From Pontibacterium sinense (GTDB lineage Bacteria > Pseudomonadota > Gammaproteobacteria > Pseudomonadales > Balneatricaceae), in the NCBI RefSeq assembly GCF_015209595.1, contig NZ_JADEYS010000009.1, positions 62,001 through 126,000 of the forward strand: DNA of 64,000 nucleotides, in the 5' to 3' direction. The notes beneath the pieces were generated by a model. That model saw nothing but the letters and a program-made list of their open reading frames with translations, ran no database searches and was not told where the DNA came from. The position numbers were made by a program, and so were the translations under genes. Positions 1 to 64,000 of this stretch are shown one piece after another; position 1 is the stretch's first letter, and each line of letters opens with the position of its first letter.

Positions 1-1118
1 CCTTCAGAAACCGCTGCAGCCATGATCATCGACTTGGATACGAAACCGCTGAACAGAGGGAAAGCTGAGATAGAGGCCGCACCGACAATACAGAGCACGG
101 TGGTTTTGGGCATACTTTTATATAAGCCACCCAGCTCAGAGCCGTTGATTTTGCCGGTCATGTGCAATACCGAGCCCATGGTCATCATCAGCAGGCCTTT
201 AAAGATAACGTCATTAAAGGCGTGAGCTACAGCACCATTCAGGGCAAGAGCAGTACCTATACCAATACCCACGATCATAAAGCCGATCTGGTTGATCAGA
301 CTATAGGCAAGTACCCGTCGCAGGTCGTTTTCGATTACTGCAAAGAAGATTGGGAAACAGGCCATAGTAACGCCGATCCAGACCAGGATCTCCTCACCGG
401 GAAAGCCCCGTGCAAAGGCGTACACCGCTACCTTGGTAGTGAATGAAGCCAGGAAAATTGTACCGCTCGGGGTCGCCTCAGGATAAGAATCAGTTAGCCA
501 GTTATGCATAAACGGGAATGCACACTTGATACCGAAGGCAAAGAAAATCAACCAGGCACCAAGCTGAGCCACACCTTCATTTTGCAAACCGATCTGAGTA
601 AACAGCAGACTGTTATTTACCCGGGCAAAGATCAACAGGCCTGCCAGCAATAACACGCCTGATAGCACCTGAATGATCAGATAACGAACGCCGGAAGAGT
701 ATGCACGATCCGTACGACGAGCCCAGATCAGGAATACTGAGGTCAGTGCCAGCAGTTCCCAGAAGATAAACAGGGTAAGCAGGTCACCAGCAAACACGGC
801 CCCCACTGCACTTGCTGCGTAAGCCAGGCCAGCCACATGCTGTACGGTATCTTTAACATGCAGCGCATAGATTACAGCAATAAGCGAGGCCAGATGGAAA
901 AGGTAACCAAACATCAGACTGAGTTTGTCTACTTTTACCGGCTCCAGGGCATAACCCATAAACTCAAGGGACCAGAACACGCCATGGTCCATCCCCATCA
1001 GGTTAATGGCACCCAGGATCGGTGCAGCAATCATTATCAGATTGCGCAACCAGCCTCGCAGCAAAATCGCCGCCAGAGCAGCCAGCAGTAAAGGAAGAAA
1101 CGGTATAACACTATTCAT
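1..1118 (-). CDS. mnhD: Mrp/Mbh-type antiporter D-like subunit, 3' end outside the window
   Basis: This frame opens with ATG at 1118 and stays open to the left edge, giving about 372 visible residues of a polytopic membrane protein. It belongs to the NuoL/M/N-MrpD family of proton- or cation-pumping subunits. The family's two key charged residues are visible: a glutamate near residue 121 (LFIFWELLAL) and a lysine near 198 (FAFGIKCAFPFMH). The start overlaps the stop of the 84-residue gene upstream by eight bases, so it is the last visible gene of the operon. It is the third D-like subunit here. Which ion it moves cannot be read from the sequence. Confidence 0.88.
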   Translation of the reverse strand, partial: MNSVIPFLPLLLAALAAILLRGWLRNLIMIAAPILGAINLMGMDHGVFWSLEFMGYALEPVKVDKLSLMFGYLFHLASLIAVIYALHVKDTVQHVAGLAYAASAVGAVFAGDLLTLFIFWELLALTSVFLIWARRTDRAYSSGVRYLIIQVLSGVLLLAGLLIFARVNNSLLFTQIGLQNEGVAQLGAWLIFFAFGIKCAFPFMHNWLTDSYPEATPSGTIFLASFTTKVAVYAFARGFPGEEILVWIGVTMACFPIFFAVIENDLRRVLAYSLINQIGFMIVGIGIGTALALNGAVAHAFNDVIFKGLLMMTMGSVLHMTGKINGSELGGLYKSMPKTTVLCIVGAASISAFPLFSGFVSKSMIMAAAVSE

Positions 1119-1365
1119 CGTAGTAATCTTCCCCACGCATCAGGAACTTACGCATCTCTGTAGCTATAAGCACCAGAACAACACAACCAATAAAACCATA
1201 GATGGCATAAAATGCCGGGATATTTTCCCAGTCATGGTAGATGTGTCGGTGCACGATAAAATCAACCAGGACTAACAGGCCACAGATAACATAGAAAACT
1301 TTTAACATTTTCTTAACGTTCTCTGGCTTATCAAACCAGCCATCTGAATCATGATTATCAGACAT
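1111..1365 (-). CDS. Small two-helix membrane protein inside the antiporter operon
   Basis: This 84-residue protein has two hydrophobic segments (about residues 21-38 and 53-68) and a charged C-terminus ending GEDYYDE. It lies directly between the second and third D-like antiporter genes and overlaps the third by eight bases, so it is co-translated with them. I do not recognise a named family. The placement suggests an accessory membrane subunit or assembly factor of the complex. The acidic tail and short soluble N-terminus would leave little outside the membrane. Confidence 0.75.
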   Translation of the reverse strand: MSDNHDSDGWFDKPENVKKMLKVFYVICGLLVLVDFIVHRHIYHDWENIPAFYAIYGFIGCVVLVLIATEMRKFLMRGEDYYDE

Positions 1366-2895
1366 CTACCCCTCCCCCATATTCGTTGAAACTGCCATAT
1401 CGGTTGAGACTCCTGGAATCAGGTTAATGAGCTCGACCAGCGGCTGAAGATAGAAAAACAGTGCCAGGCAACCAAAAGAAGTAATCGTCAGCGCAATCAG
1501 AATCGGTAACGGCGCTTCCTTAGTTTGTGACCAGGACCATGGCTCGGCACCTTCAACAGGTTTGCTGAAGAAAGCCCTGATAGGAATAGGTAACAGGTAA
1601 GCAATGTTCAACAGGGAACTTATCATCAGCACTGCCACTATGATGAGTTTATCCGTCTCTAACGCACCAATGGCCAGATACCATTTACTCCAGGTGCCTG
1701 CCATAGGTGGTAAGCCGATAATACTGATAGCACCAATAGCAAACGCTGCGAAAGTAATCGGCATTTTGCGACCCAGACCCACCATATCGCTGATGTTTTT
1801 CTTATGACTGGCGACCATAATGGCACCGGCACAGAAGAACAGCGTAATCTTACCAACCGCATGGGTAGCGATATGCAGGGCAGCACCGGCACTGGCGATT
1901 GACGATGCAAGCAGTGCACCTACCACGATATAACTGAGCTGACTCACTGTTGAATACGCCAGCCGGGCCTTCAGGTTATCCTTGGTCATAGCGATACAGG
2001 AGGACAACAGTATTGTCGCCGCACCGATATACAGCATGAGATCGGTTGTCGCCAGATCCTTAAGACCTTCAATACCGAAGATATAGATAACAATCTTCAG
2101 AATACTAAATACACCGGCTTTTACGACCGCAACGGCGTGCAGCAAGGCACTGACCGGAGTCGGTGCAACCATCGCTGCAGGTAGCCAGCGATGGAAAGGC
2201 ATAATAGCCGCTTTACCTACGCCGTAGCAGAACAGAACCAGCAGAACACTGAGAACCACTTTATTATGTGAATCATCAAAAATACCGCCAGCACGGAAAT
2301 CCAGTGTTCCGGTCAGAGCATAGGTACCAAGCACCGCGAATAGCAGGAACGCAATTGAGGTGCTCAGCAGAATACCCAGGTAGACCCGCCCACCCTGCTT
2401 CGCTGCATCGTTGCCCGCGTGAGTTACCAAAGGGTAAGTGGAGAGGGTCAGTACCTCATAGAAAATAAACAGCGTCAGCAGGTTTCCTGAGAAGCAGATA
2501 CCCATAACAGAACTGATCGCCAAAGCAAAACAGCAGAAGAAACGGGTCTGGTTATCTTCGTTGTGACCCCGCATATAGCCGATGGCGTATATGCTGGTGA
2601 TAATCCAGAGAAAACTGGCCACCAGCGCGAACAGTACACCTAAAGGTTCAACAACGAAGTTGATGCCTAGTCCCGGGAAAATATCGACCACATCCAACCG
2701 GAGCGGTACTCCCTGGAAAGTGTAATCGGTAATTGCCAGAACAATAGTAAACAGTATTGCTGCTGTGATCAGTGTCACTGCTTCACGCAGGTTAGGTATC
2801 TTACCTGTCGCTATTACAAGCAGCGCACCAACAAAAGGAACACAGATAGACAGTGTAATTAACTGAGCAGGTTCCAGTGCTTGCCAGAGATTCAT
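1366..2895 (-). CDS. mnhD: Mrp/Mbh-type antiporter D-like subunit (second)
   Basis: A 509-residue polytopic protein of the NuoL/M/N-MrpD family, with about 14 predicted membrane helices. The conserved transmembrane glutamate is near residue 147 (FIFYEVLTL) and the conserved lysine near 228 (GVGKAAIMPFHRWLP). The LLHAVAVVKAG stretch of the channel core is present. Its start overlaps the stop of the upstream D-like gene by four bases (ATGA). The family couples ion or proton movement across the cytoplasmic membrane within a multi-subunit complex. It differs enough from its neighbours to be a distinct subunit rather than a recent duplicate. Confidence 0.9.
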   Translation of the reverse strand: MNLWQALEPAQLITLSICVPFVGALLVIATGKIPNLREAVTLITAAILFTIVLAITDYTFQGVPLRLDVVDIFPGLGINFVVEPLGVLFALVASFLWIITSIYAIGYMRGHNEDNQTRFFCCFALAISSVMGICFSGNLLTLFIFYEVLTLSTYPLVTHAGNDAAKQGGRVYLGILLSTSIAFLLFAVLGTYALTGTLDFRAGGIFDDSHNKVVLSVLLVLFCYGVGKAAIMPFHRWLPAAMVAPTPVSALLHAVAVVKAGVFSILKIVIYIFGIEGLKDLATTDLMLYIGAATILLSSCIAMTKDNLKARLAYSTVSQLSYIVVGALLASSIASAGAALHIATHAVGKITLFFCAGAIMVASHKKNISDMVGLGRKMPITFAAFAIGAISIIGLPPMAGTWSKWYLAIGALETDKLIIVAVLMISSLLNIAYLLPIPIRAFFSKPVEGAEPWSWSQTKEAPLPILIALTITSFGCLALFFYLQPLVELINLIPGVSTDMAVSTNMGEG

Positions 2896-4427
2896 GAAGA
2901 AACCTCCTGCGAATTACCTTCTACCATATTGTTTTCTAAAATATTGTTAGTTTGAAAAAGCCATTCTGAAGCGCTATTAGCCGCTTCGGTTGTCAGACTG
3001 GTATCAACACCGAAATAGATATTGGCGATAACAAGTACCCACATAGGCACCAGCATCAGCCATGAAATTTCTTTAATATTTTCTGAACTACGTGATTCCG
3101 GTAGTTTTTGAAAATAGGCCGCCTCAAGGATCCGGCCGATATAGACAATCGCAAACAGTGAACCGATCAATACCAACGCGGCTACAGTCCAATTACCCTG
3201 TTCCAGGGCTGCTGTAACCAGATACCATTTACTGACAAAGCCTGCAGTCAGGGGCACACCAATAATACTCAGGCCCGCGATGGTAAACGCCGCCATGGTC
3301 AGAGGCATTTTCCTGCCCAGCCCGGCAAAGGCTTTGATATCGACAGAACCGACGCGATAAAACACTGCCCCGACAGCCATAAACAAGGCACCCTTCATCA
3401 GCGCATGGTTAAAGATATGGATCATACTGGCCATCAGACCGGTCACACTCACCAGGCTCAGGCCAAGAATCATATAGCCAATCTGTGCAACACTACTGTA
3501 GGCAAGTACTGTCTTTACGTTGCTTTGCACAGTTGCCATATAGGAGCATTTGAAGATAGCTACAACAGCCAGCGCCATCAGGATAAGGCCCATCCCCATA
3601 TCAACAAATACATGGTCAATGCCGAATACGGTGAAGATAAAGCGGATCATCACATAGACAGCAACTTTTGTAGCTGTACTGGCCAGAAACGCTGTCACTG
3701 CCGAAGGTGCATGGGTATATGCCGGAGGCAGCCACATATGCAGCGGGAATAACGCAAGCTTGATGCTGACACCCACCATGATGAACGCAAGGCCGGTGTT
3801 AATCGTACGACTACTATCGTATGCATCTATTCTGACCGCCAGATCCATCATGTTAAGGGTACCGGTCTTCATATAAAGCAAACCAACACCGATCAGGATA
3901 AAGGTCGCACCGATGGTACCCATCACCAGATAACGGAAAGCAGCTGTCAGACAACGTCTGTCTGATGCCAGGCTCACCAGGGTGTAGGTTGCCAGGGAAG
4001 AGATCTCCAGGAATACGAACAGGTTAAATGCATCACCTGTAATCAGTATGCCCGAAAGGCCCGCCAGGCAAAGTAAGTGCGCGGTATAGAAAAGAGAGTG
4101 ATTAGCTGCTTTCACCTCCTTTTCGATACTGTCCTTCGAGTAAACCAGCACCAGTGTTGAGATGGCAGTTACCGCCAGCAGGACAAAGGCATTGGCAGCA
4201 TCGACTCTTAATTCGATTCCCCAGGGTGGCGCCCAACCGCCGACAGCATAGCTGATTACACCCTCCGACAGTGCCGCTGACAGGAGCTGCCAGGAAAACA
4301 GAAATGCCAGGCCACTGGCCAGGGTGGCAAAGCCCCAGGAAAGCACTGAGCGCCCCAGGATAAGTGCTATTGGTGCAGCGATCAGGGGCAGAATAATAGG
4401 AAGCGCTGTTAAATGTTGTTCAAGCAT
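2892..4427 (-). CDS. mnhD: Mrp/Mbh-type antiporter D-like subunit (first)
   Basis: A 511-residue NuoL/M/N-MrpD family membrane protein. The glutamate of the proton channel is near residue 141 (NLFVFLEISSLATY) and the lysine near 223 (VSIKLALFPLHMWLPPAY). It directly follows the MnhC-like gene, with stop and start sharing one base (TGATG), as in Mrp operons where D follows C. It is the best positional match to classical MrpD. The C-terminal tail (EGNSQEVSS) is hydrophilic. Confidence 0.92.
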   Translation of the reverse strand: MLEQHLTALPIILPLIAAPIALILGRSVLSWGFATLASGLAFLFSWQLLSAALSEGVISYAVGGWAPPWGIELRVDAANAFVLLAVTAISTLVLVYSKDSIEKEVKAANHSLFYTAHLLCLAGLSGILITGDAFNLFVFLEISSLATYTLVSLASDRRCLTAAFRYLVMGTIGATFILIGVGLLYMKTGTLNMMDLAVRIDAYDSSRTINTGLAFIMVGVSIKLALFPLHMWLPPAYTHAPSAVTAFLASTATKVAVYVMIRFIFTVFGIDHVFVDMGMGLILMALAVVAIFKCSYMATVQSNVKTVLAYSSVAQIGYMILGLSLVSVTGLMASMIHIFNHALMKGALFMAVGAVFYRVGSVDIKAFAGLGRKMPLTMAAFTIAGLSIIGVPLTAGFVSKWYLVTAALEQGNWTVAALVLIGSLFAIVYIGRILEAAYFQKLPESRSSENIKEISWLMLVPMWVLVIANIYFGVDTSLTTEAANSASEWLFQTNNILENNMVEGNSQEVSS

Positions 4428-4783
4428 CAGATCGCATCATCCTTATTTTCAAATTCATTCTCTTCAACAGTGCCATAAGCTCGTTTGATCCGGACAATCA
4501 GTGAAAGACCCACCGCTGTTGTGGCAACACCCACAACAATGGCTGTAAGAATAAGTACGTGAGGCAGTGGGTTAGAGTATTGAGTAACCCCTTCCACCAC
4601 GATCGGTGCTGTGCCTCCGGTAACCTTGCCCATGGATATATAGAGCATGAAAACAGAGGTTTGAAAAATATTCAGACCTACAATCTTCTTAACCAGGTTG
4701 TTAGCGGAAATAACAATATAAAAACCGGCCATCATCAGAAAAACGACGACCCAGTAGTTGTAGTAATCGAGTATAAAGCTCAC
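4427..4783 (-). CDS. mnhC: Antiporter subunit C (NuoK-like)
   Basis: A 118-residue protein with three hydrophobic segments matching the MnhC/MrpC family, which is homologous to NuoK. The family-typical stretches NLVKKIVGLNIFQTSVF and DPLPHVLILTAIVVG-like (here NPLPHVLILTAIVVGVA) are present. It overlaps the fused B-type subunit upstream by four bases. In Mrp complexes this subunit sits between A/B and D and is needed for assembly and transport. Confidence 0.93.
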   Translation of the reverse strand: MSFILDYYNYWVVVFLMMAGFYIVISANNLVKKIVGLNIFQTSVFMLYISMGKVTGGTAPIVVEGVTQYSNPLPHVLILTAIVVGVATTAVGLSLIVRIKRAYGTVEENEFENKDDAI

Positions 4784-5757
4784 TGGATGTTTGACCTCTC
4801 TGCCTGACTGCCAAAGGCATAGAAAATATTCAGCATGACCGCAAACACTGTAATACCGACACCCAGCTCAATAATGATGATGCCGTAGTGCTGACCAGCA
4901 ATCGGGTCTGCGGCGAGTGTATTGTAATCTAGGAAGTTACCACCCTTGTACATACTGTACAGACCGACACTGGCATACAGCAGTACACCGGCTGCGGCCA
5001 TCCACTGCAGGAATTTAGGCCCGACCACTGCAAATGCTTTGGGCAGCCCTAAAACGAGTGCATACAATATAAAAGCGGCTGCAGCGATTACGCCGGCCTG
5101 GAATCCACCGCCAGGGCCGAAATCGCCATGGAACTGAACGTACAGGGCAAAAAGAATCACCAGAGGAATAATGATCTTAGAAACCACATGTAGCACCTTG
5201 TGAGTTTCCAGACCTGATTCCAGGTCTTTTTTCTTCGTACGTCGAACACCCAGCAGGGAGAGAACCCCAATAACCGCAGAGAACACTACAACCGTTTCCC
5301 CCAGCGTATCGAAGCCACGGTAACTTGCTAACACCGACGTAACCATATTCGGTAAGCCAACCTCTTTCGGTGACTCTTCTATGTAACGAGGCGCTACATG
5401 TTGATGCACTGGGTTATCCGGGTGCCCGAAAGGAGGCATATCAAGGGTGCCATAAATCAACGCAGCACCGGTAACCAGCACAACGAAGAGCGGCAAAATC
5501 GTGGAGTGCGTACTCTGTTTCTCTTTACGGCCCGTCATCGCCAGGGTTACAAGCATCAGCACCGTAGAAATACCCGCCCCCACAGAAGCTTCGGTAAAGG
5601 CAACGTCAACCGCATCCAGGTTCACAAATATTAAAGCGGACAGGAAACTGTAGATACCGAACAGCATTACCACGGCAAACAGGTCTTTTAAGAAAATAAT
5701 CCGCAGGGCGGTGAGTGCCAGCATCGCCAGCAGCACCAGATCAATAAACTCAGCCAT
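4780..5757 (-). CDS. mnhB: Fused antiporter subunit: MrpA C-terminal (MbhD/MbhE-like) plus MnhB
   Basis: This 325-residue protein joins three modules that are separate in Mbh-type hydrogenase complexes. Residues about 1-75 form a DUF4040/MbhD-like helical segment (VDVAFTEASVGAGISTVLML). Residues about 85-170 resemble MbhE, with the GFDTLGETVVVFSAVIGV signature. Residues about 185-320 are an MnhB domain with FHGDFGPGGGFQAGVIAAA. In classical Mrp the first two parts are the C-terminus of the large MrpA. No N-terminal MrpA part is present in this operon. The stop of the MnhG gene overlaps this start by one base. Confidence 0.9.
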   Translation of the reverse strand: MAEFIDLVLLAMLALTALRIIFLKDLFAVVMLFGIYSFLSALIFVNLDAVDVAFTEASVGAGISTVLMLVTLAMTGRKEKQSTHSTILPLFVVLVTGAALIYGTLDMPPFGHPDNPVHQHVAPRYIEESPKEVGLPNMVTSVLASYRGFDTLGETVVVFSAVIGVLSLLGVRRTKKKDLESGLETHKVLHVVSKIIIPLVILFALYVQFHGDFGPGGGFQAGVIAAAAFILYALVLGLPKAFAVVGPKFLQWMAAAGVLLYASVGLYSMYKGGNFLDYNTLAADPIAGQHYGIIIIELGVGITVFAVMLNIFYAFGSQAERSNIQ

Positions 5758-6089
5758 TATTTAGCACTCTCCTGTTTATCTTGCGGGCTGGTTTCTGCCA
5801 ACGTAAGTAATCCTCCATGGCGGGCAGATTTTGCCAGGGCATGGGAGGCCGTCGGGCTGGTAACCAGCAGAAACAGCAGAATAAACACCAGCTTGGCTGT
5901 GTTCAGATCGAATGAAGTTTGTAACAGCAAACCGCCGATAATCAGAATAGCGGCGATAGAATCGGTGACACTGGCTGCGTGTACCCGGGTGAAGAAGTCT
6001 GGGAAACGGAACAGCCCGACAGCGCCGCTGAATCCAAAAAAAACACCTGCGAGAAGCAGTATGCTACTGACAATGTCCAGGAAATCCAT
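5757..6089 (-). CDS. mnhG: Antiporter subunit G
   Basis: A 110-residue protein with three hydrophobic segments and the MnhG/MrpG family pattern: GAVGLFRFPDFFTRVHAAS near residues 23-41, then a glycine-rich second helix and TSPTASHALAKSA near the C-terminus. It is one of the three small subunits E, F and G that head the operon. It starts 23 bases after the stop of the F gene and runs into the fused B-type gene. Confidence 0.94.
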   Translation of the reverse strand: MDFLDIVSSILLLAGVFFGFSGAVGLFRFPDFFTRVHAASVTDSIAAILIIGGLLLQTSFDLNTAKLVFILLFLLVTSPTASHALAKSARHGGLLTLAETSPQDKQESAK

Positions 6090-6112
6090 GGCTTAGCACT
6101 TATACTCAGTTG

Positions 6113-6379
6113 TTATTCAATAGGTGAGGTATATTCGAAGAATCGAAGTACCGCGACCATTCCGATAAAGTTGATCAATGCGTAGACGATGGCGATATCC
6201 AGAAAGTCAGGACGGCCCATCAGAAATCCGCTCGCGGCAATAAACAGAACGGTCTTGGTGCCGAACATATTGACGCCAAGGATCCGGTCGTAAACCGTAG
6301 GCGACTTAAATGCCCTGACCAGAGCAAGCGCCATAACCACCAGAATCGCAATGCAGGCAGCTGCCAGAATTTCAGTCAT
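6113..6379 (-). CDS. mnhF: Antiporter subunit F
   Basis: An 88-residue membrane protein of the MnhF/MrpF family, with three predicted helices and the motif SPTVYDRILGVNMFGTKTV around residues 27-45. It overlaps the E subunit gene by four bases. F is a small structural subunit needed for a stable antiporter complex in studied Mrp systems. Confidence 0.93.
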   Translation of the reverse strand: MTEILAAACIAILVVMALALVRAFKSPTVYDRILGVNMFGTKTVLFIAASGFLMGRPDFLDIAIVYALINFIGMVAVLRFFEYTSPIE

Positions 6380-6930
6380 TTGTTTTCACCCCAGATAGCG
6401 GTAATTTTCTTTTCCATCTGACCTTCTTCCAGCTCAGTGATTGATGATTCCTGTAACGCATGGACAGTCACCTCGCCCTCTTCCAGATCCACGCTCAATG
6501 TTCCCGGAGTCAGGGTTATTGAATTGGCATAAAGGACACGACTGCTTGGAGGGATATCTTTCGCGCTAATTTTTGCGATAGCCGGGGAAACCTTATCTGG
6601 TGAACCCCAGATCAGTTTTGTTACATGGAAACCTGAACTGAAAATTTGCCCGATCAGCCAGGGGGTATAACGGATCAGTCGAAGACTTGTACCGATCTGC
6701 CCGGGCTCATTTTCGACTTTATCCATCCGCTTGAGAGTAAACAGGACAACAACAACGGAGATTACGCCAAAGCTCAGTAATAATGGTTGGATGAAGCCTG
6801 AAAGCAACAACCAGAATATTGAAAGGACCAGCGCCCATTTAACGACATGCATGTAATATCGATCCATTTTGTTATAGTTATAAACCGTTTTCAGCCAGCC
6901 TGAATCCCTGGCCGTTAAAACTTCAGCCAT
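6376..6930 (-). CDS. mnhE: Antiporter subunit E
   Basis: This 184-residue protein is MnhE/MrpE-like: two N-terminal membrane helices, the segment IRYTPWLIGQIFSSG, and the family hallmark NSITLTPGTLSVDLEEGEVTV-type strand region (NSITLTPGTLSVDLEE here). It is the first gene of the operon. The N-terminus is longer than usual. Internal methionines at residues 22 (MDRYYMHVV) and 27 could be the real start. The 249-base gap upstream separates it from a divergently transcribed regulator. Confidence 0.9.
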   Translation of the reverse strand: MAEVLTARDSGWLKTVYNYNKMDRYYMHVVKWALVLSIFWLLLSGFIQPLLLSFGVISVVVVLFTLKRMDKVENEPGQIGTSLRLIRYTPWLIGQIFSSGFHVTKLIWGSPDKVSPAIAKISAKDIPPSSRVLYANSITLTPGTLSVDLEEGEVTVHALQESSITELEEGQMEKKITAIWGENK

Positions 6931-7127
6931 CCCTTTTCAGCAGCTGTTCATAATCAATGAAAACCAGCCGAAAGACCTTGACCACCAGCAACAAAAGTTG
7001 CTCTGCGGAGCTTCAGTCCCCCTTAACCAGTTAATAAATTAAGATTTATTCTTAATCCCAGATTAATTGAGGGGCCTAATATTGCGATGCTGTAGCTGAT
7101 AGCTCAATAGAGATTGTTTAATTTTAT

Positions 7128-7146
7128 TGATAGCATAACCCTATCA
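7128..7146. promoter_or_regulatory. Dyad TGATAG-N7-CTATCA upstream of the OxyR-like gene
   Basis: A perfect 6-base inverted repeat with a 7-base spacer lies 34-52 bases before the regulator's start. It contains ATAG-N7-CTAT, which is the spacing of one half of the known OxyR binding consensus. Two further ATAG tetramers occur at 7099 and 7107, but the full four-element array is not intact. It fits an autoregulatory site and may also touch the mnhE promoter on the other side. Confidence 0.5.
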
Positions 7147-7179
7147 CTATACATGTTTTATCGCTGAGGATTTGCAGTT

Positions 7180-8115
7180 TTGGCCATTGAAACACCGACC
7201 ATAAAGCAGTTGGAATACTTTGTTCGCCTGGCGGAATCCACCACTTTCCGGGGGGCTGCGGAGCAGCTAAAAATCAGTCAGCCAACCCTGACAGCCCAGA
7301 TCTACAACCTGGAAAAAACCCTGAACCTGACCCTGATTGAACGCAGTCGGAGCGGGGCTACCCTGACACCAGCCGGCAGGGATCTGCTAGCGAACGCACG
7401 TCAGGTTCTTGAGGAGATGAACGGTCTGCTGGACCAGGCAGCAATGATGAATCACGGTCCGGGAGGCACGTTTCGTATGGGGGTTTCACCCACGATCGGT
7501 CCCTATCTGCTACCGTATATCCTACCGGGATTACACCAAACCTATGCCTCCCTTAAACTTTTTGTGCGGGAGAACACACCCAAAACATTAGAGCTTGACC
7601 TGCTTGAAGGACGGCTGGATCTGGTGCTGATATCCCAGCCCTTTGGCACTCCCCGTTTCACCACCGAAGTACTCTATGAAGAACCCCTGAAACTGATTAC
7701 CCCGGAAGATCATCCACTGGCAAAGTTAGAGCAGGTCGAAGCGCATCATCTGCACGGACAGAACATTCTTACGCTGGAAGAACAGTACAGCAGCTACCAT
7801 CAGATGGAGCTTCTGTGCTCCGAACTTGGAGCTACTATAGCCCGGGATTACGAGGGCTCCAGCCTGGATGCCCTGCGCCAGATGGTGATAATGGGGATGG
7901 GGCTGACCTTTGTACCCTCACTTTACATCCATTCAGAGATACACCAGCCCCAGGGCCTGAGTGTCAGGGATGTTGAAAACCTGAATCTGCATCGCACCCT
8001 TGTATTAGCCTGGCGAAAGAACTCGCCAAACCGTGGTTTTTACAGACAACTGGCAGAGATGATACGCTCATTGGTAAAAACCAACCTGTCCGATGCCAGG
8101 CTGAATTTCAGATAA
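7180..8115 (+). CDS. OxyR-like LysR-family regulator lacking the peroxidatic cysteine
   Basis: A 311-residue LysR-type transcription regulator. Residues about 7-66 form the winged helix-turn-helix (FRGAAEQLKISQPTLTAQIY), and the rest is the periplasmic-binding-like sensor domain. Overall sequence and length resemble OxyR. Aligned on the OxyR redox loop (LEDGHC...GFC in E. coli), the first cysteine position is serine (residue 204), while the second is kept (Cys213). It may therefore not sense peroxide by the usual disulfide. The start is TTG, preceded by CTGAGGA. The gene is divergent from the antiporter operon, which it might control. Confidence 0.85.
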   Translation: MAIETPTIKQLEYFVRLAESTTFRGAAEQLKISQPTLTAQIYNLEKTLNLTLIERSRSGATLTPAGRDLLANARQVLEEMNGLLDQAAMMNHGPGGTFRMGVSPTIGPYLLPYILPGLHQTYASLKLFVRENTPKTLELDLLEGRLDLVLISQPFGTPRFTTEVLYEEPLKLITPEDHPLAKLEQVEAHHLHGQNILTLEEQYSSYHQMELLCSELGATIARDYEGSSLDALRQMVIMGMGLTFVPSLYIHSEIHQPQGLSVRDVENLNLHRTLVLAWRKNSPNRGFYRQLAEMIRSLVKTNLSDARLNFR

Positions 8116-8215
8116 GTTCAGTCGGCAGGCTATGTATCGATGTATTAAAAACGCAGACAATTCCCCGCGACACACCCTATTATCCCGCACCCATGCAGAT
8201 ATGCGCGACTGAACT

Positions 8216-8251
8216 GTCTTCGTTTTAATTCCAATAGTCTTCGTTTTAATT
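8216..8251. repeat. Two 15-base direct repeats, 21-base period
   Basis: GTCTTCGTTTTAATT occurs at 8216-8230 and again at 8237-8251, between the convergent ends of the OxyR-like gene and the HI0933-type gene. The 21-base period is two helical turns. No function is evident. It may be a tandem duplication scar or a protein site. Confidence 0.7.
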
Positions 8252-8263
8252 ACGTCGATACAA

Positions 8264-9445
8264 TTAAACAAAGGTGCCCGCACAAAAGCCGGAGGCCCAG
8301 GCCCACTGGAAATTGTGGCCGCCCAGATGACCTGTCACATCAAGACATTCTCCGATAAAGTAGAGCCCATCCGCTTTTTTAGCTTCAAAGGTTTTGGATG
8401 ATATTTCGTTGGTATCGATCCCACCCAGAGTCACCTCAGCCGTGCGATACCCTTCCGTGCCACTTGGCTTCACATGCCAGCAGTGGAACCGGTCCGCGAT
8501 CTGCTCCAATTTTTCATTACTGCACTGACCCAGAATACCTTCGATCTGCCAGAGGTCGCAGAAGGTCTGCACCAAACGCTTGGTCATCAAGGTGGCCAGA
8601 ACGGTTTTCAGCTCAGCTTTAGGCCGTTGGTCGCGCTGCTCTTTAAGCCATTCGGTCAGATTTAACTCAGGGAACAGGTTGATCTCTACCTCCCCACCCG
8701 GCTGCCAGTATGAAGAGATCTGCAACACGGCCGGACCACTCAGTCCACGGTGCGTAAACAGCATGCTCTCTTTAAAGGTGGTTTTGCCCACCGTGATCTC
8801 AACCGGATCATGGGAGATGCCAGACAACGGTTTGAAGTGTTCCAGTTCCTGCGGCTGCAGGGTAAACGGTACAAGTGCGGCGCGGCGTTCAGTCATACCC
8901 AAACCAAACTGCTGCGCAATATCAAAGGCAAACGGAGTCGCTCCACCATTAGGAATGGATAAACCTCCGGTAGAGATCACCAATGACTCACAACGTACCG
9001 GGCCTTTTGACGTTTGCAGCTGATAGCCACCCTCGACCTGCTGAACGTTTTCAACCTCAGTTTCGGTCTGTAACGTCACGCCCGCCCAATCACACTCAGT
9101 CAGCAACAGATCAAGAATCTCTTTACTGGATTCATTGCAAAACAGCTGGCCCAACGTTTTTTCGTGGTATTCGATGCCATGACGATCCACCAGATCGATG
9201 AAGTCCTGTGCGGAATATCGACTCAGGGCAGATTTACAGAAGTGAGGGTTTTCCGAGAGAAAGTTGGCAGGACCATTATGGATATTCGTGAAGTTACAGC
9301 GCCCACCACCGGACATCAGGATTTTTCGCCCGATCTTTTTGGTATGCTCCACAACTAATACCGAGCGGCCACGATAGCCCGCGGTAGCTGCACACATTAA
9401 GCCGGATGCGCCGGCTCCCACAATAAGAACGTCGTACTGCTGCAA
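8264..9445 (-). CDS. HI0933/YhiN-family FAD-dependent oxidoreductase
   Basis: This flavoprotein of about 393 residues carries an N-terminal FAD-binding Rossmann motif (VLIVGAGASGLMCAATAG), the family motif KKIGRKILMSGGGRCNFTN and a C-terminal second FAD motif ending in GGHNFQWAWASGFCAG. The family is sometimes labelled aminoacetone oxidase, but its substrate is not established. I prefer a TTG start at 9445 because GAGG sits eight bases before it. An upstream in-frame TTG at 9469 would add eight residues. It is monocistronic by appearance. Confidence 0.85.
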   Translation of the reverse strand: MQQYDVLIVGAGASGLMCAATAGYRGRSVLVVEHTKKIGRKILMSGGGRCNFTNIHNGPANFLSENPHFCKSALSRYSAQDFIDLVDRHGIEYHEKTLGQLFCNESSKEILDLLLTECDWAGVTLQTETEVENVQQVEGGYQLQTSKGPVRCESLVISTGGLSIPNGGATPFAFDIAQQFGLGMTERRAALVPFTLQPQELEHFKPLSGISHDPVEITVGKTTFKESMLFTHRGLSGPAVLQISSYWQPGGEVEINLFPELNLTEWLKEQRDQRPKAELKTVLATLMTKRLVQTFCDLWQIEGILGQCSNEKLEQIADRFHCWHVKPSGTEGYRTAEVTLGGIDTNEISSKTFEAKKADGLYFIGECLDVTGHLGGHNFQWAWASGFCAGTFV

Positions 9446-9491
9446 GAGAGCTGCCTCGATGGTGATCAAAAGGCGGCTATTCTAGCACAAC

Positions 9492-9746
9492 CTATAGGTT
9501 GTTTTTCTTATTGTGCGAGCCGTCACACAGCGGCGGTGTCGCCGTCTGTTTGCACATGCAAAGCCACACGGTACCACTACGTTCGGCAACAAATACGACA
9601 GGATCAATACCGGTTCCCTGATGGGAGCCGTCACAGAAAGGCTGGGAGTTGGAACGCCCGCAGGCACACCACGTGTAGGTTTTCCCCTCCTCCAGCTCAA
9701 CTTCGATGGGCGAATGCCCGGCACGGTGAATGGGTGAGTGAGACAT
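9492..9746 (-). CDS. Protein with two CDGSH iron-sulfur motifs
   Basis: An 84-residue protein with two CDGSH-type [2Fe-2S] motifs: CACGRSNSQPFCDGSH and CMCKQTATPPLCDGSH. Each supplies the three cysteines and one histidine that bind a cluster in this family. Two-motif bacterial forms bind two clusters and are thought to act in electron or cluster transfer. The start at 9746 is chosen because GGAG precedes it; an upstream in-frame start would add ten unlikely residues. It follows the HI0933-type gene's promoter side by only a short gap, so the two are near but not clearly one operon. Confidence 0.9.
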   Translation of the reverse strand: MSHSPIHRAGHSPIEVELEEGKTYTWCACGRSNSQPFCDGSHQGTGIDPVVFVAERSGTVWLCMCKQTATPPLCDGSHNKKNNL

Positions 9747-9817
9747 GGTTTGATCTCCGGTTGTCTGTATCCCCAAAAATAGAAGAGGGTTAACCGGAGA
9801 TCAAACTATAAACAGAA

Positions 9818-10090
9818 TTAATCTGCTTTCTTTTCAGCGTTCATCTTACGAATCTTGTCCGCCAGGCGACCACCTTTAGGCCGACCCTGATTGTCGCCTG
9901 CGTTAGCAGCTTCTTGTTTATCCAGCTCTTTCTGGTAAACGGAGCGGTTTTTCTTACGGTCTTTCATCGCACGTTTCTTACGCGCTTCATAGCTGTTTGG
10001 GTTGGCAAAACGTTCAGCTTTGTTTGGCCCGGTTTCATCTTCAAAAATTAACTGGTTCGCATTGCTGCGTTTTTTCTTAGAACGGCTCAT
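9818..10090 (-). CDS. Small highly basic protein coupled to rbgA
   Basis: A 90-residue protein rich in Lys and Arg (opening MSRSKKKRSNANQLIFEDE and ending RKMNAEKKAD), without membrane segments. Its ATG overlaps the stop of the RbgA GTPase gene by four bases, which suggests translational coupling. Basic character and linkage to a ribosome-assembly GTPase suggest RNA or ribosome binding, but I do not recognise the family. Confidence 0.75.
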   Translation of the reverse strand: MSRSKKKRSNANQLIFEDETGPNKAERFANPNSYEARKKRAMKDRKKNRSVYQKELDKQEAANAGDNQGRPKGGRLADKIRKMNAEKKAD

Positions 10091-11004
10091 TTTTGCTCCT
10101 GTTGCTCAGCTTCAGCCAGAGCAGCGGCTTCAGCTTCTAGTCGGGCAATTTCTGCCAGACGGTGTTTCTCTTCCCACTCGGCAACCGTCTCAAATGTAAG
10201 ACGACCCAGTTTGCCAGAACGCATCTCGTGCAGTAGCACTTCAGATGCCTTGTGCATATCAATCACGCCACCAGGACGCAGACCGCCGCGTTTGCGGCCA
10301 ATCTCTTCCAGCAGTTGATCAGGTCTTTCTGGCAGGGCTTTCAGTTTGTAGCGTTCCTGTGTGCGCTCCGAGTAATCACTCAGCATAAAACCTGCGGCAA
10401 ACAGTGCAACGTCTTCATAGTCAATTGCGGTATCTTTGATCGCGCCACTGGCGGCCAAACGGTAACCGGAATCTTTGTCTTCAATTTTCGGCCAGAGTAT
10501 ACCCGGTGTATCGGATAACGCCATTCCGTTCTTGGAGGTGAAACGCGTCTGGCTTTTTGTCACTGCCGGCTCGTTACCGACCTTCGCAATACGTCGACCG
10601 AGCAGCGCATTGATCATGGTGGATTTGCCCACGTTGGGGATACCCATAATCATGGCACGTACCGGGCGATCTGCATTGGAGCGTGATGGCGCCATTTTTT
10701 TACACAGGTCAGGAATGCGATTGATCTGTTTCTTCTGTTCGTAGTCCAACGCAACAGCCATGGTGTCTGGTTGCGCATTGAAGTAATCAAGCCACTCTTT
10801 CGTGCGGGCAGGATCAGCCAGATCACTTTTGTTCAGAAGTTTAATAGCTGGCTTTCCCTTACGCAGGGTATCCACCAGCGGGTTTGTGCTGGACTGCGGC
10901 AAACGTGCATCCAGAACCTCGATGATGACGTCTACTTCGTCCATCACCTTGGCAATCTCTTTCCGGGCTTTGTGCATATGCCCCGGAAACCAGTTAATAC
11001 TCAT
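10087..11004 (-). CDS. rbgA: Ribosome biogenesis GTPase RbgA/YlqF
   Basis: A 305-residue circularly permuted GTPase. The opening INWFPGHMHKARKEI is typical of the family. Motif order is G4 (LLNKSDLAD, near residue 57), then G1 (GIPNVGKSTMINALLG, near 123), then G3 (DTPGILWP, near 165), which is the permuted arrangement of YlqF/RbgA proteins. The C-terminus has an ANTAR-like helical domain region and then an Ala/Glu-rich tail. The family acts in late assembly of the large ribosomal subunit. Confidence 0.93.
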   Translation of the reverse strand: MSINWFPGHMHKARKEIAKVMDEVDVIIEVLDARLPQSSTNPLVDTLRKGKPAIKLLNKSDLADPARTKEWLDYFNAQPDTMAVALDYEQKKQINRIPDLCKKMAPSRSNADRPVRAMIMGIPNVGKSTMINALLGRRIAKVGNEPAVTKSQTRFTSKNGMALSDTPGILWPKIEDKDSGYRLAASGAIKDTAIDYEDVALFAAGFMLSDYSERTQERYKLKALPERPDQLLEEIGRKRGGLRPGGVIDMHKASEVLLHEMRSGKLGRLTFETVAEWEEKHRLAEIARLEAEAAALAEAEQQEQK

Positions 11005-11322
11005 TGTGCAAACCTGTACTCTGAAGGAAGCATGAAAACATTAAGAGCGCAGATTAGGTAAGTCTCAATTTGAAGCAAAACCAAGGCTTACAAAATGTAA
11101 GTGAGTATTTTGGGTCAAATTTTAACGCAGGATAATCGAGCGCAGTCGTCGCCATGCAATCTCTTAGGCGAATTTAATCGACCTATTATACCTGTGATTG
11201 CACACGGATACCCGGTGGGATCTTGAATTACAGTTATGAACTGGCTTTAAAAGGCAGGAAAAGCGAGGAATTAAACCAAAAAGCAGGCCGCGCGGGCCTG
11301 CTTATGCGATCAGAGCGAGAGG
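11005..11322. other. Intergenic region upstream of rbgA
   Basis: No gene is supported in this 318-base stretch. It should hold the rbgA promoter on the minus strand and, at its right end, the terminator described separately. A short plus-strand frame at 11223-11423 runs through that terminator and into the opposite gene, so it is not credible. Confidence 0.6.
11277..11303 (-). terminator. Rho-independent terminator after the 75-residue gene
   Basis: A 9-base stem AAGCAGGCC/GGCCTGCTT with a 5-base loop is followed, on the minus strand, by a short T-run. It lies 20 bases after the stop of the small gene downstream of ppk2. Confidence 0.85.
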
Positions 11323-11550
11323 TTAGTTATCAAAGTGCTCTGCAAAATGGCGCAGTTTATGTGCCAGCTCGTCTACCTGATCGGCAGCTTTTTCCATCTC
11401 TTCCAACACTGCGGTGCTCATAGCTGATTCGATCAGCAACGATAACTCGTCAAAGTGCGCAGCACCAACGGCTGTACGCTGCTCTTCTGTCAGCTTTGCT
11501 TTGAAGGCTTCAACGATGTTCAGTGCGTGCTGGGTTTGTCTCATGGTCAT
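11323..11550 (-). CDS. Small helical protein downstream of ppk2
   Basis: A 75-residue, mostly helical, acidic protein (VLEEMEKAADQVDELAHKL) with no membrane segment. AGGAG lies eight bases before its ATG. It follows ppk2 by 39 bases and is closed by a terminator, so the two form a likely transcript. I do not recognise a family. Its role could be linked to polyphosphate metabolism only by position. Confidence 0.7.
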   Translation of the reverse strand: MTMRQTQHALNIVEAFKAKLTEEQRTAVGAAHFDELSLLIESAMSTAVLEEMEKAADQVDELAHKLRHFAEHFDN

Positions 11551-11589
11551 TCTAGTTACTCCTTTCCTTGTCTATCGGGGATCACCCGA

Positions 11590-12537
11590 TCAAAGTGCGC
11601 CTGGAATTAAAACGTGTTCATCGCGTTCGTGTACATCACGCGCACTACCAACAATCAACGGGTCCGGTGCCAGCTCAATATCCGTGTTTTTGTTCGGGTA
11701 TGGCAAGCTAGACAGCACGTAACGCATTGCATTCAGACGCGCACGTTTTTTGTCGTTGGATTTGATCACGGTCCACGGCGCATCGGCAGTATCGGTATAA
11801 AAGAACATAGATTCTTTGGCTTCGGTGTAGGTATCCCACTTATCCAGAGAAGCCAGATCAATCGGTGACAGCTTCCATTGTTTCAGTGGATCGGTACGAC
11901 GAGCCTGAAAGCGACCGAACTGTTCATCACGACTCACCGAGAACCAAAATTTAAACAGACGAATGCCGCTGCGTACCAACATACGTTCCAGGTCAGGAGT
12001 CTGGCGCATAAATTCGAGATATTCAGATGGCGTGCAGAAGTTCATAACCTTTTCTACCCCGGCGCGGTTGTACCATGAGCGGTCAAACAACACGATCTCA
12101 CCTTCCGTTGGCAGGTGTTGAATATAACGCTGGTAGTACCACTGACCGCTTTCCACTTCGGTCGGCTTTTCCAGTGCGACCACTTTTGCACCACGCGGAT
12201 TCAGGTGTTCCATAAAGCGCTTGATCGTACCGCCCTTACCAGCTGCGTCACGACCTTCAAATATAATAACGACACGCTGTCCTGTATCACGCACCCACTG
12301 CTGCATTTTGAGAAGTTCGATCTGCAACTCCTCTTTCTGCTTTTCATAATTTGAGCGGGAAATTTTCTTGTCGTAGGGATAATCGTTCTCACCGTCGAGC
12401 AATGCTTCCAATGGGCGCTCGGCAGTTTCGGTCGTCGCGTCAGCTACAGGGTTGTTAGCTTGATTAACGACCTCGGCCACGACTTGTGGTGCGACCAGAT
12501 CGGAACCAGAAGGGGTAACTTGAGGCTCTGCAGTCAT
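11590..12537 (-). CDS. ppk2: Polyphosphate kinase 2
   Basis: A 315-residue PPK2-family enzyme, which transfers phosphate between polyphosphate and nucleotides. The P-loop GRDAAGKGGTIKRF is near residue 95, the Walker B-like DRSWYNRAG near 153, and the lid region FQARRTDPLKQWKLSP near 214. About 60 N-terminal residues are low in complexity and extend beyond the catalytic core. Single-domain architecture of this size fits class I PPK2 enzymes, which usually make nucleoside triphosphates from diphosphates. The nucleotide preference is not readable here. Confidence 0.93.
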   Translation of the reverse strand: MTAEPQVTPSGSDLVAPQVVAEVVNQANNPVADATTETAERPLEALLDGENDYPYDKKISRSNYEKQKEELQIELLKMQQWVRDTGQRVVIIFEGRDAAGKGGTIKRFMEHLNPRGAKVVALEKPTEVESGQWYYQRYIQHLPTEGEIVLFDRSWYNRAGVEKVMNFCTPSEYLEFMRQTPDLERMLVRSGIRLFKFWFSVSRDEQFGRFQARRTDPLKQWKLSPIDLASLDKWDTYTEAKESMFFYTDTADAPWTVIKSNDKKRARLNAMRYVLSSLPYPNKNTDIELAPDPLIVGSARDVHERDEHVLIPGAL

Positions 12538-12850
12538 TGATATCTCCTTTAATTTTCCGGTTAACTTTTCGACTTCTTGGCTAAATTATCCTCCTGTTCC
12601 TGACAGTCATTCTTGACATAAATCAACCGCAACCCTTTGTAGTTAAACTACAAATTGAGCCATTCCCCTGAGTTCGGTATGCTCATGCGTTTTTTAAATT
12701 TTCCCAGCGATCAGGGCTACTATTTTTTGTAGCCGCCACATAACCTCCCTATCTTCATTCAGCAACCAGCGCTACACTTAGAGGCCCAAATGACGACAGG
12801 CCTGATCTGGAGATCGGGCTTACACAGTTCTGCCCGGAGAAAAAGAAGCG
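12538..12850. other. Divergent promoter region between ppk2 and the EAL-HDOD gene
   Basis: A 313-base gap without a supported gene. It contains a 19-base palindrome (12636-12654), a second dyad GGCTAC-N8-GTAGCC at 12715-12734, and a TTGACA hexamer at 12613-12618 that could be a -35 element for the rightward gene. Confidence 0.55.
12636..12654. promoter_or_regulatory. Perfect 19-base palindrome, operator candidate
   Basis: TTTGTAGTT-A-AACTACAAA has nine-base arms and a single central base. It lies 98 bases upstream of ppk2 and 196 bases upstream of the EAL-HDOD gene. The binding protein is unknown. The nearby GGCTAC/GTAGCC dyad shares the core GTAG. Confidence 0.6.
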
Positions 12851-14071
12851 ATGGATTCGAGCGCCCGCGGCCAGGTATTAATGGCTCGCCAACCGATCTT
12901 CGATAGCGGCCAGAAGGTCATTGCCTATGAACTGCTATACCGCAATGATCAGGATACCGAACACGCAGTTTTCCGAGATGCCAGTGCGACAATAGAAGTC
13001 CTGCTGAATGCTTATACCTGTATCAGTGATGCAGGCTCTGTAAAGCGCGTGCCTGCCTTTATCAATATCAGTGAAGAGATGCTACTCAGCGGCGACTTCC
13101 CCGATCTGCCTCGAAAACAGGTCGTGATCGAGATCCCTGAAACGGTTAGGCCCTCCCCTAAGGCCATTAAAGCGATTCTTACGCTTGCCCGAGATGGCTA
13201 TCGCCTGGTCTTGGATAACTTCACGTACAGCGAAGCCTACGACCCCCTGCTGAAAGTTGTGCAGATGGTTAAAGTGGATGTGTCGCAACTGAATAACGAA
13301 GAACTCAGCAACTGCCTGTCGCGCTTACGCTTTTTCAAAGTCACACCGGTAGCGGTCAAGATTGAAAGCAGCGAAAAGCTCGTCGCCTGCAGTCAGCTTG
13401 GCTTTAAACTGTTTCAAGGACACTTTCTAAGCCGCCCCAAACTGGTCAAAGGTAAGAAGCTGGAAGCAAATGCAGCAACACTGATGCAGCTCGTACAGGC
13501 AGTGAACAGTCCGGAGGCGACACCTGAAGACCTGGAATCGCTGATTATTCAGGATCCGGTGCTCACGTTCAAAATGTTACGTATCGTCAACTCAGCAGCA
13601 TATTCTCTGGTGCGCAGGGTTGAGTCGATCACGGATGCAGTGGTTCTCCTGGGTATGGAACAGATCCGCCGCTGGGTCACTCTGATCTCAATGACTAGCC
13701 AGGACGACAAGCCCGAAGAGCTATGTCGCATGCTACTGATCCGTGGAGCCATGTGTGAAGCCTTGGCCAATGCCACGAATGAGCGGAATACAGGTAGTTA
13801 CTTCATGGCGGGCATGATGTCTGGCCTGCATGCACTGCTTGATATTGATCAGGCCACACTGCTCGAACAGGTACCACTGGCGGCCGATATTCAAGATGCA
13901 TTGCGCGATTACGCCGGGCCGATCGGAGAAACCCTAAAAGCCGTCATTGCCTATGAAACCGGCAACTGGAATGAACTGCCGCTGGATATGGATATAGATC
14001 TGTATGAAAGCGCCTATCGCCACAGTTTGCAGTGGACACAAGAATCCATGCAGGCCATGCACGATAGTTAA
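12851..14071 (+). CDS. EAL-like plus HDOD domain signalling protein
   Basis: A 406-residue protein of the YuxH-like architecture. Residues about 8-205 are an EAL-like domain in which the signature reads ELLYR and most catalytic metal-binding residues of c-di-GMP phosphodiesterases are missing, so it is probably not catalytic. Residues about 205-390 form an HDOD domain (LIIQDPVLTFKMLRIVNSAA, SITDAVVLLGMEQIRRWV). Such proteins act as signalling scaffolds, some binding c-di-GMP. It ends in front of a bidirectional terminator and appears monocistronic. Confidence 0.9.
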   Translation: MDSSARGQVLMARQPIFDSGQKVIAYELLYRNDQDTEHAVFRDASATIEVLLNAYTCISDAGSVKRVPAFINISEEMLLSGDFPDLPRKQVVIEIPETVRPSPKAIKAILTLARDGYRLVLDNFTYSEAYDPLLKVVQMVKVDVSQLNNEELSNCLSRLRFFKVTPVAVKIESSEKLVACSQLGFKLFQGHFLSRPKLVKGKKLEANAATLMQLVQAVNSPEATPEDLESLIIQDPVLTFKMLRIVNSAAYSLVRRVESITDAVVLLGMEQIRRWVTLISMTSQDDKPEELCRMLLIRGAMCEALANATNERNTGSYFMAGMMSGLHALLDIDQATLLEQVPLAADIQDALRDYAGPIGETLKAVIAYETGNWNELPLDMDIDLYESAYRHSLQWTQESMQAMHDS

Positions 14072-14112
14072 CTCCCTCAGCACCTTGCTCTGCGTTGCTC
14101 CGCAGCTAAACG

Positions 14113-14153
14113 AAAAAGCCGCAACAAGGGATCTCCCTGTTGCGGCTTTTTTT
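14113..14153. terminator. Bidirectional terminator
   Basis: AAAAAGCCGCAACA pairs with TGTTGCGGCTTTTT around an 11-base loop. T-runs on both strands serve the convergent EAL-HDOD gene and maleylacetoacetate isomerase gene. Confidence 0.92.
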
Positions 14154-14173
14154 ATAACCTATCACTTAAACGC

Positions 14174-14812
14174 TTAAGCGCCCGGCTGCAAATCCGGATG
14201 AGCATCCGCAAACGCCTTCAGCTCATTACATGCATCCGCAATACGAGCGATTGTTGGATAGACGCTCATATCCACCTTGAAGCGATTTGCATTGAATACT
14301 TGAGGCACCAGCAGCACATCCGCCAGTGTTGGGTCATCACCGTGACAGAACTTGCCCGTCTGATCTGAATCAGCCAGAGCACGCTCCAACGCCACAAAAC
14401 CCTCTTGAACCCAGTGCTGATACCACGCGGTTTTCTGCTCATCGGACACGCCGAATTCAGACACCAGGTATTTGAGGATACGCAGGTTGTTCACCGGATG
14501 GATATCGCAAGCAATCAGCTGTGCCAGGCTACGTACGCGGGCACGCTCCAGCACATCAGAAGGCAGCAACTGAAGTGTTTCAGGATACGCTTCATCCAGA
14601 TATTCACACATCGTGAGTGACTGGTTCAGCATTTCTCCGTTATCGTCCAGAGATGGCACCAACCCCTGAGGGTTACGCGCCAAATTCTCTTCACCACGCT
14701 GTTCCGACTTCAACAGGTTCACAGGTACCTGCTCGTAGGCCAGGCCTTTAAGGTTCAAGGCAATACGGACGCGATACGCAGCAGAGGATCGACAGTAGTC
14801 GTAAAGAATCAT
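14174..14812 (-). CDS. maiA: Maleylacetoacetate isomerase
   Basis: A 212-residue zeta-class glutathione S-transferase. The family's active-site segment SSAAYRVRIALNLKG is near residues 9-23, and the C-terminal helical domain holds DPTLADVLLVPQVFNA. It turns maleylacetoacetate into fumarylacetoacetate using glutathione, the next-to-last step of homogentisate breakdown (HmgC in Pseudomonas). It follows the fumarylacetoacetase gene in the same direction with a gap of about 80 bases, so the two are likely co-transcribed. Confidence 0.93.
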   Translation of the reverse strand: MILYDYCRSSAAYRVRIALNLKGLAYEQVPVNLLKSEQRGEENLARNPQGLVPSLDDNGEMLNQSLTMCEYLDEAYPETLQLLPSDVLERARVRSLAQLIACDIHPVNNLRILKYLVSEFGVSDEQKTAWYQHWVQEGFVALERALADSDQTGKFCHGDDPTLADVLLVPQVFNANRFKVDMSVYPTIARIADACNELKAFADAHPDLQPGA

Positions 14813-14890
14813 TTTAGAAATCCCTAAATGAATCCATACCGCCCCCAGGACAGGCCCTGAAAGCGGCGTGATAATACCCTAACCAGACAA

Positions 14891-16207
14891 TTAAGCCTTA
14901 GCAGGCAGTACAGTACCGACAACTTCACCAAAACCGATGCGTGCTGCACCTTCTTTCTGGCAATGTCCACGCATGATCACAGCATCACCGTCTTCAAGGA
15001 AGGTACGGGTTTCACCATTCGCCAGTGTGATTGGCTGCTTGCCACCCAGAGACAGCTCCAGCATGGAACCAGCTTCATCATGTGTTGGGCCAGACTGAGT
15101 ACCGGAACCGAAGAAGTCACCCGGCTTCATGTTACAACCGTTCACCGTGTGGTGAGCGACCATCTGAGCAACGGTCCAGTAAGAGTGCACGAAGCTGGAT
15201 TCAGACAGCTTGGCAGCGCCCTGACCTTCCGCACGCATCTTGTCGGATTCCAGCAATACTTCCAGCTGAATGTCGATTGCACCTTCAGCACGGTTAGTTT
15301 CAGATTCCAAGTAAGGCAGTGGCTGTGGATCAGCTTCGTCACGTGACCACGCTGTACGATACGGCGCCAGCGCTTCAGTGGTTACAATCCACGGAGATAC
15401 GGTAGACGCAAAGTTTTTCGCCAGGAATGGACCCAGTGGCTGATATTCCCACGCCTGAATGTCACGCGCAGACCAGTCATTAAACAGGCACAAACCAAAT
15501 ACGTGATCGTCAGCACTGTCCAGTGCTATCGTGTCACCCAGATCAGTGCCCTTACCGATGTAGATGCCCATCTCCAGCTCGTAATCCAGACGCTTACATG
15601 GACCAAAGCTTGGCTCTGCTGCATCAGGCGCTTTTGTCTGGCCTTTTGGACGGTGAAAGCTCTGACCGGATACGTCGATAGATGAAGAGCGACCGTGGTA
15701 ACCGATTGGCACCCACTTGTAGTTTGGCAGCAATGGGTTATCTGGACGGAACAGCGAACCCACAGTCGTTGCGTGGAACACTGAGGTGTAGAAATCGGTG
15801 TAGTCACCGATGGTGCATGGCAGGTCGTATTCAGCCTCAGCCTGAGCCACCAGACAAGCGCTTAGCTGTGCTTCAGCAGCAGAACCGCTGCGCAGAGCCT
15901 GGGACAGAGCCAGACGCAGTGCAGACCACGCTTCTTTACCCATACCCATAAAATCGTTCAAACGCGGTGCCGCACAGGCTTCCGCTGCAGTCTGCGCCAG
16001 ACCGGAAAATACGCCGGTCGCTTTGGCTGCTGCGAGGTCCACAATCTGATCACCGATTGCCACACCACCACGGAATGCTTCATCGCTACCCTGACGACGG
16101 AACGCCGCAAATGGCAGGTTCTGGATTGGGAAATCACACTGGGCATCGTTTGCAGATGCAACCCAGCTGGTGAGGTTTAGATCATGAGTCTCGTTCAGTG
16201 CAGGCAT
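14891..16207 (-). CDS. fahA: Fumarylacetoacetase
   Basis: A 438-residue hydrolase of the full-length fumarylacetoacetase type, with an N-terminal FAA_hydrolase_N domain (about 20-105) and the catalytic domain after it. Visible signatures are DFYTSVFHATTVGSLFRP with the catalytic histidine, PIGYHGRSSSI, and DYELEMGIYIGKGTDLGD holding metal-binding acidic residues. It cleaves fumarylacetoacetate to fumarate and acetoacetate (HmgB in Pseudomonas). The start at 16207 is chosen for the GGAGGAAGG ribosome site; a frame opening five codons earlier lies within that site. Confidence 0.95.
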   Translation of the reverse strand: MPALNETHDLNLTSWVASANDAQCDFPIQNLPFAAFRRQGSDEAFRGGVAIGDQIVDLAAAKATGVFSGLAQTAAEACAAPRLNDFMGMGKEAWSALRLALSQALRSGSAAEAQLSACLVAQAEAEYDLPCTIGDYTDFYTSVFHATTVGSLFRPDNPLLPNYKWVPIGYHGRSSSIDVSGQSFHRPKGQTKAPDAAEPSFGPCKRLDYELEMGIYIGKGTDLGDTIALDSADDHVFGLCLFNDWSARDIQAWEYQPLGPFLAKNFASTVSPWIVTTEALAPYRTAWSRDEADPQPLPYLESETNRAEGAIDIQLEVLLESDKMRAEGQGAAKLSESSFVHSYWTVAQMVAHHTVNGCNMKPGDFFGSGTQSGPTHDEAGSMLELSLGGKQPITLANGETRTFLEDGDAVIMRGHCQKEGAARIGFGEVVGTVLPAKA

Positions 16208-16417
16208 TCTGCCTTCCTCCATAATTCTCGCCGTAAAGACGTATCTGACACCTTTTCCTGCATAACAGGAGCGGTTTTCGTTAACCTTTTTCGGGGCCAG
16301 ATCACCCTAGCATAAAAACAGTAAAGGCCCACCTTTAAAAATTGCACAAGAACGTTGCGTAAGTCGCTGTTCCTATACCATTTTGCCGGTGAGCCTGAGT
16401 ATTGCGTTATTTAACGC

Positions 16418-16627
16418 TTATTGTGCAGGAATGTGCTTGCGTGCAGTCTGCATCGCTTCGGACAGCACTTCCTGATCACCGATGTGGTTACACAGCAGCA
16501 GAATCAGTCGTGCATTCACATCGACGCTCTGCTCATCGGTCAAATCACGATGAAGATCTGTCAGTTCCTGATAGAAATCATCTGGACGCGGCAGATTTGG
16601 CTCGGTAATAAGTTTAGTCATTGTCAT
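16418..16627 (-). CDS. mhaB: DUF2783 small protein, MhaB-like monooxygenase partner
   Basis: A 69-residue soluble acidic protein of the DUF2783 type. It starts 19 bases after the stop of the large flavin monooxygenase gene. In Pseudomonas putida U the 3-hydroxyphenylacetate 6-hydroxylase is reported as a large flavoprotein MhaA plus a small coupling protein MhaB of about this size. The same pair order and sizes are seen here. The assignment rests on that parallel, not on any catalytic motif, so the symbol is a proposal. Confidence 0.75.
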   Translation of the reverse strand: MTMTKLITEPNLPRPDDFYQELTDLHRDLTDEQSVDVNARLILLLCNHIGDQEVLSEAMQTARKHIPAQ

Positions 16628-16646
16628 CTCTCTTTCTTATTGTCCG

Positions 16647-18323
16647 TTACTTAGCCAGCGCTTTGTTTTGCGCTGCAACTACCGCGGCTTTATCAAAGCT
16701 GCGCATACGTGCTGTTACCAACTGGTCAGGACGCATCAGATAGAAGGTACCGCCCTTCGCATCCAAACGTTCTTTCACCACACCCACGGAATCGATCAGC
16801 AGCTCTACGCCTTCTGGCAGTGCGATATCCATGTCATGGCTGGCAACGATGTATGACTTAACCGGTACATCCTGTTGCGCCAGCTCGCCCAACTGAGCCA
16901 CCGCTTCAGCAGTTAGATCGTTGCGGCTATCAACAAACAGCATGCCGTTGAACACGTTACCCAACGCACCTAACAGGAAGCCTTCTTCACCGTTGCGCTT
17001 CACCGGACCATCAGTACAAGGTGCACCGACAACCACTTTACAGTTAAAGCTGCCATCATCTTCGGTGTTCAGAGACGATTCTGTCAGGAAAGGCGGCACA
17101 GACAAGCGACCACTGTTCACCAGCGGACGGGCGAAGGTGTAATCTTTTGCCAGCCACAGGACCGCATCGCGGAACGCACGGTTAGCACCGTTCTTCGGCG
17201 TAATGAAGTCTGTACTGCGCGTGGAGTTCAGGATGTTCTCATCTGCGGCGAACGCACGCTCTTCAGAGTACGTATCAAGCAGGCTATCGTCTGCCTGACC
17301 GTTCATCACTGCCTGCAGTTTCCAGGTCAGGTTATCAATGTCTTCGATACCGGAGTTCGCACCACGTGCTCCGAATGGAGACACCTGATGAGCTGCATCG
17401 CCAGCGAAGAAGATACGACCGTGACGGAAGTCATCCATACGACGGCAGGTAAAGGTGTATACAGACGCCCATTCCAGTTCAAACTCAACATCTTCACCCA
17501 GGAACGCTTTAACACGTGGAATGATGTTTTCCGGCTTCTTCTCTTCTTCCGGATCAGCATCCCAACCCAGGTCAAAGTCGATACGCCATACGTTATCAGC
17601 CTGACGGTGCAACAGTGTAGACTGACCTTCGTGGAACGGAGGGTTGAACCAGAACCAGCGCTCTGGCGGGAATTTCTTCGGATCCATAACAACATCAGCA
17701 ATCAGGAAGCGATCCTGGAAAATCTGACCTTTGGATTCCAGACCACAGGCTGCACGGGTTTTGGAACCCGCACCGTCACAGGCAATAATGTAATCCGCTT
17801 TCAGCGTGTACTCGCCTTCCGGGGTCTCTACAGTCAGAGTGACTTCGTCGCCGTTCTGCTCAACACCGGTGACTTTGTTTTTCCAGCGCAGATCAGCTTT
17901 TTCCAGCTCGTTCACGCGATCAACGTAGTACTCTTCCAGGTAGTACTGCTGCAGGTTGATGAAACCCGGACGACGATGATGTTCTTCTGGCAGCATATTG
18001 AAGCTGTAAATCTGCTCACTTTCGAAGAACACTTTACCCACATTCCAAGTTACGCCTTTATCAACGCAACGCTGACCCACACCTAGGCGGTCAGAAATAT
18101 CGAGGAAACGTTTGGCGTAGCAAACTGCACGAGAACCAACACTTACGGTGTTGTTATCGTCCAGTACAACAACAGGGATGTCGTGAATTGCAAGATCAAT
18201 TGCAGCAGCCAGACCCATTGGGCCTGCACCGATCACAACCACTGGGTGTTTTACCGGCTGTGCAGCGTCTTGGTCTGCAGAGCGGATATAATCGAACTCA
18301 GGAAAAGTGTATGTGTTAAGCAT
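16647..18323 (-). CDS. mhaA: FAD-dependent aromatic ring monooxygenase, MhaA-like
   Basis: A 558-residue group A flavin monooxygenase. The FAD Rossmann motif VVVIGAGPMGLAAAIDLA is near residues 28-45, the DG motif (ACDGAGSKTRAACG) near 182, and the second FAD motif GDAAHQVSPFGARGANSGIE near 312. A C-terminal thioredoxin-like region of about 130 residues follows, as in MhpA and phenol hydroxylases. With the DUF2783 partner and homogentisate-branch genes downstream, a 3-hydroxyphenylacetate 6-hydroxylase giving homogentisate is the best guess. Other hydroxylated aromatic acids remain possible. Confidence 0.85.
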   Translation of the reverse strand: MLNTYTFPEFDYIRSADQDAAQPVKHPVVVIGAGPMGLAAAIDLAIHDIPVVVLDDNNTVSVGSRAVCYAKRFLDISDRLGVGQRCVDKGVTWNVGKVFFESEQIYSFNMLPEEHHRRPGFINLQQYYLEEYYVDRVNELEKADLRWKNKVTGVEQNGDEVTLTVETPEGEYTLKADYIIACDGAGSKTRAACGLESKGQIFQDRFLIADVVMDPKKFPPERWFWFNPPFHEGQSTLLHRQADNVWRIDFDLGWDADPEEEKKPENIIPRVKAFLGEDVEFELEWASVYTFTCRRMDDFRHGRIFFAGDAAHQVSPFGARGANSGIEDIDNLTWKLQAVMNGQADDSLLDTYSEERAFAADENILNSTRSTDFITPKNGANRAFRDAVLWLAKDYTFARPLVNSGRLSVPPFLTESSLNTEDDGSFNCKVVVGAPCTDGPVKRNGEEGFLLGALGNVFNGMLFVDSRNDLTAEAVAQLGELAQQDVPVKSYIVASHDMDIALPEGVELLIDSVGVVKERLDAKGGTFYLMRPDQLVTARMRSFDKAAVVAAQNKALAK

Positions 18324-18657
18324 CGCTTGGCACTCGTATTATTGTTATGGGACCTGCTGACAACTCCCCCTAAACCCTCTCAGGACCTGTCAGCAGATTC
18401 CTTAATTTTCAGCGTTTGGAATCGCGCTTAGTACGGTAACCAAGATAGCGGATTTAGGGCGATCGATAATCCCTCTCACGAGCACAAAATTATTTCTTCA
18501 GGGGAAACAAAGCCGATCAGGCATAACACTCTGAAAAGACAACACTTCTTTTAATTTCAAAAAGATAGTCTAAATTCAGGCACTTTGCGTCGCGACACCC
18601 AAAGCACCAAATACCGAACAACTGCAGAAATCTTTTGCCAATTGTTCAGCAATAGAA
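18324..18657. other. Region upstream of the mhaA-like gene
   Basis: A 334-base gap between the LysR gene's stop and the monooxygenase start. No gene is supported. It holds the promoter of the monooxygenase operon and the 9-base inverted repeat listed separately. Confidence 0.6.
18354..18396. promoter_or_regulatory. Long-spaced inverted repeat upstream of the mhaA-like gene
   Basis: CTGCTGACA at 18354-18362 and TGTCAGCAG at 18388-18396 form a perfect 9-base inverted repeat with a 25-base spacer, 31 bases before the start codon. It could be an operator bound by a dimer pair, or a stem-loop in the 5' untranslated region. The adjacent LysR regulator is a natural candidate. Confidence 0.5.
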
Positions 18658-19575
18658 TCAATCTTGGGGCCACTGCTGCTGCAAATTTTGCTCCAGCCAT
18701 GCCTGAAAGAACTCGATAAACGCGCTGACTTTAGGTGAGATATATTTGCGATCCGGATACACCGCAAAAATTGATAGTTTTTCAGGTTCATATTGCGGAA
18801 ATACCCGCACCAGATCGCCCGACTCAACAAAGCGCGCAATCACAAAATAGGCAAGATTGGCGATCCCCCTGTTTGCCAGAACGGTCTCCCGAACCACCAA
18901 GCTGTTATTGGCTTTTACGTCACCGTCCACTTGCACCGTACAACGTCTCCCTTCCCGCTCCAGTGACCACTGGTTCGCATTAGAAGCATGCACAAAGACT
19001 AAACAATTATGCTTCTTGAGATCCTCTGCACACTCGGGCGTCCCGTTTGCTTCCAGATACTCGGGCGTCGCACAGATAAACATCGGCACTTTGGAGATTT
19101 CACGTGCAATCAAACTGGAATCGGGCAACTGCGGATCCGCAATACGGATCGCCAGATCAAAGCCATCGCGCACCAGATCGGGCGCCCGATCATCCAACGT
19201 GACATCAACCTGAATATCCGGGTAGGCCTCCATAAAGGCAGGAATAGCTTTAGCCAACTGCATCTGACCAAAAGTCATGTTGCAGTAGATGCGCAATACA
19301 CCCCGCGGTTGTCCCTGCAACTGAGACACAAGGTTTTCTGCTTCTTCTACCTGGCTGATGATCTTCTGACATTTTTCGTAATAGGCCGCCCCTACTTCAG
19401 TGACGCTCAGACGGCGCGTCGTACGCTGCAATAGCCGCGCACCGATATGCTGTTCCAGATGAGAGATCTGCTTACTGACCGAAGAGCTGGAGATACCCAT
19501 CTCCTCTGCGGCCAGCGAGAAACTTTTAAGATCCACAACGCGCACGTAAATATTCATGGCAGACAACACGTCCAT
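18658..19575 (-). CDS. LysR-family transcription regulator
   Basis: A 305-residue LysR regulator of the CrgA/AaeR-like subgroup. The helix-turn-helix is at about residues 18-38 (FSLAAEEMGISSSSVSKQIS), followed by a linker helix and an effector domain with FDLAIRIADPQLPDSSL. It sits between the metallo-beta-lactamase-fold gene and the MhaA-like operon, all on one strand. Control of the hydroxyphenylacetate/homogentisate genes is plausible from position. Confidence 0.9.
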   Translation of the reverse strand: MDVLSAMNIYVRVVDLKSFSLAAEEMGISSSSVSKQISHLEQHIGARLLQRTTRRLSVTEVGAAYYEKCQKIISQVEEAENLVSQLQGQPRGVLRIYCNMTFGQMQLAKAIPAFMEAYPDIQVDVTLDDRAPDLVRDGFDLAIRIADPQLPDSSLIAREISKVPMFICATPEYLEANGTPECAEDLKKHNCLVFVHASNANQWSLEREGRRCTVQVDGDVKANNSLVVRETVLANRGIANLAYFVIARFVESGDLVRVFPQYEPEKLSIFAVYPDRKYISPKVSAFIEFFQAWLEQNLQQQWPQD

Positions 19576-19699
19576 AACGTTTCCTACTCCTGCATCTGAA
19601 GCCAGATTTCACACTAGCAGCGGCTAACCGGCGAAACAAGGGATAAAGCACCAGAACGCCCCAATACAGGGCACTAACGTTATGGCGTTTTATAAATAG

Positions 19700-19736
19700 A
19701 AAAACGGCGCTGGGTTTTCACCACAGCACCGTTTTC
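19700..19736 (-). terminator. Terminator of the metallo-beta-lactamase-fold gene
   Basis: An inverted repeat AAAACGGCGCTG/CAGCACCGTTTT with one mismatch and an A-run on the plus strand gives a T-tail on the minus strand. It lies about 90 bases past the stop of the gene. Confidence 0.75.
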
Positions 19737-19828
19737 GGAGCGGCTATTCTGGGACATGATGTCACAGAATACCGTTTATGATTGTCACGCCGCGGGGACA
19801 AAAAGAGCGACGGACAAGGCTCAGGAGA

Positions 19829-20791
19829 TTAGTCCTGCAGCTTATCCCATACTTCCTGATCTCGCTCATCAGTCCAGATGCGCGGCCAGTCAATACCGTC
19901 AAACTCATCCCACAGACGCTGAACGTCAAATGGCAGGCAGTGCTCGAAGATCGGCCACATACCAAACTTAGGATTCAGGTGCTCGTGAGTTGCTTCAAAC
20001 GCTTCTTTTACAGTACCGCCGCGTTTGTGAACTTCACCCACTTTTTCGATCATGCCGGTCAGGAAGCCACGCGTCTGCTCGATCGCCGCATCAACTTCGT
20101 CACGACCGCGTGCAACTGCACCACGACCGCCAACCAGAACTTCTGCTTCGTATGCTTTAACTTTGTCCAGAGTCTCGGAAGACCAGTCAAAGTGGAACGC
20201 ATCACCGGTGTACAGTGCAGCAGCAGCTTCTACCAGATCGCCTGCAAACAGAACTTTCTGTTTAGGGATCCATGCAACGATGTCACCCGCAGTGTGACCA
20301 CGACCACAGTATTCCAGTACCAGGTTACCGCGATCGCCACCCAGAGGAATCTCCAAACGATCGTTGAACACGATGTCTGGATGAGTCAGACCTTTGATGC
20401 CGTCTGGCTCACGGAACAGACGAGGCATACGACCGTATTCGGACGCCCAGTCCTGCATACCACGCTCTTCAATCAGGAACTTGGTTTTTTCGTGCGCAAT
20501 GATGGATTCTGCGTTGTATGCTTCTGCACCCAGAACACGCACCGCGTGGTAGTGAGACAGAACCAGATACTTAACAGGCTTGTCGGTGTGTTCACGCAGC
20601 TGCTCCAACCAATCACGTGCCGCTTTAGGCGTTGCGCGTGCTTCGAAAGCTACGATGAAGTCTTCGCCTTCAACTGCACAAACGTTTGGGTCACCTTCAG
20701 CAGTCAGTGCATAGATGCCATCACCCAGAATTTCCAGTGTTTCAGTTTTTACACCGAGGTCCGCGGAGGACGCAAAGGGCTTCTTCGCCAT
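19829..20791 (-). CDS. Metallo-beta-lactamase-fold protein with altered metal site
   Basis: A 320-residue protein with the MBL fold. The usual HxHxDH motif reads HYHAVR here (residues 80-85): the first two histidines are kept, but the Asp and last His are Val and Arg. His166 (GRGHTAGD) and Asp185 (LFAGD) are kept. The last histidine position is Arg223 (GGRGAV). So the first zinc site is largely intact and the second is lost. The gene heads the aromatic block on its strand and ends at a terminator, with LysR following. A hydrolase acting on a lactone or thioester is possible, but the substrate is unknown. Confidence 0.82.
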   Translation of the reverse strand: MAKKPFASSADLGVKTETLEILGDGIYALTAEGDPNVCAVEGEDFIVAFEARATPKAARDWLEQLREHTDKPVKYLVLSHYHAVRVLGAEAYNAESIIAHEKTKFLIEERGMQDWASEYGRMPRLFREPDGIKGLTHPDIVFNDRLEIPLGGDRGNLVLEYCGRGHTAGDIVAWIPKQKVLFAGDLVEAAAALYTGDAFHFDWSSETLDKVKAYEAEVLVGGRGAVARGRDEVDAAIEQTRGFLTGMIEKVGEVHKRGGTVKEAFEATHEHLNPKFGMWPIFEHCLPFDVQRLWDEFDGIDWPRIWTDERDQEVWDKLQD

Positions 20792-21146
20792 ATCTGATTC
20801 CTATCGTTAATCTTTATTTAATTCTGATTATCTCAAAAGAGAAAGCATAGAATATCTGTTCCTTGGCTTACTGTTCTTCGCAGCAGACGCCAGAAACCGG
20901 ATTGAATAAAGATACCTCAATCCAACGCAAACATAACCTCGAACAATTGAAGAATATATATTCCTCACTGGAAACAATGCTCTATTCCACGCCGACAAAT
21001 CGACGTATTAATGCACTTTTTAGAAACAATCAATCCTGTTTTTAGATCTCCGCCACCCTTTCACGCGGCAAAATCATGCATCTGTCAGGCATAAAAAAAC
21101 GCGACCCACCTTGCGGCAAAATCGCGCTTTTTGATACAGACTCAAC
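20792..21146. other. Region upstream of the MBL-fold gene
   Basis: A 355-base gap. It contains the terminator of the universal stress gene at its right end and presumably the promoter of the MBL-fold gene at its left. Nothing else is supported. Confidence 0.55.
21093..21133 (-). terminator. Terminator of the universal stress protein gene
   Basis: A GCGCGA/TCGCGT-type stem flanked by A- and T-runs, 14 bases after the stop on the minus strand. Confidence 0.75.
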
Positions 21147-21632
21147 TTACTTAAGTGGCACAACCAGCACAGGACGCTTGGTATGATGCATCACCTTATT
21201 GGCGGTAGATCCCAGCAAAAACTGGCTAACACCACTGTGAGTACGGGTACCCATCACGATAACATCTGCGTCGATATCGTCCGCCACTTCAAGGATGGTT
21301 TTCCATGGCGTACCCTCCTCAACACGTGCAACCGCCTGACCTTCAGACAGCATCTCACTCTCTTCCAGCTCAGTTTCACAGAACCGTTCGATACGCTCTT
21401 TCAGCTTATCGCGCAGGTTCTGAATGCTTTGATCGTGCATCTCAAGCAACGATTCATCGTTCATCATCGTATCGACGATACTCTGAGCAGACGCACTCAG
21501 CGGCTCAATCACGTGCAGGAACGTAATTTCAGAGTTGTAGTGACCACAAAGACTCACTGCAGCACGAAACGCCGGACGGGAGCCCTGATCAATATCAGAT
21601 GCATACAGAATTTTTTTAACTTGAGGCAGCAT
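21147..21632 (-). CDS. Universal stress protein (UspA family)
   Basis: A 161-residue single-domain Usp protein. It starts KKILYASDIDQGSRPAFRAA, and the C-terminal nucleotide-binding signature is GTRTHSGVSQFLLGSTANK, matching the ATP-binding G-x2-G-x9-G(S/T) pattern. The start at 21632 follows AAAGGAG at good distance. It lies after the TRAP transporter genes, with a strong GC hairpin between. Usp genes next to TRAP transporters are common in marine bacteria and may join stress sensing to uptake. Confidence 0.92.
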   Translation of the reverse strand: MLPQVKKILYASDIDQGSRPAFRAAVSLCGHYNSEITFLHVIEPLSASAQSIVDTMMNDESLLEMHDQSIQNLRDKLKERIERFCETELEESEMLSEGQAVARVEEGTPWKTILEVADDIDADVIVMGTRTHSGVSQFLLGSTANKVMHHTKRPVLVVPLK

Positions 21633-21678
21633 GTCAGACTCCTTTCCTCTGTCTCTTATCAAACAGAGTGATATGACA

Positions 21679-21698
21679 AGGGGGCCCTCAGGCCCCCT
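21679..21698. other. GC-rich hairpin between the TRAP operon and the usp gene
   Basis: GGGGGCC-CTCA-GGCCCCC forms a 7-base GC stem directly after the dctM-type stop. There is no T-tract, so it may lower read-through or protect the upstream mRNA rather than end transcription. Confidence 0.6.
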
Positions 21699-21709
21699 CG
21701 GGTATAACG

Positions 21710-23038
21710 TTATCTATATAAAAGCTCAGGCAGGAACAATGAGATAGGCGCGATCAGCGTTACCAGAATCAAGCGCACAATATCAGCGCACCAGAACGGG
21801 GTTACACCCTTAAAGATGGTGCTTGCCTTAACATCCCGCAATACGGCACTAAGAACGAAGACGTTCATACCCACCGGCGGCGTGATCAGACTAATCTCTG
21901 TAACAACCACAACTACAATACCGAACCACACCAGATCAAAACCTAAGCTATGAACCAATGGGAAGAAGATCGGCACCGTCAACAGCATCATCGACAGACT
22001 CTCAAACACCATACCCAGTACGATGTAGATACCAAGTATCGCGAAGATAACCATCATCGGCGATACATCCAAGCCCTGAACGAACGCCAGCAAATCAGAT
22101 GGCAGACCCGCACGGTTGATGAAGTTGGAGAAGATCAGTGCACCGATCAATACACCAAATAGCATCGCAGAGGTACGACCCGTATCGGTCAGAATGTCGA
22201 ACAGGCTGGCAAACGTCAGCGTTTTACGGGACAACGCGATCAGGAATGCACCGCCGGCACCGATACCTGCGGCTTCTGTCGGCGTGAAGATACCCATATA
22301 GATACCACCCATCACGATGGTAAAGAGGATCAATACACCCCAAACACCGTTCAGTGCTTCCATACGCTCAGGCCAGGTCAGCTTTTCACCGCATGGACCC
22401 GCTTCAGGTTTACGCCAAACTACATACCGCACAGCACACAGGTATAAGAGAATACCCATAAAGCCTGGAATAAAGCCGGCAGCAAACAACTCACGAATAC
22501 TTGTTTCAGTCAGCAGACCATAAATCACCAGAATAACGCTTGGCGGGATCAGAATACCCAGCGTACCACCCGCTGCAATTGACGCGGTTGCCAGAGAATC
22601 TGCATAACCGTATTTACGCATCGGAGGCATGGCTACCTTAGCCATCGTCGCAGAGGTTGCCAGACTTGAACCACAGATCGCAGAGAAACCGCCACACGCA
22701 ACAACCGTTGCCATGGACAGACCGCCCTTCCGGTGGCCTAAGAAGGCATTGGAAGCACGGTATAACTCATGGGACAAACCGGACTTGGTGACCAGGTTAC
22801 CCATAAGAATAAATAGAGGAATAACGGACAGACTGTATTCCTGCGCGGTATCAACCACACGCTTAGCAGCCATGGACAGTGAACCTGTCCAGCGGAAGTC
22901 GCCCATGTTGTCAAAGGTCAAACCCTGCATGTACGCAAAGCCGAAGAAGCCCACGATCCCCATGGAAAACGCAATCGGGATACGCACGATGACGATCAGG
23001 ACCAACAGAATAGCAAAGCCGATCAGTGCTACTGTCAT
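21710..23038 (-). CDS. TRAP transporter large permease (DctM family)
   Basis: A 442-residue membrane protein with about 12 helices. Visible family features are ACGGFSAICGSSLATSATMA and ITPPVGMNVFVLSAVL. It is the ion-coupled translocating subunit of a tripartite TRAP uptake system. It is the third gene of the cassette P-Q-M and starts 37 bases after the small permease gene. Confidence 0.94.
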   Translation of the reverse strand: MTVALIGFAILLVLIVIVRIPIAFSMGIVGFFGFAYMQGLTFDNMGDFRWTGSLSMAAKRVVDTAQEYSLSVIPLFILMGNLVTKSGLSHELYRASNAFLGHRKGGLSMATVVACGGFSAICGSSLATSATMAKVAMPPMRKYGYADSLATASIAAGGTLGILIPPSVILVIYGLLTETSIRELFAAGFIPGFMGILLYLCAVRYVVWRKPEAGPCGEKLTWPERMEALNGVWGVLILFTIVMGGIYMGIFTPTEAAGIGAGGAFLIALSRKTLTFASLFDILTDTGRTSAMLFGVLIGALIFSNFINRAGLPSDLLAFVQGLDVSPMMVIFAILGIYIVLGMVFESLSMMLLTVPIFFPLVHSLGFDLVWFGIVVVVVTEISLITPPVGMNVFVLSAVLRDVKASTIFKGVTPFWCADIVRLILVTLIAPISLFLPELLYR

Positions 23039-23075
23039 GCTGAAATTACCTGTCTAACTTTATAATAATCGTTAT

Positions 23076-23591
23076 TTAGTCACGAGAGAGGAACAGGAGG
23101 CGATATACGCCATAGGTGATCATTGCACCTGCTGTTACCCAGCTCATCACAGCAATGTACTGAATAATGAGACCCACCGGCAGTTCGAGGTATTCAGTTA
23201 CCTCATCGCGACGCATTGAACGCGCTGCCAGAAAATAGATCCTCTCACCCAGAAAATAGAGAGATGAAGACATCAGAAATGCGGACAGTAAGCCCAGCAC
23301 TTTAAGAAGCACGCTACCCAGCATGCGATCAAGAATATCAACGACTACGTGGCCACCCCGCCAGGTAATAACTGGCATTTCAGCAAAGACCAAAATGGCG
23401 ATGCCGATCTCTGTCAGCTCTGTGGCGCCATCAACGGAGTTGTCAAAAAAGTAGCGGCCGAATACGTCTGCACACGTCAGAACCATCAGCAGAAACAGCG
23501 TAACAGCAGCTACCAACTCCAGAGCAAAGGCCAGCCATTTGACTGGCCCTTTCTCTTCGTAGTGCGCTGTGACCCAGGCACTAAATGACAT
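23076..23591 (-). CDS. TRAP transporter small permease (DctQ family)
   Basis: A 171-residue protein with four predicted membrane helices. The DctQ-type segments FGRYFFDNSVDGATELTEIG and ITWRGGHVVVDIL are visible. It pairs with the large permease and is encoded 11 bases after the binding-protein gene. Confidence 0.92.
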   Translation of the reverse strand: MSFSAWVTAHYEEKGPVKWLAFALELVAAVTLFLLMVLTCADVFGRYFFDNSVDGATELTEIGIAILVFAEMPVITWRGGHVVVDILDRMLGSVLLKVLGLLSAFLMSSSLYFLGERIYFLAARSMRRDEVTEYLELPVGLIIQYIAVMSWVTAGAMITYGVYRLLFLSRD

Positions 23592-23602
23592 ACGGTGACT
23601 CC

Positions 23603-24628
23603 TTATTTACCGTAAGAGCGAGCGATGGAACGCAGCTCAGTCAGAGCAGCTTTCGCATCTACGCCACGATCAGTAACGTGAGAGACCCAAGCGTCGTCCA
23701 TACCTTTAGCCAGACTCTTGAATTCTTTCGCCATTGCACCATCAGCAGCCACTTCGTTCAGGTTCACGCCTGCTTCTTTAGCAGCCACGTAACCTTCAGC
23801 ATCACCTGCATCCCATGCGCGACCTGCCAATGCAGACAGTTTCTCACCAGAAACGCTCATTACAGCCTTACGATCTTTCTCGCTCAAGCTATCCATGAAG
23901 TCAGGGCTCAGGAACATAGAGAAGCTACCCAAGTACATACCACCTGGCAGTGCAACTACGTTACGAGCAACTTCTTTCAGACGCAGTGTTTTCTGCTCAC
24001 CCATAGGGATGAAAACACCATCGATAACGCCCTGCTGCATCATTTCGTATACTTTCGGAGCCGGTGCACCAACAGCGGTCACGCCCAGACGCTTACCGAT
24101 TTCACCCTGAACACCACCGCCGATACGGATTTTCTTGCCTTTAAGGTCAGACAGGGAATCGATTGGCTTAGCCATGTGAATCTGGCCAGGACCGTGAGTG
24201 AACAGCGCCGCCAGTACCAGACCGTCGTGCTCGTTCGCTTTGGTGAAGTATTTTTCGTTTACGCGCCAGTGAGCAATAGAAGCGGCTTCAGCGCTCACGC
24301 CCAGACCTGGCTGCTCAACAACCTGAGTCAGCTTGAAGCGACCCGGCACGTAACCGTGGTAGCTGAAGCTTGCGTCTACAACACCATCTTCAACCAGTTC
24401 GAACATGGTTTTTGGGTGACCCATGCCATATTCGATTTTAATTTTTACTCGACCTTCGGTCGCTTCCTCAACCCACTTGCCCCAAGTAGGCCAAACAACA
24501 GCATTTTGAGGATGAGTCGGCGGCAACCAGCTTGCTACACGCATGACAGTTTCTGCCATTACGGAAGTGGACAAAGTCAGACCCAAACCTACAGCTGCAG
24601 CTGTTTTCAGGAAATTTCTTCTTATCAT
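23603..24628 (-). CDS. TRAP transporter substrate-binding protein (DctP family)
   Basis: A 341-residue periplasmic binding protein with a signal peptide (an RR-containing N-terminus, hydrophobic core, then VMAET). The ligand-anchoring region of the family, here KGKKIRIGGGVQGEIGKRLG, carries the expected arginine. The substrate cannot be told from sequence. Its place between an aromatic hydroxylase block and a PaaA-like oxygenase makes an aromatic or other organic acid a reasonable guess. It leads its operon, behind a promoter region with several palindromes. Confidence 0.92.
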   Translation of the reverse strand: MIRRNFLKTAAAVGLGLTLSTSVMAETVMRVASWLPPTHPQNAVVWPTWGKWVEEATEGRVKIKIEYGMGHPKTMFELVEDGVVDASFSYHGYVPGRFKLTQVVEQPGLGVSAEAASIAHWRVNEKYFTKANEHDGLVLAALFTHGPGQIHMAKPIDSLSDLKGKKIRIGGGVQGEIGKRLGVTAVGAPAPKVYEMMQQGVIDGVFIPMGEQKTLRLKEVARNVVALPGGMYLGSFSMFLSPDFMDSLSEKDRKAVMSVSGEKLSALAGRAWDAGDAEGYVAAKEAGVNLNEVAADGAMAKEFKSLAKGMDDAWVSHVTDRGVDAKAALTELRSIARSYGK

Positions 24629-24695
24629 TGGTTTTCTCTCCTGGCTTTAAAGACACGCTTAAATGCGTGGTTTGCTTATTGTTATATGAAGTAAG

Positions 24696-24712
24696 AAACA
24701 GGTAATACCTGT
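24696..24712. promoter_or_regulatory. Perfect 17-base palindrome upstream of the TRAP operon
   Basis: AACAGGTA-A-TACCTGTT has eight-base arms around one base. Its size and form fit a dimeric repressor such as GntR-type proteins. It lies 68 bases upstream of the dctP-type start. Confidence 0.65.
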
Positions 24713-24758
24713 TGGGTCCTGTTATACCAGCATTAAACTGACGGAACCCTGAACATCG

Positions 24759-24778
24759 AGCATAACTCAGGTTATGCT
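24759..24778. promoter_or_regulatory. 20-base palindrome upstream of the TRAP operon
   Basis: AGCATAAC-TCAG-GTTATGCT has perfect eight-base arms. It lies 131 bases upstream of the dctP-type start and could be a second operator or activator site. Confidence 0.6.
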
Positions 24779-24923
24779 ACAAACGAAGCACCCGATGCAT
24801 CAAACTTTGTATCAATTGCCATTCGTAAAACATTCGGGGTTAAACGAGGCCACAAATATTGATCGCAATCAAAGATACTCCACTTCCATCATCGGCAGAA
24901 GCCGAAAATGGATCATAAGACTC

Positions 24924-24938
24924 TTTCCTTTAAGGAAA
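24924..24938. promoter_or_regulatory. 15-base palindrome
   Basis: TTTCCTT-T-AAGGAAA has perfect seven-base arms. It lies about 300 bases from the TRAP start and 68 bases beyond the stop of the 131-residue gene. Its function is unknown. Confidence 0.45.
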
Positions 24939-24957
24939 ATATACAGTTGAGCCTTAA

Positions 24958-24983
24958 ATATTAATTAACATATTAACTAATAT
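24958..24983 (-). terminator. AT-rich hairpin after the PaaA-like gene pair
   Basis: Eleven-base arms (ATATTAATTAA and TTAACTAATAT, one mismatch) around CATA lie 22 bases past the stop of the 131-residue gene. It could act as a weak terminator or an AT-rich protein site. Confidence 0.35.
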
Positions 24984-25005
24984 CAAGACCCAATTGCACT
25001 TTCCA

Positions 25006-25401
25006 CTACCAATAAACATCCTTTAGTACATCGGCAAGCTTTTCACGCGCTTCACCAAAGTGATTCACGCTGTCTTCATATGCATCCCTTGCCAATGTAT
25101 AGCGCTCCATCTGATCGGTATTAATACCTTTATAGAGATCAGCCTGAACAGCACGACACTCTTCAAAGAATCGATCTGCAATCAGACGGCGGCGCATATA
25201 AATTTTTGCAGCTTCCTGCTGACTTGGTCGCATGTCGGCGAAATCTGATACGTCAGGAAACTCCGCCGTAGCGAAGTCCCCTTTCAGCAGCGCCCACATC
25301 CCAGACCAGTCTTCCTCAGCACCATCAAATGCTTTGTAGCCGAATTTGGCCAACACACTGACATTGCTTTCAACTAATTTATCTGGAGATGGGATAATCA
25401 T
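25006..25401 (-). CDS. Unrecognised 131-residue partner of the PaaA-like subunit
   Basis: A soluble, mostly helical protein rich in charged residues and aromatics (YMRRRLIADRFFEEC, FGEAREKLADVLKDVYW). It starts 16 bases after the stop of the PaaA-like gene on the same strand, so the two form an operon. It does not look like PaaB, PaaD or any other named Paa subunit, and it has no cysteine pairs or metal motif. A role as a small structural or effector subunit of the oxygenase is inference from position and size only. Confidence 0.75.
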   Translation of the reverse strand: MIIPSPDKLVESNVSVLAKFGYKAFDGAEEDWSGMWALLKGDFATAEFPDVSDFADMRPSQQEAAKIYMRRRLIADRFFEECRAVQADLYKGINTDQMERYTLARDAYEDSVNHFGEAREKLADVLKDVYW

Positions 25402-25417
25402 GATTAAACCCTCTTAA

Positions 25418-26200
25418 TCACTCTACGCCGTAACCTACGCGCATGTCGTAGTTTGGCTCAACACCTTGCGGCAGTACGAAACCGATATCACCCAGACGGT
25501 CTTCCAACAGCTCCAGATATTCAGCCTGCAGCTCTTCAGGTGTTTTAACCTTCAGACCATATTCGTGGTAGATATCAAACATCTCGGACTTCTTGCCACC
25601 TTCAGAAGGACGGCCGTAGAAACCCAGACCAACCTGCATGAACTTAGCAATACGCTCCTGCATGAATTCACGGGTTTTCTCACCACCAAATTCGATACAA
25701 CGCTTGGATGCCCAAACGCCAAATGCCAGATGACCGTGCTCTTCTTTATGGATGCGCACGTTTACACGCGCCCATGGCAGGTAAGAACACTCACGGTACT
25801 GACCCAGGAATGCTACAGCCGCAGGAGTTACTACGGTTGAGAACAGGGCAACATCTTCCCAGCACTCGAACCAGGTAGACCAGTTTTCTTTACGGAAACC
25901 GTTGATCACGTTGACCTTGCTTGAATCTGGATTCTCCGGATTTGATGCCAGCTCGTGCAGACGTGAATCAACATCAACGTCCAGATCACGCAGCAGGTTC
26001 CAGATGTAGTAGCCGTGACCCATCTCTTCCATGACTTTTTTGGAGAGACGGTACGCTTCTTCCGGGCGTGGCGCGAAGCGATGGTTTTCAGCTACACGCT
26101 GAGCACCGGCGTATTCAGAATCAGCCTGAAACGTCATCAGGTTGATCAGACACTCTTTATAGTGCTCTGGCAGTTTATCGCCCTTATCGTAAGTCTTCAT
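25418..26200 (-). CDS. PaaA-like di-iron oxygenase subunit
   Basis: A 260-residue ferritin-like protein of the phenylacetate-CoA oxygenase family, shorter than typical PaaA (about 310). The ligand set of the di-iron site is visible: Glu29 (ADSEYAG), Glu59 and His62 (EEMGHGYY, matching DEAGHG of PaaA), a candidate Glu115, and Glu154 with His157 (KEEHGHLAFG, matching KEESFHQRQG). ECSYLPWARVNVRI matches the region before the last motif in PaaA. It should be the catalytic subunit. It is divergent from a PaaX-type regulator gene. The acyl-CoA substrate is unknown. Confidence 0.85.
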   Translation of the reverse strand: MKTYDKGDKLPEHYKECLINLMTFQADSEYAGAQRVAENHRFAPRPEEAYRLSKKVMEEMGHGYYIWNLLRDLDVDVDSRLHELASNPENPDSSKVNVINGFRKENWSTWFECWEDVALFSTVVTPAAVAFLGQYRECSYLPWARVNVRIHKEEHGHLAFGVWASKRCIEFGGEKTREFMQERIAKFMQVGLGFYGRPSEGGKKSEMFDIYHEYGLKVKTPEELQAEYLELLEDRLGDIGFVLPQGVEPNYDMRVGYGVE

Positions 26201-26324
26201 AAACGGTTATCTCCGATTGTTCTGAGCAAAACGCACATTAACTAACTAACGCAAACCTAACAGCGCCGCTCTCCCAATCCCGCTCACCCAAAGTGACACA
26301 AAATTCGACGCCGAAATCAAAATT

Positions 26325-26359
26325 AGTGTATCATTCACTGCATGTCAACCATTTGTTGA
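26325..26359. promoter_or_regulatory. Two dyads between the PaaA-like and PaaX-like genes
   Basis: An imperfect dyad (AGTG...CACT at 26325-26339) and a second (TCAAC-N5-GTTGA at 26345-26359) lie with centres 20 bases apart, on one face of the helix. They sit in the divergent promoter region, 125-160 bases from the PaaA-like start. They are candidate sites for the PaaX-type repressor. The match to the published E. coli PaaX box is poor. Confidence 0.4.
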
Positions 26360-26497
26360 GGCCACCATTGTCCAGCACGACACCACCTATTCAGTTGAAG
26401 GTGGCCGCGGGACACACTAGAATTCCCTGTAAATTAAGGGCTTGCGGGATATTCATCCTGCCTGCAGTCAACAACAAATGATTTGCAGATTTTTTTG

Positions 26498-27418
26498 ATG
26501 ACAAAACTTCGCTGTATCGAAGAACTCGTAGAAGAGTTCAAAAACCAGCGCCCGATCCGCGGCGGCTCGCTAATCATTACTATTTATGGTGATGCGATCT
26601 CCCCGCGAGGCGGTACTGTCTGGCTTGGCAGCCTGATTAAACTGCTTGAGCCACTCGGTCTGAATCAGCGACTGGTGCGTACATCTATCTTCCGATTGAC
26701 CAAGGAAGGATGGCTGACCTCAACGCAGGTTGGTCGACGTAGTTACTACAGCCTGACGGATACCGGGCGTCGTCGATTTGAGAGCGCATTCCGTCGTATC
26801 TACGCCGAACTCTATCCAGAATGGGATGGAAAGTGGGATATGGTCATTACGACACAATTAGATGTCGAGCTGAGAAAGGTTGTCAAAAAAGAACTGGAAT
26901 GGCTCGGTTTTGGTAACATTGCACCCAGTGTCATGGCGCATCCCATGGCAGAAATGGCAGAAGTAAACAGCACCCTGCAAGAGTTATGCGTCAATGGTGA
27001 AGTGATCCATATGGAGTCACAACTCATTGGCACACAAACCTCCGCACCGCTCAAAGAACTGGTGCACGAGTGCTGGAACCTGCAGCAGCTGGCTGAAGAC
27101 TACCAAACCTTTCTGGAGCGCTTTCGCCCTATCCTTCGCGCACTGGAAAGCGCGGAAGAACTGGACCCGGAACAATGCTTCCAGCTGCGGACACTGATGA
27201 TCCATCACTACCGGCGCGTCCTGTTACGTGACCCGCAGCTACCAGAAAAATTGCTCCCTGCCGAATGGGCCGGTACCTCAGCCCGCATTCTGGCACGCAA
27301 CATATACCGCATGGTGCAGGTAAAAGCGGAAGAATATCTGTCAGTAACGCAGGAAACAGCCGATGGCCCACTGCCAGAAGCAGCACCGCGTTTCTATAAA
27401 CGATTTGGTGGCCTTTAA
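26498..27418 (+). CDS. paaX: PaaX-family transcription repressor
   Basis: A 306-residue PaaX-type regulator. The N-terminal winged helix (SLIITIYGDAISPRGGTVW, RTSIFRLTKEGWLTSTQVGR) is near residues 20-90, and the middle and C-terminal domains match the family (FESAFRRIYAELYPEWDGKW; MIHHYRRVLLRDPQLPEKLLP near 240). PaaX proteins repress phenylacetate genes and are released by phenylacetyl-CoA. It is divergent from the PaaA-like gene. The ATG at 26498 follows a TTG that could also serve, and no strong ribosome site is visible. Confidence 0.92.
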   Translation: MTKLRCIEELVEEFKNQRPIRGGSLIITIYGDAISPRGGTVWLGSLIKLLEPLGLNQRLVRTSIFRLTKEGWLTSTQVGRRSYYSLTDTGRRRFESAFRRIYAELYPEWDGKWDMVITTQLDVELRKVVKKELEWLGFGNIAPSVMAHPMAEMAEVNSTLQELCVNGEVIHMESQLIGTQTSAPLKELVHECWNLQQLAEDYQTFLERFRPILRALESAEELDPEQCFQLRTLMIHHYRRVLLRDPQLPEKLLPAEWAGTSARILARNIYRMVQVKAEEYLSVTQETADGPLPEAAPRFYKRFGGL

Positions 27419-27554
27419 TGGCCCCATCGGTCGCTCCCCGACCCTCTGACAATACGCACATTTAGCTAACTAGCCGCAATACTCCGGCTAAAACCGATGA
27501 CATCTTTCGCACAGATGAATACACGGTAGCCGGAACCCAAACATAATAAGAGAC

Positions 27555-27573
27555 CCGGATCTCACAGATCCGG
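27555..27573. other. Hairpin in front of the NADPH reductase gene
   Basis: CCGGATCT-CAC-AGATCCGG forms an eight-base stem 27 bases before the ATG, in the gap after paaX. There is no T-run. It may be a regulatory 5' hairpin or an operator. Confidence 0.45.
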
Positions 27574-27599
27574 TCACGATTTACCCCGGAGACAACGAT

Positions 27600-28913
27600 A
27601 TGATCAACATCGCTATCATCGGTAGCGGCCCGTCAGGCTGCTATATTGCGGATATGCTTTCTAAAAAGGTGGCCGATGCTCAGGTAGACATTTTTGACCG
27701 CCTCCCAACGCCTTTTGGACTCGTGCGTGCAGGTGTTGCCCCTGACCATCAAGGCACCAAAAACATCGTCCGTCAGTTTGAGCGTACCTTTTCCCGTGAC
27801 AATGTACGCTTTGTCGGCAACGTAAATATTGGCGACGATATCACCTATCAGGAATTGAAAGACCATTACGACGTTATCGCAGTCACTATCGGCGCCTTAC
27901 AGGATCGCGATCTGGGCATTGATGGCGAAGACCTGAACGGTGTTTACGGCTCAGGTGCGTTCGTGGCCTGGTATAACGGCCACCCAGATCACGCCGATCT
28001 GAACCCTAAGCTCGACAGCTCAGGGATCGCAATCATTGGCAACGGCAACGTTGCACTGGACATTTCCCGCATTCTTGCAAAAACAGATGCAGAGATGGGA
28101 AGCTCCGATATCACAGCCGATTCCGTGGCAGCGATCGCTGAATCGCCGGTACAGGATATTTATCTGATCGGTCGCCGAGGCCCAGTTGAAGCCAGCTTCA
28201 CGAATGCGGAACTCAGTGAATTTGCGGAGCTGGATCGCTGTGTAGCATTGGTTGATTCCGCACAACTGCCTGCTGCACTGCCCGAAGACTTCGACCCGAA
28301 AGCAGCGAAAGCTATCGAGAAAAACTTGGAAACTTTGCGTGGTTATGCCGAAAACGCAACGGATTCCAAACCGGTTCGCTTGCATATTATGTTCTGCGCG
28401 TCCCCGACGGCTATCCTGGGTGAACACGGCACAGTAACCGGCTTACGTCTGGAGAAAAATCAAATTACAGACGGCCGTGCAACAGGCACTGGGGAAACCT
28501 TTGATCTGAACGTACAAACAGTCATCTCTGCCATTGGTTACCGCAGCCAATCGATTGAAGGCATGCCATTCGATGAAGAACGCGGCATCGTCAGCAATGA
28601 AGATGGACGCGTAGAAGACGGCGTCTACACCTCTGGCTGGTGCAAACGTGGTCCTCAAGGTGTTATTCCTGCCAATCGGGCAGATTCTATGGGTGTTGCT
28701 AAACAGATTATTGCCGATTTGGAAGAAAACATGCCCGCTGGAGACAAAGCAGGCTTTAATAAAATTGCTGCATTGTTGGATGAACGCAACGTACGCACGG
28801 TCGCTTTCTCTGACTGGCAGACGATCAATGAAGCAGAAGTCAGCCGTGCACAAGGCGACAAACCTCGCGAGAAGTTCAATCGCATTCCTGAAATGCTGGC
28901 GCTTCTCGACTAA
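27600..28913 (+). CDS. Adrenodoxin-reductase-like ferredoxin/flavodoxin-NADP reductase
   Basis: A 437-residue flavoprotein of the adrenodoxin reductase type. The FAD motif IAIIGSGPSGCYIADML is at the N-terminus, followed by PTPFGLVRAGVAPDH near residue 41. The NADP-binding GNGNVALDISRIL is near 147, IGRRGPVEASFT near 190, and SGWCKRGPQGVIPANRADS near 343. It passes electrons from NADPH to a small carrier. Lying between a PaaX regulator and Paa-like genes, and with a flavodoxin gene 5 kb away, it could feed the PaaA-like oxygenase in place of PaaE. Confidence 0.9.
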   Translation: MINIAIIGSGPSGCYIADMLSKKVADAQVDIFDRLPTPFGLVRAGVAPDHQGTKNIVRQFERTFSRDNVRFVGNVNIGDDITYQELKDHYDVIAVTIGALQDRDLGIDGEDLNGVYGSGAFVAWYNGHPDHADLNPKLDSSGIAIIGNGNVALDISRILAKTDAEMGSSDITADSVAAIAESPVQDIYLIGRRGPVEASFTNAELSEFAELDRCVALVDSAQLPAALPEDFDPKAAKAIEKNLETLRGYAENATDSKPVRLHIMFCASPTAILGEHGTVTGLRLEKNQITDGRATGTGETFDLNVQTVISAIGYRSQSIEGMPFDEERGIVSNEDGRVEDGVYTSGWCKRGPQGVIPANRADSMGVAKQIIADLEENMPAGDKAGFNKIAALLDERNVRTVAFSDWQTINEAEVSRAQGDKPREKFNRIPEMLALLD

Positions 28914-28941
28914 GTTCAGCAACCGCTAAAGAAACAACATC

Positions 28942-28972
28942 AAGCCGCCAGGCAATGCCTGTGCGGCTTTTT
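28942..28972 (+). terminator. Terminator after the NADPH reductase gene
   Basis: AAGCCGC...GCGGCTTTTT with an inner AGGCAATGCCT hairpin lies 28 bases after the stop. It also rules out the earlier in-frame start (28955) of the next gene. Confidence 0.9.
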
Positions 28973-28999
28973 AGCTATCTGTATCAGAGTAAGATCATC

Positions 29000-29626
29000 A
29001 TGCCATTACCCACCCCTGCAAACCGAGTTCAACAACACACCCGACGCGTTATCTGTGAAGGTTATAAGCGTGAAGATGGCTTGTGGGACATCGAAGGCCA
29101 TCTACTTGATACTAAGAACTTTGCCATTGAGCTCAAGGATCGTGACGATGGCATACTGGCCGCAGGCGAACCTGTCCACAACATGTCAATCAGGCTCACC
29201 ATCGATCTGGACCTGAATATACTCGACGTGGCCGCCAGTATGGACGCAACCCCTTTCCGGGGCTGCCCAAGTATTACCAGTGCATATAAACAACTTATAG
29301 GCACTCAGATAAAACCTGGCTTCACCAAACTCACGCGCGATATGTTCAGCGGTGTACATGGCTGCACCCACCTGCTTGAGCTACTTGGTCCTGTTGCAAC
29401 AACAGCATTCCAGGCAACCCACCATGAACGAGAAGCGCTCGAAGGGTGGTCTGATGGAGATCAAAAGCCACCGATGCTCGATACGTGTCACACCATGGAT
29501 TCTAAAGGTGCCGTTGTACAAACCTATTGGCCACACTTTTACCAGCCAGAAGAAGAGAACCAACAGCGCAATACGGACGCCCACATCATTGCCACAGAAA
29601 ACATAGAGGCAATAACGGGCGGATAA
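29000..29626 (+). CDS. DUF2889 protein
   Basis: A 208-residue soluble protein of the DUF2889 family. Recognisable segments are ICEGYKREDGLWDIEGHL near residue 17 and FSGVHGCTHLLELLGPVAT near 115, the latter with a conserved His/Cys/His cluster that could bind metal. Its biochemical role is not established. The ATG at 29000 is chosen because the upstream alternative falls inside a terminator. Its setting among Paa-like genes hints at aromatic catabolism. Confidence 0.85.
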   Translation: MPLPTPANRVQQHTRRVICEGYKREDGLWDIEGHLLDTKNFAIELKDRDDGILAAGEPVHNMSIRLTIDLDLNILDVAASMDATPFRGCPSITSAYKQLIGTQIKPGFTKLTRDMFSGVHGCTHLLELLGPVATTAFQATHHEREALEGWSDGDQKPPMLDTCHTMDSKGAVVQTYWPHFYQPEEENQQRNTDAHIIATENIEAITGG

Positions 29627-29672
29627 GCGCTCGGAGATGGATTAAACAGAGATGGATCTAGTACAAGAGAGG

Positions 29673-29704
29673 TGAAGCGGCCCGACATCATCGGTACCGC
29701 TTCA
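29673..29704. terminator. Hairpin between convergent genes
   Basis: TGAAGCGG and CCGCTTCA pair around a 16-base loop between the DUF2889 and NfeD-type stops. There is no T-run, so it is a weak terminator call. Confidence 0.4.
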
Positions 29705-29723
29705 TGCAAGATATGGGTTTAAC

Positions 29724-30167
29724 CTAAGCGATCGAACGAATTTTCAGCGTCATCCCTTCACTGCCAAAAATTTCTACTTTTGCTCCGGCCTCTAACTCAT
29801 CATCGGCCTCAGCCTTCCAGAGCGTGTCTCCCACACGGATACGCCCCTGACCACCTACCAGTGCTTCCTCCAACACCAGACGGCGACCAATCAGCTGAGC
29901 GGCACGATCATTGAGCAGCGGCTCGGCTGATTTGTCATTGAAACCGCGAAACACCTTCCAGTACACCAACGTAAAGACAACCGACAGCAAGGAAAAGACC
30001 AGCAGCTGATGCTGCCACTCAGGCAGAAGCTCCAGCGCAACAATCCCGGACATACCAAATGCAGCCACGGCAATGCCCAGCAGAAAACCGCTGGTACCGA
30101 GAACTTCCAAAATGAGTAGGACAACGGCCAATGTCAGCCAGTGCCACGTGTTAATCACATCAAACAA
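29724..30167 (-). CDS. NfeD-family membrane protein
   Basis: A 147-residue protein with three N-terminal membrane helices and a C-terminal OB-fold-like NfeD domain (LIGRRLVLEEALVGGQGRIRVGDTLW). It sits 12 bases after the SPFH gene. NfeD/SPFH pairs are conserved and act in membrane organisation or protein quality control. The pair looks like a housekeeping insertion within the aromatic region. Confidence 0.9.
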   Translation of the reverse strand: MFDVINTWHWLTLAVVLLILEVLGTSGFLLGIAVAAFGMSGIVALELLPEWQHQLLVFSLLSVVFTLVYWKVFRGFNDKSAEPLLNDRAAQLIGRRLVLEEALVGGQGRIRVGDTLWKAEADDELEAGAKVEIFGSEGMTLKIRSIA

Positions 30168-30179
30168 CGGTACGCTCCA

Positions 30180-31094
30180 CTAGTTCTTCACAGACTTGAG
30201 TATCTCACCGATACCCGCCACAGACCCGATGACGCTACTTGCCTCCAATGGCATTAGTACAACTTTCTCATTGTCAGCAGAAGCGATCTGCCCCAAGGCT
30301 TCGACATACTTCTGCGCGACAAAGTAGTTTAACGCTTGCGGATTACCTTCGCTAATCGCTTTGGATACCATGTCGGTCGCGCGGGCTTCGGCCTCTGCCT
30401 CACGCTCACGGGCTTCAGCCACACGGAACGCCGCTTCTTTCTCACCTTCTGCGATCAGAATTTGCGCCTGACGCTGACCTTCAGCCACCTTGATCGCAGC
30501 CTCACGCTCACCTTCTGCCTGCAAAATAGCCGCACGCTTTTCACGTTCCGCTTTCATCTGGTTAGCCATCGCATCAACCAGATCCTGCGGTGGAGAGATA
30601 TCACGGATCTCAACTCGGGTCACTTTAACGCCCCACGGGTCCGTCGCCTCATCAACCTTTGCCAATAGCTGACTATTGATAGTGTCACGATTGGAGAGCA
30701 TGGCATCCAGCTCCAGAGAACCCAGAACTGCACGAATGTTGGTCATAACCAGGTTCTGCATCGCACGGTAGAGGTCGTTTACCTCATAGCTCGCCTTTGC
30801 CGCATCAAGAATCTGAAAGAAGCACACTGCATCTGTCGTCACCTGCGCATTGTCGGCGCTGATCACTTCCTGTGGTGGTACATCCAGTACCTGCTCCATC
30901 ATATTCTCTTTGCTGCCGACACGATCGATCAACGGAATGATCAGGTGAAGCCCAGGTGCTATCGTTCGGGTATAGCGCCCAAACCGCTCAACCGTCCAGT
31001 TGTACCCTTGCGGCACCATCTTTACACCCGAGAAAATCAACGCGAGCGCGAAGACAACAATAACTCCAACTGAAATTTCAAAGCCAAACATCAC
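30180..31094 (-). CDS. SPFH/Band 7 protein (QmcA-like)
   Basis: A 304-residue stomatin-like protein with one N-terminal membrane helix. The Band 7 domain includes MVPQGYNWTVERFGRYTRTI near residue 27, DISPPQDLVDAMANQMKAER near 165 and a coiled coil rich in Ala, Glu and Arg (about 175-240). It forms large membrane-associated oligomers. It is in an operon with the NfeD gene. Confidence 0.93.
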   Translation of the reverse strand: MMFGFEISVGVIVVFALALIFSGVKMVPQGYNWTVERFGRYTRTIAPGLHLIIPLIDRVGSKENMMEQVLDVPPQEVISADNAQVTTDAVCFFQILDAAKASYEVNDLYRAMQNLVMTNIRAVLGSLELDAMLSNRDTINSQLLAKVDEATDPWGVKVTRVEIRDISPPQDLVDAMANQMKAEREKRAAILQAEGEREAAIKVAEGQRQAQILIAEGEKEAAFRVAEAREREAEAEARATDMVSKAISEGNPQALNYFVAQKYVEALGQIASADNEKVVLMPLEASSVIGSVAGIGEILKSVKN

Positions 31095-31236
31095 AACATC
31101 CTTATATCGGTTTTTGACGGAACGGAAGCAGTCAATTGAAATGATTACACTTTTTGTAGCTACGCAATCAAATCAAGCGCTACTCCCTAGCTCTGTATAG
31201 CAGTATATGGAGGCAATTTCATGGCAAAGGTGTAAC

Positions 31237-31863
31237 TTAATCGGCTTTTTGAGACTGCTGTTCTTTCAACTTATAGAGCGGAATGACTTCGTCAACATTG
31301 ATCTCAAGGCGCTTACGATCCGCCTCAACCTCAGTCAGAGCATCCACCTCTTCCATGGTATTCAGGCTGCGTACGGCCAGATCCTGATACTGACGCGTAC
31401 CTGCGCTTTTCCAGGAAATTTCACCTTCTGACAGCTCACGAATCACTTTCGCCGGCGAACCTGCCACCAGCGTGCGGTCAGGCACTTCGAACTTCGCTTT
31501 TACAAATCCCATCGCAGCTACGATAGACGACTCACCCACCACAGCACCGTCCATGATCACTGCATTCATTCCCACCAACGCATTCTTTTTAATAGTGCAG
31601 CCATGCAGCACCGCACCGTGCCCAATATGGCCATCTTCCTCTACAACCGTATCGCTATTAGGGAAGCCGTGCATGACACAGGTATCCTGAATATTGGCAC
31701 CCTCTTTCAGCACCAGACGACCAAAATCACCCCGCAAACAAGCAGCAGGTCCTACATAACAACGTGGACCAATAATGACATCACCAATTAATACAGCGGT
31801 CGGATGCACATAAGCTGTCGGATCAATAACCGGCGTAATGCCATCGATAGCGTAAACTTTCAT
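31237..31863 (-). CDS. paaY: PaaY-like hexapeptide-repeat thioesterase
   Basis: A 208-residue left-handed beta-helix protein of the gamma-carbonic-anhydrase type, strongly like PaaY. The opening [20 protein letters not shown] is followed by hexapeptide repeats with metal-binding histidines ([24 protein letters not shown]). PaaY hydrolyses dead-end CoA esters formed when the phenylacetate ring-opening step fails. Its presence supports ring epoxidation on CoA esters in this region. It lies after the PaaN-type gene on the same strand, behind a terminator. Confidence 0.92.
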
Positions 31864-31880
31864 TCCATATCTCCAAACAC

Positions 31881-31902
31881 AAAAAAGAGGGCTCTGCCCT
31901 CT
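31881..31902 (-). terminator. Terminator after the PaaN-type gene
   Basis: GAGGGC-TCT-GCCCTC with an A-run on the plus strand gives a T-tail on the minus strand. It is located between the paaN-type stop and the paaY start. Confidence 0.85.
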
Positions 31903-32014
31903 TATAACATGACCCGAAAGTCGGGAATACCCTTATAACAATTCGATGACAGAGCAATATGACCGAAGACGGTCGTGCAGCAATAAATACCGCCCTATCA
32001 TGATCAATGACTCA

Positions 32015-33685
32015 TTATTTCGGGTGACGACGGCTCTGCACCACGCGGAAGCGGTTTGCAACGTAGGCCAGATCCGACAGACACGCATTTGCCGCTGGGT
32101 TGCAGCCGGTTGCGTGGAAGTCAGAGAACGCAGCACTCTGGTTTACGAAGACACCGCCGGTCAGGTTGCAGGACAACGCAACGCCCGCATCCAGAGAAGC
32201 TTCTTCGATCTGATCTAGTACATCGTCGCTGGAAGAGTAGCAACCCATGGTGATCGCACCGTGGTTCTTCACAGCTTTGTTCGCCAGCGCAATACTCTGC
32301 TCAGTGCTGTCAGTCTTGATCACGAAGGAGATCGGACCAAACAGCTCTTCCATGTAGGTCTCTTCTTTGTCTGCATCGATGGTCATGATCAGCGGGCTGT
32401 GTACACGCGCATCTTTGAACCATGGGTTTTCCATCGGCTCGGAATCGCGAACGACAGTACCCAGACCTTTGCTGTCTTCAATACGCTGCGCGGTTACAGG
32501 CGCCTGAATCGCACCCAGCACCATTGCAGCACGCTCAGGGTCGGACAGGAACTTAGTCACGCCGGTAGAGATCGCTTCAGCCACTTCATCGAAGGACTTG
32601 TGACCCAGATCGGTCTCGATACCGCCCGCGGGTACAAAGATATCCTGCGGCGTGGTGCACATCTGGCCGGAGTACAGGCTCAGAGTGAAAGACAGGTTAC
32701 GCACCATGCCTTTAAAATCATCCGTGGAATCGATGACGATGGTGTTCACACCCGCTTTCTCGGTATACACCTGCGCCTGCGGACAGTTGTTTTCCAGCCA
32801 GTCACCAAACCAGGTGTTGCCGGTAAAGTCGATCAGACGAACTTCATCACGCTGTGCCAGCTCCATGGTGCATGGCTTGGTTGCGTCTTCGTCGATAACC
32901 ATAGAGACAAGGTGTGCCGGCAGACCGTTCTCTACCAGAACCTCCTGCGCAATCTTGATGCTGATTGCAGCAGGCAAGATGCCTGCAGGGTGTGGCTTAA
33001 CCACAACCGGGTTGCCGGTTACCAGAGAAGCAAACAGACCCGGGTAGGTGTTCCACGTTGGGAACGTGGAGCAACCGATCACCAGACCGACACCACGGCC
33101 GACCACGGTAAATTTCTTATCCAGTACCAGCGGATCGTGCTTACCCTGCGGTTTAGTCCAGGTTGCAACACCCGGTGCAGAGGTCATCGCTTCATAGGCG
33201 TAAGCCACCGCTTCCAGACCACGGTCCTGTGCGTGTGGGCCACCGGCCTGGAACGCCATCATGAAACCCTGACCGGAGGTATGCATGACGGCGTAACCGA
33301 TCTCAAAACTGCGCTTGTTAATACGCTCCAGAATTTCCAGACAGATGCCAGCACGGGCTTCAACACCCACATCACGCCATGCTTTCTGCGCGTCTTTCAT
33401 CGCTGGCAGCAGAACATCCAGATCAACCAGCGGGTACTGAACGTCCAGATCAAAACCGTACGGGGATTTTTCGCTGCCCGCAGTGCCAGTGATACCCGGC
33501 ATATCCAGCTCAAACGCCTGACCGATATACGCTTTGAAGGCGTTCTCGCCGTCTTTATTCGCAGTTTCGCCGTATTTACGCGGACTTGGATTTTCCGGGT
33601 AAGGGCTGAAGTAATCACGTGAGTGAATGGCGTTCAATGCACCCTTCAGGGTGTCCTGGTGTTTCTCAAACAGGTTCTGGCTCAT
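32015..33685 (-). CDS. paaN: PaaN-type ring-opening aldehyde dehydrogenase
   Basis: A 556-residue aldehyde dehydrogenase of the PaaN/PacL type. Catalytic cysteine region SGQMCTTPQDIFVP is near residue 325, the NAD-fold segment IDFTGNTWFGDWL near 268, and EELFGPISFVI near 450. It lacks the C-terminal MaoC-like hydratase domain of E. coli PaaZ, so ring hydrolysis must come from another protein. It would oxidise the ring-opened semialdehyde. The start at 33685 follows GGGA; an upstream in-frame ATG lacks this support. Confidence 0.9.
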   Translation of the reverse strand: MSQNLFEKHQDTLKGALNAIHSRDYFSPYPENPSPRKYGETANKDGENAFKAYIGQAFELDMPGITGTAGSEKSPYGFDLDVQYPLVDLDVLLPAMKDAQKAWRDVGVEARAGICLEILERINKRSFEIGYAVMHTSGQGFMMAFQAGGPHAQDRGLEAVAYAYEAMTSAPGVATWTKPQGKHDPLVLDKKFTVVGRGVGLVIGCSTFPTWNTYPGLFASLVTGNPVVVKPHPAGILPAAISIKIAQEVLVENGLPAHLVSMVIDEDATKPCTMELAQRDEVRLIDFTGNTWFGDWLENNCPQAQVYTEKAGVNTIVIDSTDDFKGMVRNLSFTLSLYSGQMCTTPQDIFVPAGGIETDLGHKSFDEVAEAISTGVTKFLSDPERAAMVLGAIQAPVTAQRIEDSKGLGTVVRDSEPMENPWFKDARVHSPLIMTIDADKEETYMEELFGPISFVIKTDSTEQSIALANKAVKNHGAITMGCYSSSDDVLDQIEEASLDAGVALSCNLTGGVFVNQSAAFSDFHATGCNPAANACLSDLAYVANRFRVVQSRRHPK

Positions 33686-33729
33686 AATAAATCCCACTCT
33701 GTACCGGTTCTGCTGCATCACAAAACCGA

Positions 33730-33739
33730 CAACCGGTTG
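33730..33739. promoter_or_regulatory. Short palindrome upstream of the PaaN-type gene
   Basis: CAACCGGTTG is a perfect 10-base palindrome 45 bases before the start. A second ACCGGTT occurs at about 33702, so the two could be paired half-sites. The evidence is weak. Confidence 0.3.
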
Positions 33740-33867
33740 ATAATAGCTACTTGTTATTGTTCTGATGACTTAACGCGCTTTCGCATTATTGCGGAATACG
33801 ATTTATAAGCAATGCATGTTTCGACACGCGTTTCGTTTGATACACCATTTATGGGGTATCAGGTACA

Positions 33868-33899
33868 GAAAAGGCCACACCTAATGGGTGTAGCCTTTT
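33868..33899 (-). terminator. Terminator after the flavodoxin gene
   Basis: AAAAGGC...GCCTTTT with an inner ACACC/GGGTGT stem lies about 60 bases after the flavodoxin stop on the minus strand. Confidence 0.8.
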
Positions 33900-33958
33900 G
33901 ATATTCGTTTTCGACGCATAGTCCATCTTAAGAATGCGGCGGCGTTTACAACTTTTTA

Positions 33959-34405
33959 CTACAGCTGTTCTGCCCAGTCACGTACCCAATCACGCGCATC
34001 TTCATCAGGCAAAGGCTGAGTACAAGCATCAACTTCAAAACGCTCGCCTACGCGCACCGCACCTAAGCTGGCTAACAACGCATCCACATCTTTGCCAGCC
34101 TGACAAAATGTCTGGTGGTAGGTTTGATCACCCAGCGCAACGACGCCGTATCGAATGTGAGACAGATCCGGTTTCTGTTCCTTCAATGCATCACACAGCG
34201 GAATGATGTTATCTGGTAGCTCACCATCTCCATGTGTTGAACAGCTGATGATCAGCACATCGCGGCTGGAAAAATCCAGCTCGTCATAGTCTGGCTCTTC
34301 GTGCAGCGCGACCTCATGTGCTTCTTCCAGCACCTCTTGCAGTGCGTCAGCCACCATTTGTGCATTGCCTGATTCAGTACCTACCAGAATCGCGATATCT
34401 GTCAT
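33959..34405 (-). CDS. Flavodoxin (MioC-like)
   Basis: A 148-residue FMN-binding flavodoxin-like protein. The phosphate-binding loop GTESGNAQMVADAL is near residues 9-22, SCSTHGDGELPDN near 54, and YGVVALGDQTYHQTFCQAGK near 85 around the flavin ring. It is divergent from the PaaC-like gene, with a shared promoter region. It may carry electrons from the adrenodoxin-reductase-like protein to the oxygenase, though sequence alone does not show partners. Confidence 0.9.
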   Translation of the reverse strand: MTDIAILVGTESGNAQMVADALQEVLEEAHEVALHEEPDYDELDFSSRDVLIISCSTHGDGELPDNIIPLCDALKEQKPDLSHIRYGVVALGDQTYHQTFCQAGKDVDALLASLGAVRVGERFEVDACTQPLPDEDARDWVRDWAEQL

Positions 34406-34726
34406 AAACCCTCGCCTACCCTTTTATTCTGCTTAATCTATGGGCTTCTATTTAATGCCAATAATCCAAACGATACACCAAACTTTATGATACGAAAAGT
34501 TTATTATCAATTAATATTCTTGTATCTCTTTTGGTTTTTGGGTTAACCTTGCGTTATGACAGGTTATTGCTTTGACTGGCCGATTGTCTGAACACCGGAT
34601 CTGTGCCAAAAGCACACATACACCCCCACTGTGGTAACAGTCAGAGCAATCATGGTCCAAAAAAATAATGACATAGGCGCGCAACCGCATACGCGCTACA
34701 CCCTCAAAAAGAGTGAGGCTTCTCTT
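34406..34726. other. Divergent promoter region, flavodoxin and PaaC-like genes
   Basis: A 321-base gap holding both start regions and the inverted repeat at 34480-34502. A longer reading of the PaaC-like frame from a GTG at 34631 is possible but has no ribosome site. Confidence 0.5.
34480..34502. promoter_or_regulatory. Inverted repeat in the flavodoxin/PaaC-like promoter region
   Basis: AAACTTT-N9-AAAGTTT is a perfect seven-base dyad. Its spacer holds ATGATAC, whose reverse complement GTATCAT also occurs in the dyad at the paaX promoter (26328-26334). Seven bases can recur by chance, so a shared operator is only a suggestion. Confidence 0.4.
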
Positions 34727-35497
34727 ATGGCAATGGATGATAAAAAACTAATCGAACGCATCGCTAACGGTGAAAAGATTCAGGCGGGTGAAGAGATCTC
34801 TTCCGGATACCGTGCTGAGCTGATGCGCCTGATGGTTGTCTTCGTGGATTCTGAACTGGCTGGTGCTGCAGGTTTCGCAGAACAGATCAATGAAGGCCCG
34901 GGTTTGCGTGAGCGGCAGGTTGCTGCGCAGATCGTTGCAGATAAGTTTGATCATGCTGAAAAAGTACTGACATTGCTGAAAGAGTTTGGTGTCGATAACC
35001 GACTTTATGTTGCCTCCCATGCCTGGGAAGCCCGCCTGAGCCGCTACCTGGATCTGGGTAATCGCCGTATTGGCGGTGACAAACGCCTGAATGTATTCCA
35101 CTACCCGCTACAGGGCTGGACAGATGCACTGGTCATGAACGCCTTGATGGCTGCTGCCTCAGGCATCCAGCTGAAAGAACTTCGCAACGCCTCCTATGCC
35201 CCACTGGCCGACGCGATGCGCGCAGTAGCTGAAGGTGAATCCCGTCATGCTGAACTGGGTGAGCGAGGCCTGCAGGATCTGATCGATCGTAATGGCACCG
35301 ATGCGGCACAGGTCGCGGTTGAGTTCTGGTATCCGAAAGTAGCAGCAACCTTTGGTCGTTCCGATTCTCAGCACAATGACCGCTTCCGTGCCTATGGCCT
35401 GATCACCAAAACCAATGATCAGCGCCTGAATGAATGGGAAGGTTTGGTAAATGACGTCCTGACCCGCCTGGGGCTGACCGTTCCTGACACCGAGTAA
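34727..35497 (+). CDS. PaaC-like oxygenase subunit
   Basis: A 256-residue ferritin-like protein of the phenylacetate-CoA oxygenase family. Glu43 (DSELAG) and Glu171/His174 (EGESRHAELG) are kept. The first ExxH motif reads KFDH (residues 73-76), so the first ligand is Lys. A lysine in the lost metal site is also known in the structural subunit PaaC of E. coli, so this is probably the non-catalytic partner of the PaaA-like protein. The start follows GAGTGAGG at eight bases. It stands alone, 8.5 kb from its presumed partner, and ends at a terminator. Confidence 0.85.
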   Translation: MAMDDKKLIERIANGEKIQAGEEISSGYRAELMRLMVVFVDSELAGAAGFAEQINEGPGLRERQVAAQIVADKFDHAEKVLTLLKEFGVDNRLYVASHAWEARLSRYLDLGNRRIGGDKRLNVFHYPLQGWTDALVMNALMAAASGIQLKELRNASYAPLADAMRAVAEGESRHAELGERGLQDLIDRNGTDAAQVAVEFWYPKVAATFGRSDSQHNDRFRAYGLITKTNDQRLNEWEGLVNDVLTRLGLTVPDTE

Positions 35498-35558
35498 TAA
35501 TGATCAGAATGGCGTCTATACGTCATTCTGATACAGATCAGTTTCTTTGCACTTTAAT

Positions 35559-35586
35559 AGCAGGCCATATGAGCCTGCTTTTTTTG
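35559..35586 (+). terminator. Terminator after the PaaC-like gene
   Basis: AGCAGGC-N6-GCCTGCT followed by a run of T. Confidence 0.9.
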
Positions 35587-35641
35587 TTTAAACAGTGGTA
35601 TAACCTGTCAGCCATTTTTCCCGCCTGATATCGGAGCGATC

Positions 35642-36838
35642 ATGTTCTCACCGCAATCCATCGCCACCATACTGACACTGGCCGCAGCCGTAGCGCTGGG
35701 ACCTCTGTCCACGGACATGTATCTACCCGCCCTGCCCCGCATGACCGACGACCTGAATACCAGCGTTGATCAGATGCAGCTGACGTTGTCAGTGTTCTTT
35801 GCCGGTTTTGCAGTCGCTCAGCTTTTGTACGGCCCTCTGGCAGACCGTTTCGGGCGCAAGCCTATTATGCTGGCAGGTCTGGCCATTTTCTCTTTTGCGT
35901 CTATCGGCTGTGCGATGGCCGAAACCGTGGAACAGCTGATGGTCTATCGTTTCATTCAGGCACTAGGTGCCTGTGGCGGCCCTGTATTGGGCCGTACGAT
36001 GGTACGAGACATCCACGGACCGGAAAAAGCGGCACCGGTGTTGGCGCTGATTGGTACCATCATGGCACTGGCACCCGCCATTGCCCCCGTATTTGGCGGC
36101 GGCTTGATCATCTGGTTCGATTGGCAGGCAATCTTCCTCTTCCTCGCCTTTTTTGGCTTTGTACTGATGGCCGTCTACGGACTGAAGGTACAAGAGAGCC
36201 TGAAAGAGGAATACAAGAAACCGTTTAACCTGACAACGGTGATGACCTCCTATAAGCGACTACTGAAGCATCGCGAATATATCGGCTACACCCTGAGCTG
36301 CAGCTTTGTTTATTCGGGCCTGTTCTGCTTTTTATCCGCATCCTCCTTTGTATTGATTAACTTTTTTGGTGTTGCTGAAGAACACTTCGGACTCTACTTT
36401 GCACTGGTGGTGTGTGGATACGTGATCGGCACACAACTGGTCCAGCGTTTCAGCGTCTACGTGGGCCAACGCAAGATGCTAATGCAGGGTGCCTGCACTG
36501 CGGCTGTCGCCGGTATTGCCATGGCGATTCCGTCATTGCTGGAAAAAGACACACTGGCATGGCTGATCGCGATGCAGGTGCTCTTTATGGTTGGCGTGGG
36601 CATTGTGATGCCACTCTCGATGGGCGGCGCGCTGGCACCGTTTTCCGATATTGCGGGCACCGCCTCCTCCCTACTGGGTTTTTTACAGGCGGTATGTGCA
36701 GCAACGGTCGGTATCATTGTGGGTCATATGTATAACGATACGCCGCTGGTGATGACTGTGGCGATTAGCATTATGGGTATCCTGACACTATTGAGCTATC
36801 GGATATTTCTGCATAAAAAAGATCAGCCACAAGCGTAG
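35642..36838 (+). CDS. MFS exporter, Bcr/CflA family
   Basis: A 398-residue major facilitator protein with 12 predicted helices. The family signature GPLSTDMYLPALPRMTDDL lies in helix 1, followed by the MFS loop motif GPLADRFGRKPIMLAG near residue 62 and GACGGPVLGRTMVRDI near 110. Bcr/CflA members export drugs and metabolites by proton exchange. The actual substrate is unknown. It is followed at 52 bases by an isochorismatase-like gene on the same strand. Confidence 0.92.
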   Translation: MFSPQSIATILTLAAAVALGPLSTDMYLPALPRMTDDLNTSVDQMQLTLSVFFAGFAVAQLLYGPLADRFGRKPIMLAGLAIFSFASIGCAMAETVEQLMVYRFIQALGACGGPVLGRTMVRDIHGPEKAAPVLALIGTIMALAPAIAPVFGGGLIIWFDWQAIFLFLAFFGFVLMAVYGLKVQESLKEEYKKPFNLTTVMTSYKRLLKHREYIGYTLSCSFVYSGLFCFLSASSFVLINFFGVAEEHFGLYFALVVCGYVIGTQLVQRFSVYVGQRKMLMQGACTAAVAGIAMAIPSLLEKDTLAWLIAMQVLFMVGVGIVMPLSMGGALAPFSDIAGTASSLLGFLQAVCAATVGIIVGHMYNDTPLVMTVAISIMGILTLLSYRIFLHKKDQPQA

Positions 36839-36890
36839 CCAGCAGGCCAACCGAACGCTATCCTGAGCAACATTCAGAGGGAGATATACG

Positions 36891-37436
36891 ATGCTGATCC
36901 AACCCAATAAATCCTGCCTGCTGGTTGTAGACCTGCAGGAAAAATTGCTGCCTGCCATTCATGAAGGTGAAGCGGTTGTCGAAAATACTCGCTGGCTAGC
37001 CGAGATCGCTAACCACCTAAGCGTACCGGTACTCACATCTGAGCAGTACCCTCAAGGCTTAGGCGGCACCGCAACCTCACTGCTGGATGTACTGCCAGCG
37101 GAAGGCTTTATGGAGAAAATGGCCTTCTCCTGCATGTCGGATCCAGGCTGCAACGAAAAGATTAATGCTCTTCGCCCTAGCCAGGTCGTCGTTGTAGGCA
37201 CCGAATCCCACGTCTGTGTTCTACAGACATGCTTGCAGCTCAAACAGCAGGCGCGTGAAGTATATGTGGTTGAAGACTGCGTCTCTTCTCGCAATCCTAA
37301 AGACAAAGAATTGGCACTGGAACGCATGCGACAGGCGGGCATCTATATCGTCAGCCGCGAGATGGTTGCCTTCGAATGGCTGCAAACAGCCAACAACGAA
37401 AAATTCCGCTTTATCAGCAAGAACTATCTGCGTTAA
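36891..37436 (+). CDS. Isochorismatase-family hydrolase
   Basis: A 181-residue cysteine hydrolase. The likely triad is visible: Asp in LLVVDLQEKLLP (near residue 14), Lys in MEKMAFSC (near 68) and Cys in GTESHVCVLQTC (near 105). The family cleaves amide or ether bonds in small molecules; members of this subgroup (YcaC-like) have poorly known substrates. The ribosome site GAGGGAGA precedes the ATG. Confidence 0.9.
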   Translation: MLIQPNKSCLLVVDLQEKLLPAIHEGEAVVENTRWLAEIANHLSVPVLTSEQYPQGLGGTATSLLDVLPAEGFMEKMAFSCMSDPGCNEKINALRPSQVVVVGTESHVCVLQTCLQLKQQAREVYVVEDCVSSRNPKDKELALERMRQAGIYIVSREMVAFEWLQTANNEKFRFISKNYLR

Positions 37437-37489
37437 TACGCAGGATGTCTGCAGGCTGGAAAATCTCCCAACCTGCAGGCATACCGTAT

Positions 37490-37696
37490 CTAATCCAACC
37501 GAAATCCAACCTTCATCACAACCTGATAGTGACCCACCTTGCCATTTTCAACATGGCCACGTATCTCACTAACCTCAAACCACTCCACGTGGTTAATCGT
37601 TTCAGCCGTTCGCTGAACACCCTGCGAAATCGCATCATCAATACTGACTGAAGAAGATCCGACGACCTCTACTTTCTTATAGACATGATCACTCAT
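37490..37696 (-). CDS. Dodecin
   Basis: A 68-residue dodecin: KKVEVVGSSSVSIDDAISQG, then NHVEWFEVSEIRGHV with the flavin-stacking tryptophan, then HYQVVMKVGFRLD. Dodecins assemble as hollow dodecamers that store or buffer flavins. The start at 37696 is preferred over an ATG three codons earlier. Confidence 0.95.
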   Translation of the reverse strand: MSDHVYKKVEVVGSSSVSIDDAISQGVQRTAETINHVEWFEVSEIRGHVENGKVGHYQVVMKVGFRLD

Positions 37697-37896
37697 TGGA
37701 AGCACCGTGCATTGGCTATTTAATAGTCAACATAGCTGATGGCATTGTTCGACGCCAAAGCAAACACGGCCCAATAAATCACTCTAATGCGCAATTATGC
37801 AAACGGGGGAAAAATAGTCAGACTGAACAGAGCAGGAAACTAAAGGAAAAGAGCCGCAGCAACCCCGGCCGGAGCTGCTGCGAACTGAAGCCGTTA

Positions 37897-40269
37897 TTAC
37901 ACCGCTTCGGTGTTGGACAGGAAGAACCAGGTATCCAGGACAGAATCCGGATTAAGGGATACAGAGTTAATCCCTTTCTCCATCAACCAACGCGCTAAAT
38001 CAGGATGGTCAGACGGACCCTGACCGCAGATCCCGATGTACTTACCTTGTGCACGGCACGCATCAATGGCCATCTCAAGCAGACGCTTCACTGCATCATT
38101 ACGCTCATCAAACAGATGCGCAATCACGCCGGAATCCCGATCCAGCCCCAGCGTCAACTGAGTGAGATCGTTCGAGCCAATGGAGAAACCATCAAAATAC
38201 TCAAGGAACTGATCTGCCAGTAACGCGTTGGATGGAATTTCGCACATCATGATGACACGCAATCCATTCTCACCGCGCTTCAGACCATTCTCTTCCAGCA
38301 GCTCAACCACCTGTTTGGCTTCGCCCACGGTGCGCACAAATGGCACCATGATCTCGACGTTGGTGAAACGCATCTTATCGCGTACTTTTTTCAGCGCGCG
38401 GCATTCCAGCTCAAAGCAATCACGGAAAGAATCAGAGATATAACGGGTTGCACCGCGAAAACCGAGCATCGGGTTTTCTTCGCTTGGCTCGTAGCGGTCA
38501 CCACCGATCAAATGTCCGTATTCGTTCGACTTGAAGTCGGACATGCGTACGATCACTTTCTTCGGATAGAACGCTGCCGCCAGTGTTGAAATACCTTCCA
38601 CCAGCCGCTCGACGTAGAATTCAACCGGATCGCCGTATCCTGCGATGCGACGATCGATCGTCTGACGCACATCGCGTGACTGCTCGTCATAGTTCAGTAG
38701 CGCTTTAGGGTGCACACCAATCATGCGATTGATAATGAACTCCAAACGCGCCAGACCGATACCGGAGTTAGGCAAAGACTGGAAATCAAATGCGCGATCC
38801 GGATTACCAACGTTCATCATGATATCGAACGGCAGGTTTGGCATAGATTCAACATTGTTAGTCTGATGCTCAAAGTCGAGCTTACCTTCGTAAGCACGTC
38901 CGGTATCACCTTCGGCACAAGATACCGTGACAACCTGCCCCGGCTTCAGGATATCAGTCGCATCACCACAGCCCACAATGGCTGGAATACCCAGCTCACG
39001 CGCAATAATCGCTGCGTGGCAGGTACGACCACCACGGTTGGTCACAATGGCCGCTGATTTTTTCATCACCGGCTCCCAATCGGGATCCGTCATATCGGTG
39101 ACCAGGACTTCACCCGGCTGCACTAAATGCATTTCGGTAATATCGTTCACAATACGTACCGGTCCTGAACCAATACGGTGACCGATAGAACGACCTTCAA
39201 CCAGACATTTGCCGGTCTCTTTCAGCAAATAACGCTCAATAACAGTACTTTTATCACGGCTCTTAACGGTTTCAGGGCGCGCCTGAACAATATATAAGCC
39301 GCCGTCATCACCGTCTTTAGCCCACTCGATATCCATCGCGCGGCCATAATGCTGCTCGATGATCACCGCAAGGCGTGCCAGTTCCTGCACATCCTCATCA
39401 TTGATAGAAAATTGGTTACGCTCTTCCACCGGCACGCTTACTGTCTCGACAGCATTACCTGCACTGGCGTCGGCGGTGTAGATCATCTTGATCGCTTTCG
39501 CGCCCAAATTTCGACGCAAGATAGCCGGCGCACCCATTTTCAAGGTTGGCTTGTAGACGTAAAACTCATCCGGGTTAACCGCACCCTGTACCACAGTCTC
39601 ACCCAAGCCATAGGCTGAAGTGATAAATGCAACATGGGGGAAGCCCGATTCTGTATCGATGGTAAACATCACACCTGATGCCGCAGTTTCACTGCGCACC
39701 ATGCGCTGTATACCTGCAGACAACGCAACTTCACTGTGGTCAAAACCCTGGTGAACACGGTAGGAGATAGCACGATCATTGTAGAGAGACGCAAACACCT
39801 CTTTGATCGCGTGCTTTACGTTGTCCAAACCACGGATATTCAGAAAGGTCTCTTGCTGGCCAGCAAACGAGGCGTCCGGTAAGTCTTCGGCGGTTGCCGA
39901 CGAACGTACGGCAACGGAAAGGTTCGTATTATCGCCGCACATTTCGGCGAACGCGCCTTCAATCGCTTCATTAAGCGCAGGCTGGAACGGTGCATCCATG
40001 ATCCAACCACGGATCATCTTACCGGTGTCAGCCAGCTCGATAACATTATCCGTATCCAGCGCTGTTAGAGTTTCGTTAATTTTCTCTTCCAGGCCACCAT
40101 GCTGGAGAAAATCCCGGAAGGCCAGTGCTGTCGTTGCAAATCCATTTGGTACTTTTACGCCCGCGTTACTCAGTTGGCTGATCATCTCACCCAAAGACGC
40201 GTTCTTTCCACCGACCGTTTCGACATCATTCATGCCCACCTGGTCAAGGCGCAGTACGTAATCCTGCAC
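37897..40269 (-). CDS. ppsA: Phosphoenolpyruvate synthase
   Basis: A 790-residue enzyme with N-terminal ATP-binding domain ([15 protein letters not shown] near residue 20), the central phosphohistidine domain ([17 protein letters not shown] near 420) and a C-terminal TIM barrel ([19 protein letters not shown] near 695; catalytic Cys in [11 protein letters not shown]). It turns pyruvate, ATP and water into PEP, AMP and phosphate for gluconeogenesis, as expected when growing on acids. Its regulator gene is about 3 kb away. Confidence 0.97.
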
Positions 40270-40455
40270 TCTGATTTTCTCCCACTCGCACGTGCTTAAA
40301 TCATGGTTTGATCATCGATATAAGTAACAGATCATACTTCAGTTTTAAAAAAAAAATGAGAATAATTTGCAACTCGCTTGGTACAGATCAAAGATTGAGA
40401 AATACCCTTCACCCTACAGTCTCATTCACTCAAAATTTTGAGGGAAAGCACTTAC

Positions 40456-40710
40456 TTAACGAACAAAATTTGTCGGTTTTTCAATCTCATAAATCGCATC
40501 ATCAACCTGATCCAACTTACTTTGCATCACCGCGCGAGCATCACTCAGACCACGGTTGTAGTAATACGCACCCATTTCAGATGAAATAAAATCCAGTAAA
40601 AACTCAGCATCAAACTGCCCGAGGTCCTGATCAAGCTCAACACTAAAGTAACGTTTAAGCTTCTCAACGATTACCGCTTTCTCTTCCGCTGAGAATTTAA
40701 TTTCTGACAT
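40456..40710 (-). CDS. DUF2164 protein
   Basis: An 84-residue acidic protein with the DUF2164 pattern: KRYFSVELDQDLGQFDAEF followed by LDFISSEMGAYYYNRGLSDA. GGGAG precedes the ATG at 40710. The function is unknown. It stands alone downstream of the AraC-type regulator gene. Confidence 0.88.
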   Translation of the reverse strand: MSEIKFSAEEKAVIVEKLKRYFSVELDQDLGQFDAEFLLDFISSEMGAYYYNRGLSDARAVMQSKLDQVDDAIYEIEKPTNFVR

Positions 40711-40750
40711 CGTGACTCCCTCATCTATGTGATCTTTTATCCCAGCGAGC

Positions 40751-41518
40751 CTACACGGTCTGCAAATCCGCTGCCGCCTCTCGCCGCAATGCCAGCGGAC
40801 TTTCCCCAAACTGGCGCCGAAACGCCCGACTTAATGCCTCTCCTGAACCATAACCGTAACGTCGGGCGACAGTCTGTATACGCTCTCCACGCTCCACGTC
40901 CTGTCGGGCCAATACCATTCGCCAGCGCCTTAAGTACGCCATCGGCGTTTCGCCCACAACCTGCACAAACAACTCAGCAAAACGACTCAATGATAGCCCT
41001 GCAATTTGCGCAAACTCTTCATTACGCCAGACTTTTTCCGGTCGCTCATGGATAGCAACAATCGCTCGACTGATTCTCGCATCAGACAATCCATTGAGCA
41101 GGCCGGGTTCAGTAGCACCTTGCTCAATCTGGGCACGCAGCAACCGTACCATTAACACTTCACCCAACCGGTTAAGCACCGAACCAAAACCGCAACGTTG
41201 CGCGTCACCTTCAGCTTTGAGCAGTCGCACCAGCATAACGGTTTCAGCGTTATCAGAGATATCCAACTCAATCAGTGGCGGTAATGCTGATAACAAAGGG
41301 TTGGCCTGCCCCCCCCAATCGGTGCACGCTCTGAACATCGGCACATAGTCTGCTTGCTCAGGACTGCAAATCAGTCTCAGCGGAGACAGTAACACCCGAT
41401 TGGGCACATCACTTCCCGGCGGGGAAAACACAATCAGGTTGGCCTCCTCTCCTGTTGCTGGGGATACCGATAACGAAAAGCGGGAAATCAGCGCCGACAA
41501 ACGGTCAAAACGGCTCAT
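40751..41518 (-). CDS. AraC-family regulator with cupin-type N-terminus
   Basis: A 255-residue regulator. The N-terminal ligand-sensing domain of the AraC_binding type covers about residues 10-130, and the C-terminal double helix-turn-helix about 150-245 (GYGSGEALSRAFRRQFGESP). It is divergent from a peroxiredoxin-like gene, 96 bases apart, which it probably controls. Confidence 0.92.
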   Translation of the reverse strand: MSRFDRLSALISRFSLSVSPATGEEANLIVFSPPGSDVPNRVLLSPLRLICSPEQADYVPMFRACTDWGGQANPLLSALPPLIELDISDNAETVMLVRLLKAEGDAQRCGFGSVLNRLGEVLMVRLLRAQIEQGATEPGLLNGLSDARISRAIVAIHERPEKVWRNEEFAQIAGLSLSRFAELFVQVVGETPMAYLRRWRMVLARQDVERGERIQTVARRYGYGSGEALSRAFRRQFGESPLALRREAAADLQTV

Positions 41519-41614
41519 ATCGTAGTCTTGATCATATATTATGGATTTATATAACAGTATGCCCTGATAGGATTGATAGCAACCCCCTGATTTCTCCTAT
41601 ACGAGGACACACGC

Positions 41615-42151
41615 ATGCTGATACCCCGCCAGAAAACACCTGACCTTCAGGTTGAAACGCTTGATAACGGCACCTTTGCCCTCTCCGGAGAAAACTCCGA
41701 ACGTGGCACGGTTATCTGCTTTTATCGCGGACTGCATTGCCCGATCTGCGCCACCTATCTGAAAGAATTTGAAAAACAGGTGCCAGAGTTTGCCGCACGC
41801 GGTGTAAAGGCCATCGCCATCAGCTCTGACTCAGCGGAACGCGCGCGTGCCATGGCCGACAAAATTGATGCCCAGAATCTGCGCATTGGATACGGCCTGG
41901 ATCTTAAAAAAGCACGCGAATGGGGTTTATATACTTCCACATCACGGGGCAAAACCTCCATTGGCATTGAAGAACCGGCACTGTTCTCCGAGCCGGGTTT
42001 GTTCTTAGTCACACCGGAACAAACACTGTATTACGGCTCAGTACAAACCATGCCGTTTGTGCGCCCACATTTTTCCGAATTAATCGGCGCGCTCGATTTT
42101 GCGATTAAAAATAACTACCCTGCACGCGGCGAATATACCGGCGAAGTGTAA
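41615..42151 (+). CDS. AhpC/TSA-type peroxiredoxin-like protein
   Basis: A 178-residue thioredoxin-fold protein. FYRGLHCPICATYLKEFE near residue 39 has the CxxC pair at the position of the peroxidatic cysteine. It resembles AhpC/TSA-family proteins that detoxify peroxides with thiol donors. There is no signal peptide. It is divergent from the AraC-type gene and ends before a terminator. Confidence 0.88.
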   Translation: MLIPRQKTPDLQVETLDNGTFALSGENSERGTVICFYRGLHCPICATYLKEFEKQVPEFAARGVKAIAISSDSAERARAMADKIDAQNLRIGYGLDLKKAREWGLYTSTSRGKTSIGIEEPALFSEPGLFLVTPEQTLYYGSVQTMPFVRPHFSELIGALDFAIKNNYPARGEYTGEV

Positions 42152-42180
42152 TTCGCCGAGCAACAGACCAGCGTATGTAT

Positions 42181-42208
42181 AAAAGGCTGCGCCATGCGAG
42201 GCCTTTTA
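42181..42208 (+). terminator. Terminator after the peroxiredoxin-like gene
   Basis: AAAAGGC...GCCTTTTAT stem with a 13-base loop, 30 bases after the stop. Confidence 0.7.
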
Positions 42209-42355
42209 TATGTCACGGTATTGCTCTTCACCCATCACGATTCCGTAGTGCAGCAAAAACCAGCACTTTGGTCGACCTGCACAAGAACAATTTTCGCGTG
42301 CGGAACATTGATGCATTCTGAGGATATACAACAAATATAAAACTCAGGTAATTCA

Positions 42356-42841
42356 ATGAAATCTAAAACAAATTTGGCTGCCATCCTTATTCTGTCTGGC
42401 GCGACACTGGCTTCATCTGCCGTCTTAGCAGCGGGCTCTGTAGAAGTATCAGAGTCGGTAGAACTCAACGTAAAACCTGCAGCTATCTGGGCATTGGTGG
42501 GTGACTATAACGGCCTCTATCGCTGGCATCCCGCTGTGAAAGACAGCAAACGAACCGACAACGTTCGTCTTTTAACATTAGGAAATGGCGCACAGATTAC
42601 CGAAACACTCACAGCCATGGACAACGAGAAGCATAGCTATAGCTACACCATCAATGCTTCACCCCTGCCGGTATCAGACTACGAATCATCTATTGCGGTA
42701 AAAGCCAACGGCAACAACGGTTCCATTGTGACCTGGTCGTCCAGCTTTAACGCTGCGGGCACCAGTAACGAAGAAGCAGCACAAGTGATACGTGGTGTTT
42801 ATCAGGCAGGGCTGAACACGCTCACGGAGTTGTACAACTGA
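42356..42841 (+). CDS. Secreted SRPBCC-family protein
   Basis: A 161-residue protein with an N-terminal signal peptide (hydrophobic core, then SSAVLAAGS) and a START/Bet v 1-like fold: VEVSESVELNVKPAAIWALV, then GDYNGLYRWHPAVKDSKR. It resembles polyketide cyclase/ligand-binding proteins placed in the periplasm. The ligand is unknown. Confidence 0.87.
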   Translation: MKSKTNLAAILILSGATLASSAVLAAGSVEVSESVELNVKPAAIWALVGDYNGLYRWHPAVKDSKRTDNVRLLTLGNGAQITETLTAMDNEKHSYSYTINASPLPVSDYESSIAVKANGNNGSIVTWSSSFNAAGTSNEEAAQVIRGVYQAGLNTLTELYN

Positions 42842-42980
42842 TTCGGGCAAACGATATCCGTCATCACTATTGATTTAACGCAGCCGGAATGCGAGCTGCC
42901 AAACCCTCCACGTTCGGTTCCTGCTGCAAATCTGCTATAGTGCCGCGCTCTGAAGGTTCACTAGAGTACGGCACCGCATC

Positions 42981-43802
42981 ATGACTAAACGCACTGCTTT
43001 TTTTATCTCTGACGGCACAGGTATTACTGCTGAAGCACTGGGAAACAGTCTGCTAACGCAATTTGAGGCCATTCAATTCGAGAAGGTCACCCTGCCCTAT
43101 ATTGATACCGTTGCCAAAGCGGAAGCCGCGGTTCAGCAGATCAACGATGCCTGCATTACCGATGGCGAACGCCCGATCATTTTCGACACCATTGTTAATG
43201 AAGAGATTCGTCGTATTTTAAGTCAGTGTGACGGTTTCAAAATTGACGTCTTTTCCACCTTTCTCAGCCCGCTGGAAAGCGAACTCCAGACGCGGTCATC
43301 CTATTCTGTCGGCGGCTCACATGCCATCGGCGAAGTGAATAAGTACAAAGACCGCATTGAATCCGTGAACTATGCGATTGATAACGATGACGGTGGCCGT
43401 ATTCAACAGTACGACCGCGCCGACATCATCGTGCTAGGCGTATCTCGCAGCGGAAAAACACCTACATGCCTCTATATGGCGATGCAGTTCGGTATTCGTG
43501 CGGCCAACTATCCACTGACCGAAGATGATATCCATCACAGCAAACTTCCGGAGTTTCTGGAAAAACACCGCGATAAACTGTATGGCCTGACGATTGAGCC
43601 TTTCCAATTGTCCGCGATCCGTCAGGAACGTCGTGCTAACAGCCGCTATGCGTCATTGGATCAGTGCGATATGGAAGTGCGTAAAGTAGAAAAGATCTTT
43701 CGGGATGAAGGCATCAACTGCATTAACACGACTAACTTCTCCATTGAGGAGATCGCAACACGCATCATGGCAGACTTCGGCCTGAAACGAAAAATCACCT
43801 GA
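42981..43802 (+). CDS. ppsR: PEP synthase regulatory protein PpsR (DUF299)
   Basis: A 273-residue bifunctional kinase/phosphorylase. The opening [18 protein letters not shown] and the P-loop [15 protein letters not shown] near residue 153 are diagnostic. It inactivates PEP synthase by ADP-dependent threonine phosphorylation and restores it by phosphorolysis. The ppsA gene nearby is the expected target. Confidence 0.96.
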
Positions 43803-43827
43803 TCAAACCGAAAAACCTTCAGATATA

Positions 43828-43855
43828 AAAATGCCCGGACCTAAATCCGGGCAAT
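43828..43855. terminator. Terminator between ppsR and the next gene
   Basis: GCCCGGA...TCCGGGC stem. The minus-strand copy has a T-run, so it best serves the convergent gene at 43880. Confidence 0.75.
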
Positions 43856-43879
43856 GCCAATCAATCGTGCAGGTAATGC

Positions 43880-44272
43880 TTAGTTTGCCTGCATGGAAAC
43901 CGGATTACCCTGACGATCAAAAATCACATAACGGGACAGATCCGCGCCCATCATCAAATCGTTCGCCATCTTATTCAGATGAGGTTCCGCATCATCCGTC
44001 GATGGAGGCTGTCCACCCGTACCAGACAATCCTGCCGCCAGCACAAAGTCCCAGCCTGCCGAAACCTGATCCGCCTCAGCGGCCAGCCCGGAAAAATCAG
44101 TCAGTTCTGCGGGTAACTTATCAACGCACATCAGCGGTACAACTGAACCATGCTGACGCTGCTTGTGTTTTTTACTGTCCTGCTTCTCGATCTGTGCGAA
44201 AAGGAACAATAAACGCTGCGGCTCATCCTGCGTGCCAGCGGCATCCAACAGCTCTTTAAACTGAATACTCAT
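43880..44272 (-). CDS. Conserved protein of unknown function
   Basis: A 130-residue soluble protein. It contains EPQRLLFLFAQIEKQD, then VVPLMCVDKLPAELTDF, then YVIFDRQGNPVSM at the C-terminus. Similar proteins in databases are often labelled ribonucleotide reductase subunit alpha, but this one is far too small to have that activity and lacks the catalytic domain, so that name should not be used. The start at 44272 follows GGAGG. Confidence 0.8.
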   Translation of the reverse strand: MSIQFKELLDAAGTQDEPQRLLFLFAQIEKQDSKKHKQRQHGSVVPLMCVDKLPAELTDFSGLAAEADQVSAGWDFVLAAGLSGTGGQPPSTDDAEPHLNKMANDLMMGADLSRYVIFDRQGNPVSMQAN

Positions 44273-44454
44273 GGGGACCTCCAAATTCGATAGCCCTCAC
44301 TTTAGAGCCTTCTGCCCGACACTTCTTGATTAAAATCAAAGTCTCCGCAGGTGACAATTTTGGCTCAGAACATCTGAAATCCAGTTCGTGCGGGGCATAC
44401 AGAGCCAAAACTATCTCTTTAGAGGTACCCCAACAAAACTGGACGATCTAACCC

Positions 44455-45324
44455 TCACCCAGCCAGCGCCCAACTTTTTTGTCCAGCAAAGTCTGTAAAC
44501 TGCTTAACACCTTCCGGATCACTATGAGCACGCCACAAGCACCCCACAGTACGCATCAATCCAAAATCAATGATCGGGACTTTGACTATATTGGGAGCCT
44601 CAACCGTTTCCCCCATGATAGTAGCAGCGAGATTATTCTGTACCATCGACAACGCCCAGCCATCAGAGTCCGTCCGACACGTAAAGTGCGGCTGAGCCTG
44701 CTCAGAGAGAAATACCCGCTTACCCTCATTCAGCACCTCACAATGCTTGCGCAAAACGAAGGGCTGTTCGTGGAGATCGGCCAGATGCACACTACTGCGG
44801 GTCGCCAATGGATGTTGATTATGCACCACCAAAACAAAGCGCTCCTGGTATAACGGTAGCGCGGTATGGGACGCTTCATCGCCGGAAAGAGAGGTAATCA
44901 ACAGATCGACCTTATCCTGCCCCATGCGCTGCGCCAGCTCCTCCCTACTGCCTGTTTGCAGATGCAACAGAATATCCGGATAGGTCCTGCGAAAGTCGTG
45001 TAACAGATCGTTCACGGGCGGCGTATCAAGCGTACCCAAAACACCAAGCCTGAGCTGCCGCTGATCACGAGAGTCCATCAGATCACGTTTAGCTGCGTTG
45101 CATTCTGCCAGAATGGCAAAAGCACGATCACGAAAGCGTAACCCGGCGGGTGTTAGCGTAATACGCCTGGGTTTGCGGATCAGAAGTGCCGCCCCCAACT
45201 CTTCCTCCAACGCTTTGACCGCCGTCGACAAGGCAGGCTGAGTCACAAACATCTTCTCAGCCGCACGGGTAAAGCTTCCCGTTTCCTGCACGGCCAAAAA
45301 ATAACGTATCTGTCTGATCTCCAT
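44455..45324 (-). CDS. LysR-family transcription regulator
   Basis: A 289-residue LysR regulator. The helix-turn-helix is near residues 16-37 (FTRAAEKMFVTQPALSTAVK), and the effector domain includes QPFVLRKHCEVLNEGKRV. It lies 19 bases downstream of the GFA-like gene on the same strand, so the two may share a transcript. The target is unknown. Confidence 0.91.
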   Translation of the reverse strand: MEIRQIRYFLAVQETGSFTRAAEKMFVTQPALSTAVKALEEELGAALLIRKPRRITLTPAGLRFRDRAFAILAECNAAKRDLMDSRDQRQLRLGVLGTLDTPPVNDLLHDFRRTYPDILLHLQTGSREELAQRMGQDKVDLLITSLSGDEASHTALPLYQERFVLVVHNQHPLATRSSVHLADLHEQPFVLRKHCEVLNEGKRVFLSEQAQPHFTCRTDSDGWALSMVQNNLAATIMGETVEAPNIVKVPIIDFGLMRTVGCLWRAHSDPEGVKQFTDFAGQKSWALAG

Positions 45325-45343
45325 AATACGGTTCCTAAATACT

Positions 45344-45802
45344 CTACAGACCGATGTTCTGAGTCAGCGTCACATCAGCAATCCAGTTCTTCTTACGACG
45401 CGCCAGACGTGGACCGACTTTTTCATCGCTAAATACCATTGGCACAACGCTTTCCCCCTCCGCCAGCACTAAACGCGGCTGCAGACAATTCACATTGATC
45501 ACCGCATATAACTGGCCGTCAATCTCAGAGGTCACAACCGGCATCACCCCACAGTTCCGACAGATCAGAAAGTTCGCCGTTTTGTGTCCAAACTGATATG
45601 CGTTTAATTGCTGAGCATCACCCACATCAATCACCAATTTTCCATCTGGATCAGACTGGTACAAATTTCGATGCATCAAACAAAACTCACACTGACACTC
45701 CCGAGAATTGCGGGCATCTAACACACGCTCAGTTTCAAACTGATATTTGATATTGCCGCAATGACATTGGCCACAATATCGACGACCACTGTGCTGACTC
45801 AT
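45344..45802 (-). CDS. GFA/CENP-V-type zinc protein
   Basis: A 152-residue protein with the zinc-binding cysteines of the glutathione-dependent formaldehyde-activating fold: CGQCHCGNIKYQF at the N-terminus, CQCEFC near residue 37 and CRNCGVMP near 81. The substrate is unknown; most members are not true formaldehyde-activating enzymes. Confidence 0.85.
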   Translation of the reverse strand: MSQHSGRRYCGQCHCGNIKYQFETERVLDARNSRECQCEFCLMHRNLYQSDPDGKLVIDVGDAQQLNAYQFGHKTANFLICRNCGVMPVVTSEIDGQLYAVINVNCLQPRLVLAEGESVVPMVFSDEKVGPRLARRKKNWIADVTLTQNIGL

Positions 45803-45908
45803 AACTGGACCTCAGGACTCGATGTCTCTCACTACCCCCAGCATACGGGCTTAAATATGCAGACAGAAATCATAACTTTCAATAATTACCATAAACACGA
45901 TTTATAGC

Positions 45909-45924
45909 TTTAATAATTATTAAA
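45909..45924. promoter_or_regulatory. AT-rich 16-base palindrome upstream of the thioesterase gene
   Basis: TTTAATAATTATTAAA is perfectly symmetrical and lies 62 bases before the thioesterase start, in the divergent gap with the GFA-type gene. It may be an operator or simply an AT-rich promoter segment. Confidence 0.35.
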
Positions 45925-45986
45925 AATTTAACTTATCGAAAGGTTTGCGGCTAAATAGGTCTATCAGGCAGGACGAGGAAAAAAGC

Positions 45987-46436
45987 GTGAAAAGCGAGTT
46001 ATTAAAAGACTATCCCATTCAGATTGAGATCCCAATTGTCTGGGGTGATATGGATGCCTTTCAGCACGTAAACAATTTGGTCTATCTCAAACATTTTGAG
46101 TCCGTGCGGATGGCATACCTTGAAGCCTGTGACTTTAAAGGAATCATGGATGAAACAGGCGTCGGCCCCATCCTGCGCGATACCAACTGCCGCTACCGCA
46201 TCCCTCTGACCTATCCCGACACGGTTATCTCCGCTACGCGGGTTACACAGATAAAAGGGGATCGCTTCAAAATGTACCACGTAGTCTATAGCGTTGAGCA
46301 TCAAGCTATCGCCGCCGAGGGTGAATCCATGATTGTCTGTGTGGACTACAACAAGAATGGGATCGCTGCCGTACCTGCTTCGATGCGGGACAGCATTTTG
46401 CGATTAGAAGCTGTGCAGCCGGAAATATGCGATTAG
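45987..46436 (+). CDS. Hot-dog fold acyl-CoA thioesterase (4HBT family)
   Basis: A 149-residue protein with the 4-hydroxybenzoyl-CoA thioesterase signature WGDMDAFQHVNNLVYLKHFE, including the catalytic Asp of the family. The GTG start at 45987 is chosen because GAGG lies at the proper distance; an earlier in-frame start has none. It should hydrolyse an acyl-CoA; the chain type is not evident. Confidence 0.88.
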   Translation: MKSELLKDYPIQIEIPIVWGDMDAFQHVNNLVYLKHFESVRMAYLEACDFKGIMDETGVGPILRDTNCRYRIPLTYPDTVISATRVTQIKGDRFKMYHVVYSVEHQAIAAEGESMIVCVDYNKNGIAAVPASMRDSILRLEAVQPEICD

Positions 46437-46511
46437 AGCACCCGTAAAAATTGGAACGATCATCGTTGTATTCTGTGGTAAACGAAGTACCCCAAGCCAC
46501 CACAGAATATT

Positions 46512-46546
46512 TGCCCCGCCAGCACTGACTGACGGGGCATTTTTTT
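46512..46546 (+). terminator. Terminator after the thioesterase gene
   Basis: GCCCCG...CGGGGC stem followed by seven T. Confidence 0.88.
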
Positions 46547-46556
46547 GGAGGATGCT

Positions 46557-46889
46557 TTATTCGGCTACCGGGAATTTATAAAACTCACGGTTCATATACG
46601 CCGCAACATCTTCTGCTTCGTCAGGAAACCAACCCACATCCAAATTGGTGTTACAGCCTTCTATCCAGGCTTTCAGCTTAGGCCAAGTGGTTGCAGCGCG
46701 GTCCTGTCGCTTAAAGTACGACGCTTCATGACAGGTGTAGCAGTTTGCATCCGTGTATTCGACGCCGCGGATCACTCTCTCCAGCTCGACCTCATGAAAC
46801 AGCTCCTGACCGTTATCCGGGTCCGCTGCCATGACAGGTAACGCGCTGCAAAAGGCCGCTGCGACAAGTAACTTCTTCACCATGTTCAT
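46557..46889 (-). CDS. Small periplasmic cytochrome c
   Basis: A 110-residue protein with a signal peptide (MNMVKKLLVAAAFCSALPVM then AAD) and one heme-binding CYTCH motif near residue 51. A candidate axial methionine is in VAAYMNREF. It is 27 bases downstream of dsbD in the same direction, so it may depend on DsbD-supplied reductant for cytochrome maturation. Confidence 0.85.
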   Translation of the reverse strand: MNMVKKLLVAAAFCSALPVMAADPDNGQELFHEVELERVIRGVEYTDANCYTCHEASYFKRQDRAATTWPKLKAWIEGCNTNLDVGWFPDEAEDVAAYMNREFYKFPVAE

Positions 46890-46916
46890 CCTCCATTGCT
46901 CACAAGCATTTTATTG

Positions 46917-48779
46917 TTATGTGCCCAGTCGCGAGAGATGCGCGACAAAATCCTCTGGCTCTGCGACACCAATCAGTGTCATGTTTTTATGCAGCTGGCC
47001 CTGCGGATCGAAAAAGATCAACGCTGGCGGGCCAATCACGCCATATTCTTTGTTCAGTGCTTTTGCATCAGCATCATTGCTGGTGACATCGACTTTGATC
47101 AACTCGAATCCGCTGAGCGCCACCTGTACATTGCGATCAGCAAAGGTATAGGTTTCCAGCTCGATGCAGGAGATACACCAGTCGGCATAGAAATCGAGCA
47201 TAACCGGCTTGCCACTTCGCCTGGCTTCAGCCAGCAACTGATCCAGCTGCGCAGGGGACGTCACTTTTTTGAACGGTAATGCCGGCGTTGCAGCAACCTG
47301 CCCAACACCGACCGTAACACCCTGCAGCGGATAAATCATGCTGCGGTTACCGGACAATGCACCAATCAGCAAAGCAGAGCCGTAAATCAACATGATGACA
47401 CCCACACCTTTCCAGATGCGTAACCAGCCGCCGGATGGCTCAGGCAGGCGGTCCAGCGCATGCATAAAGATTGCACTTGCGATCAACACACCCGCCGTCA
47501 GCAACATGGTCACTTCCGTTGCCACAATACGATCCAGCATCCAGATCGCTAGCAACAGCAGCATGACGCCAAAACCTGCCTTAACAGATTCCATCCAGAT
47601 ACCGGCCTTAGGTAACAGTTTGCCTGCCGATACACCAACCAGCAGCAGAGGCACACCCATACCCATGCTTAAACTGAACAGTGCACTACCCCCCATCACC
47701 GGATCACCACTCTGACCGATATAGATCAACGCACCTGCCAACGGCGCTGCCATGCAAGGCCCCACAATCAAGGCCGATAGCAATCCCATCACAGCAACAC
47801 CGGTCACTGTGCCACCTTTCTGATGGCTGCTCATATTGTTCAATCGGGTCTGCCAACTATTCGGCAGCTGCAGGTCATAGAACCCGAACATCGATAATGA
47901 CAGCAACACGAACAATCCCGCGAAAGAACCAATAATCCACGGATTCTGAAACGCTGCCTGCAGGTTTTCACCAAACAAACCCGCCACTACACCGGCGATG
48001 GTATAGGTCAAAGACACCGACAAGACGTAAACCAAAGACAGCGAAAACGCTTTGCCCGTTGTGATATGGCGTCCCTGACCGGCGATGATGCTCGATAGAA
48101 TCGGAATCATCGGGAAGACACAGGGGGTTAATGACAAGGCGAGCCCCGCAAGAAAGAACGCTCCGAGGGTAAGTACCAGATCATCACCATCCAACAGGCG
48201 CGCAAATCGATCCTGCTCAGTTTCATTCATCGCAGCTGGAGAAAAAGTATCCGGTGCGTCTACCTGAGCAGTGCTCCCTACGGTTGGCAGAGCAACAAAC
48301 GGCCCGATGCCAGATAACTGAACCGTTTTAGTCACCGGCGGATAACAGATGCCGCCCTCCCAGCAGCCCTGATACGTCACTTCTACAGTGCTATCAACAG
48401 GCTGTCCGGAGATACTGCCGAGCGTCAGATCAACCTCTGCCTGGTTGTGATATACAAACACATTGCCAAACAGAGGATCTTCTTTTGATTCTGCTGGCGC
48501 GTTGCTACGCTTGATTACCTCGATGCCATCACCCGGCTTAATCTCCATCCGATCTCGATAGAGATAGTAATCGTCAGGCATGGTCCAGTTCAGCTGCAGC
48601 TGGTTCTCCCCCTCCTGCACAAAACCAAATACAAATGCCTCTTCGACATCGACGGGGCCGCTGCTACCAAACGGGTTCGCCACCTGATCAAACAGGCCCG
48701 CCTGCGCTGATGGGCTCACCAGCAACCACGTGCTTAGAAGCATTAATAAATAAGCTGAAAACTTGCGTACGCTATTCAC
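46917..48779 (-). CDS. dsbD: Thiol:disulfide interchange protein DsbD
   Basis: A 620-residue membrane protein with all three DsbD parts: a signal peptide and N-terminal periplasmic domain with GCWEGGICYPPVTK (redox Cys pair, near residue 142), a central eight-helix region with SLTPCVFPMIPIL and VGPCMAAPLAGAL, and a C-terminal thioredoxin domain with DFYADWCISCIELE (near 535). It carries electrons from cytoplasmic thioredoxin to periplasmic thiol proteins. Confidence 0.96.
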   Translation of the reverse strand: MNSVRKFSAYLLMLLSTWLLVSPSAQAGLFDQVANPFGSSGPVDVEEAFVFGFVQEGENQLQLNWTMPDDYYLYRDRMEIKPGDGIEVIKRSNAPAESKEDPLFGNVFVYHNQAEVDLTLGSISGQPVDSTVEVTYQGCWEGGICYPPVTKTVQLSGIGPFVALPTVGSTAQVDAPDTFSPAAMNETEQDRFARLLDGDDLVLTLGAFFLAGLALSLTPCVFPMIPILSSIIAGQGRHITTGKAFSLSLVYVLSVSLTYTIAGVVAGLFGENLQAAFQNPWIIGSFAGLFVLLSLSMFGFYDLQLPNSWQTRLNNMSSHQKGGTVTGVAVMGLLSALIVGPCMAAPLAGALIYIGQSGDPVMGGSALFSLSMGMGVPLLLVGVSAGKLLPKAGIWMESVKAGFGVMLLLLAIWMLDRIVATEVTMLLTAGVLIASAIFMHALDRLPEPSGGWLRIWKGVGVIMLIYGSALLIGALSGNRSMIYPLQGVTVGVGQVAATPALPFKKVTSPAQLDQLLAEARRSGKPVMLDFYADWCISCIELETYTFADRNVQVALSGFELIKVDVTSNDADAKALNKEYGVIGPPALIFFDPQGQLHKNMTLIGVAEPEDFVAHLSRLGT

Positions 48780-48952
48780 TTTATATCCTTAGGTTTGAAC
48801 GCTACGACTCATTGACCACCAGATGCCGGTTGAGTTCTAAGCTTTCAAGAATAACCAAATAACTATATTGAATAAGACGAGTCAACCGTCCTTAGACGAT
48901 TGTACCACCGCAATCTCCCCGTATGCCCCTATAGAACCGATGGGCACTTATA

Positions 48953-48974
48953 TGTACCACATATATATGGTACA
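48953..48974. promoter_or_regulatory. 22-base dyad upstream of aroG
   Basis: TGTACCA-N8-TGGTACA is a perfect seven-base inverted repeat 51 bases before the DAHP synthase start. It resembles TyrR boxes in form (TGTAAA-N6-TTTACA) but not in exact spacing or bases. An aromatic amino acid repressor is the natural candidate. Confidence 0.55.
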
Positions 48975-49024
48975 AAGGGGCCGTCAGAAATGACGACGCG
49001 ACCGTTTGCATTTAGGAAACAACC

Positions 49025-50095
49025 ATGACCGATACACGTGTAGAAGATCTCAATATTGAATCAAACCTTGTCCTGATCAACCCAAATGATCTGAAGGCAA
49101 AAATGCCAATCTCCGACACAGCAGCAAAAGCTGTAATGGAAGGACGAGAAGTTGTACGTAATATCCTCGATGGCAAGGACCACCGTCTGTTTGTAGTGAT
49201 TGGTCCCTGCTCTATCCATGATACCGAAGCGGCTATCGAGTATGGCAAGCGCCTGAAAGAGCTGCAGGAAAAGGTGAAGGATTCTCTGTATCTGGTCATG
49301 CGCGTCTATTTTGAGAAACCTCGTACTACCGTCGGCTGGAAAGGCCTGATCAACGACCCTCACATGAATGATTCGTTTGAGATTGAAGAAGGTCTGCACA
49401 TCGGCCGTAAACTTCTGCTGGATCTGTCCGAGCTGGGCCTGCCACTGGCAACCGAAGCACTGGATCCGATCTCACCACAGTACATGCAGGATTTGATCGC
49501 ATGGTCTGCTATTGGTGCACGTACGACTGAATCTCAGACTCACCGTGAAATGTCCTCAGGTCTGTCTTGTGCCGTAGGTTTCAAAAACGGTACCGACGGT
49601 GGCCTGGAAGTCGCCACTAACGCCCTGAAATCTGTTAGCCATCCGCACAATTTTCTGGGCATCAATGAAGATGGCCAGGTCTCTGTGGTACGCACCAAAG
49701 GCAACCAGTACGCTCACGTTGTATTGCGTGGCGGCGGTGGTAAACCAAATTACGATTCAGTCAACGTTGCGCTGACTGAGCAGGCACTGGACAAAGCTGG
49801 CCTGGAGAACAACATCATGGTTGACTGCAGCCATGCAAACTCCAGCAAAGATGCGGCCCTGCAGCCTTTGGTAGCGGATAACGTCGCAAATCAGATTCTG
49901 GAAGGCAACAAGTCAATTGTTGGCTTGATGATCGAAAGTAATCTGGGCTGGGGCAACCAGTCTATTCCTGCTGATCTCAATGACCTGCAGTATGGCGTAT
50001 CCGTAACCGATGCTTGCATCGATTGGGACGCGACTGAAAAGTGCATGCTGGAGATGAATGAAAAACTAAAAGACGTTTTACCGAATCGTCGATAA
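49025..50095 (+). CDS. aroG: 3-deoxy-D-arabino-heptulosonate-7-phosphate synthase
   Basis: A 356-residue class I DAHP synthase, which makes the first shikimate pathway intermediate from PEP and erythrose 4-phosphate. Visible family blocks are VIGPCSIHDTEAAIEYG near residue 58, YFEKPRTTVGWKGLINDP near 97, and DCSHANSSKDA near 268. Which aromatic amino acid inhibits it cannot be read safely. It is preceded by a dyad and followed by a strong terminator, so it stands alone. Confidence 0.96.
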   Translation: MTDTRVEDLNIESNLVLINPNDLKAKMPISDTAAKAVMEGREVVRNILDGKDHRLFVVIGPCSIHDTEAAIEYGKRLKELQEKVKDSLYLVMRVYFEKPRTTVGWKGLINDPHMNDSFEIEEGLHIGRKLLLDLSELGLPLATEALDPISPQYMQDLIAWSAIGARTTESQTHREMSSGLSCAVGFKNGTDGGLEVATNALKSVSHPHNFLGINEDGQVSVVRTKGNQYAHVVLRGGGGKPNYDSVNVALTEQALDKAGLENNIMVDCSHANSSKDAALQPLVADNVANQILEGNKSIVGLMIESNLGWGNQSIPADLNDLQYGVSVTDACIDWDATEKCMLEMNEKLKDVLPNRR

Positions 50096-50110
50096 TGAGT
50101 TTTTCTGCAT

Positions 50111-50140
50111 AAAAAAACGCGGCTACTAGCCGCGTTTTTT
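50111..50140. terminator. Bidirectional terminator after aroG
   Basis: AAAACGCGGC-TACTA-GCCGCGTTTT with A- and T-runs at both ends, between convergent genes. Confidence 0.95.
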
Positions 50141-50167
50141 ATGTCTGACGATCAGCTATCGATCCGC

Positions 50168-50542
50168 TTATTTTAATGTCTTAAGGTAAGCGATCAGATA
50201 GTTTTGCTCTGCTTCATCACTGATAGATACGTGACGCATACGTGTTCCAGGCACGAGCTTTTCATTATCAGCCACCCACATGCGCAAATTCTCTTCCGTC
50301 CAGGTGATACCTGAATTCTTCAGCGCATCAGAGTAGTTAAAACGTGGCAGGCTTGCCGCCGAACGCCCCACAACCCCTGTCAGACTCGGACCAAAGGTAT
50401 TCTTACTTGAATCTTCAGAATGACACGCATGACAGCGCTTGAACACTTCCTTACCTGCAGCCTCTTCCATACTTCCTGCAGCGTTAGCGGATACAGATAC
50501 CGCCAGTGCAGCGCTAACAATCAGTGGCTTAACCAGTTTCAT
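50168..50542 (-). CDS. Periplasmic class I cytochrome c
   Basis: A 124-residue cytochrome with a signal peptide (KLVKPLIVSAALAVSVSANA). The heme site is FKRCHACHSED near residue 38 and the axial Met is in PGTRMRHVSI near 103. FGPSLTGVVGRSAASL is typical of mitochondrial-type/cytochrome c2-like proteins. The start at 50542 follows a purine-rich AGAGAGGGAGAG site. Confidence 0.92.
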   Translation of the reverse strand: MKLVKPLIVSAALAVSVSANAAGSMEEAAGKEVFKRCHACHSEDSSKNTFGPSLTGVVGRSAASLPRFNYSDALKNSGITWTEENLRMWVADNEKLVPGTRMRHVSISDEAEQNYLIAYLKTLK

Positions 50543-50726
50543 ATTCTTCTCTCCCTCTCTTAGGCAAAATAACCCTATAGGAAGAAAGTATATTTTTAAC
50601 GCAGCGCACAAACTCTCGTACTTGAGTACCCTTTATCACCCCGCCCAAAGTACACACCAACCAACACCAAGATAGTCTGGCAACATGACCAAATGCGCCC
50701 GCAAGAATCATACAAACTCCGGAAAC

Positions 50727-50757
50727 AAAAAAGGCGCGGTATTAACCGCGCCTTTTT
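50727..50757 (-). terminator. Terminator after the VOC gene
   Basis: GGCGCGGT-ATTA-ACCGCGCC with flanking A/T runs. Confidence 0.93.
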
Positions 50758-50782
50758 CTAATCAGAACGTACTACAAACGAC

Positions 50783-51325
50783 TTAAGCGTCTTTGAATTC
50801 TTCTTCGTGCAACCAAGCCGCATGCTTAGGCGCTTTCTTCGTACGAGACCACTCTTCCAGCATCGCAGGTGCAACTTCGGCCAACTGCTTCATCTGAGCA
50901 TCAGTGCCTTTCACGTAAGTCAGCTCCAGACGATGACCGTTTGGATCAAAGAAGTAGATTGAGCGAATAATACCGTGCTCAGTCGGGCCCACAACATCCA
51001 GACCTTTCGCTTCCAGCTCTTCTTTCGCGCTCATCAGTGCCGCTTCGTCAGCCACGCGGAAAGCAATATGCTGAACCCATTCAGGCGTGTTCTCGTCGCG
51101 TCCCATTTTAGGCTTGGTTGGCAGCTCAAAGAACGCCAGAATATTACCGTTACCCGCATCGAGGAACAGGTGCATGTAAGGATCAGGCTCTTTAGTAGAC
51201 GGTACACGGTCTTCTGCAATCGCTACCAGAAAATCCATGTTCAGCATTTCTTTATAGAACTCAACGGTCTCTTTTGCATCATTGCAGCGGTAAGCAACGT
51301 GGTGAATCTGCTCAAGTTTGATCAT
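50783..51325 (-). CDS. VOC-superfamily metalloenzyme
   Basis: A 180-residue vicinal-oxygen-chelate protein with two beta-alpha modules. Candidate metal ligands are His9 (IHHVAY), His52 or Glu67 (YMHLF, AFFEL), His86 (VQHIAF) and Glu134 (HRLELTY). Members include glyoxalases, epimerases and extradiol dioxygenases. A C-terminal extension of about 40 residues (residues 140-180) is predicted helical and charged. The divergent MarR regulator and the palindrome between them argue for an inducible catabolic or detoxifying role, possibly ring cleavage. Confidence 0.85.
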   Translation of the reverse strand: MIKLEQIHHVAYRCNDAKETVEFYKEMLNMDFLVAIAEDRVPSTKEPDPYMHLFLDAGNGNILAFFELPTKPKMGRDENTPEWVQHIAFRVADEAALMSAKEELEAKGLDVVGPTEHGIIRSIYFFDPNGHRLELTYVKGTDAQMKQLAEVAPAMLEEWSRTKKAPKHAAWLHEEEFKDA

Positions 51326-51384
51326 TACTAAGGCCCTGTCTTAATTCTTGTATTAGTGTTCCGTGTAAGGATGAGACCATATTA

Positions 51385-51398
51385 GTAACACTTGTTAC
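51385..51398. promoter_or_regulatory. Palindrome between the VOC and MarR genes
   Basis: GTAACA-CT-TGTTAC is a perfect 14-base palindrome, 60 bases upstream of the VOC start and 157 bases upstream of the MarR start. Its size suits a MarR dimer, so it is a good candidate operator for the VOC gene. Confidence 0.65.
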
Positions 51399-51554
51399 GA
51401 TTGTCAAAGATCAATCTGAATGCTTATCTTGTTGTTTTATTTAACTTTTATGGCACTCTTACTTAAATGGAAATAATGTTTTTACCTGTTAGAAATGCCG
51501 CATTACCATTAAAATCACATCTATAACGCTTTATGTTTCGGAGAAATCAGTACA

Positions 51555-52013
51555 ATGGGCCGCCGTCCTCCAGCGCAACATCTTGAATTGCCACGGTTCT
51601 TTCCCTACAAGCTATCGATACTCCAGTCCACAATCAGTGACTCGATCGCACAGCTGTATTCCGGGCAGTTCAATCTCTCCCAACAGGAATGGCGCGTCAT
51701 TGCAGCACTTGGCACCCAACCACGGATGTCCGCAAAAGAGATCGCGGCCTACACCTCTATGGATAAAATGCCCGTCAGCCGAGCGATATCTAAGCTGGTC
51801 AAAGAAGAACTCATTTCACAAAGCCCATCGTCCGAAGACAGACGCCTGATTATTCTAAACCTGACTCCAAAAGGCCTGGAGATTTATGAACAGATCGTTC
51901 CATTAGTATTGGAGCGCGAAGAGTTTCTTCTCTCAGCGCTATCAAAGGATGAACAGTCTCAGCTGGACACCCTGATGGAGAAACTCCTGAAAAAGGCTCA
52001 GGAGCTCCGCTAG
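51555..52013 (+). CDS. MarR-family transcription regulator
   Basis: A 152-residue winged-helix regulator: LSQQEWRVIAALGTQPRMSA, then MDKMPVSRAISKLVKEELI (recognition helix), then SSEDRRLIILNLTPKG (wing). MarR proteins often sense phenolic or aromatic acid ligands. It is divergent from the VOC gene and converges with clpX at a bidirectional terminator. Confidence 0.93.
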   Translation: MGRRPPAQHLELPRFFPYKLSILQSTISDSIAQLYSGQFNLSQQEWRVIAALGTQPRMSAKEIAAYTSMDKMPVSRAISKLVKEELISQSPSSEDRRLIILNLTPKGLEIYEQIVPLVLEREEFLLSALSKDEQSQLDTLMEKLLKKAQELR

Positions 52014-52040
52014 GGGCGTGAATATAAAGACGCCAAATAC

Positions 52041-52069
52041 AAAAAAAGCGACCTGATGGTCGCTTTTTA
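52041..52069. terminator. Bidirectional terminator between marR and clpX
   Basis: AAAAAGCGAC-CTGATG-GTCGCTTTTT. Confidence 0.92.
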
Positions 52070-52090
52070 TTTGTGTGTATTGATCGCTGA

Positions 52091-53374
52091 TTATTCTTCC
52101 GGAGCCGCCTTTTGCTGCTCGCGGTTTTCATAAATCAACAGCGGCTCACTATCACCACTGATTACACCTTCATCAATCACTACCTTGCTGACACCTTCCA
52201 TAGAGGGCAACTGATACATAGTATCAAGCAATGTCGCCTCCAGAATTGAACGCAAACCTCGTGCACCGGTACCACGTTCAAGCGCTCTTTTTGCAACAGC
52301 GTGCAACGCTTCTTCACGGAAATCAACTTCCGCACCTTCCATACCGAAAAGTGCAGAGTACTGTTTGGTCAGGCTGTTCTTAGGCTCTGTCAGAATCTGA
52401 ATCAGAGCGTCTTCGTCCAGTTCACCCAGCGCAGCAATCATTGGCAGACGACCCACGAACTCAGGGATCAGACCATATTTCACCAAATCCTCTGCCTCAA
52501 CTTCTTGCAGAGCCTTTGAAACGGACTTCTCTTCATCCTTCGCTTTTACAATCGCATTGAAACCAATAGAGCTCTTTTCAGAACGATCACGAATGATCTG
52601 CTCAAGGCCCGCAAACGCGCCACCACAGATGAACAGGATATTGGAGGTATCAACCTGCAAAAACTCCTGCTGAGGGTGCTTACGGCCACCCTGAGGCGGC
52701 ACAGACGCTACCGTTCCCTCGATAAGCTTCAGCAGCGCTTGCTGTACACCTTCACCAGATACATCTCGGGTAATGGACGGATTATCAGATTTGCGTGAAA
52801 TCTTATCGATCTCATCGATGTAAACGATACCCAACTGGGCCTTTTCTACATCGTAATCGCACTTCTGCAGCAGCTTCTGGATGATATTTTCAACATCTTC
52901 ACCCACGTAACCCGCCTCAGTCAGCGTGGTTGCATCAGCAATGGTGAAAGGCACATTCAGCATTCGCGCCAACGTCTGAGCCAGTAGTGTTTTACCGCTA
53001 CCGGTTGGACCAATCAGCAGGATATTACTTTTGCCTAGCTCTACGCCGTCTTTTCCGCCCTGAAAGCGGAGACGCTTGTAGTGGTTATAAACTGCTACCG
53101 CAAGAACTCTCTTAGCCTGCTCCTGACCAATAACGTACTCGTTCAGGGTTTCTGCAATTTCCGCAGGAATCGGCAAGCGATCACTCCCTTCCTGGGGTTC
53201 TGCTTCCTGAATCTCTTCGCGAATAATGTCGTTGCACAGATCAACACATTCGTCACAGATAAAGACAGACGGTCCTGCGATCAGTTTACGCACTTCATCC
53301 TGACTTTTTCCGCAGAATGAACAGTACAGCAGCTTACCGCTGTCGCCATCTTTACCTTTAATTTCGTCGGACAT
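52091..53374 (-). CDS. clpX: ClpX, ATP-dependent unfoldase of the ClpXP protease
   Basis: A 427-residue AAA+ protein. The N-terminal zinc finger has [11 protein letters not shown] and CDECVDLC (residues about 18-48), the Walker A motif is [15 protein letters not shown] near 117, and Walker [14 protein letters not shown] near 182. [16 protein letters not shown] is the sensor 2 region. It unfolds substrates for ClpP. It follows clpP in the usual order with a gap of 90 bases. Confidence 0.98.
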
Positions 53375-53464
53375 TCGACTACCTCATATGTGCAAATCCG
53401 GAAAGATACTTTATGGAGTCTCTCCAGACCTTTTTCAACCCACCCTCATATTATAGGAGGGTTA

Positions 53465-54088
53465 TCAACCAGCGCGACGTCCCAGAACATCGTCAATCAA
53501 ACCATACTCTTTAGCTGCTTCCGGAGCCATAAAGTTATCACGGTCTGTATCACGAGCGATGGTCTCAAGGTCCTGCCCGGTATGCTCTGCCAATATACGG
53601 TTCAGCTTTTCACGGATGCTAAGAATCTCTTTAGTGTGAATCTCAATATCCGTCGCCTGCCCCTGGTATCCACCCAATGGCTGGTGAATCATGACACGCG
53701 CATTTGGCAACGCAAAGCGCTTACCTTTGGCACCACCGGCCAGCAGGAACGCACCCATGCTTGCAGCCTGCCCCATGCACATAGTACTGACATCAGGCTT
53801 AATGAACTGCATGGTATCGTAAATAGACATACCCGCAGTCACAGATCCACCCGGAGAGTTAATGTACAGATGAATGTCTTTGTCCGGGTTCTCAGCTTCC
53901 AAATACAACAGCTGAGCCACAACGAGGTTCGCCATGTGATCTTCCACAGGACCGACCAGGAAAATGACACGCTCTTTTAACAGACGAGAGTAGATGTCAT
54001 AAGCTCGCTCACCGCGCGCGCTTTGCTCAACTACCATAGGGACCAGACTGCTGAGAATATCAGCGGACCCTTTTCCAAATTCGCCCAT
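53465..54088 (-). CDS. clpP: ClpP, ATP-dependent Clp protease proteolytic subunit
   Basis: A 207-residue serine protease. The catalytic serine is in [20 protein letters not shown] (near residue 107) and the histidine in [17 protein letters not shown] (near 132). It forms a tetradecameric barrel with ClpX or ClpA. It lies between tig and clpX in the conserved gammaproteobacterial order. Confidence 0.98.
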
Positions 54089-54119
54089 TCTTTATCTCCT
54101 TAGCGTAATTACGCGAAAA

Positions 54120-54157
54120 AAAAACGACAGCCAGCCTACGCCAACTGCCGTTTTTTT
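54120..54157 (-). terminator. Terminator after tig
   Basis: An imperfect stem (CGGCAG/CTGTCG) with long A- and T-runs between tig and clpP. Confidence 0.65.
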
Positions 54158-54180
54158 AACTGTGACTTACTTGGCGTTGC

Positions 54181-55518
54181 TTACTCAGCAGCGTCTTCTT
54201 CAGTTTCAGCTTCCGGCTGTGCCGGCTTGATGGCGTCTTCGTAGCTAACTTCTACTTCAGAGACTTTAGCAGATGCCAGAAGCTGATCAAGCACCTGATC
54301 TTCCATTACCAGACTCTGGATCTGGTTCAGCATCTCCTGGTTACTGTTGTACCAGTCGATTACCTGCTGTGGTTCCTGGTAAGTTTCAGCCAGTTCTTTG
54401 ATGGAAGTCTGAACGCGCTCGTCATCAACTTTGATGTCGTTTGCTTTGATGAATTCCTGAACCAGCAGACCAACAGATACGCGGCTTACCGCCTGCTCCT
54501 GGAACATCTCTTTAGGCAGCATGTTCAGATCGAAATCAGAATCCGGACCCGCGAACTGCTGAACCGCCTGACGACGCAGGTTATCGATTTCATTATCGAT
54601 CAGCGCAGCTGGAACATCGATGCTGTTCAGCTTAACCAACTCACGGAACACCTGATCTTTCAGCTTCATTTTCAGCGTATTGACCAGCTCGCGCTCCATG
54701 TTCTTGCGAACTTCAGCCTTGAAGCCGTCCAGAGTTTTCTCTTCCATACCGAAGTTGGAGAAGAACTCTTCGTTCAGCTCAGCCAGAGTCTGGGCAGAAA
54801 CGCTCTGTACTTTAACTGCAAACTTAGCGTCTTTACCTTTCAGCTCTTCAGCGTGATAGCTTTCCGGGAAGGTAACATCCAGCTCTTTCTCATCGCCAGC
54901 GCTTGCGCCAACCAAACCGGATTCGAAACCAGGGATCATGGTGTTGGAACCCAGTACCAGATCCATGCCTTCGCCTTTACCGCCATCGAATGCTTCACCG
55001 TCGATAGTACCCGCGAAGTCGATCTTAACACGGTCGCCATCTTCAGCAGCGCGCTCTACTTCATCCCAAGATGCCTGCTGTTTACGCAGAGTCTCGATCA
55101 TCTGATCCAGATCTTCATCTTTAACTTCTGCAGACAGCTTCTCGATCTCTACACCAGAGAAATCAGCCAGCTCGATTTCAGGGTAAACTTCGAACGTTGC
55201 AACGTATTCGAAATCTTCGCCTTCTTTATCGTTTTTGAACTCGATGCTTGGGCTGTTCGCAGGCTGCAGCTTTTCATCAGTAGTCGCTTTGAACAGAGTT
55301 TCCTGAATAACCTGATTCAGTACTTCTTCACGAATACCTTTGCCGTAACGTTTCTTAACGACTTTTACAGGCACCTTGCCTGGACGGAAGCCATCAAGAC
55401 GGGCGGTACGTGCGGTCTGCTGAACGCGCTTCTGAACATCCTGATCGATACGCTCAGCCGGTACAGTAACAGTTACCTGACGCTCGAGACCGGAAGTAGT
55501 TTCAACGGAAACTTGCAT
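54181..55518 (-). CDS. tig: Trigger factor
   Basis: A 445-residue ribosome-associated chaperone and peptidyl-prolyl isomerase. The ribosome-binding signature region GFRPGKVPVKVVKKRYG is near residue 44, the FKBP-type domain about 155-240 (DGDRVKIDFAGTIDGEAFDG), and the C-terminal arms are helical with an acidic tail. The ATG at 55518 follows TGAGGAAT; the earlier in-frame ATG has no ribosome site. Confidence 0.97.
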   Translation of the reverse strand: MQVSVETTSGLERQVTVTVPAERIDQDVQKRVQQTARTARLDGFRPGKVPVKVVKKRYGKGIREEVLNQVIQETLFKATTDEKLQPANSPSIEFKNDKEGEDFEYVATFEVYPEIELADFSGVEIEKLSAEVKDEDLDQMIETLRKQQASWDEVERAAEDGDRVKIDFAGTIDGEAFDGGKGEGMDLVLGSNTMIPGFESGLVGASAGDEKELDVTFPESYHAEELKGKDAKFAVKVQSVSAQTLAELNEEFFSNFGMEEKTLDGFKAEVRKNMERELVNTLKMKLKDQVFRELVKLNSIDVPAALIDNEIDNLRRQAVQQFAGPDSDFDLNMLPKEMFQEQAVSRVSVGLLVQEFIKANDIKVDDERVQTSIKELAETYQEPQQVIDWYNSNQEMLNQIQSLVMEDQVLDQLLASAKVSEVEVSYEDAIKPAQPEAETEEDAAE

Positions 55519-55756
55519 GGAATTCCTCATTAATACTTATACATTTTGATCCAGCTAGATCAGCAGGCTTTATCCAATAAAGCCTGCAACCTGTATGCCC
55601 TGCAAGAAACACTAATCGCCTTACGGGCAGAATTTAAGCGCAAAATTTTCAAGCAACCAGCGCAATTAGTCAAGCAAATCAACGTATGAAAGGCATTTTT
55701 GCGTAGGCAAAATAACGGAAGGAGTAATTAAGCAGGAAAAGCCAAATTTCAGGCAC

Positions 55757-55780
55757 AAAAAAATCGCCATATAAGCGATT
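55757..55780 (-). terminator. Terminator of the tRNA cluster
   Basis: ATCGC-N7-GCGAT followed by T-run on the minus strand, about 30 bases past the last tRNA. Confidence 0.8.
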
Positions 55781-55809
55781 AATTAGTGTCAAAATTTGAC
55801 TTCGTAGAA

Positions 55810-55886
55810 TGGGGTGGACGATGGGGCTCGAACCCACGACCACCGGAATCACAATCCGGGGCTCTACCAACTGAGCTACGCCCACC
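55810..55886 (-). tRNA. tRNA-His (GTG), second copy in transcription order
   Basis: A full cloverleaf: acceptor arm GTGGGCG/CGTCCAC with one G-T pair, anticodon loop TTGTGAT giving GTG, the extra G at position -1 opposite the C discriminator (a histidine identity mark), and an encoded CCA end. It is identical to the copy at 56010-56086. Confidence 0.97.
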
Positions 55887-55907
55887 ACAACATACTACTT
55901 TTAAAAA

Positions 55908-55992
<85 letters not shown>

Positions 55993-56009
55993 ACTACATT
56001 ATTAGAGAT

Positions 56010-56086
56010 TGGGGTGGACGATGGGGCTCGAACCCACGACCACCGGAATCACAATCCGGGGCTCTACCAACTGAGCTACGCCCACC
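56010..56086 (-). tRNA. tRNA-His (GTG), first copy in transcription order
   Basis: Identical over all 77 bases to the copy at 55810-55886, exactly 200 bases away. The two flank the tRNA-Leu gene. Confidence 0.97.
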
Positions 56087-56129
56087 ATATCTCTAATCAA
56101 GACTTCAACTTTCTTCAGCAACATCTTCT

Positions 56130-56206
56130 TGGCACGCCCGGCAGGACTCGAACCCGCAGCCTACGGCTTAGAAGGCCGTTGCTCTATCCAGTTGAGCTAC
56201 GGGCGC
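56130..56206 (-). tRNA. tRNA-Arg (TCT)
   Basis: Acceptor arm GCGCCCG/CGGGCGT with a G-T closing pair, anticodon loop CTTCTAA giving TCT, reading AGA, and encoded CCA. It is first in the transcribed order Arg-His-Leu-His. Confidence 0.96.
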
Positions 56207-56496
56207 CTTGTTGCCCGCCCTTAACTGCTTTGCTTTCACGTTCCTAAGTGGTCTGTGTTAGCGCCGCCGTTCAAGGTGGTGCGAATATTATAGAGCCGAT
56301 TTTAGGTCGTCAACACTTTTTTATTTTTTTAATGAAATAAACAGCTTAGCGCTCAAACAATGGTCAAATTGCAACCAAAACAAGCGCCTATATACATATT
56401 CTGCTTAATGCTCAACCAATTGCCCTTGGCCCTGACAGTCAACCATGAGAGAATTTGCGCCAGTGAAAATTCGTTTTATAGGACAGCATCCGCAAT

Positions 56497-57348
56497 ATGA
56501 GCGCAAAAACAATAGACGGCAAACAAATTGCCGCTGATGTACGCCGCAAGGTCGCTGAAGGTATTCAACAGCGCATCGCTTCCGGCAAAGCTGCCCCCTG
56601 CCTGGCAGTGATACTGGTCGGTGTTGACCCGGCCTCACAAGTTTACGTACGCAATAAAAAGAATGCCTGTAAAGAAGTAGGCATCGATTCCCGTTCTTAC
56701 GATCTACCGGACGATACAACACAACAGCAGCTAGAAGAGCTTGTTGATGAACTGAATGCCGATCCTTCTGTACACGGCATTTTGCTGCAGCTTCCTCTGC
56801 CAGCACACCTGAACGGCGACGAAATCTTAGAACGCATCCGCCCGGACAAAGATGTCGACGGTTTTCACGCATTCAATCTCGGCCGACTTGCACAACGCAT
56901 GCCTGTTCTCCGCCCCTGCACACCTAAAGGGGTTATGACTCTATTGGCATCCACTGGCATTGATCTGCACGGTCAGGAAGCAGTTGTTGTAGGTGCCTCC
57001 AACATCGTTGGTCGCCCAATGTCCCTGGAGCTGCTGCTTGCTGGCTGCACCGTTACTACGACACACCGCTTTACCCGTGATCTGCCTGGCCACGTCAATC
57101 GAGCAGACATTGTCGTTGTTGGCGTTGGAATCCCAGGTCTGGTGAAAGGCGAATGGATTAAAGAAGGCGCTATCGTCATCGATGTCGGAATTAACAGACT
57201 GGATGATGGACGCTTGGTGGGTGATGTGGAATATGACATCGCAGCAGAGCGCGCTGGCTGGATTACGCCCGTGCCCGGCGGAGTAGGTCCAATGACGGTT
57301 GCCACGCTGATGGAAAACACACTGGAAGCCGCAGAGAAGCTGGATTAA
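56497..57348 (+). CDS. folD: FolD, methylenetetrahydrofolate dehydrogenase/cyclohydrolase
   Basis: A 283-residue bifunctional enzyme of one-carbon metabolism. Visible motifs are [17 protein letters not shown] with the catalytic lysine region (near residue 47), [12 protein letters not shown] (near 97), [10 protein letters not shown] (near 121) and [18 protein letters not shown] near the C-terminus. It is divergent from the tRNA cluster, a common arrangement in gammaproteobacteria. Confidence 0.97.
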
Positions 57349-57519
57349 TCAGCATCTCTATGCACGATCGGTAAGCCGAACTAAAAGCGCTTACCGATCT
57401 ACACCCCACCCCCATATGTTCGACACCTAAAACAAACCGAGCACTATCGTTTCAACAACCTAAACAGCTTACGTAACCAACGGCAGCAAGCCGACTTTTG
57501 GGGAATCACAGCTCTGATA

Positions 57520-59829
57520 ATGGAAACCAAACGCATTGATCGCACACGGCGGAGTCAGTTCCTCATTCCCACCACAGTCCTGCTGGGCTCAATCCTAGCT
57601 ACGTATTACGCCAGCCTGTTTAGCGCAAACATCAATAAAGAACAGTTTGAAACCCGTTTTCAGGCCCTTGCCAATCAGACAACCCTTCTGATTCAAGAAA
57701 AACTCGATCGTTATCCATTACTATTAAAAACAACTCGGGGCCTGGTGCTAAACCACCTAAATGATGTCGAGAAACATTGGCCGCTTTACTTCGAACAGGC
57801 CGCACTGAATTTTGAAGCCAATGGCATTATTGGTATCACTTACACTCGCTACGTTCCCCAGCGCAATCGACAAATGTTCGTCGACATTCAACGTAAAACA
57901 TACGGGCCCGACTTTCGTATTTTTCCAGACACACTGCGAGAAGACGCGTTTGTATTAATGCAAGCAGCCCCAGACACCATTACACAGAAGGTGCGGGGCT
58001 TTGATATTGGCTCAGAATCAAACCGCCGTTTTGCCGCTGAGCGAGCAAAAAACTCCAGCTCTCTCGCGCTATCAGAACCGATATCTTTACTTCCGACCGA
58101 TCAGCAGTCTCTGGACTACCTGTTCCTACTGCCGGTCGAAAGTCCTGACCCGAATGACCCATACACCCCACTCTTCCATGGCTGGGTAACCATTGGCTTT
58201 AGCCTAAGCATGCTGTTGGAAGAAACACTTCAAAAAATTGATCCACTTATTCATGTCGAAGCAGTAGATGAACGAATCGGTCAAAAACCGCTTTACGATA
58301 GCCACCCATCCGAAAAGGCAGACCCCCATCTTCTGCCTTTTCGGCTAAAGCAAACACTAGAACTTTCCCATCAGCGTATCGACCTGTATTACACACCACT
58401 TAACGCATTCGCATCGACGGATATACTTTATCGTCATGACCTGAGCATATTGATTGGTGGAAGCCTCATCGGCACGCTTGGCGCATTCGCTTGTTTCTTG
58501 ATGCTGGGTGGACGCGCACGCGCACTGCGCCAGGCAGAGGTAATGACACGTCTATCCCGAGACAGCAACAGTCGATATCAGGCGCTGTTTGAAAGCTCGC
58601 CTGAGGCGATCATTCTCAGCGTTGATAACCGCATTATCCTCGCCAACAGTTCAGCAGTTGGACTGTTAGGGGCTTGCGGCATCGAGCAGCTAATCGGCTT
58701 GAACGTGCTTGATATTGCCAGCGATTCCAATCGCACCTCCGCAGATGAATTAATGAAATCACTGCAACAATCAAAGCACGACAAATTACCACCTATCGAA
58801 GAACAACTGGTTCGCCTCGACGGCAGCACATTTGATGCTGAATTAAGCCTGTCGCGCACCACCTACGATAACGCCAGTGCAATTCAGCTTATGTTTAGAG
58901 ACATCAGCGACATCAAGAAACGCCGTAATGCAGCGAAGATTGCCAAAAAAGTACTGGAGCACACAACCGAAGCCATCATGGTTACGGACAACAATGCACG
59001 CATCATCCTGACTAACCCGGCATTTACTGCCCTCACTGGCTTTACAGATAAACAGGCTCTAGATCAAAAAACCAGCTTATTGAAGTCCGGCCATCACGAC
59101 ATCAATTTCTATAAGCAGCTTTGGCGTGACCTGCTTCACACCGGACAATGGATTGGAGAGATTGCCAATCGCAAACGCAGCGGTGAAGTCTATATCCAGA
59201 AGACAAATATCTCAGCGGTATACGACAAAGACGGAGATATCAGTCACTTTGTTTGCGTCATGAGTGATATTACCGAGCAAAAGCGCACTTTTGATACCAT
59301 CCGCTTCCAGGCTCTGCATGACAACCTGACCAAGCTTCCCAACCGTATTCACTTTGAAGCCAGGGCCGAAAAAGCACTCAGTCGCGCCAGCCTTGCGGGT
59401 AGCCATTTTGCCATTTTATTCATAGACCTGGATGACTTTAAGCCCATCAACGATAGCTTCGGACACCTACTGGGTGACAAGCTACTTGTCGCTCTCGCCG
59501 ATAAACTCTCCGCAGCGCTTCGACCATCCGATATGGTGTCCCGCATTGGCGGGGATGAATTCCTGGTATTGGCAGATGAACTTACCCATCTGGATGAGGC
59601 TCGCCTGCTCGCCGAACGCCTGATGCATATGATCTCAACTCCGGTAGAGATCGACGGCATTGAACTACGGGTCAGCGCAAGCATTGGAATTAGCATTTAT
59701 CCCTCTCAGGGGGACAGCATCGACAGCCTGATCCACGCAGCAGATCAAGCCATGTACAGCGCCAAAAAACAGGGCAAAAATCAGGTTGCTATCGCATCCC
59801 AGGACACCACACAACTTATTCCACGATAA
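57520..59829 (+). CDS. CHASE-PAS-PAS-GGDEF diguanylate cyclase
   Basis: A 769-residue membrane sensor. One N-terminal helix (about 14-34) and a second near 310-330 bracket a periplasmic CHASE domain (about 45-290; GIIGITYTRYVPQRNRQMF). Two PAS domains follow (about 350-460 and 475-590; the second ends SDITEQKRT). The GGDEF domain holds the intact active motif SRIGGDEFLVLADEL. RPSD lies five residues before GGDEF, matching the inhibitory RxxD site for c-di-GMP feedback. No EAL domain follows. It should make c-di-GMP in response to an unknown outside signal. Confidence 0.93.
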   Translation: METKRIDRTRRSQFLIPTTVLLGSILATYYASLFSANINKEQFETRFQALANQTTLLIQEKLDRYPLLLKTTRGLVLNHLNDVEKHWPLYFEQAALNFEANGIIGITYTRYVPQRNRQMFVDIQRKTYGPDFRIFPDTLREDAFVLMQAAPDTITQKVRGFDIGSESNRRFAAERAKNSSSLALSEPISLLPTDQQSLDYLFLLPVESPDPNDPYTPLFHGWVTIGFSLSMLLEETLQKIDPLIHVEAVDERIGQKPLYDSHPSEKADPHLLPFRLKQTLELSHQRIDLYYTPLNAFASTDILYRHDLSILIGGSLIGTLGAFACFLMLGGRARALRQAEVMTRLSRDSNSRYQALFESSPEAIILSVDNRIILANSSAVGLLGACGIEQLIGLNVLDIASDSNRTSADELMKSLQQSKHDKLPPIEEQLVRLDGSTFDAELSLSRTTYDNASAIQLMFRDISDIKKRRNAAKIAKKVLEHTTEAIMVTDNNARIILTNPAFTALTGFTDKQALDQKTSLLKSGHHDINFYKQLWRDLLHTGQWIGEIANRKRSGEVYIQKTNISAVYDKDGDISHFVCVMSDITEQKRTFDTIRFQALHDNLTKLPNRIHFEARAEKALSRASLAGSHFAILFIDLDDFKPINDSFGHLLGDKLLVALADKLSAALRPSDMVSRIGGDEFLVLADELTHLDEARLLAERLMHMISTPVEIDGIELRVSASIGISIYPSQGDSIDSLIHAADQAMYSAKKQGKNQVAIASQDTTQLIPR

Positions 59830-59890
59830 CAGTCATCAAGCTCTCTGCGCTGTGCTAACCTGACCGGATTACGCAGCGTGGAGACCGTTT

Positions 59891-62059
59891 ATGAAACCCG
59901 GCAAGAAAAGCATTCTGCTTGGCATCGTTACCCTTATCATCCTCAGTTTCTTTCTGTTCGATCTCGGACGCTTTCTTGATTTCTCCTATATCAAAACGCA
60001 ACAGGAAACCCTGTCTGCTTTTGTTAGCGACAACCTTTGGCTTAGCGTCGGCCTCTACTTCTGTATTTACATAATCGCCACCGGGTTATCCCTGCCCGGC
60101 GCTGCCGTACTTACCCTTTTGGGGGGCGCGTTATTCGGCACACTTTTGGGCTCTGTCGTTGTATCCTTCGCAAGCTCAATTGGTGCAACTGTTGCTTTTC
60201 TGGCGGCACGATACCTTGCACGCGGCTTCGTTTCCCGCCGCTTCTCCGTGCTGCTAGCCCCGATTAACAGCGGCATCGAGCGCGATGGCATCTCATATCT
60301 TTTCAGCCTTAGATTGATTCCACTCTTTCCATTTTTTGCGATTAATCTGGTGATGGGCGTCACACGCATGCCGGTTAAAACCTATTACTGGGTTAGCCAG
60401 CTAGGCATGCTCCCGGCAACAATAATTTACGTAAATGCCGGCACTCAGCTTGCCGCACTGGAGGATATCCAAGGCATTCTATCTCCCTCCATCCTAGTAT
60501 CACTTGCGCTGCTGGGATTGTTCCCTTGGATTGCACGCGCTGCGATCAAAGTGTTTCAGAAACACCGCATTTATAGGAAATTCACCAAACCCACTCACTT
60601 TGACCGCAACCTGCTGGTAATTGGTGCAGGCGCAGGCGGCCTCGTTACCGCCTATATCGCAGCAGCCGTAAAAGCCAAAGTCACCCTCATTGAAAAAAAT
60701 AAAATGGGAGGCGACTGCCTCAATACGGGGTGCGTACCCTCAAAAGCACTCATCCGTACCAGCCGCTTTCTTGCAGACATACGCAATGCGAAGACCCTTG
60801 GCATTCAAACCGCAGAGGCAAATTTTGAATTTTCGGACATCATGCAACGTGTCAAACACGTGATTACCCAGATAGAACCGCACGATTCAACTGAACGCTA
60901 CGAGAAACTTGGCGTTGAATGTCTATCTGGCGAAGCAAAGTTAGTCTCACCTTGGGAAGTAGAAGTTAACGGACAACGCCTATCTGCCCCCAACATTGTT
61001 CTGGCGACAGGCGGAAAGCCACGAATACCTGACATACCGGGCATTCATGATGTCGCACCGCTCACATCAGACACGCTTTGGGAGATAGACGAACTTCCTC
61101 CGCGACTATTGATACTGGGCGCGGGAGCAATCGCCTGCGAGCTTGGCCAATGCTTCAACCAATTTGGCAGCCAGGTCACGATCGTTTTACGCGGCAGCCA
61201 GATTCTTTCACGCGAAGACCTGGACGCCGCCACACTGGTTGCAGACCGCCTCACCCAGGAAGGCATCAACATCTGCTATGAGCACACGCCAGTAACATTT
61301 CGGGCACTAGAAAAAGGCTACGCGCTGACCGCTCAACACCAAGACCGACAAGTTGATATTGAATTTGACCGGGTTTTGGTTGCCACTGGACGTACCGCCA
61401 ACTTAGAAGGGCTCGGATTGGAACAACTTGGAATCGATACGAAAGACCAGGAACTGCTTGAGGTCGACCGCTTCCTACGCACCCGCTGCCCCAATATCCT
61501 GGCCTGCGGGGACCTGGTAGGGCCGCATCAGTTCACTCACGCAGCAGGCCATCAAGCGTGGTATACCGCCGTGAATGCCCTGTTCGGCGACATCAAGAAG
61601 TTTGCAGTGGATCATCGCTATATCCCTTTCACTACCTACACCTCACCGGAAATAGCGCGGGTAGGCTTAAACGAGAAAGAGGCTGATGCCCAGGGAATTT
61701 CTTATGAGATCACTCGCTACGACCTGTCAGATCTTGACCGGGCTATTACTGACTCAAACGACTACGGCATGGTGAAAGTACTAACCGCACCGGGTAAAGA
61801 CCGCATTCTTGGTGTCACTCTGGTCGGCAGTCGTGCATCAGATATGCTTGCGGAATTCGCACTGGCTATGCGCCACGGCCTGGGGCTAAACAAAATCCTT
61901 GGCACCATACATGCTTACCCTACCTTCTCAGAAGCCAACAAGTTTGCCGCCGGAGAATGGAAACGGGCACACAGCCCTGAAAAGCTATTAACATGGATCG
62001 AAAAGTACCATAGATGGCGTAGACGCGAACAACACAGCCCATCATCCGATTTGAAATAA
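59891..62059 (+). CDS. Fusion of TVP38/TMEM64 membrane domain and pyridine nucleotide-disulfide oxidoreductase
   Basis: A 722-residue protein. Residues about 1-225 are a TVP38/TMEM64 (SNARE-associated) domain with the motif FSLRLIPLFPFFAINLVMGV near 138. From about 238 it is a full FAD disulfide reductase: LLVIGAGAGGLVTAYIA, redox pair Cys276/Cys281 (GGDCLNTGCVPSK), NAD(P) motif LILGAGAIACELGQ, and the C-terminal HAYPTFSEANKFA with the His-Glu pair. MerA's terminal cysteine pair is absent, so mercury reduction is not supported. It may couple membrane redox chemistry to the genes at the right edge. Confidence 0.92.
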   Translation: MKPGKKSILLGIVTLIILSFFLFDLGRFLDFSYIKTQQETLSAFVSDNLWLSVGLYFCIYIIATGLSLPGAAVLTLLGGALFGTLLGSVVVSFASSIGATVAFLAARYLARGFVSRRFSVLLAPINSGIERDGISYLFSLRLIPLFPFFAINLVMGVTRMPVKTYYWVSQLGMLPATIIYVNAGTQLAALEDIQGILSPSILVSLALLGLFPWIARAAIKVFQKHRIYRKFTKPTHFDRNLLVIGAGAGGLVTAYIAAAVKAKVTLIEKNKMGGDCLNTGCVPSKALIRTSRFLADIRNAKTLGIQTAEANFEFSDIMQRVKHVITQIEPHDSTERYEKLGVECLSGEAKLVSPWEVEVNGQRLSAPNIVLATGGKPRIPDIPGIHDVAPLTSDTLWEIDELPPRLLILGAGAIACELGQCFNQFGSQVTIVLRGSQILSREDLDAATLVADRLTQEGINICYEHTPVTFRALEKGYALTAQHQDRQVDIEFDRVLVATGRTANLEGLGLEQLGIDTKDQELLEVDRFLRTRCPNILACGDLVGPHQFTHAAGHQAWYTAVNALFGDIKKFAVDHRYIPFTTYTSPEIARVGLNEKEADAQGISYEITRYDLSDLDRAITDSNDYGMVKVLTAPGKDRILGVTLVGSRASDMLAEFALAMRHGLGLNKILGTIHAYPTFSEANKFAAGEWKRAHSPEKLLTWIEKYHRWRRREQHSPSSDLK

Positions 62060-62072
62060 AAGCACCACGAGA

Positions 62073-62759
62073 CTAACCGAGTAACTTCTTTCTCAATAAG
62101 CGACAGGCATAAGGTGCGGCCTGTCGCAGCCAATACCACTGATATAGCAGTGTCAGCCTCAACCACCCCTTAGCTCGATATTTACGGGCACTGGTCTCTA
62201 ATGCAGACGGCAACATCTGTAGTGACACACCCGCTAAACGCAAACGCCACACCAGCACATGATCTTCACCATACGGCAGATCTTCGCAATACCCCCCCAA
62301 CTTCAGAAAAGCAGTTCGAGGCAGACAAAAAGCCTGATCACCAAAGGGCACACCGAGCCAACGAGACCGCAAGTTCGCACTGAACGCATTCAACCAGATT
62401 GGCCCGCTGCCATCTTGAGCAAAGCTCAGTTGATAATAGAGCAGCGCCTGAGGCCGGGACAGCAGTGCATTCTGCAATGCAGCCACGCCTGTGTCAGTTA
62501 ACACAGAGTCCAGATGCAAAAACCAGAGATAATCCCCGGTTGCGAGCTTTACGGCTGCATTCATCTGTTGCGCACGACCACGAGACGCAACGACAATCTC
62601 AGCCGAGCAACTCTGCTTTACAACCGACGCCAAGTGTTTACTTTCCGGACACAATACCACGACGATCTGCCAGCACGCTGGCAGCATATCCAACTGCCCC
62701 AAGAGCGGTGGCAACTCTGGCTCTCCAGGTCCTACCGGGATAATAACGCTGACAGACAT
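62073..62759 (-). CDS. Family 2 glycosyltransferase of the rSAM/selenodomain-associated type 2 (TIGR04283-like)
   Basis: A 228-residue GT-A fold protein: VSVIIPVGPGEPELPPLL at the start, then VVASRGRAQQMNAAVKLATG near residue 60 and PFGDQAFCLPRTAFLKLGGY near 140, with PYGEDHVLVWRLRLAGV after it. These match the TIGR04283-like pattern seen beside radical SAM genes. The ATG overlaps the stop of the radical SAM gene (TGATG), so the two are coupled. The acceptor and sugar are unknown. Confidence 0.88.
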   Translation of the reverse strand: MSVSVIIPVGPGEPELPPLLGQLDMLPACWQIVVVLCPESKHLASVVKQSCSAEIVVASRGRAQQMNAAVKLATGDYLWFLHLDSVLTDTGVAALQNALLSRPQALLYYQLSFAQDGSGPIWLNAFSANLRSRWLGVPFGDQAFCLPRTAFLKLGGYCEDLPYGEDHVLVWRLRLAGVSLQMLPSALETSARKYRAKGWLRLTLLYQWYWLRQAAPYACRLLRKKLLG

Positions 62760-63670
62760 CAGATCTCGCTGCAGCTCGAGCCATATTTGAAGCAACTGAA
62801 ACAACGATGATGCTTCATACTGATACGTGTCTCCAACGCCTCTGACAGCGACCCGGCCAGATCATACTCACGATCATCATCCACCAAGGTGCAGGCATAT
62901 ACGCGCATCTGCCCATCCTGTTTCACAACCATCTTGCTAAAAGCACACATAAAACCAGCACGACTTTCTGCTGAGTGATATTGAGTCATGCAGCTCGTAC
63001 TGATATCAGGCCCTCCCCCTACGCTTCCGGGCGGCAGAAAATCCGGGAAGGCTACAAGTGCGAGATCAGCCTGAATGCCATATTCATTGAACAGCTGCCG
63101 ATAAGCTAACTCGACAGCTGCCTTATCTTCATCAGCCTGCATATGACGCGCAACAGAGACCGAAAAACCTTTGCGCTGCAACATCCGGATACCATCGAGT
63201 GCCCGTTGAAAATTCCCTTCACCGCGCCCTTCATCATGTTCATGCTCAACGGGGGAATCCAGGCTTACACGAAAGCTGACGGGATACGGAGCCTGAAGCA
63301 ACACATCCAACTCATCAATGCGCTTGTGTAACGCCTCAGTGCCATTTGTGAGTACCAAACACGGCTTATGCTGCGCAGCGAGGCTCAGAATTTTCACCAG
63401 ATCTTTTGCCAAAAACGGCTCACCGCCAGTAAAAGAAAACTGCTCAACGTCCAACAATAGTGCTTCTTTTATGAAAGGCTCTACGTCTGCCAACTTCACC
63501 AATCCAAGCCTCTGATCGCCCGGACCTGAGCCCTCAAAACAGAAATCACAGTTCAGGTTACATGCCGTGCCCGTATGAAACCAAAGCTCGCGCAACACAG
63601 AAGGCTCAATATAACCGCGTTTTGCCCCATCCGCCGTTTCATACCAATGACGACTACGAATCCGCTCCAT
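62759..63670 (-). CDS. Radical SAM protein with C-terminal cysteine-rich segment
   Basis: A 303-residue radical SAM enzyme. The cluster motif is TACNLNCDFCFEG (Cys37, Cys41, Cys44 from the chosen start), and SFTGGEPFLAKDLVKIL is the SAM-binding GGE region. Near the C-terminus CMTQYH, FMCAFSKMV, VYACTLVDDD and RCFSCFKYGSSC could bind another iron-sulfur cluster, as in SPASM-like domains. The ATG at 63670 is preferred for the GAGGTTGG before it over that at 63688. It is coupled to the glycosyltransferase gene downstream and preceded by a CofC-like transferase gene. Confidence 0.88.
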   Translation of the reverse strand: MERIRSRHWYETADGAKRGYIEPSVLRELWFHTGTACNLNCDFCFEGSGPGDQRLGLVKLADVEPFIKEALLLDVEQFSFTGGEPFLAKDLVKILSLAAQHKPCLVLTNGTEALHKRIDELDVLLQAPYPVSFRVSLDSPVEHEHDEGRGEGNFQRALDGIRMLQRKGFSVSVARHMQADEDKAAVELAYRQLFNEYGIQADLALVAFPDFLPPGSVGGGPDISTSCMTQYHSAESRAGFMCAFSKMVVKQDGQMRVYACTLVDDDREYDLAGSLSEALETRISMKHHRCFSCFKYGSSCSEI

Positions 63671-63711
63671 TCCAACCTCGCAACTCATACCAACACTTAA
63701 TTACCACCATA

Positions 63712-64000
63712 CTACTTTGACGTCTGGCCATACTCATCTGATTGCCAACGACTAATTATCGCCAATAACGACTGCCTCGCGGGTCGTGGATCCATACGCA
63801 AATTTTTTCTAATCCGCTCAAGATCATGCAAACGATCCACATCCGAGCAAGGCCCGGACCAACCGACACTCTGCCCTGCGCATTCACACAACTTCTGCAA
63901 AGCCCCCCCCAGCTGCGGTGTACTCCACGGCATCGGTTTCAGTTCCGGCCAGGGTTTCCGATTAGCCATCAAAGAGACCCCGCCATCCTCAGCCGCAGAA
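63712..64000 (-). CDS. rSAM/selenodomain-associated transferase 1 (TIGR04282-like), 5' end outside the window
   Basis: The frame stays open to the right edge, giving about 95 C-terminal residues. AAEDGGVSLMANR followed by MPWSTPQLGGAL and CSDVDRLHDLERI match the end of the TIGR04282 (CofC-like nucleotidyl/glycosyltransferase) pattern, in which PAEDGG, PWST and a DVD motif recur. In-frame TTG and ATG codons near 63970 are internal, not starts. It ends 42 bases before the radical SAM start, so the three genes look like one operon. Confidence 0.8.
   Translation of the reverse strand, partial: SAAEDGGVSLMANRKPWPELKPMPWSTPQLGGALQKLCECAGQSVGWSGPCSDVDRLHDLERIRKNLRMDPRPARQSLLAIISRWQSDEYGQTSK

What the first reader, a model, noticed from the sequence alone, without database searches (positions are those of the whole stretch)
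25006..35497. Unusual Paa-like ring-oxygenase region with split subunits and a possible FNR/flavodoxin electron supply
A PaaA-like protein keeps the di-iron ligands (Glu29, Glu59/His62, Glu154/His157). A PaaC-like protein has Lys in place of the first ExxH glutamate. The two are 8.5 kb apart in separate transcripts. PaaB, PaaD and the reductase PaaE are absent from the window. Instead there are an adrenodoxin-reductase-like NADPH flavoprotein and a flavodoxin, plus PaaX, PaaY and a PaaN-type dehydrogenase. Known: PaaABCE with PaaD is the normal phenylacetyl-CoA epoxidase. Inference: this is a variant epoxidase for a related acyl-CoA, with a different electron chain.
Basis: partly seen in the sequence, partly recalled or inferred. 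Interest (0 to 1): 0.85.

Follow-up and report, generated by a model that had tools for sequence, protein, structure and literature searches.

The report
Alternative phenylacetyl-CoA ring epoxidase system
These genes look like a second way for bacteria to attack the ring of phenylacetate, using a different iron enzyme and different electron-carrier proteins from the textbook enzyme.

Summary
Window 25418-26200(-) ("fam0") is a PaaA-like di-iron protein; 34727-35497(+) ("Clike") is a PF05138 paralogue with Lys at a ligand position, not a PaaC orthologue. An adrenodoxin-reductase-like FNR, a MioC-like flavodoxin, and PaaX, PaaY and PaaN equivalogs lie around them. The genome also has a canonical paaJK-ABCDE on another contig, but the tree puts fam0 outside the PaaA, PaaC and BoxB clades.

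In the family (116 species), fam0 and Clike occur in the same 7 genomes; the only four genomes with ligase PaaK over cut-off and no PaaB are all among those 7. Of 16 examined fam0 genomes with true PaaK, 11 lack PaaB, PaaE (over cut-off) and canonical PaaA/PaaC, yet carry PaaG and PaaI beside PaaK.

Best reading: fam0 is the catalytic subunit of an alternative phenylacetyl-CoA epoxidase. In Proteobacteria it has a new helical partner ("fam3") and is probably fed by FNR and flavodoxin; eleven more distant loci, mostly Melainabacteria, pair it with a BoxA-like ferredoxin. Clike's role is open: it also follows paaE in canonical alphaproteobacterial operons, and fam0 exists without it. All is sequence inference; no activity is shown. 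New variant of a known kind.

The parts
25418..26200 (-). fam0: PaaA-like di-iron oxygenase, proposed catalytic subunit of the alternative phenylacetyl-CoA epoxidase
   Evidence: PF05138 78.5 bits; six ligand positions invariant in 46 of 46 rows from 42 loci; own clade, 100/100; AF2 model pLDDT 91, best PDB matches PaaA-length chains of PaaAC entries
25006..25401 (-). fam3: 131-aa helical partner, next gene behind fam0; no known family
   Evidence: No Pfam or NCBIfam hit at E 1e-3; near fam0 in 31 of 31 proteobacterial-type loci, directly behind it in 30; AF2 model pLDDT 81, long helical hairpin, 0 of 331 PDB matches at E <= 1e-3
26483..27418 (+). PaaX-type repressor, divergent from fam0
   Evidence: TIGR02277 329.8 bits, cut-off 264.55; in 26 of 31 proteobacterial-type loci
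27600..28913 (+). FNR: NADPH-adrenodoxin/ferredoxin reductase-like flavoprotein, proposed reductase
   Evidence: 1cjc E 1.9e-88, FprA 6.2e-82; in 25 of 31 proteobacterial-type loci
28955..29626 (+). DUF2889 protein behind FNR; role unknown; among the 42 loci mapped, seen only in L007-L013
   Evidence: PF11136 142.6 bits
31237..31863 (-). PaaY
   Evidence: TIGR02287 331.3 bits, cut-off 319.6
32015..33721 (-). PaaN_2 aldehyde dehydrogenase (ring-opening branch); 99% identical to the copy on contig C12
   Evidence: TIGR02288 872.8 bits, cut-off 578.75
33959..34405 (-). Fld: short flavodoxin, MioC-like, proposed electron carrier; 93% identical to the copy on C12
   Evidence: PF00258 101.8 bits; divergent from Clike in 22 of 22 Clike rows of fam0 genomes, 20 distinct places
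34727..35497 (+). Clike: PF05138 paralogue with Lys at the first ExxH Glu, probably non-catalytic; 96% identical second copy on contig C12 at the head of paaFGHIJK
26323..26334 (-). candidate shared operator-like 12-mer in the fam0/PaaX intergenic region; a 2-mismatch copy lies at 34470-34481 between Fld and Clike (weak evidence)
21710..24628 (-). TRAP transporter (DctP 23603-24628, DctQ 23076-23591, DctM 21710-23038) downstream of fam0-fam3; a branched-chain-type ABC transporter takes the place in many alphaproteobacterial loci and L013
   Evidence: PF03480, PF04290, PF06808; (ABC names by inspection)

Best explanation
fam0 is the catalytic di-iron subunit of an alternative phenylacetyl-CoA epoxidase that can replace PaaABCE. 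Proposed course: PaaK makes phenylacetyl-CoA; fam0, with the helical subunit fam3, activates O2 at a carboxylate-bridged di-iron site and makes the 1,2-epoxide; PaaG isomerises it to oxepin-CoA; PaaN and the lower-pathway enzymes finish the route. In Proteobacteria electrons most likely run NADPH to FNR to flavodoxin to fam0. The Melainabacteria-type loci instead have a BoxA-like two-cluster ferredoxin gene beside fam0. Clike is probably a non-catalytic accessory of the pathway. Shown: gene content, conserved ligand positions, clade structure, genome co-occurrence. Inferred: substrate, reaction, electron route, protein contacts.
For: (1) The positions of the PaaA ligands (Glu42, Glu72, His75, Asp126, Glu155, His158; PMC4498308, passages) and of its Lys68 are kept in 46 of 46 fam0 rows, 42 loci. 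(2) AF2 model pLDDT 91; the first 8 Foldseek hits are PaaA-length chains (295-304 aa) of PaaAC/PaaABC entries (TMq 0.75-0.78), then 4mud (rank 9) and PaaC (rank 11); BoxB from rank 33. (3) Of 25 genomes tested, 16 have PaaK over cut-off; 11 of these 16 have no PaaB, no PaaE over cut-off and no canonical PaaA/PaaC (none below E 1e-80), and all 11 have fam0. In their mapped stretches PaaK, PaaI and PaaG are seen in 11 of 11, PaaJ in 10, PaaH in 9, PaaF in 5; PaaN_2 is over cut-off in 9 of 11 genomes and in 0 of 14 controls. (4) Family of 116 species: PaaK over cut-off 66, PaaB 69, fam0 7, Clike the same 7; the only PaaK+/PaaB- genomes (4) are all fam0+. (5) Synteny: in Terasakiella fam0-fam3, PaaK-J-I-H-G(-F)-Clike and Fld-PaaN-PaaY share one contig, fam0 about 14 kb from Clike. 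(6) PaaG, PaaF and PaaH beside the second Clike copy of the own genome are over their equivalog cut-offs. (7) In the 8 handle genomes of Melainabacteria type (one is L040's 'Proteobacteria' MAG) fam0, or fam0 and fam21, are the only PF05138 genes found; PaaN_2 is over cut-off in 5 of 8; a PaaK-like/hydratase/PaaF-like/PaaG-like run was seen in 3 of 3 PaaK regions fetched.
Against: No activity or phenotype data. The own genome and 4 of 24 relatives also hold canonical PaaABCE, so there fam0 could serve another substrate. PaaA Glu49, a partner of the lysine bridge, is Val in 46 of 46 fam0 rows. PaaE-like proteins below cut-off exist in most of the genomes (23 of 25 have some match; best 276.9 bits in Marinobacterium arenosum against 420.8), so a PaaE-like donor is not excluded. 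The Melainabacteria-type ligases are under the PaaK cut-off (468-612 bits against 646.3) and the one PaaG-like protein scanned is too (308.7 against 345.15). One fam0 genome (Phenylobacterium, G016) has no PaaK match and no PaaN_2. Two of the 11 (G007, G011) lack PaaN_2. FNR is missing from the mapped stretch in 6 of 31 proteobacterial-type loci, PaaX in 5 of 31. The 4 PaaK+/PaaB- family genomes are one genus. The 24 handle genomes were chosen because they carry fam0, and several are draft MAGs.
Confidence: 0.72

Rival explanations
1. fam0 oxygenates a different substrate that feeds the same lower pathway or the homogentisate branch, for example a hydroxyphenylacetyl-CoA or another aryl-acetyl-CoA.
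For: The own genome has both systems and two PaaK over cut-off. A PRK08132-type FAD monooxygenase, fumarylacetoacetase (TIGR01266 552 bits) and a GST-type gene lie near the window cluster, and FAD-monooxygenase homologues sit near PaaK in several alphaproteobacterial loci.
Against: The 11 genomes with true PaaK and no PaaABCE would then have no known phenylacetyl-CoA oxygenase although PaaG, the epoxide isomerase, is beside PaaK in 11 of 11. BoxB, present in at least two of them (L083 and L084), is reported not to act on phenylacetyl-CoA (PMC4498308, passages).
Confidence: 0.18
2. fam0 and Clike are the two subunits of one heterodimeric epoxidase, PaaAC-like, encoded apart; Clike is essential.
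For: fam0 and Clike occur in the same 7 of 116 family genomes. In 5 of 11 Melainabacteria-type loci the Clike-clade gene fam21 is the gene directly behind fam0. A basic residue stands at the ligand position in 34 of 34 rows.
Against: Clike follows paaE in canonical paaABCDE operons, with no fam0 in the mapped stretch, in 8 of 8 such loci. Both Azospirillum handle genomes, Phenylobacterium (G016) and 5 of 8 Melainabacteria-type handle genomes have fam0 without a recognisable Clike.
Confidence: 0.35
3. Clike is an accessory or protective protein of phenylacetate pathways in general, not of fam0 in particular.
For: paaABCDE-Clike operons; Clike at the head of the paa lower-pathway genes in fam0 genomes.
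Against: In the family of 116, no genome without fam0 has a Clike at 69% identity or more; the other matches are at 23-30%.
Confidence: 0.45
4. FNR and flavodoxin are bystanders, and fam0 takes electrons from an unlinked ferredoxin or a PaaE-like reductase.
For: Eleven of 42 loci carry a BoxA-like ferredoxin and no Fld, FNR or fam3 in the mapped stretch. Azospirillum loci have a Fer2/FAD/NAD reductase in place of FNR. Sub-cut-off PaaE-like proteins are common.
Against: Fld is divergent from Clike in 22 of 22 Clike rows of fam0 genomes (20 places) and is not found in the 8 canonical-operon Clike stretches; FNR is in 25 of 31 proteobacterial-type loci.
Confidence: 0.3

Closest known systems
PaaABCE, 1,2-phenylacetyl-CoA epoxidase (E. 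coli type, with PaaD)
   Same: PF05138 fold, di-iron ligand positions, Lys68 equivalent, company of PaaK, PaaG, PaaX, PaaY and lower-pathway genes
   Different: fam0 is about 24% identical to PaaA and forms its own clade; no PaaB, PaaC orthologue, PaaD or PaaE beside it in the window; new helical partner fam3; different electron carriers; Glu49 of the lysine bridge is Val
BoxA/BoxB, benzoyl-CoA 2,3-epoxidase
   Same: PF05138 oxygenase with a separate reductase; the one ferredoxin scanned from the Melainabacteria-type loci (L042) matches the N-terminal part of BoxA (TIGR03224 E 4.3e-15, positions 4-82 of 411)
   Different: BoxB is about 480 aa and a separate clade; no BoxB equivalog hit for fam0
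SSO1313 of Sulfolobus (PDB 4mud), PaaA/PaaC-like protein
   Same: Short PF05138-type protein; best PDB match of Clike (E 9.8e-13) and rank 9 for the fam0 model
   Different: Archaeal; function not looked up (entry title only)
Adrenodoxin reductase / FprA with flavodoxin-type donors
   Same: FNR of the cluster belongs to this reductase type; the flavodoxin is MioC-like
   Different: PaaE is a fused FNR/2Fe-2S protein (recalled); I found no description of such a pair serving a PF05138 oxygenase in the searches made

Membership tests
PF05138 PaaA_PaaC family | Profile match over the gathering score | tested here: met
   fam0 78.5 and Clike 83.9 bits, cut-off 28.5
PaaA equivalog (TIGR02156) | Score over curated cut-off 280 bits | tested here: not met
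   fam0 70.9, Clike 73.0 bits
PaaA (catalytic subunit) | Six di-iron ligand residues | tested here: met
   46 of 46 fam0 rows, 42 loci
PaaA (catalytic subunit) | Lysine bridge Lys68 with Glu49 | tested here: inconclusive
   Lys kept 46 of 46, Glu49 position Val 46 of 46; an invariant Glu two residues on
PaaA clade | Falls inside the canonical PaaA clade | tested here: not met
   PaaA and fam0 each one side of a branch, 100/100
PaaC equivalog (TIGR02158) | Score over curated cut-off 133.35 bits | tested here: not met
   Clike 26.3 bits; PaaC clade separate, 100/100
PaaABCE complex | PaaB and PaaE in the genome and beside the oxygenase | tested here: not met
   PaaB in 5 of 25 fam0 genomes, PaaE over cut-off in the same 5 of 25; no PaaB or PaaD hit in the 42 fam0 loci mapped, PaaE only as 24-42% hits in three Azospirillum loci, L034-L036; none in the window
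BoxB | TIGR03225 match and BoxB clade | tested here: not met
   No hit for fam0; Clike 19.6 bits against 499.1; separate clade, its 4 rows confirmed as BoxB
Phenylacetate pathway (genomic context) | PaaX, PaaY, PaaN equivalogs in the window; PaaG, PaaF, PaaH beside the second Clike copy; PaaK in the genome | tested here: met
Phenylacetyl-CoA epoxidase activity | NADPH- and O2-dependent epoxidation of phenylacetyl-CoA | not testable with these tools
   needs enzyme assay

The most novel reading that the evidence does not exclude
A second, independent phenylacetate-degradation enzyme system exists in Oceanospirillaceae, Rhodospirillales-type Alphaproteobacteria and non-photosynthetic Cyanobacteria (Melainabacteria), in which a 260-aa di-iron protein without PaaB, PaaC or PaaE epoxidises phenylacetyl-CoA and takes electrons from interchangeable carriers: FNR/flavodoxin in most Proteobacteria, a BoxA-like ferredoxin in Melainabacteria-type loci, perhaps a 2Fe-2S reductase in Azospirillum.
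Probability: 0.55. Interest if true: 0.85.

Novelty: new variant of a known kind. Interest (0 to 1): 0.76.

Why it matters
PaaA and PaaC are used as genomic markers of phenylacetate catabolism; a 2026 survey reports them kept in all 825 proteomes with the ligase (PMC13186573, passages), after a filter for co-location with PaaABCDE and pathway genes. Eleven genomes here have the ligase and lower-pathway genes without PaaABCE. A survey by Pfam architecture could count fam0 and Clike as PaaA and PaaC, or drop the genomes (my inference). If confirmed, the enzyme would be a compact di-iron arene epoxidase with simple, soluble electron partners, useful for studying how this fold binds redox partners, and it would extend aerobic phenylacetate use to Melainabacteria.

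Tried and rejected
Rejected: (a) 'PaaC with a Lys is a degenerate PaaC': Clike is nearer to PaaA and 4mud than to PaaC, and the Lys or Arg is present in 34 of 34 rows. (b) Clike as proof of the fam0 system: it occurs in paaABCDE-Clike operons without fam0 in the mapped stretch. (c) fam3 as a PaaB in disguise: the model is a helical hairpin with no PDB match at E <= 1e-3. (d) A palindrome for PaaX recalled from memory was not found in any of 8 intergenic stretches.

Weak: the 12-mer shared by promoters. I used 6 of 30 fam0/PaaX and 9 of 23 Clike/Fld intergenic stretches (the gammaproteobacterial ones); it matched 6 of 6 and 7 of 9 with up to 2 mismatches, against at most 3-4 of 9 in five letter-shuffles, but the rows are orthologous and the best word was picked after the fact. 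It occurs 6 times in the 64-kb window, two of them in these promoters.

Led nowhere: paper searches for a described alternative epoxidase. One search returned 8 papers with phenylacetyl-CoA and flavodoxin, judged from the listing only; two papers with PF05138, neither on this by title; none. So 'not described' means not found in these searches of open-licence papers.

Phylum sample: 1 of 398 genomes, the own one, has a fam0 orthologue; 69 others matched at about 22-34% identity, taken as canonical PaaA or Clike by score, only some looked at. fam0 is rare.

Rows left out. Tree: 73 rows chosen by hand (15 of 46 fam0, 12 of 22 Clike, 4 of 5 fam21, 7 of 8 canonical-operon Clike, 15 PaaA, 15 PaaC, 4 BoxB, 1 other); two further weak BoxB-like stretches fetched (L085, L100) and the remote L088 and L099 were not used. 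L106's Clike found no start codon in my script, and L033's Clike is cut by the contig end; both are missing from the row counts. The program warned that long branches meet between PaaA and fam0, so their relative position is not used. Row counts of 46, 34 and 22 hold a few repeats of one place (L062, L068, L069, L070, L055 overlap other loci).

Full report
What is in the window. I use working names: fam0 for the PaaA-like protein (25418-26200, minus), fam3 for the 131-aa ORF right behind it (25006-25401, minus), Clike for the PaaC-like protein (34727-35497, plus), FNR for 27600-28913, Fld for the flavodoxin 33959-34405. PaaX, PaaY and PaaN_2 are over their NCBIfam cut-offs. The FNR is closest to adrenodoxin reductase and FprA, the flavodoxin to a short flavodoxin (2m6r) and MioC. 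PaaB, PaaC, PaaD and PaaE of the own genome find nothing in the window.

The rest of the genome. The own genome (4.64 Mb, 52 contigs, 99.9% complete) has five PF05138 genes. Two are canonical paaA and paaC on contig C19, in the order paaJ, paaK, paaA, paaB, paaC, paaD, paaE (PaaB, PaaK and PaaE by profile, paaA and paaC by PF05138 score, paaJ and paaD by inspection). The third is a 96% identical copy of Clike on contig C12, with a 93% identical flavodoxin and a 99% identical PaaN beside it and paaF, G, H, I, J, K behind it; PaaG, PaaF and PaaH there are over their equivalog cut-offs. The fourth and fifth are fam0 and Clike of the window. So the genome carries a canonical set and the fam0 set, and the block Clike/Fld/PaaN twice.

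Relatives of fam0. A pattern scan of 84,980 named genomes gave 75 matching stretches, of which 42 were confirmed as loci. I sort them by what lies near fam0 (tblastn maps). In 31 loci (L007-L036, L038; marine Oceanospirillaceae-type gammas, many Rhodospirillales-type alphas, other MAGs) fam3 is found in 31 of 31 (directly behind fam0 on its strand in 30; in L038 about 1 kb off on the other strand), PaaX in 26 of 31 and FNR in 25 of 31. In the other 11 (L037, L039-L048; ten labelled Melainabacteria, Obscuribacterales or Cyanobacteria, one a 'Proteobacteria' MAG) a ferredoxin of about 80 aa follows fam0, or fam0 and a Clike relative (fam21), in 11 of 11, and fam3, FNR, PaaX and Fld are not found in the stretch. 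The one such ferredoxin scanned (L042) has 4Fe-4S domains and matches the N-terminal part of BoxA. fam21 is present in 5 of these 11. fam0 is about 61-66% identical between the two groups in the pairs compared.

Does it replace PaaABCE? I searched 24 of the genomes behind these loci plus the own one. PF05138 (own): canonical PaaA and PaaC (E below 1e-80) in 5 of 25. PaaB: the same 5 of 25. PaaE over cut-off: the same 5 of 25, though 23 of 25 have some weaker match, the best 276.9 bits in Marinobacterium arenosum against a cut-off of 420.8. PaaK over cut-off: 16 of 25. Hence 11 genomes have true PaaK, fam0, and no PaaA, B, C or E of the canonical kind; 9 of those 11 also have Clike, the two Azospirillum do not. 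In their mapped stretches PaaK, PaaI and PaaG are seen in 11 of 11, PaaJ in 10, PaaH in 9, PaaF in 5. PaaN_2 is over cut-off in 19 of 25 genomes, in 9 of these 11, and in none of 14 controls. In Terasakiella the fam0 module and the PaaK-to-Clike and Fld-PaaN-PaaY modules are neighbours on one contig. These genomes were picked because they have fam0, so I also searched the whole family of the window's genome without that filter: 116 species, PaaK over cut-off in 66, PaaB in 69, fam0 (90% identity or more) in 7, Clike (69% or more) in exactly the same 7; PaaK over cut-off without PaaB occurs in four genomes, all among the 7 (counted, where chance of 4 of 4 is 2e-5 if genomes were independent, which they are not: all four are one genus). 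The other three of the 7 have PaaB as well.

Melainabacteria-type genomes. Of 8 handle genomes of this type (G017-G024, L040's MAG included), fam0 (5 genomes) or fam0 plus fam21 (3 genomes) is the only PF05138 found. Five of 8 have PaaN_2 over cut-off; in the 5 PaaN regions mapped no other paa query matched beside PaaN (ABC-type hits apart). In the three whose PaaK-like region I fetched, PaaK-like, hydratase, PaaF-like and PaaG-like genes form a run. The PaaK-like scores, 468-612 bits, are under the 646.3 cut-off, and the one PaaG-like protein scanned is under its cut-off (308.7 against 345.15). This is support, but weaker than for the Proteobacteria.

The enzyme. All 46 fam0 rows (42 loci) keep the residues that align with the PaaA ligands Glu42, Glu72, His75, Asp126, Glu155 and His158, and Lys68; the position of Glu49, a partner of the PaaA lysine bridge, is Val in all 46, with an invariant Glu two residues on (PaaA numbering from passages of PMC4498308). 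The profile of fam0 finds PaaA structures at E 6e-13. The AF2 model (pLDDT 91) matches PaaA-length chains of PaaAC entries first (TM 0.75-0.78 by query), then 4mud and PaaC; BoxB is far lower by E-value. In Clike the first ExxH Glu is Lys or Arg in 34 of 34 rows while the Asp126, Glu155 and His158 equivalents are kept in 34 of 34; the Glu42 and His75 equivalents vary (25 of 34 Glu, 27 of 34 His). So it is probably not an iron oxygenase; this is inference. The tree puts PaaA, PaaC, BoxB (4 of 4 rows over the BoxB cut-off) and fam0 each on one side of a branch with 100/100 support; the quick tree joins Clike and fam21 with 95 SH-aLRT.

Against a simple 'split PaaAC' picture. Clike also sits directly behind paaE in canonical operons of alphaproteobacteria: of 10 stretches fetched, 8 (L101-L107, L109) show paaABCDE then Clike, with no fam0 and no Fld in the mapped stretch; L108 has paaABCDE without Clike, and L110 only a remote Clike match (24%) and no canonical paa set (the stretches were partly picked for a second PF05138 hit). 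Azospirillum loci have fam0 and fam3 but no Clike and no FNR; there a Fer2/FAD/NAD-domain reductase and a further protein with only a sub-threshold AurF match (19.0 bits, cut-off 29.6) lie behind PaaX in the place of FNR (only L069 read in full). I therefore keep fam0 as the core and leave the role of Clike open.

Electron supply. Fld stands divergently beside Clike in 22 of 22 Clike rows of fam0 genomes (20 distinct places), and is not found in the 8 canonical-operon Clike stretches. With FNR in 25 of 31 loci this makes NADPH to FNR to Fld to fam0 the most economical route in Proteobacteria, but no contact or electron transfer is shown. In Melainabacteria-type loci the BoxA-like ferredoxin is the evident candidate.

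Literature. The 2026 survey PMC13186573 (passages read) says PaaA and PaaC are kept in all 825 proteomes with the ligase, after keeping only ligases co-located with PaaABCDE and pathway genes, and mentions rare 'other configurations' without the epoxidase. PMC9007349 (passages) describes a new oxepin-CoA hydrolase; the passages seen name no new epoxidase. I found no paper on this system in nine searches, judged from listings; most subscription papers are not in that library.

Verdict. Observation confirmed; interpretation partly supported. A rare but widely spread variant of phenylacetyl-CoA epoxidase is the best reading (0.72), the substrate being the main doubt in genomes, like this one, that also have PaaABCE.

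Noticed in passing
L101-L107, L109: Clike is the gene behind paaE in canonical paaABCDE operons of several alphaproteobacteria, a sixth gene of unknown role with a Lys at a di-iron ligand position (7 of 7 rows read).
   Followed up: partly
L069:3788-6257: In an Azospirillum fam0 locus, a protein with only a sub-threshold AurF match and a Fer2/FAD/NAD reductase lie behind PaaX in the place of FNR; PaaE-type hits to such a reductase recur in L034-L036 and L070.
   Followed up: partly
window:28955-29626: A DUF2889 protein follows FNR; among the 42 loci mapped it is seen only in L007-L013. Role unknown.
   Followed up: no
window:14174-18323: A GST-type gene (maleylacetoacetate-isomerase-like, name recalled), fumarylacetoacetase (TIGR01266) and a PRK08132-type FAD monooxygenase form a homogentisate-like module near the fam0 cluster; homologues of the monooxygenase stand near PaaK in several alphas.
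   Followed up: partly
L049:10831-14252 and window:32015-35497: The block Clike/flavodoxin/PaaN is duplicated in the genome (96%, 93% and 99% protein identity), PaaN being far more alike than its neighbours; Amphritea (L060, L061) and Marinobacterium arenosum (L054, L055, Clike/Fld only) also have two copies.
   Followed up: yes
L021, L025, L027, L030, L032 and Azospirillum loci: A hemerythrin-domain gene (PF01814 in L030) is found in the fam0 region of many alphaproteobacterial loci.
   Followed up: no
window:29724-31094: An NfeD and a Band_7/SPFH gene lie between DUF2889 and PaaY in this genome and in the near-identical L007, not between these genes in L008-L011.
   Followed up: partly
L088, L089/L110: Further remote PF05138 proteins (25% and 24% to Clike) in genomes G011 and G066, L110 with PaaE-type hits near by; not placed.
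   Followed up: no
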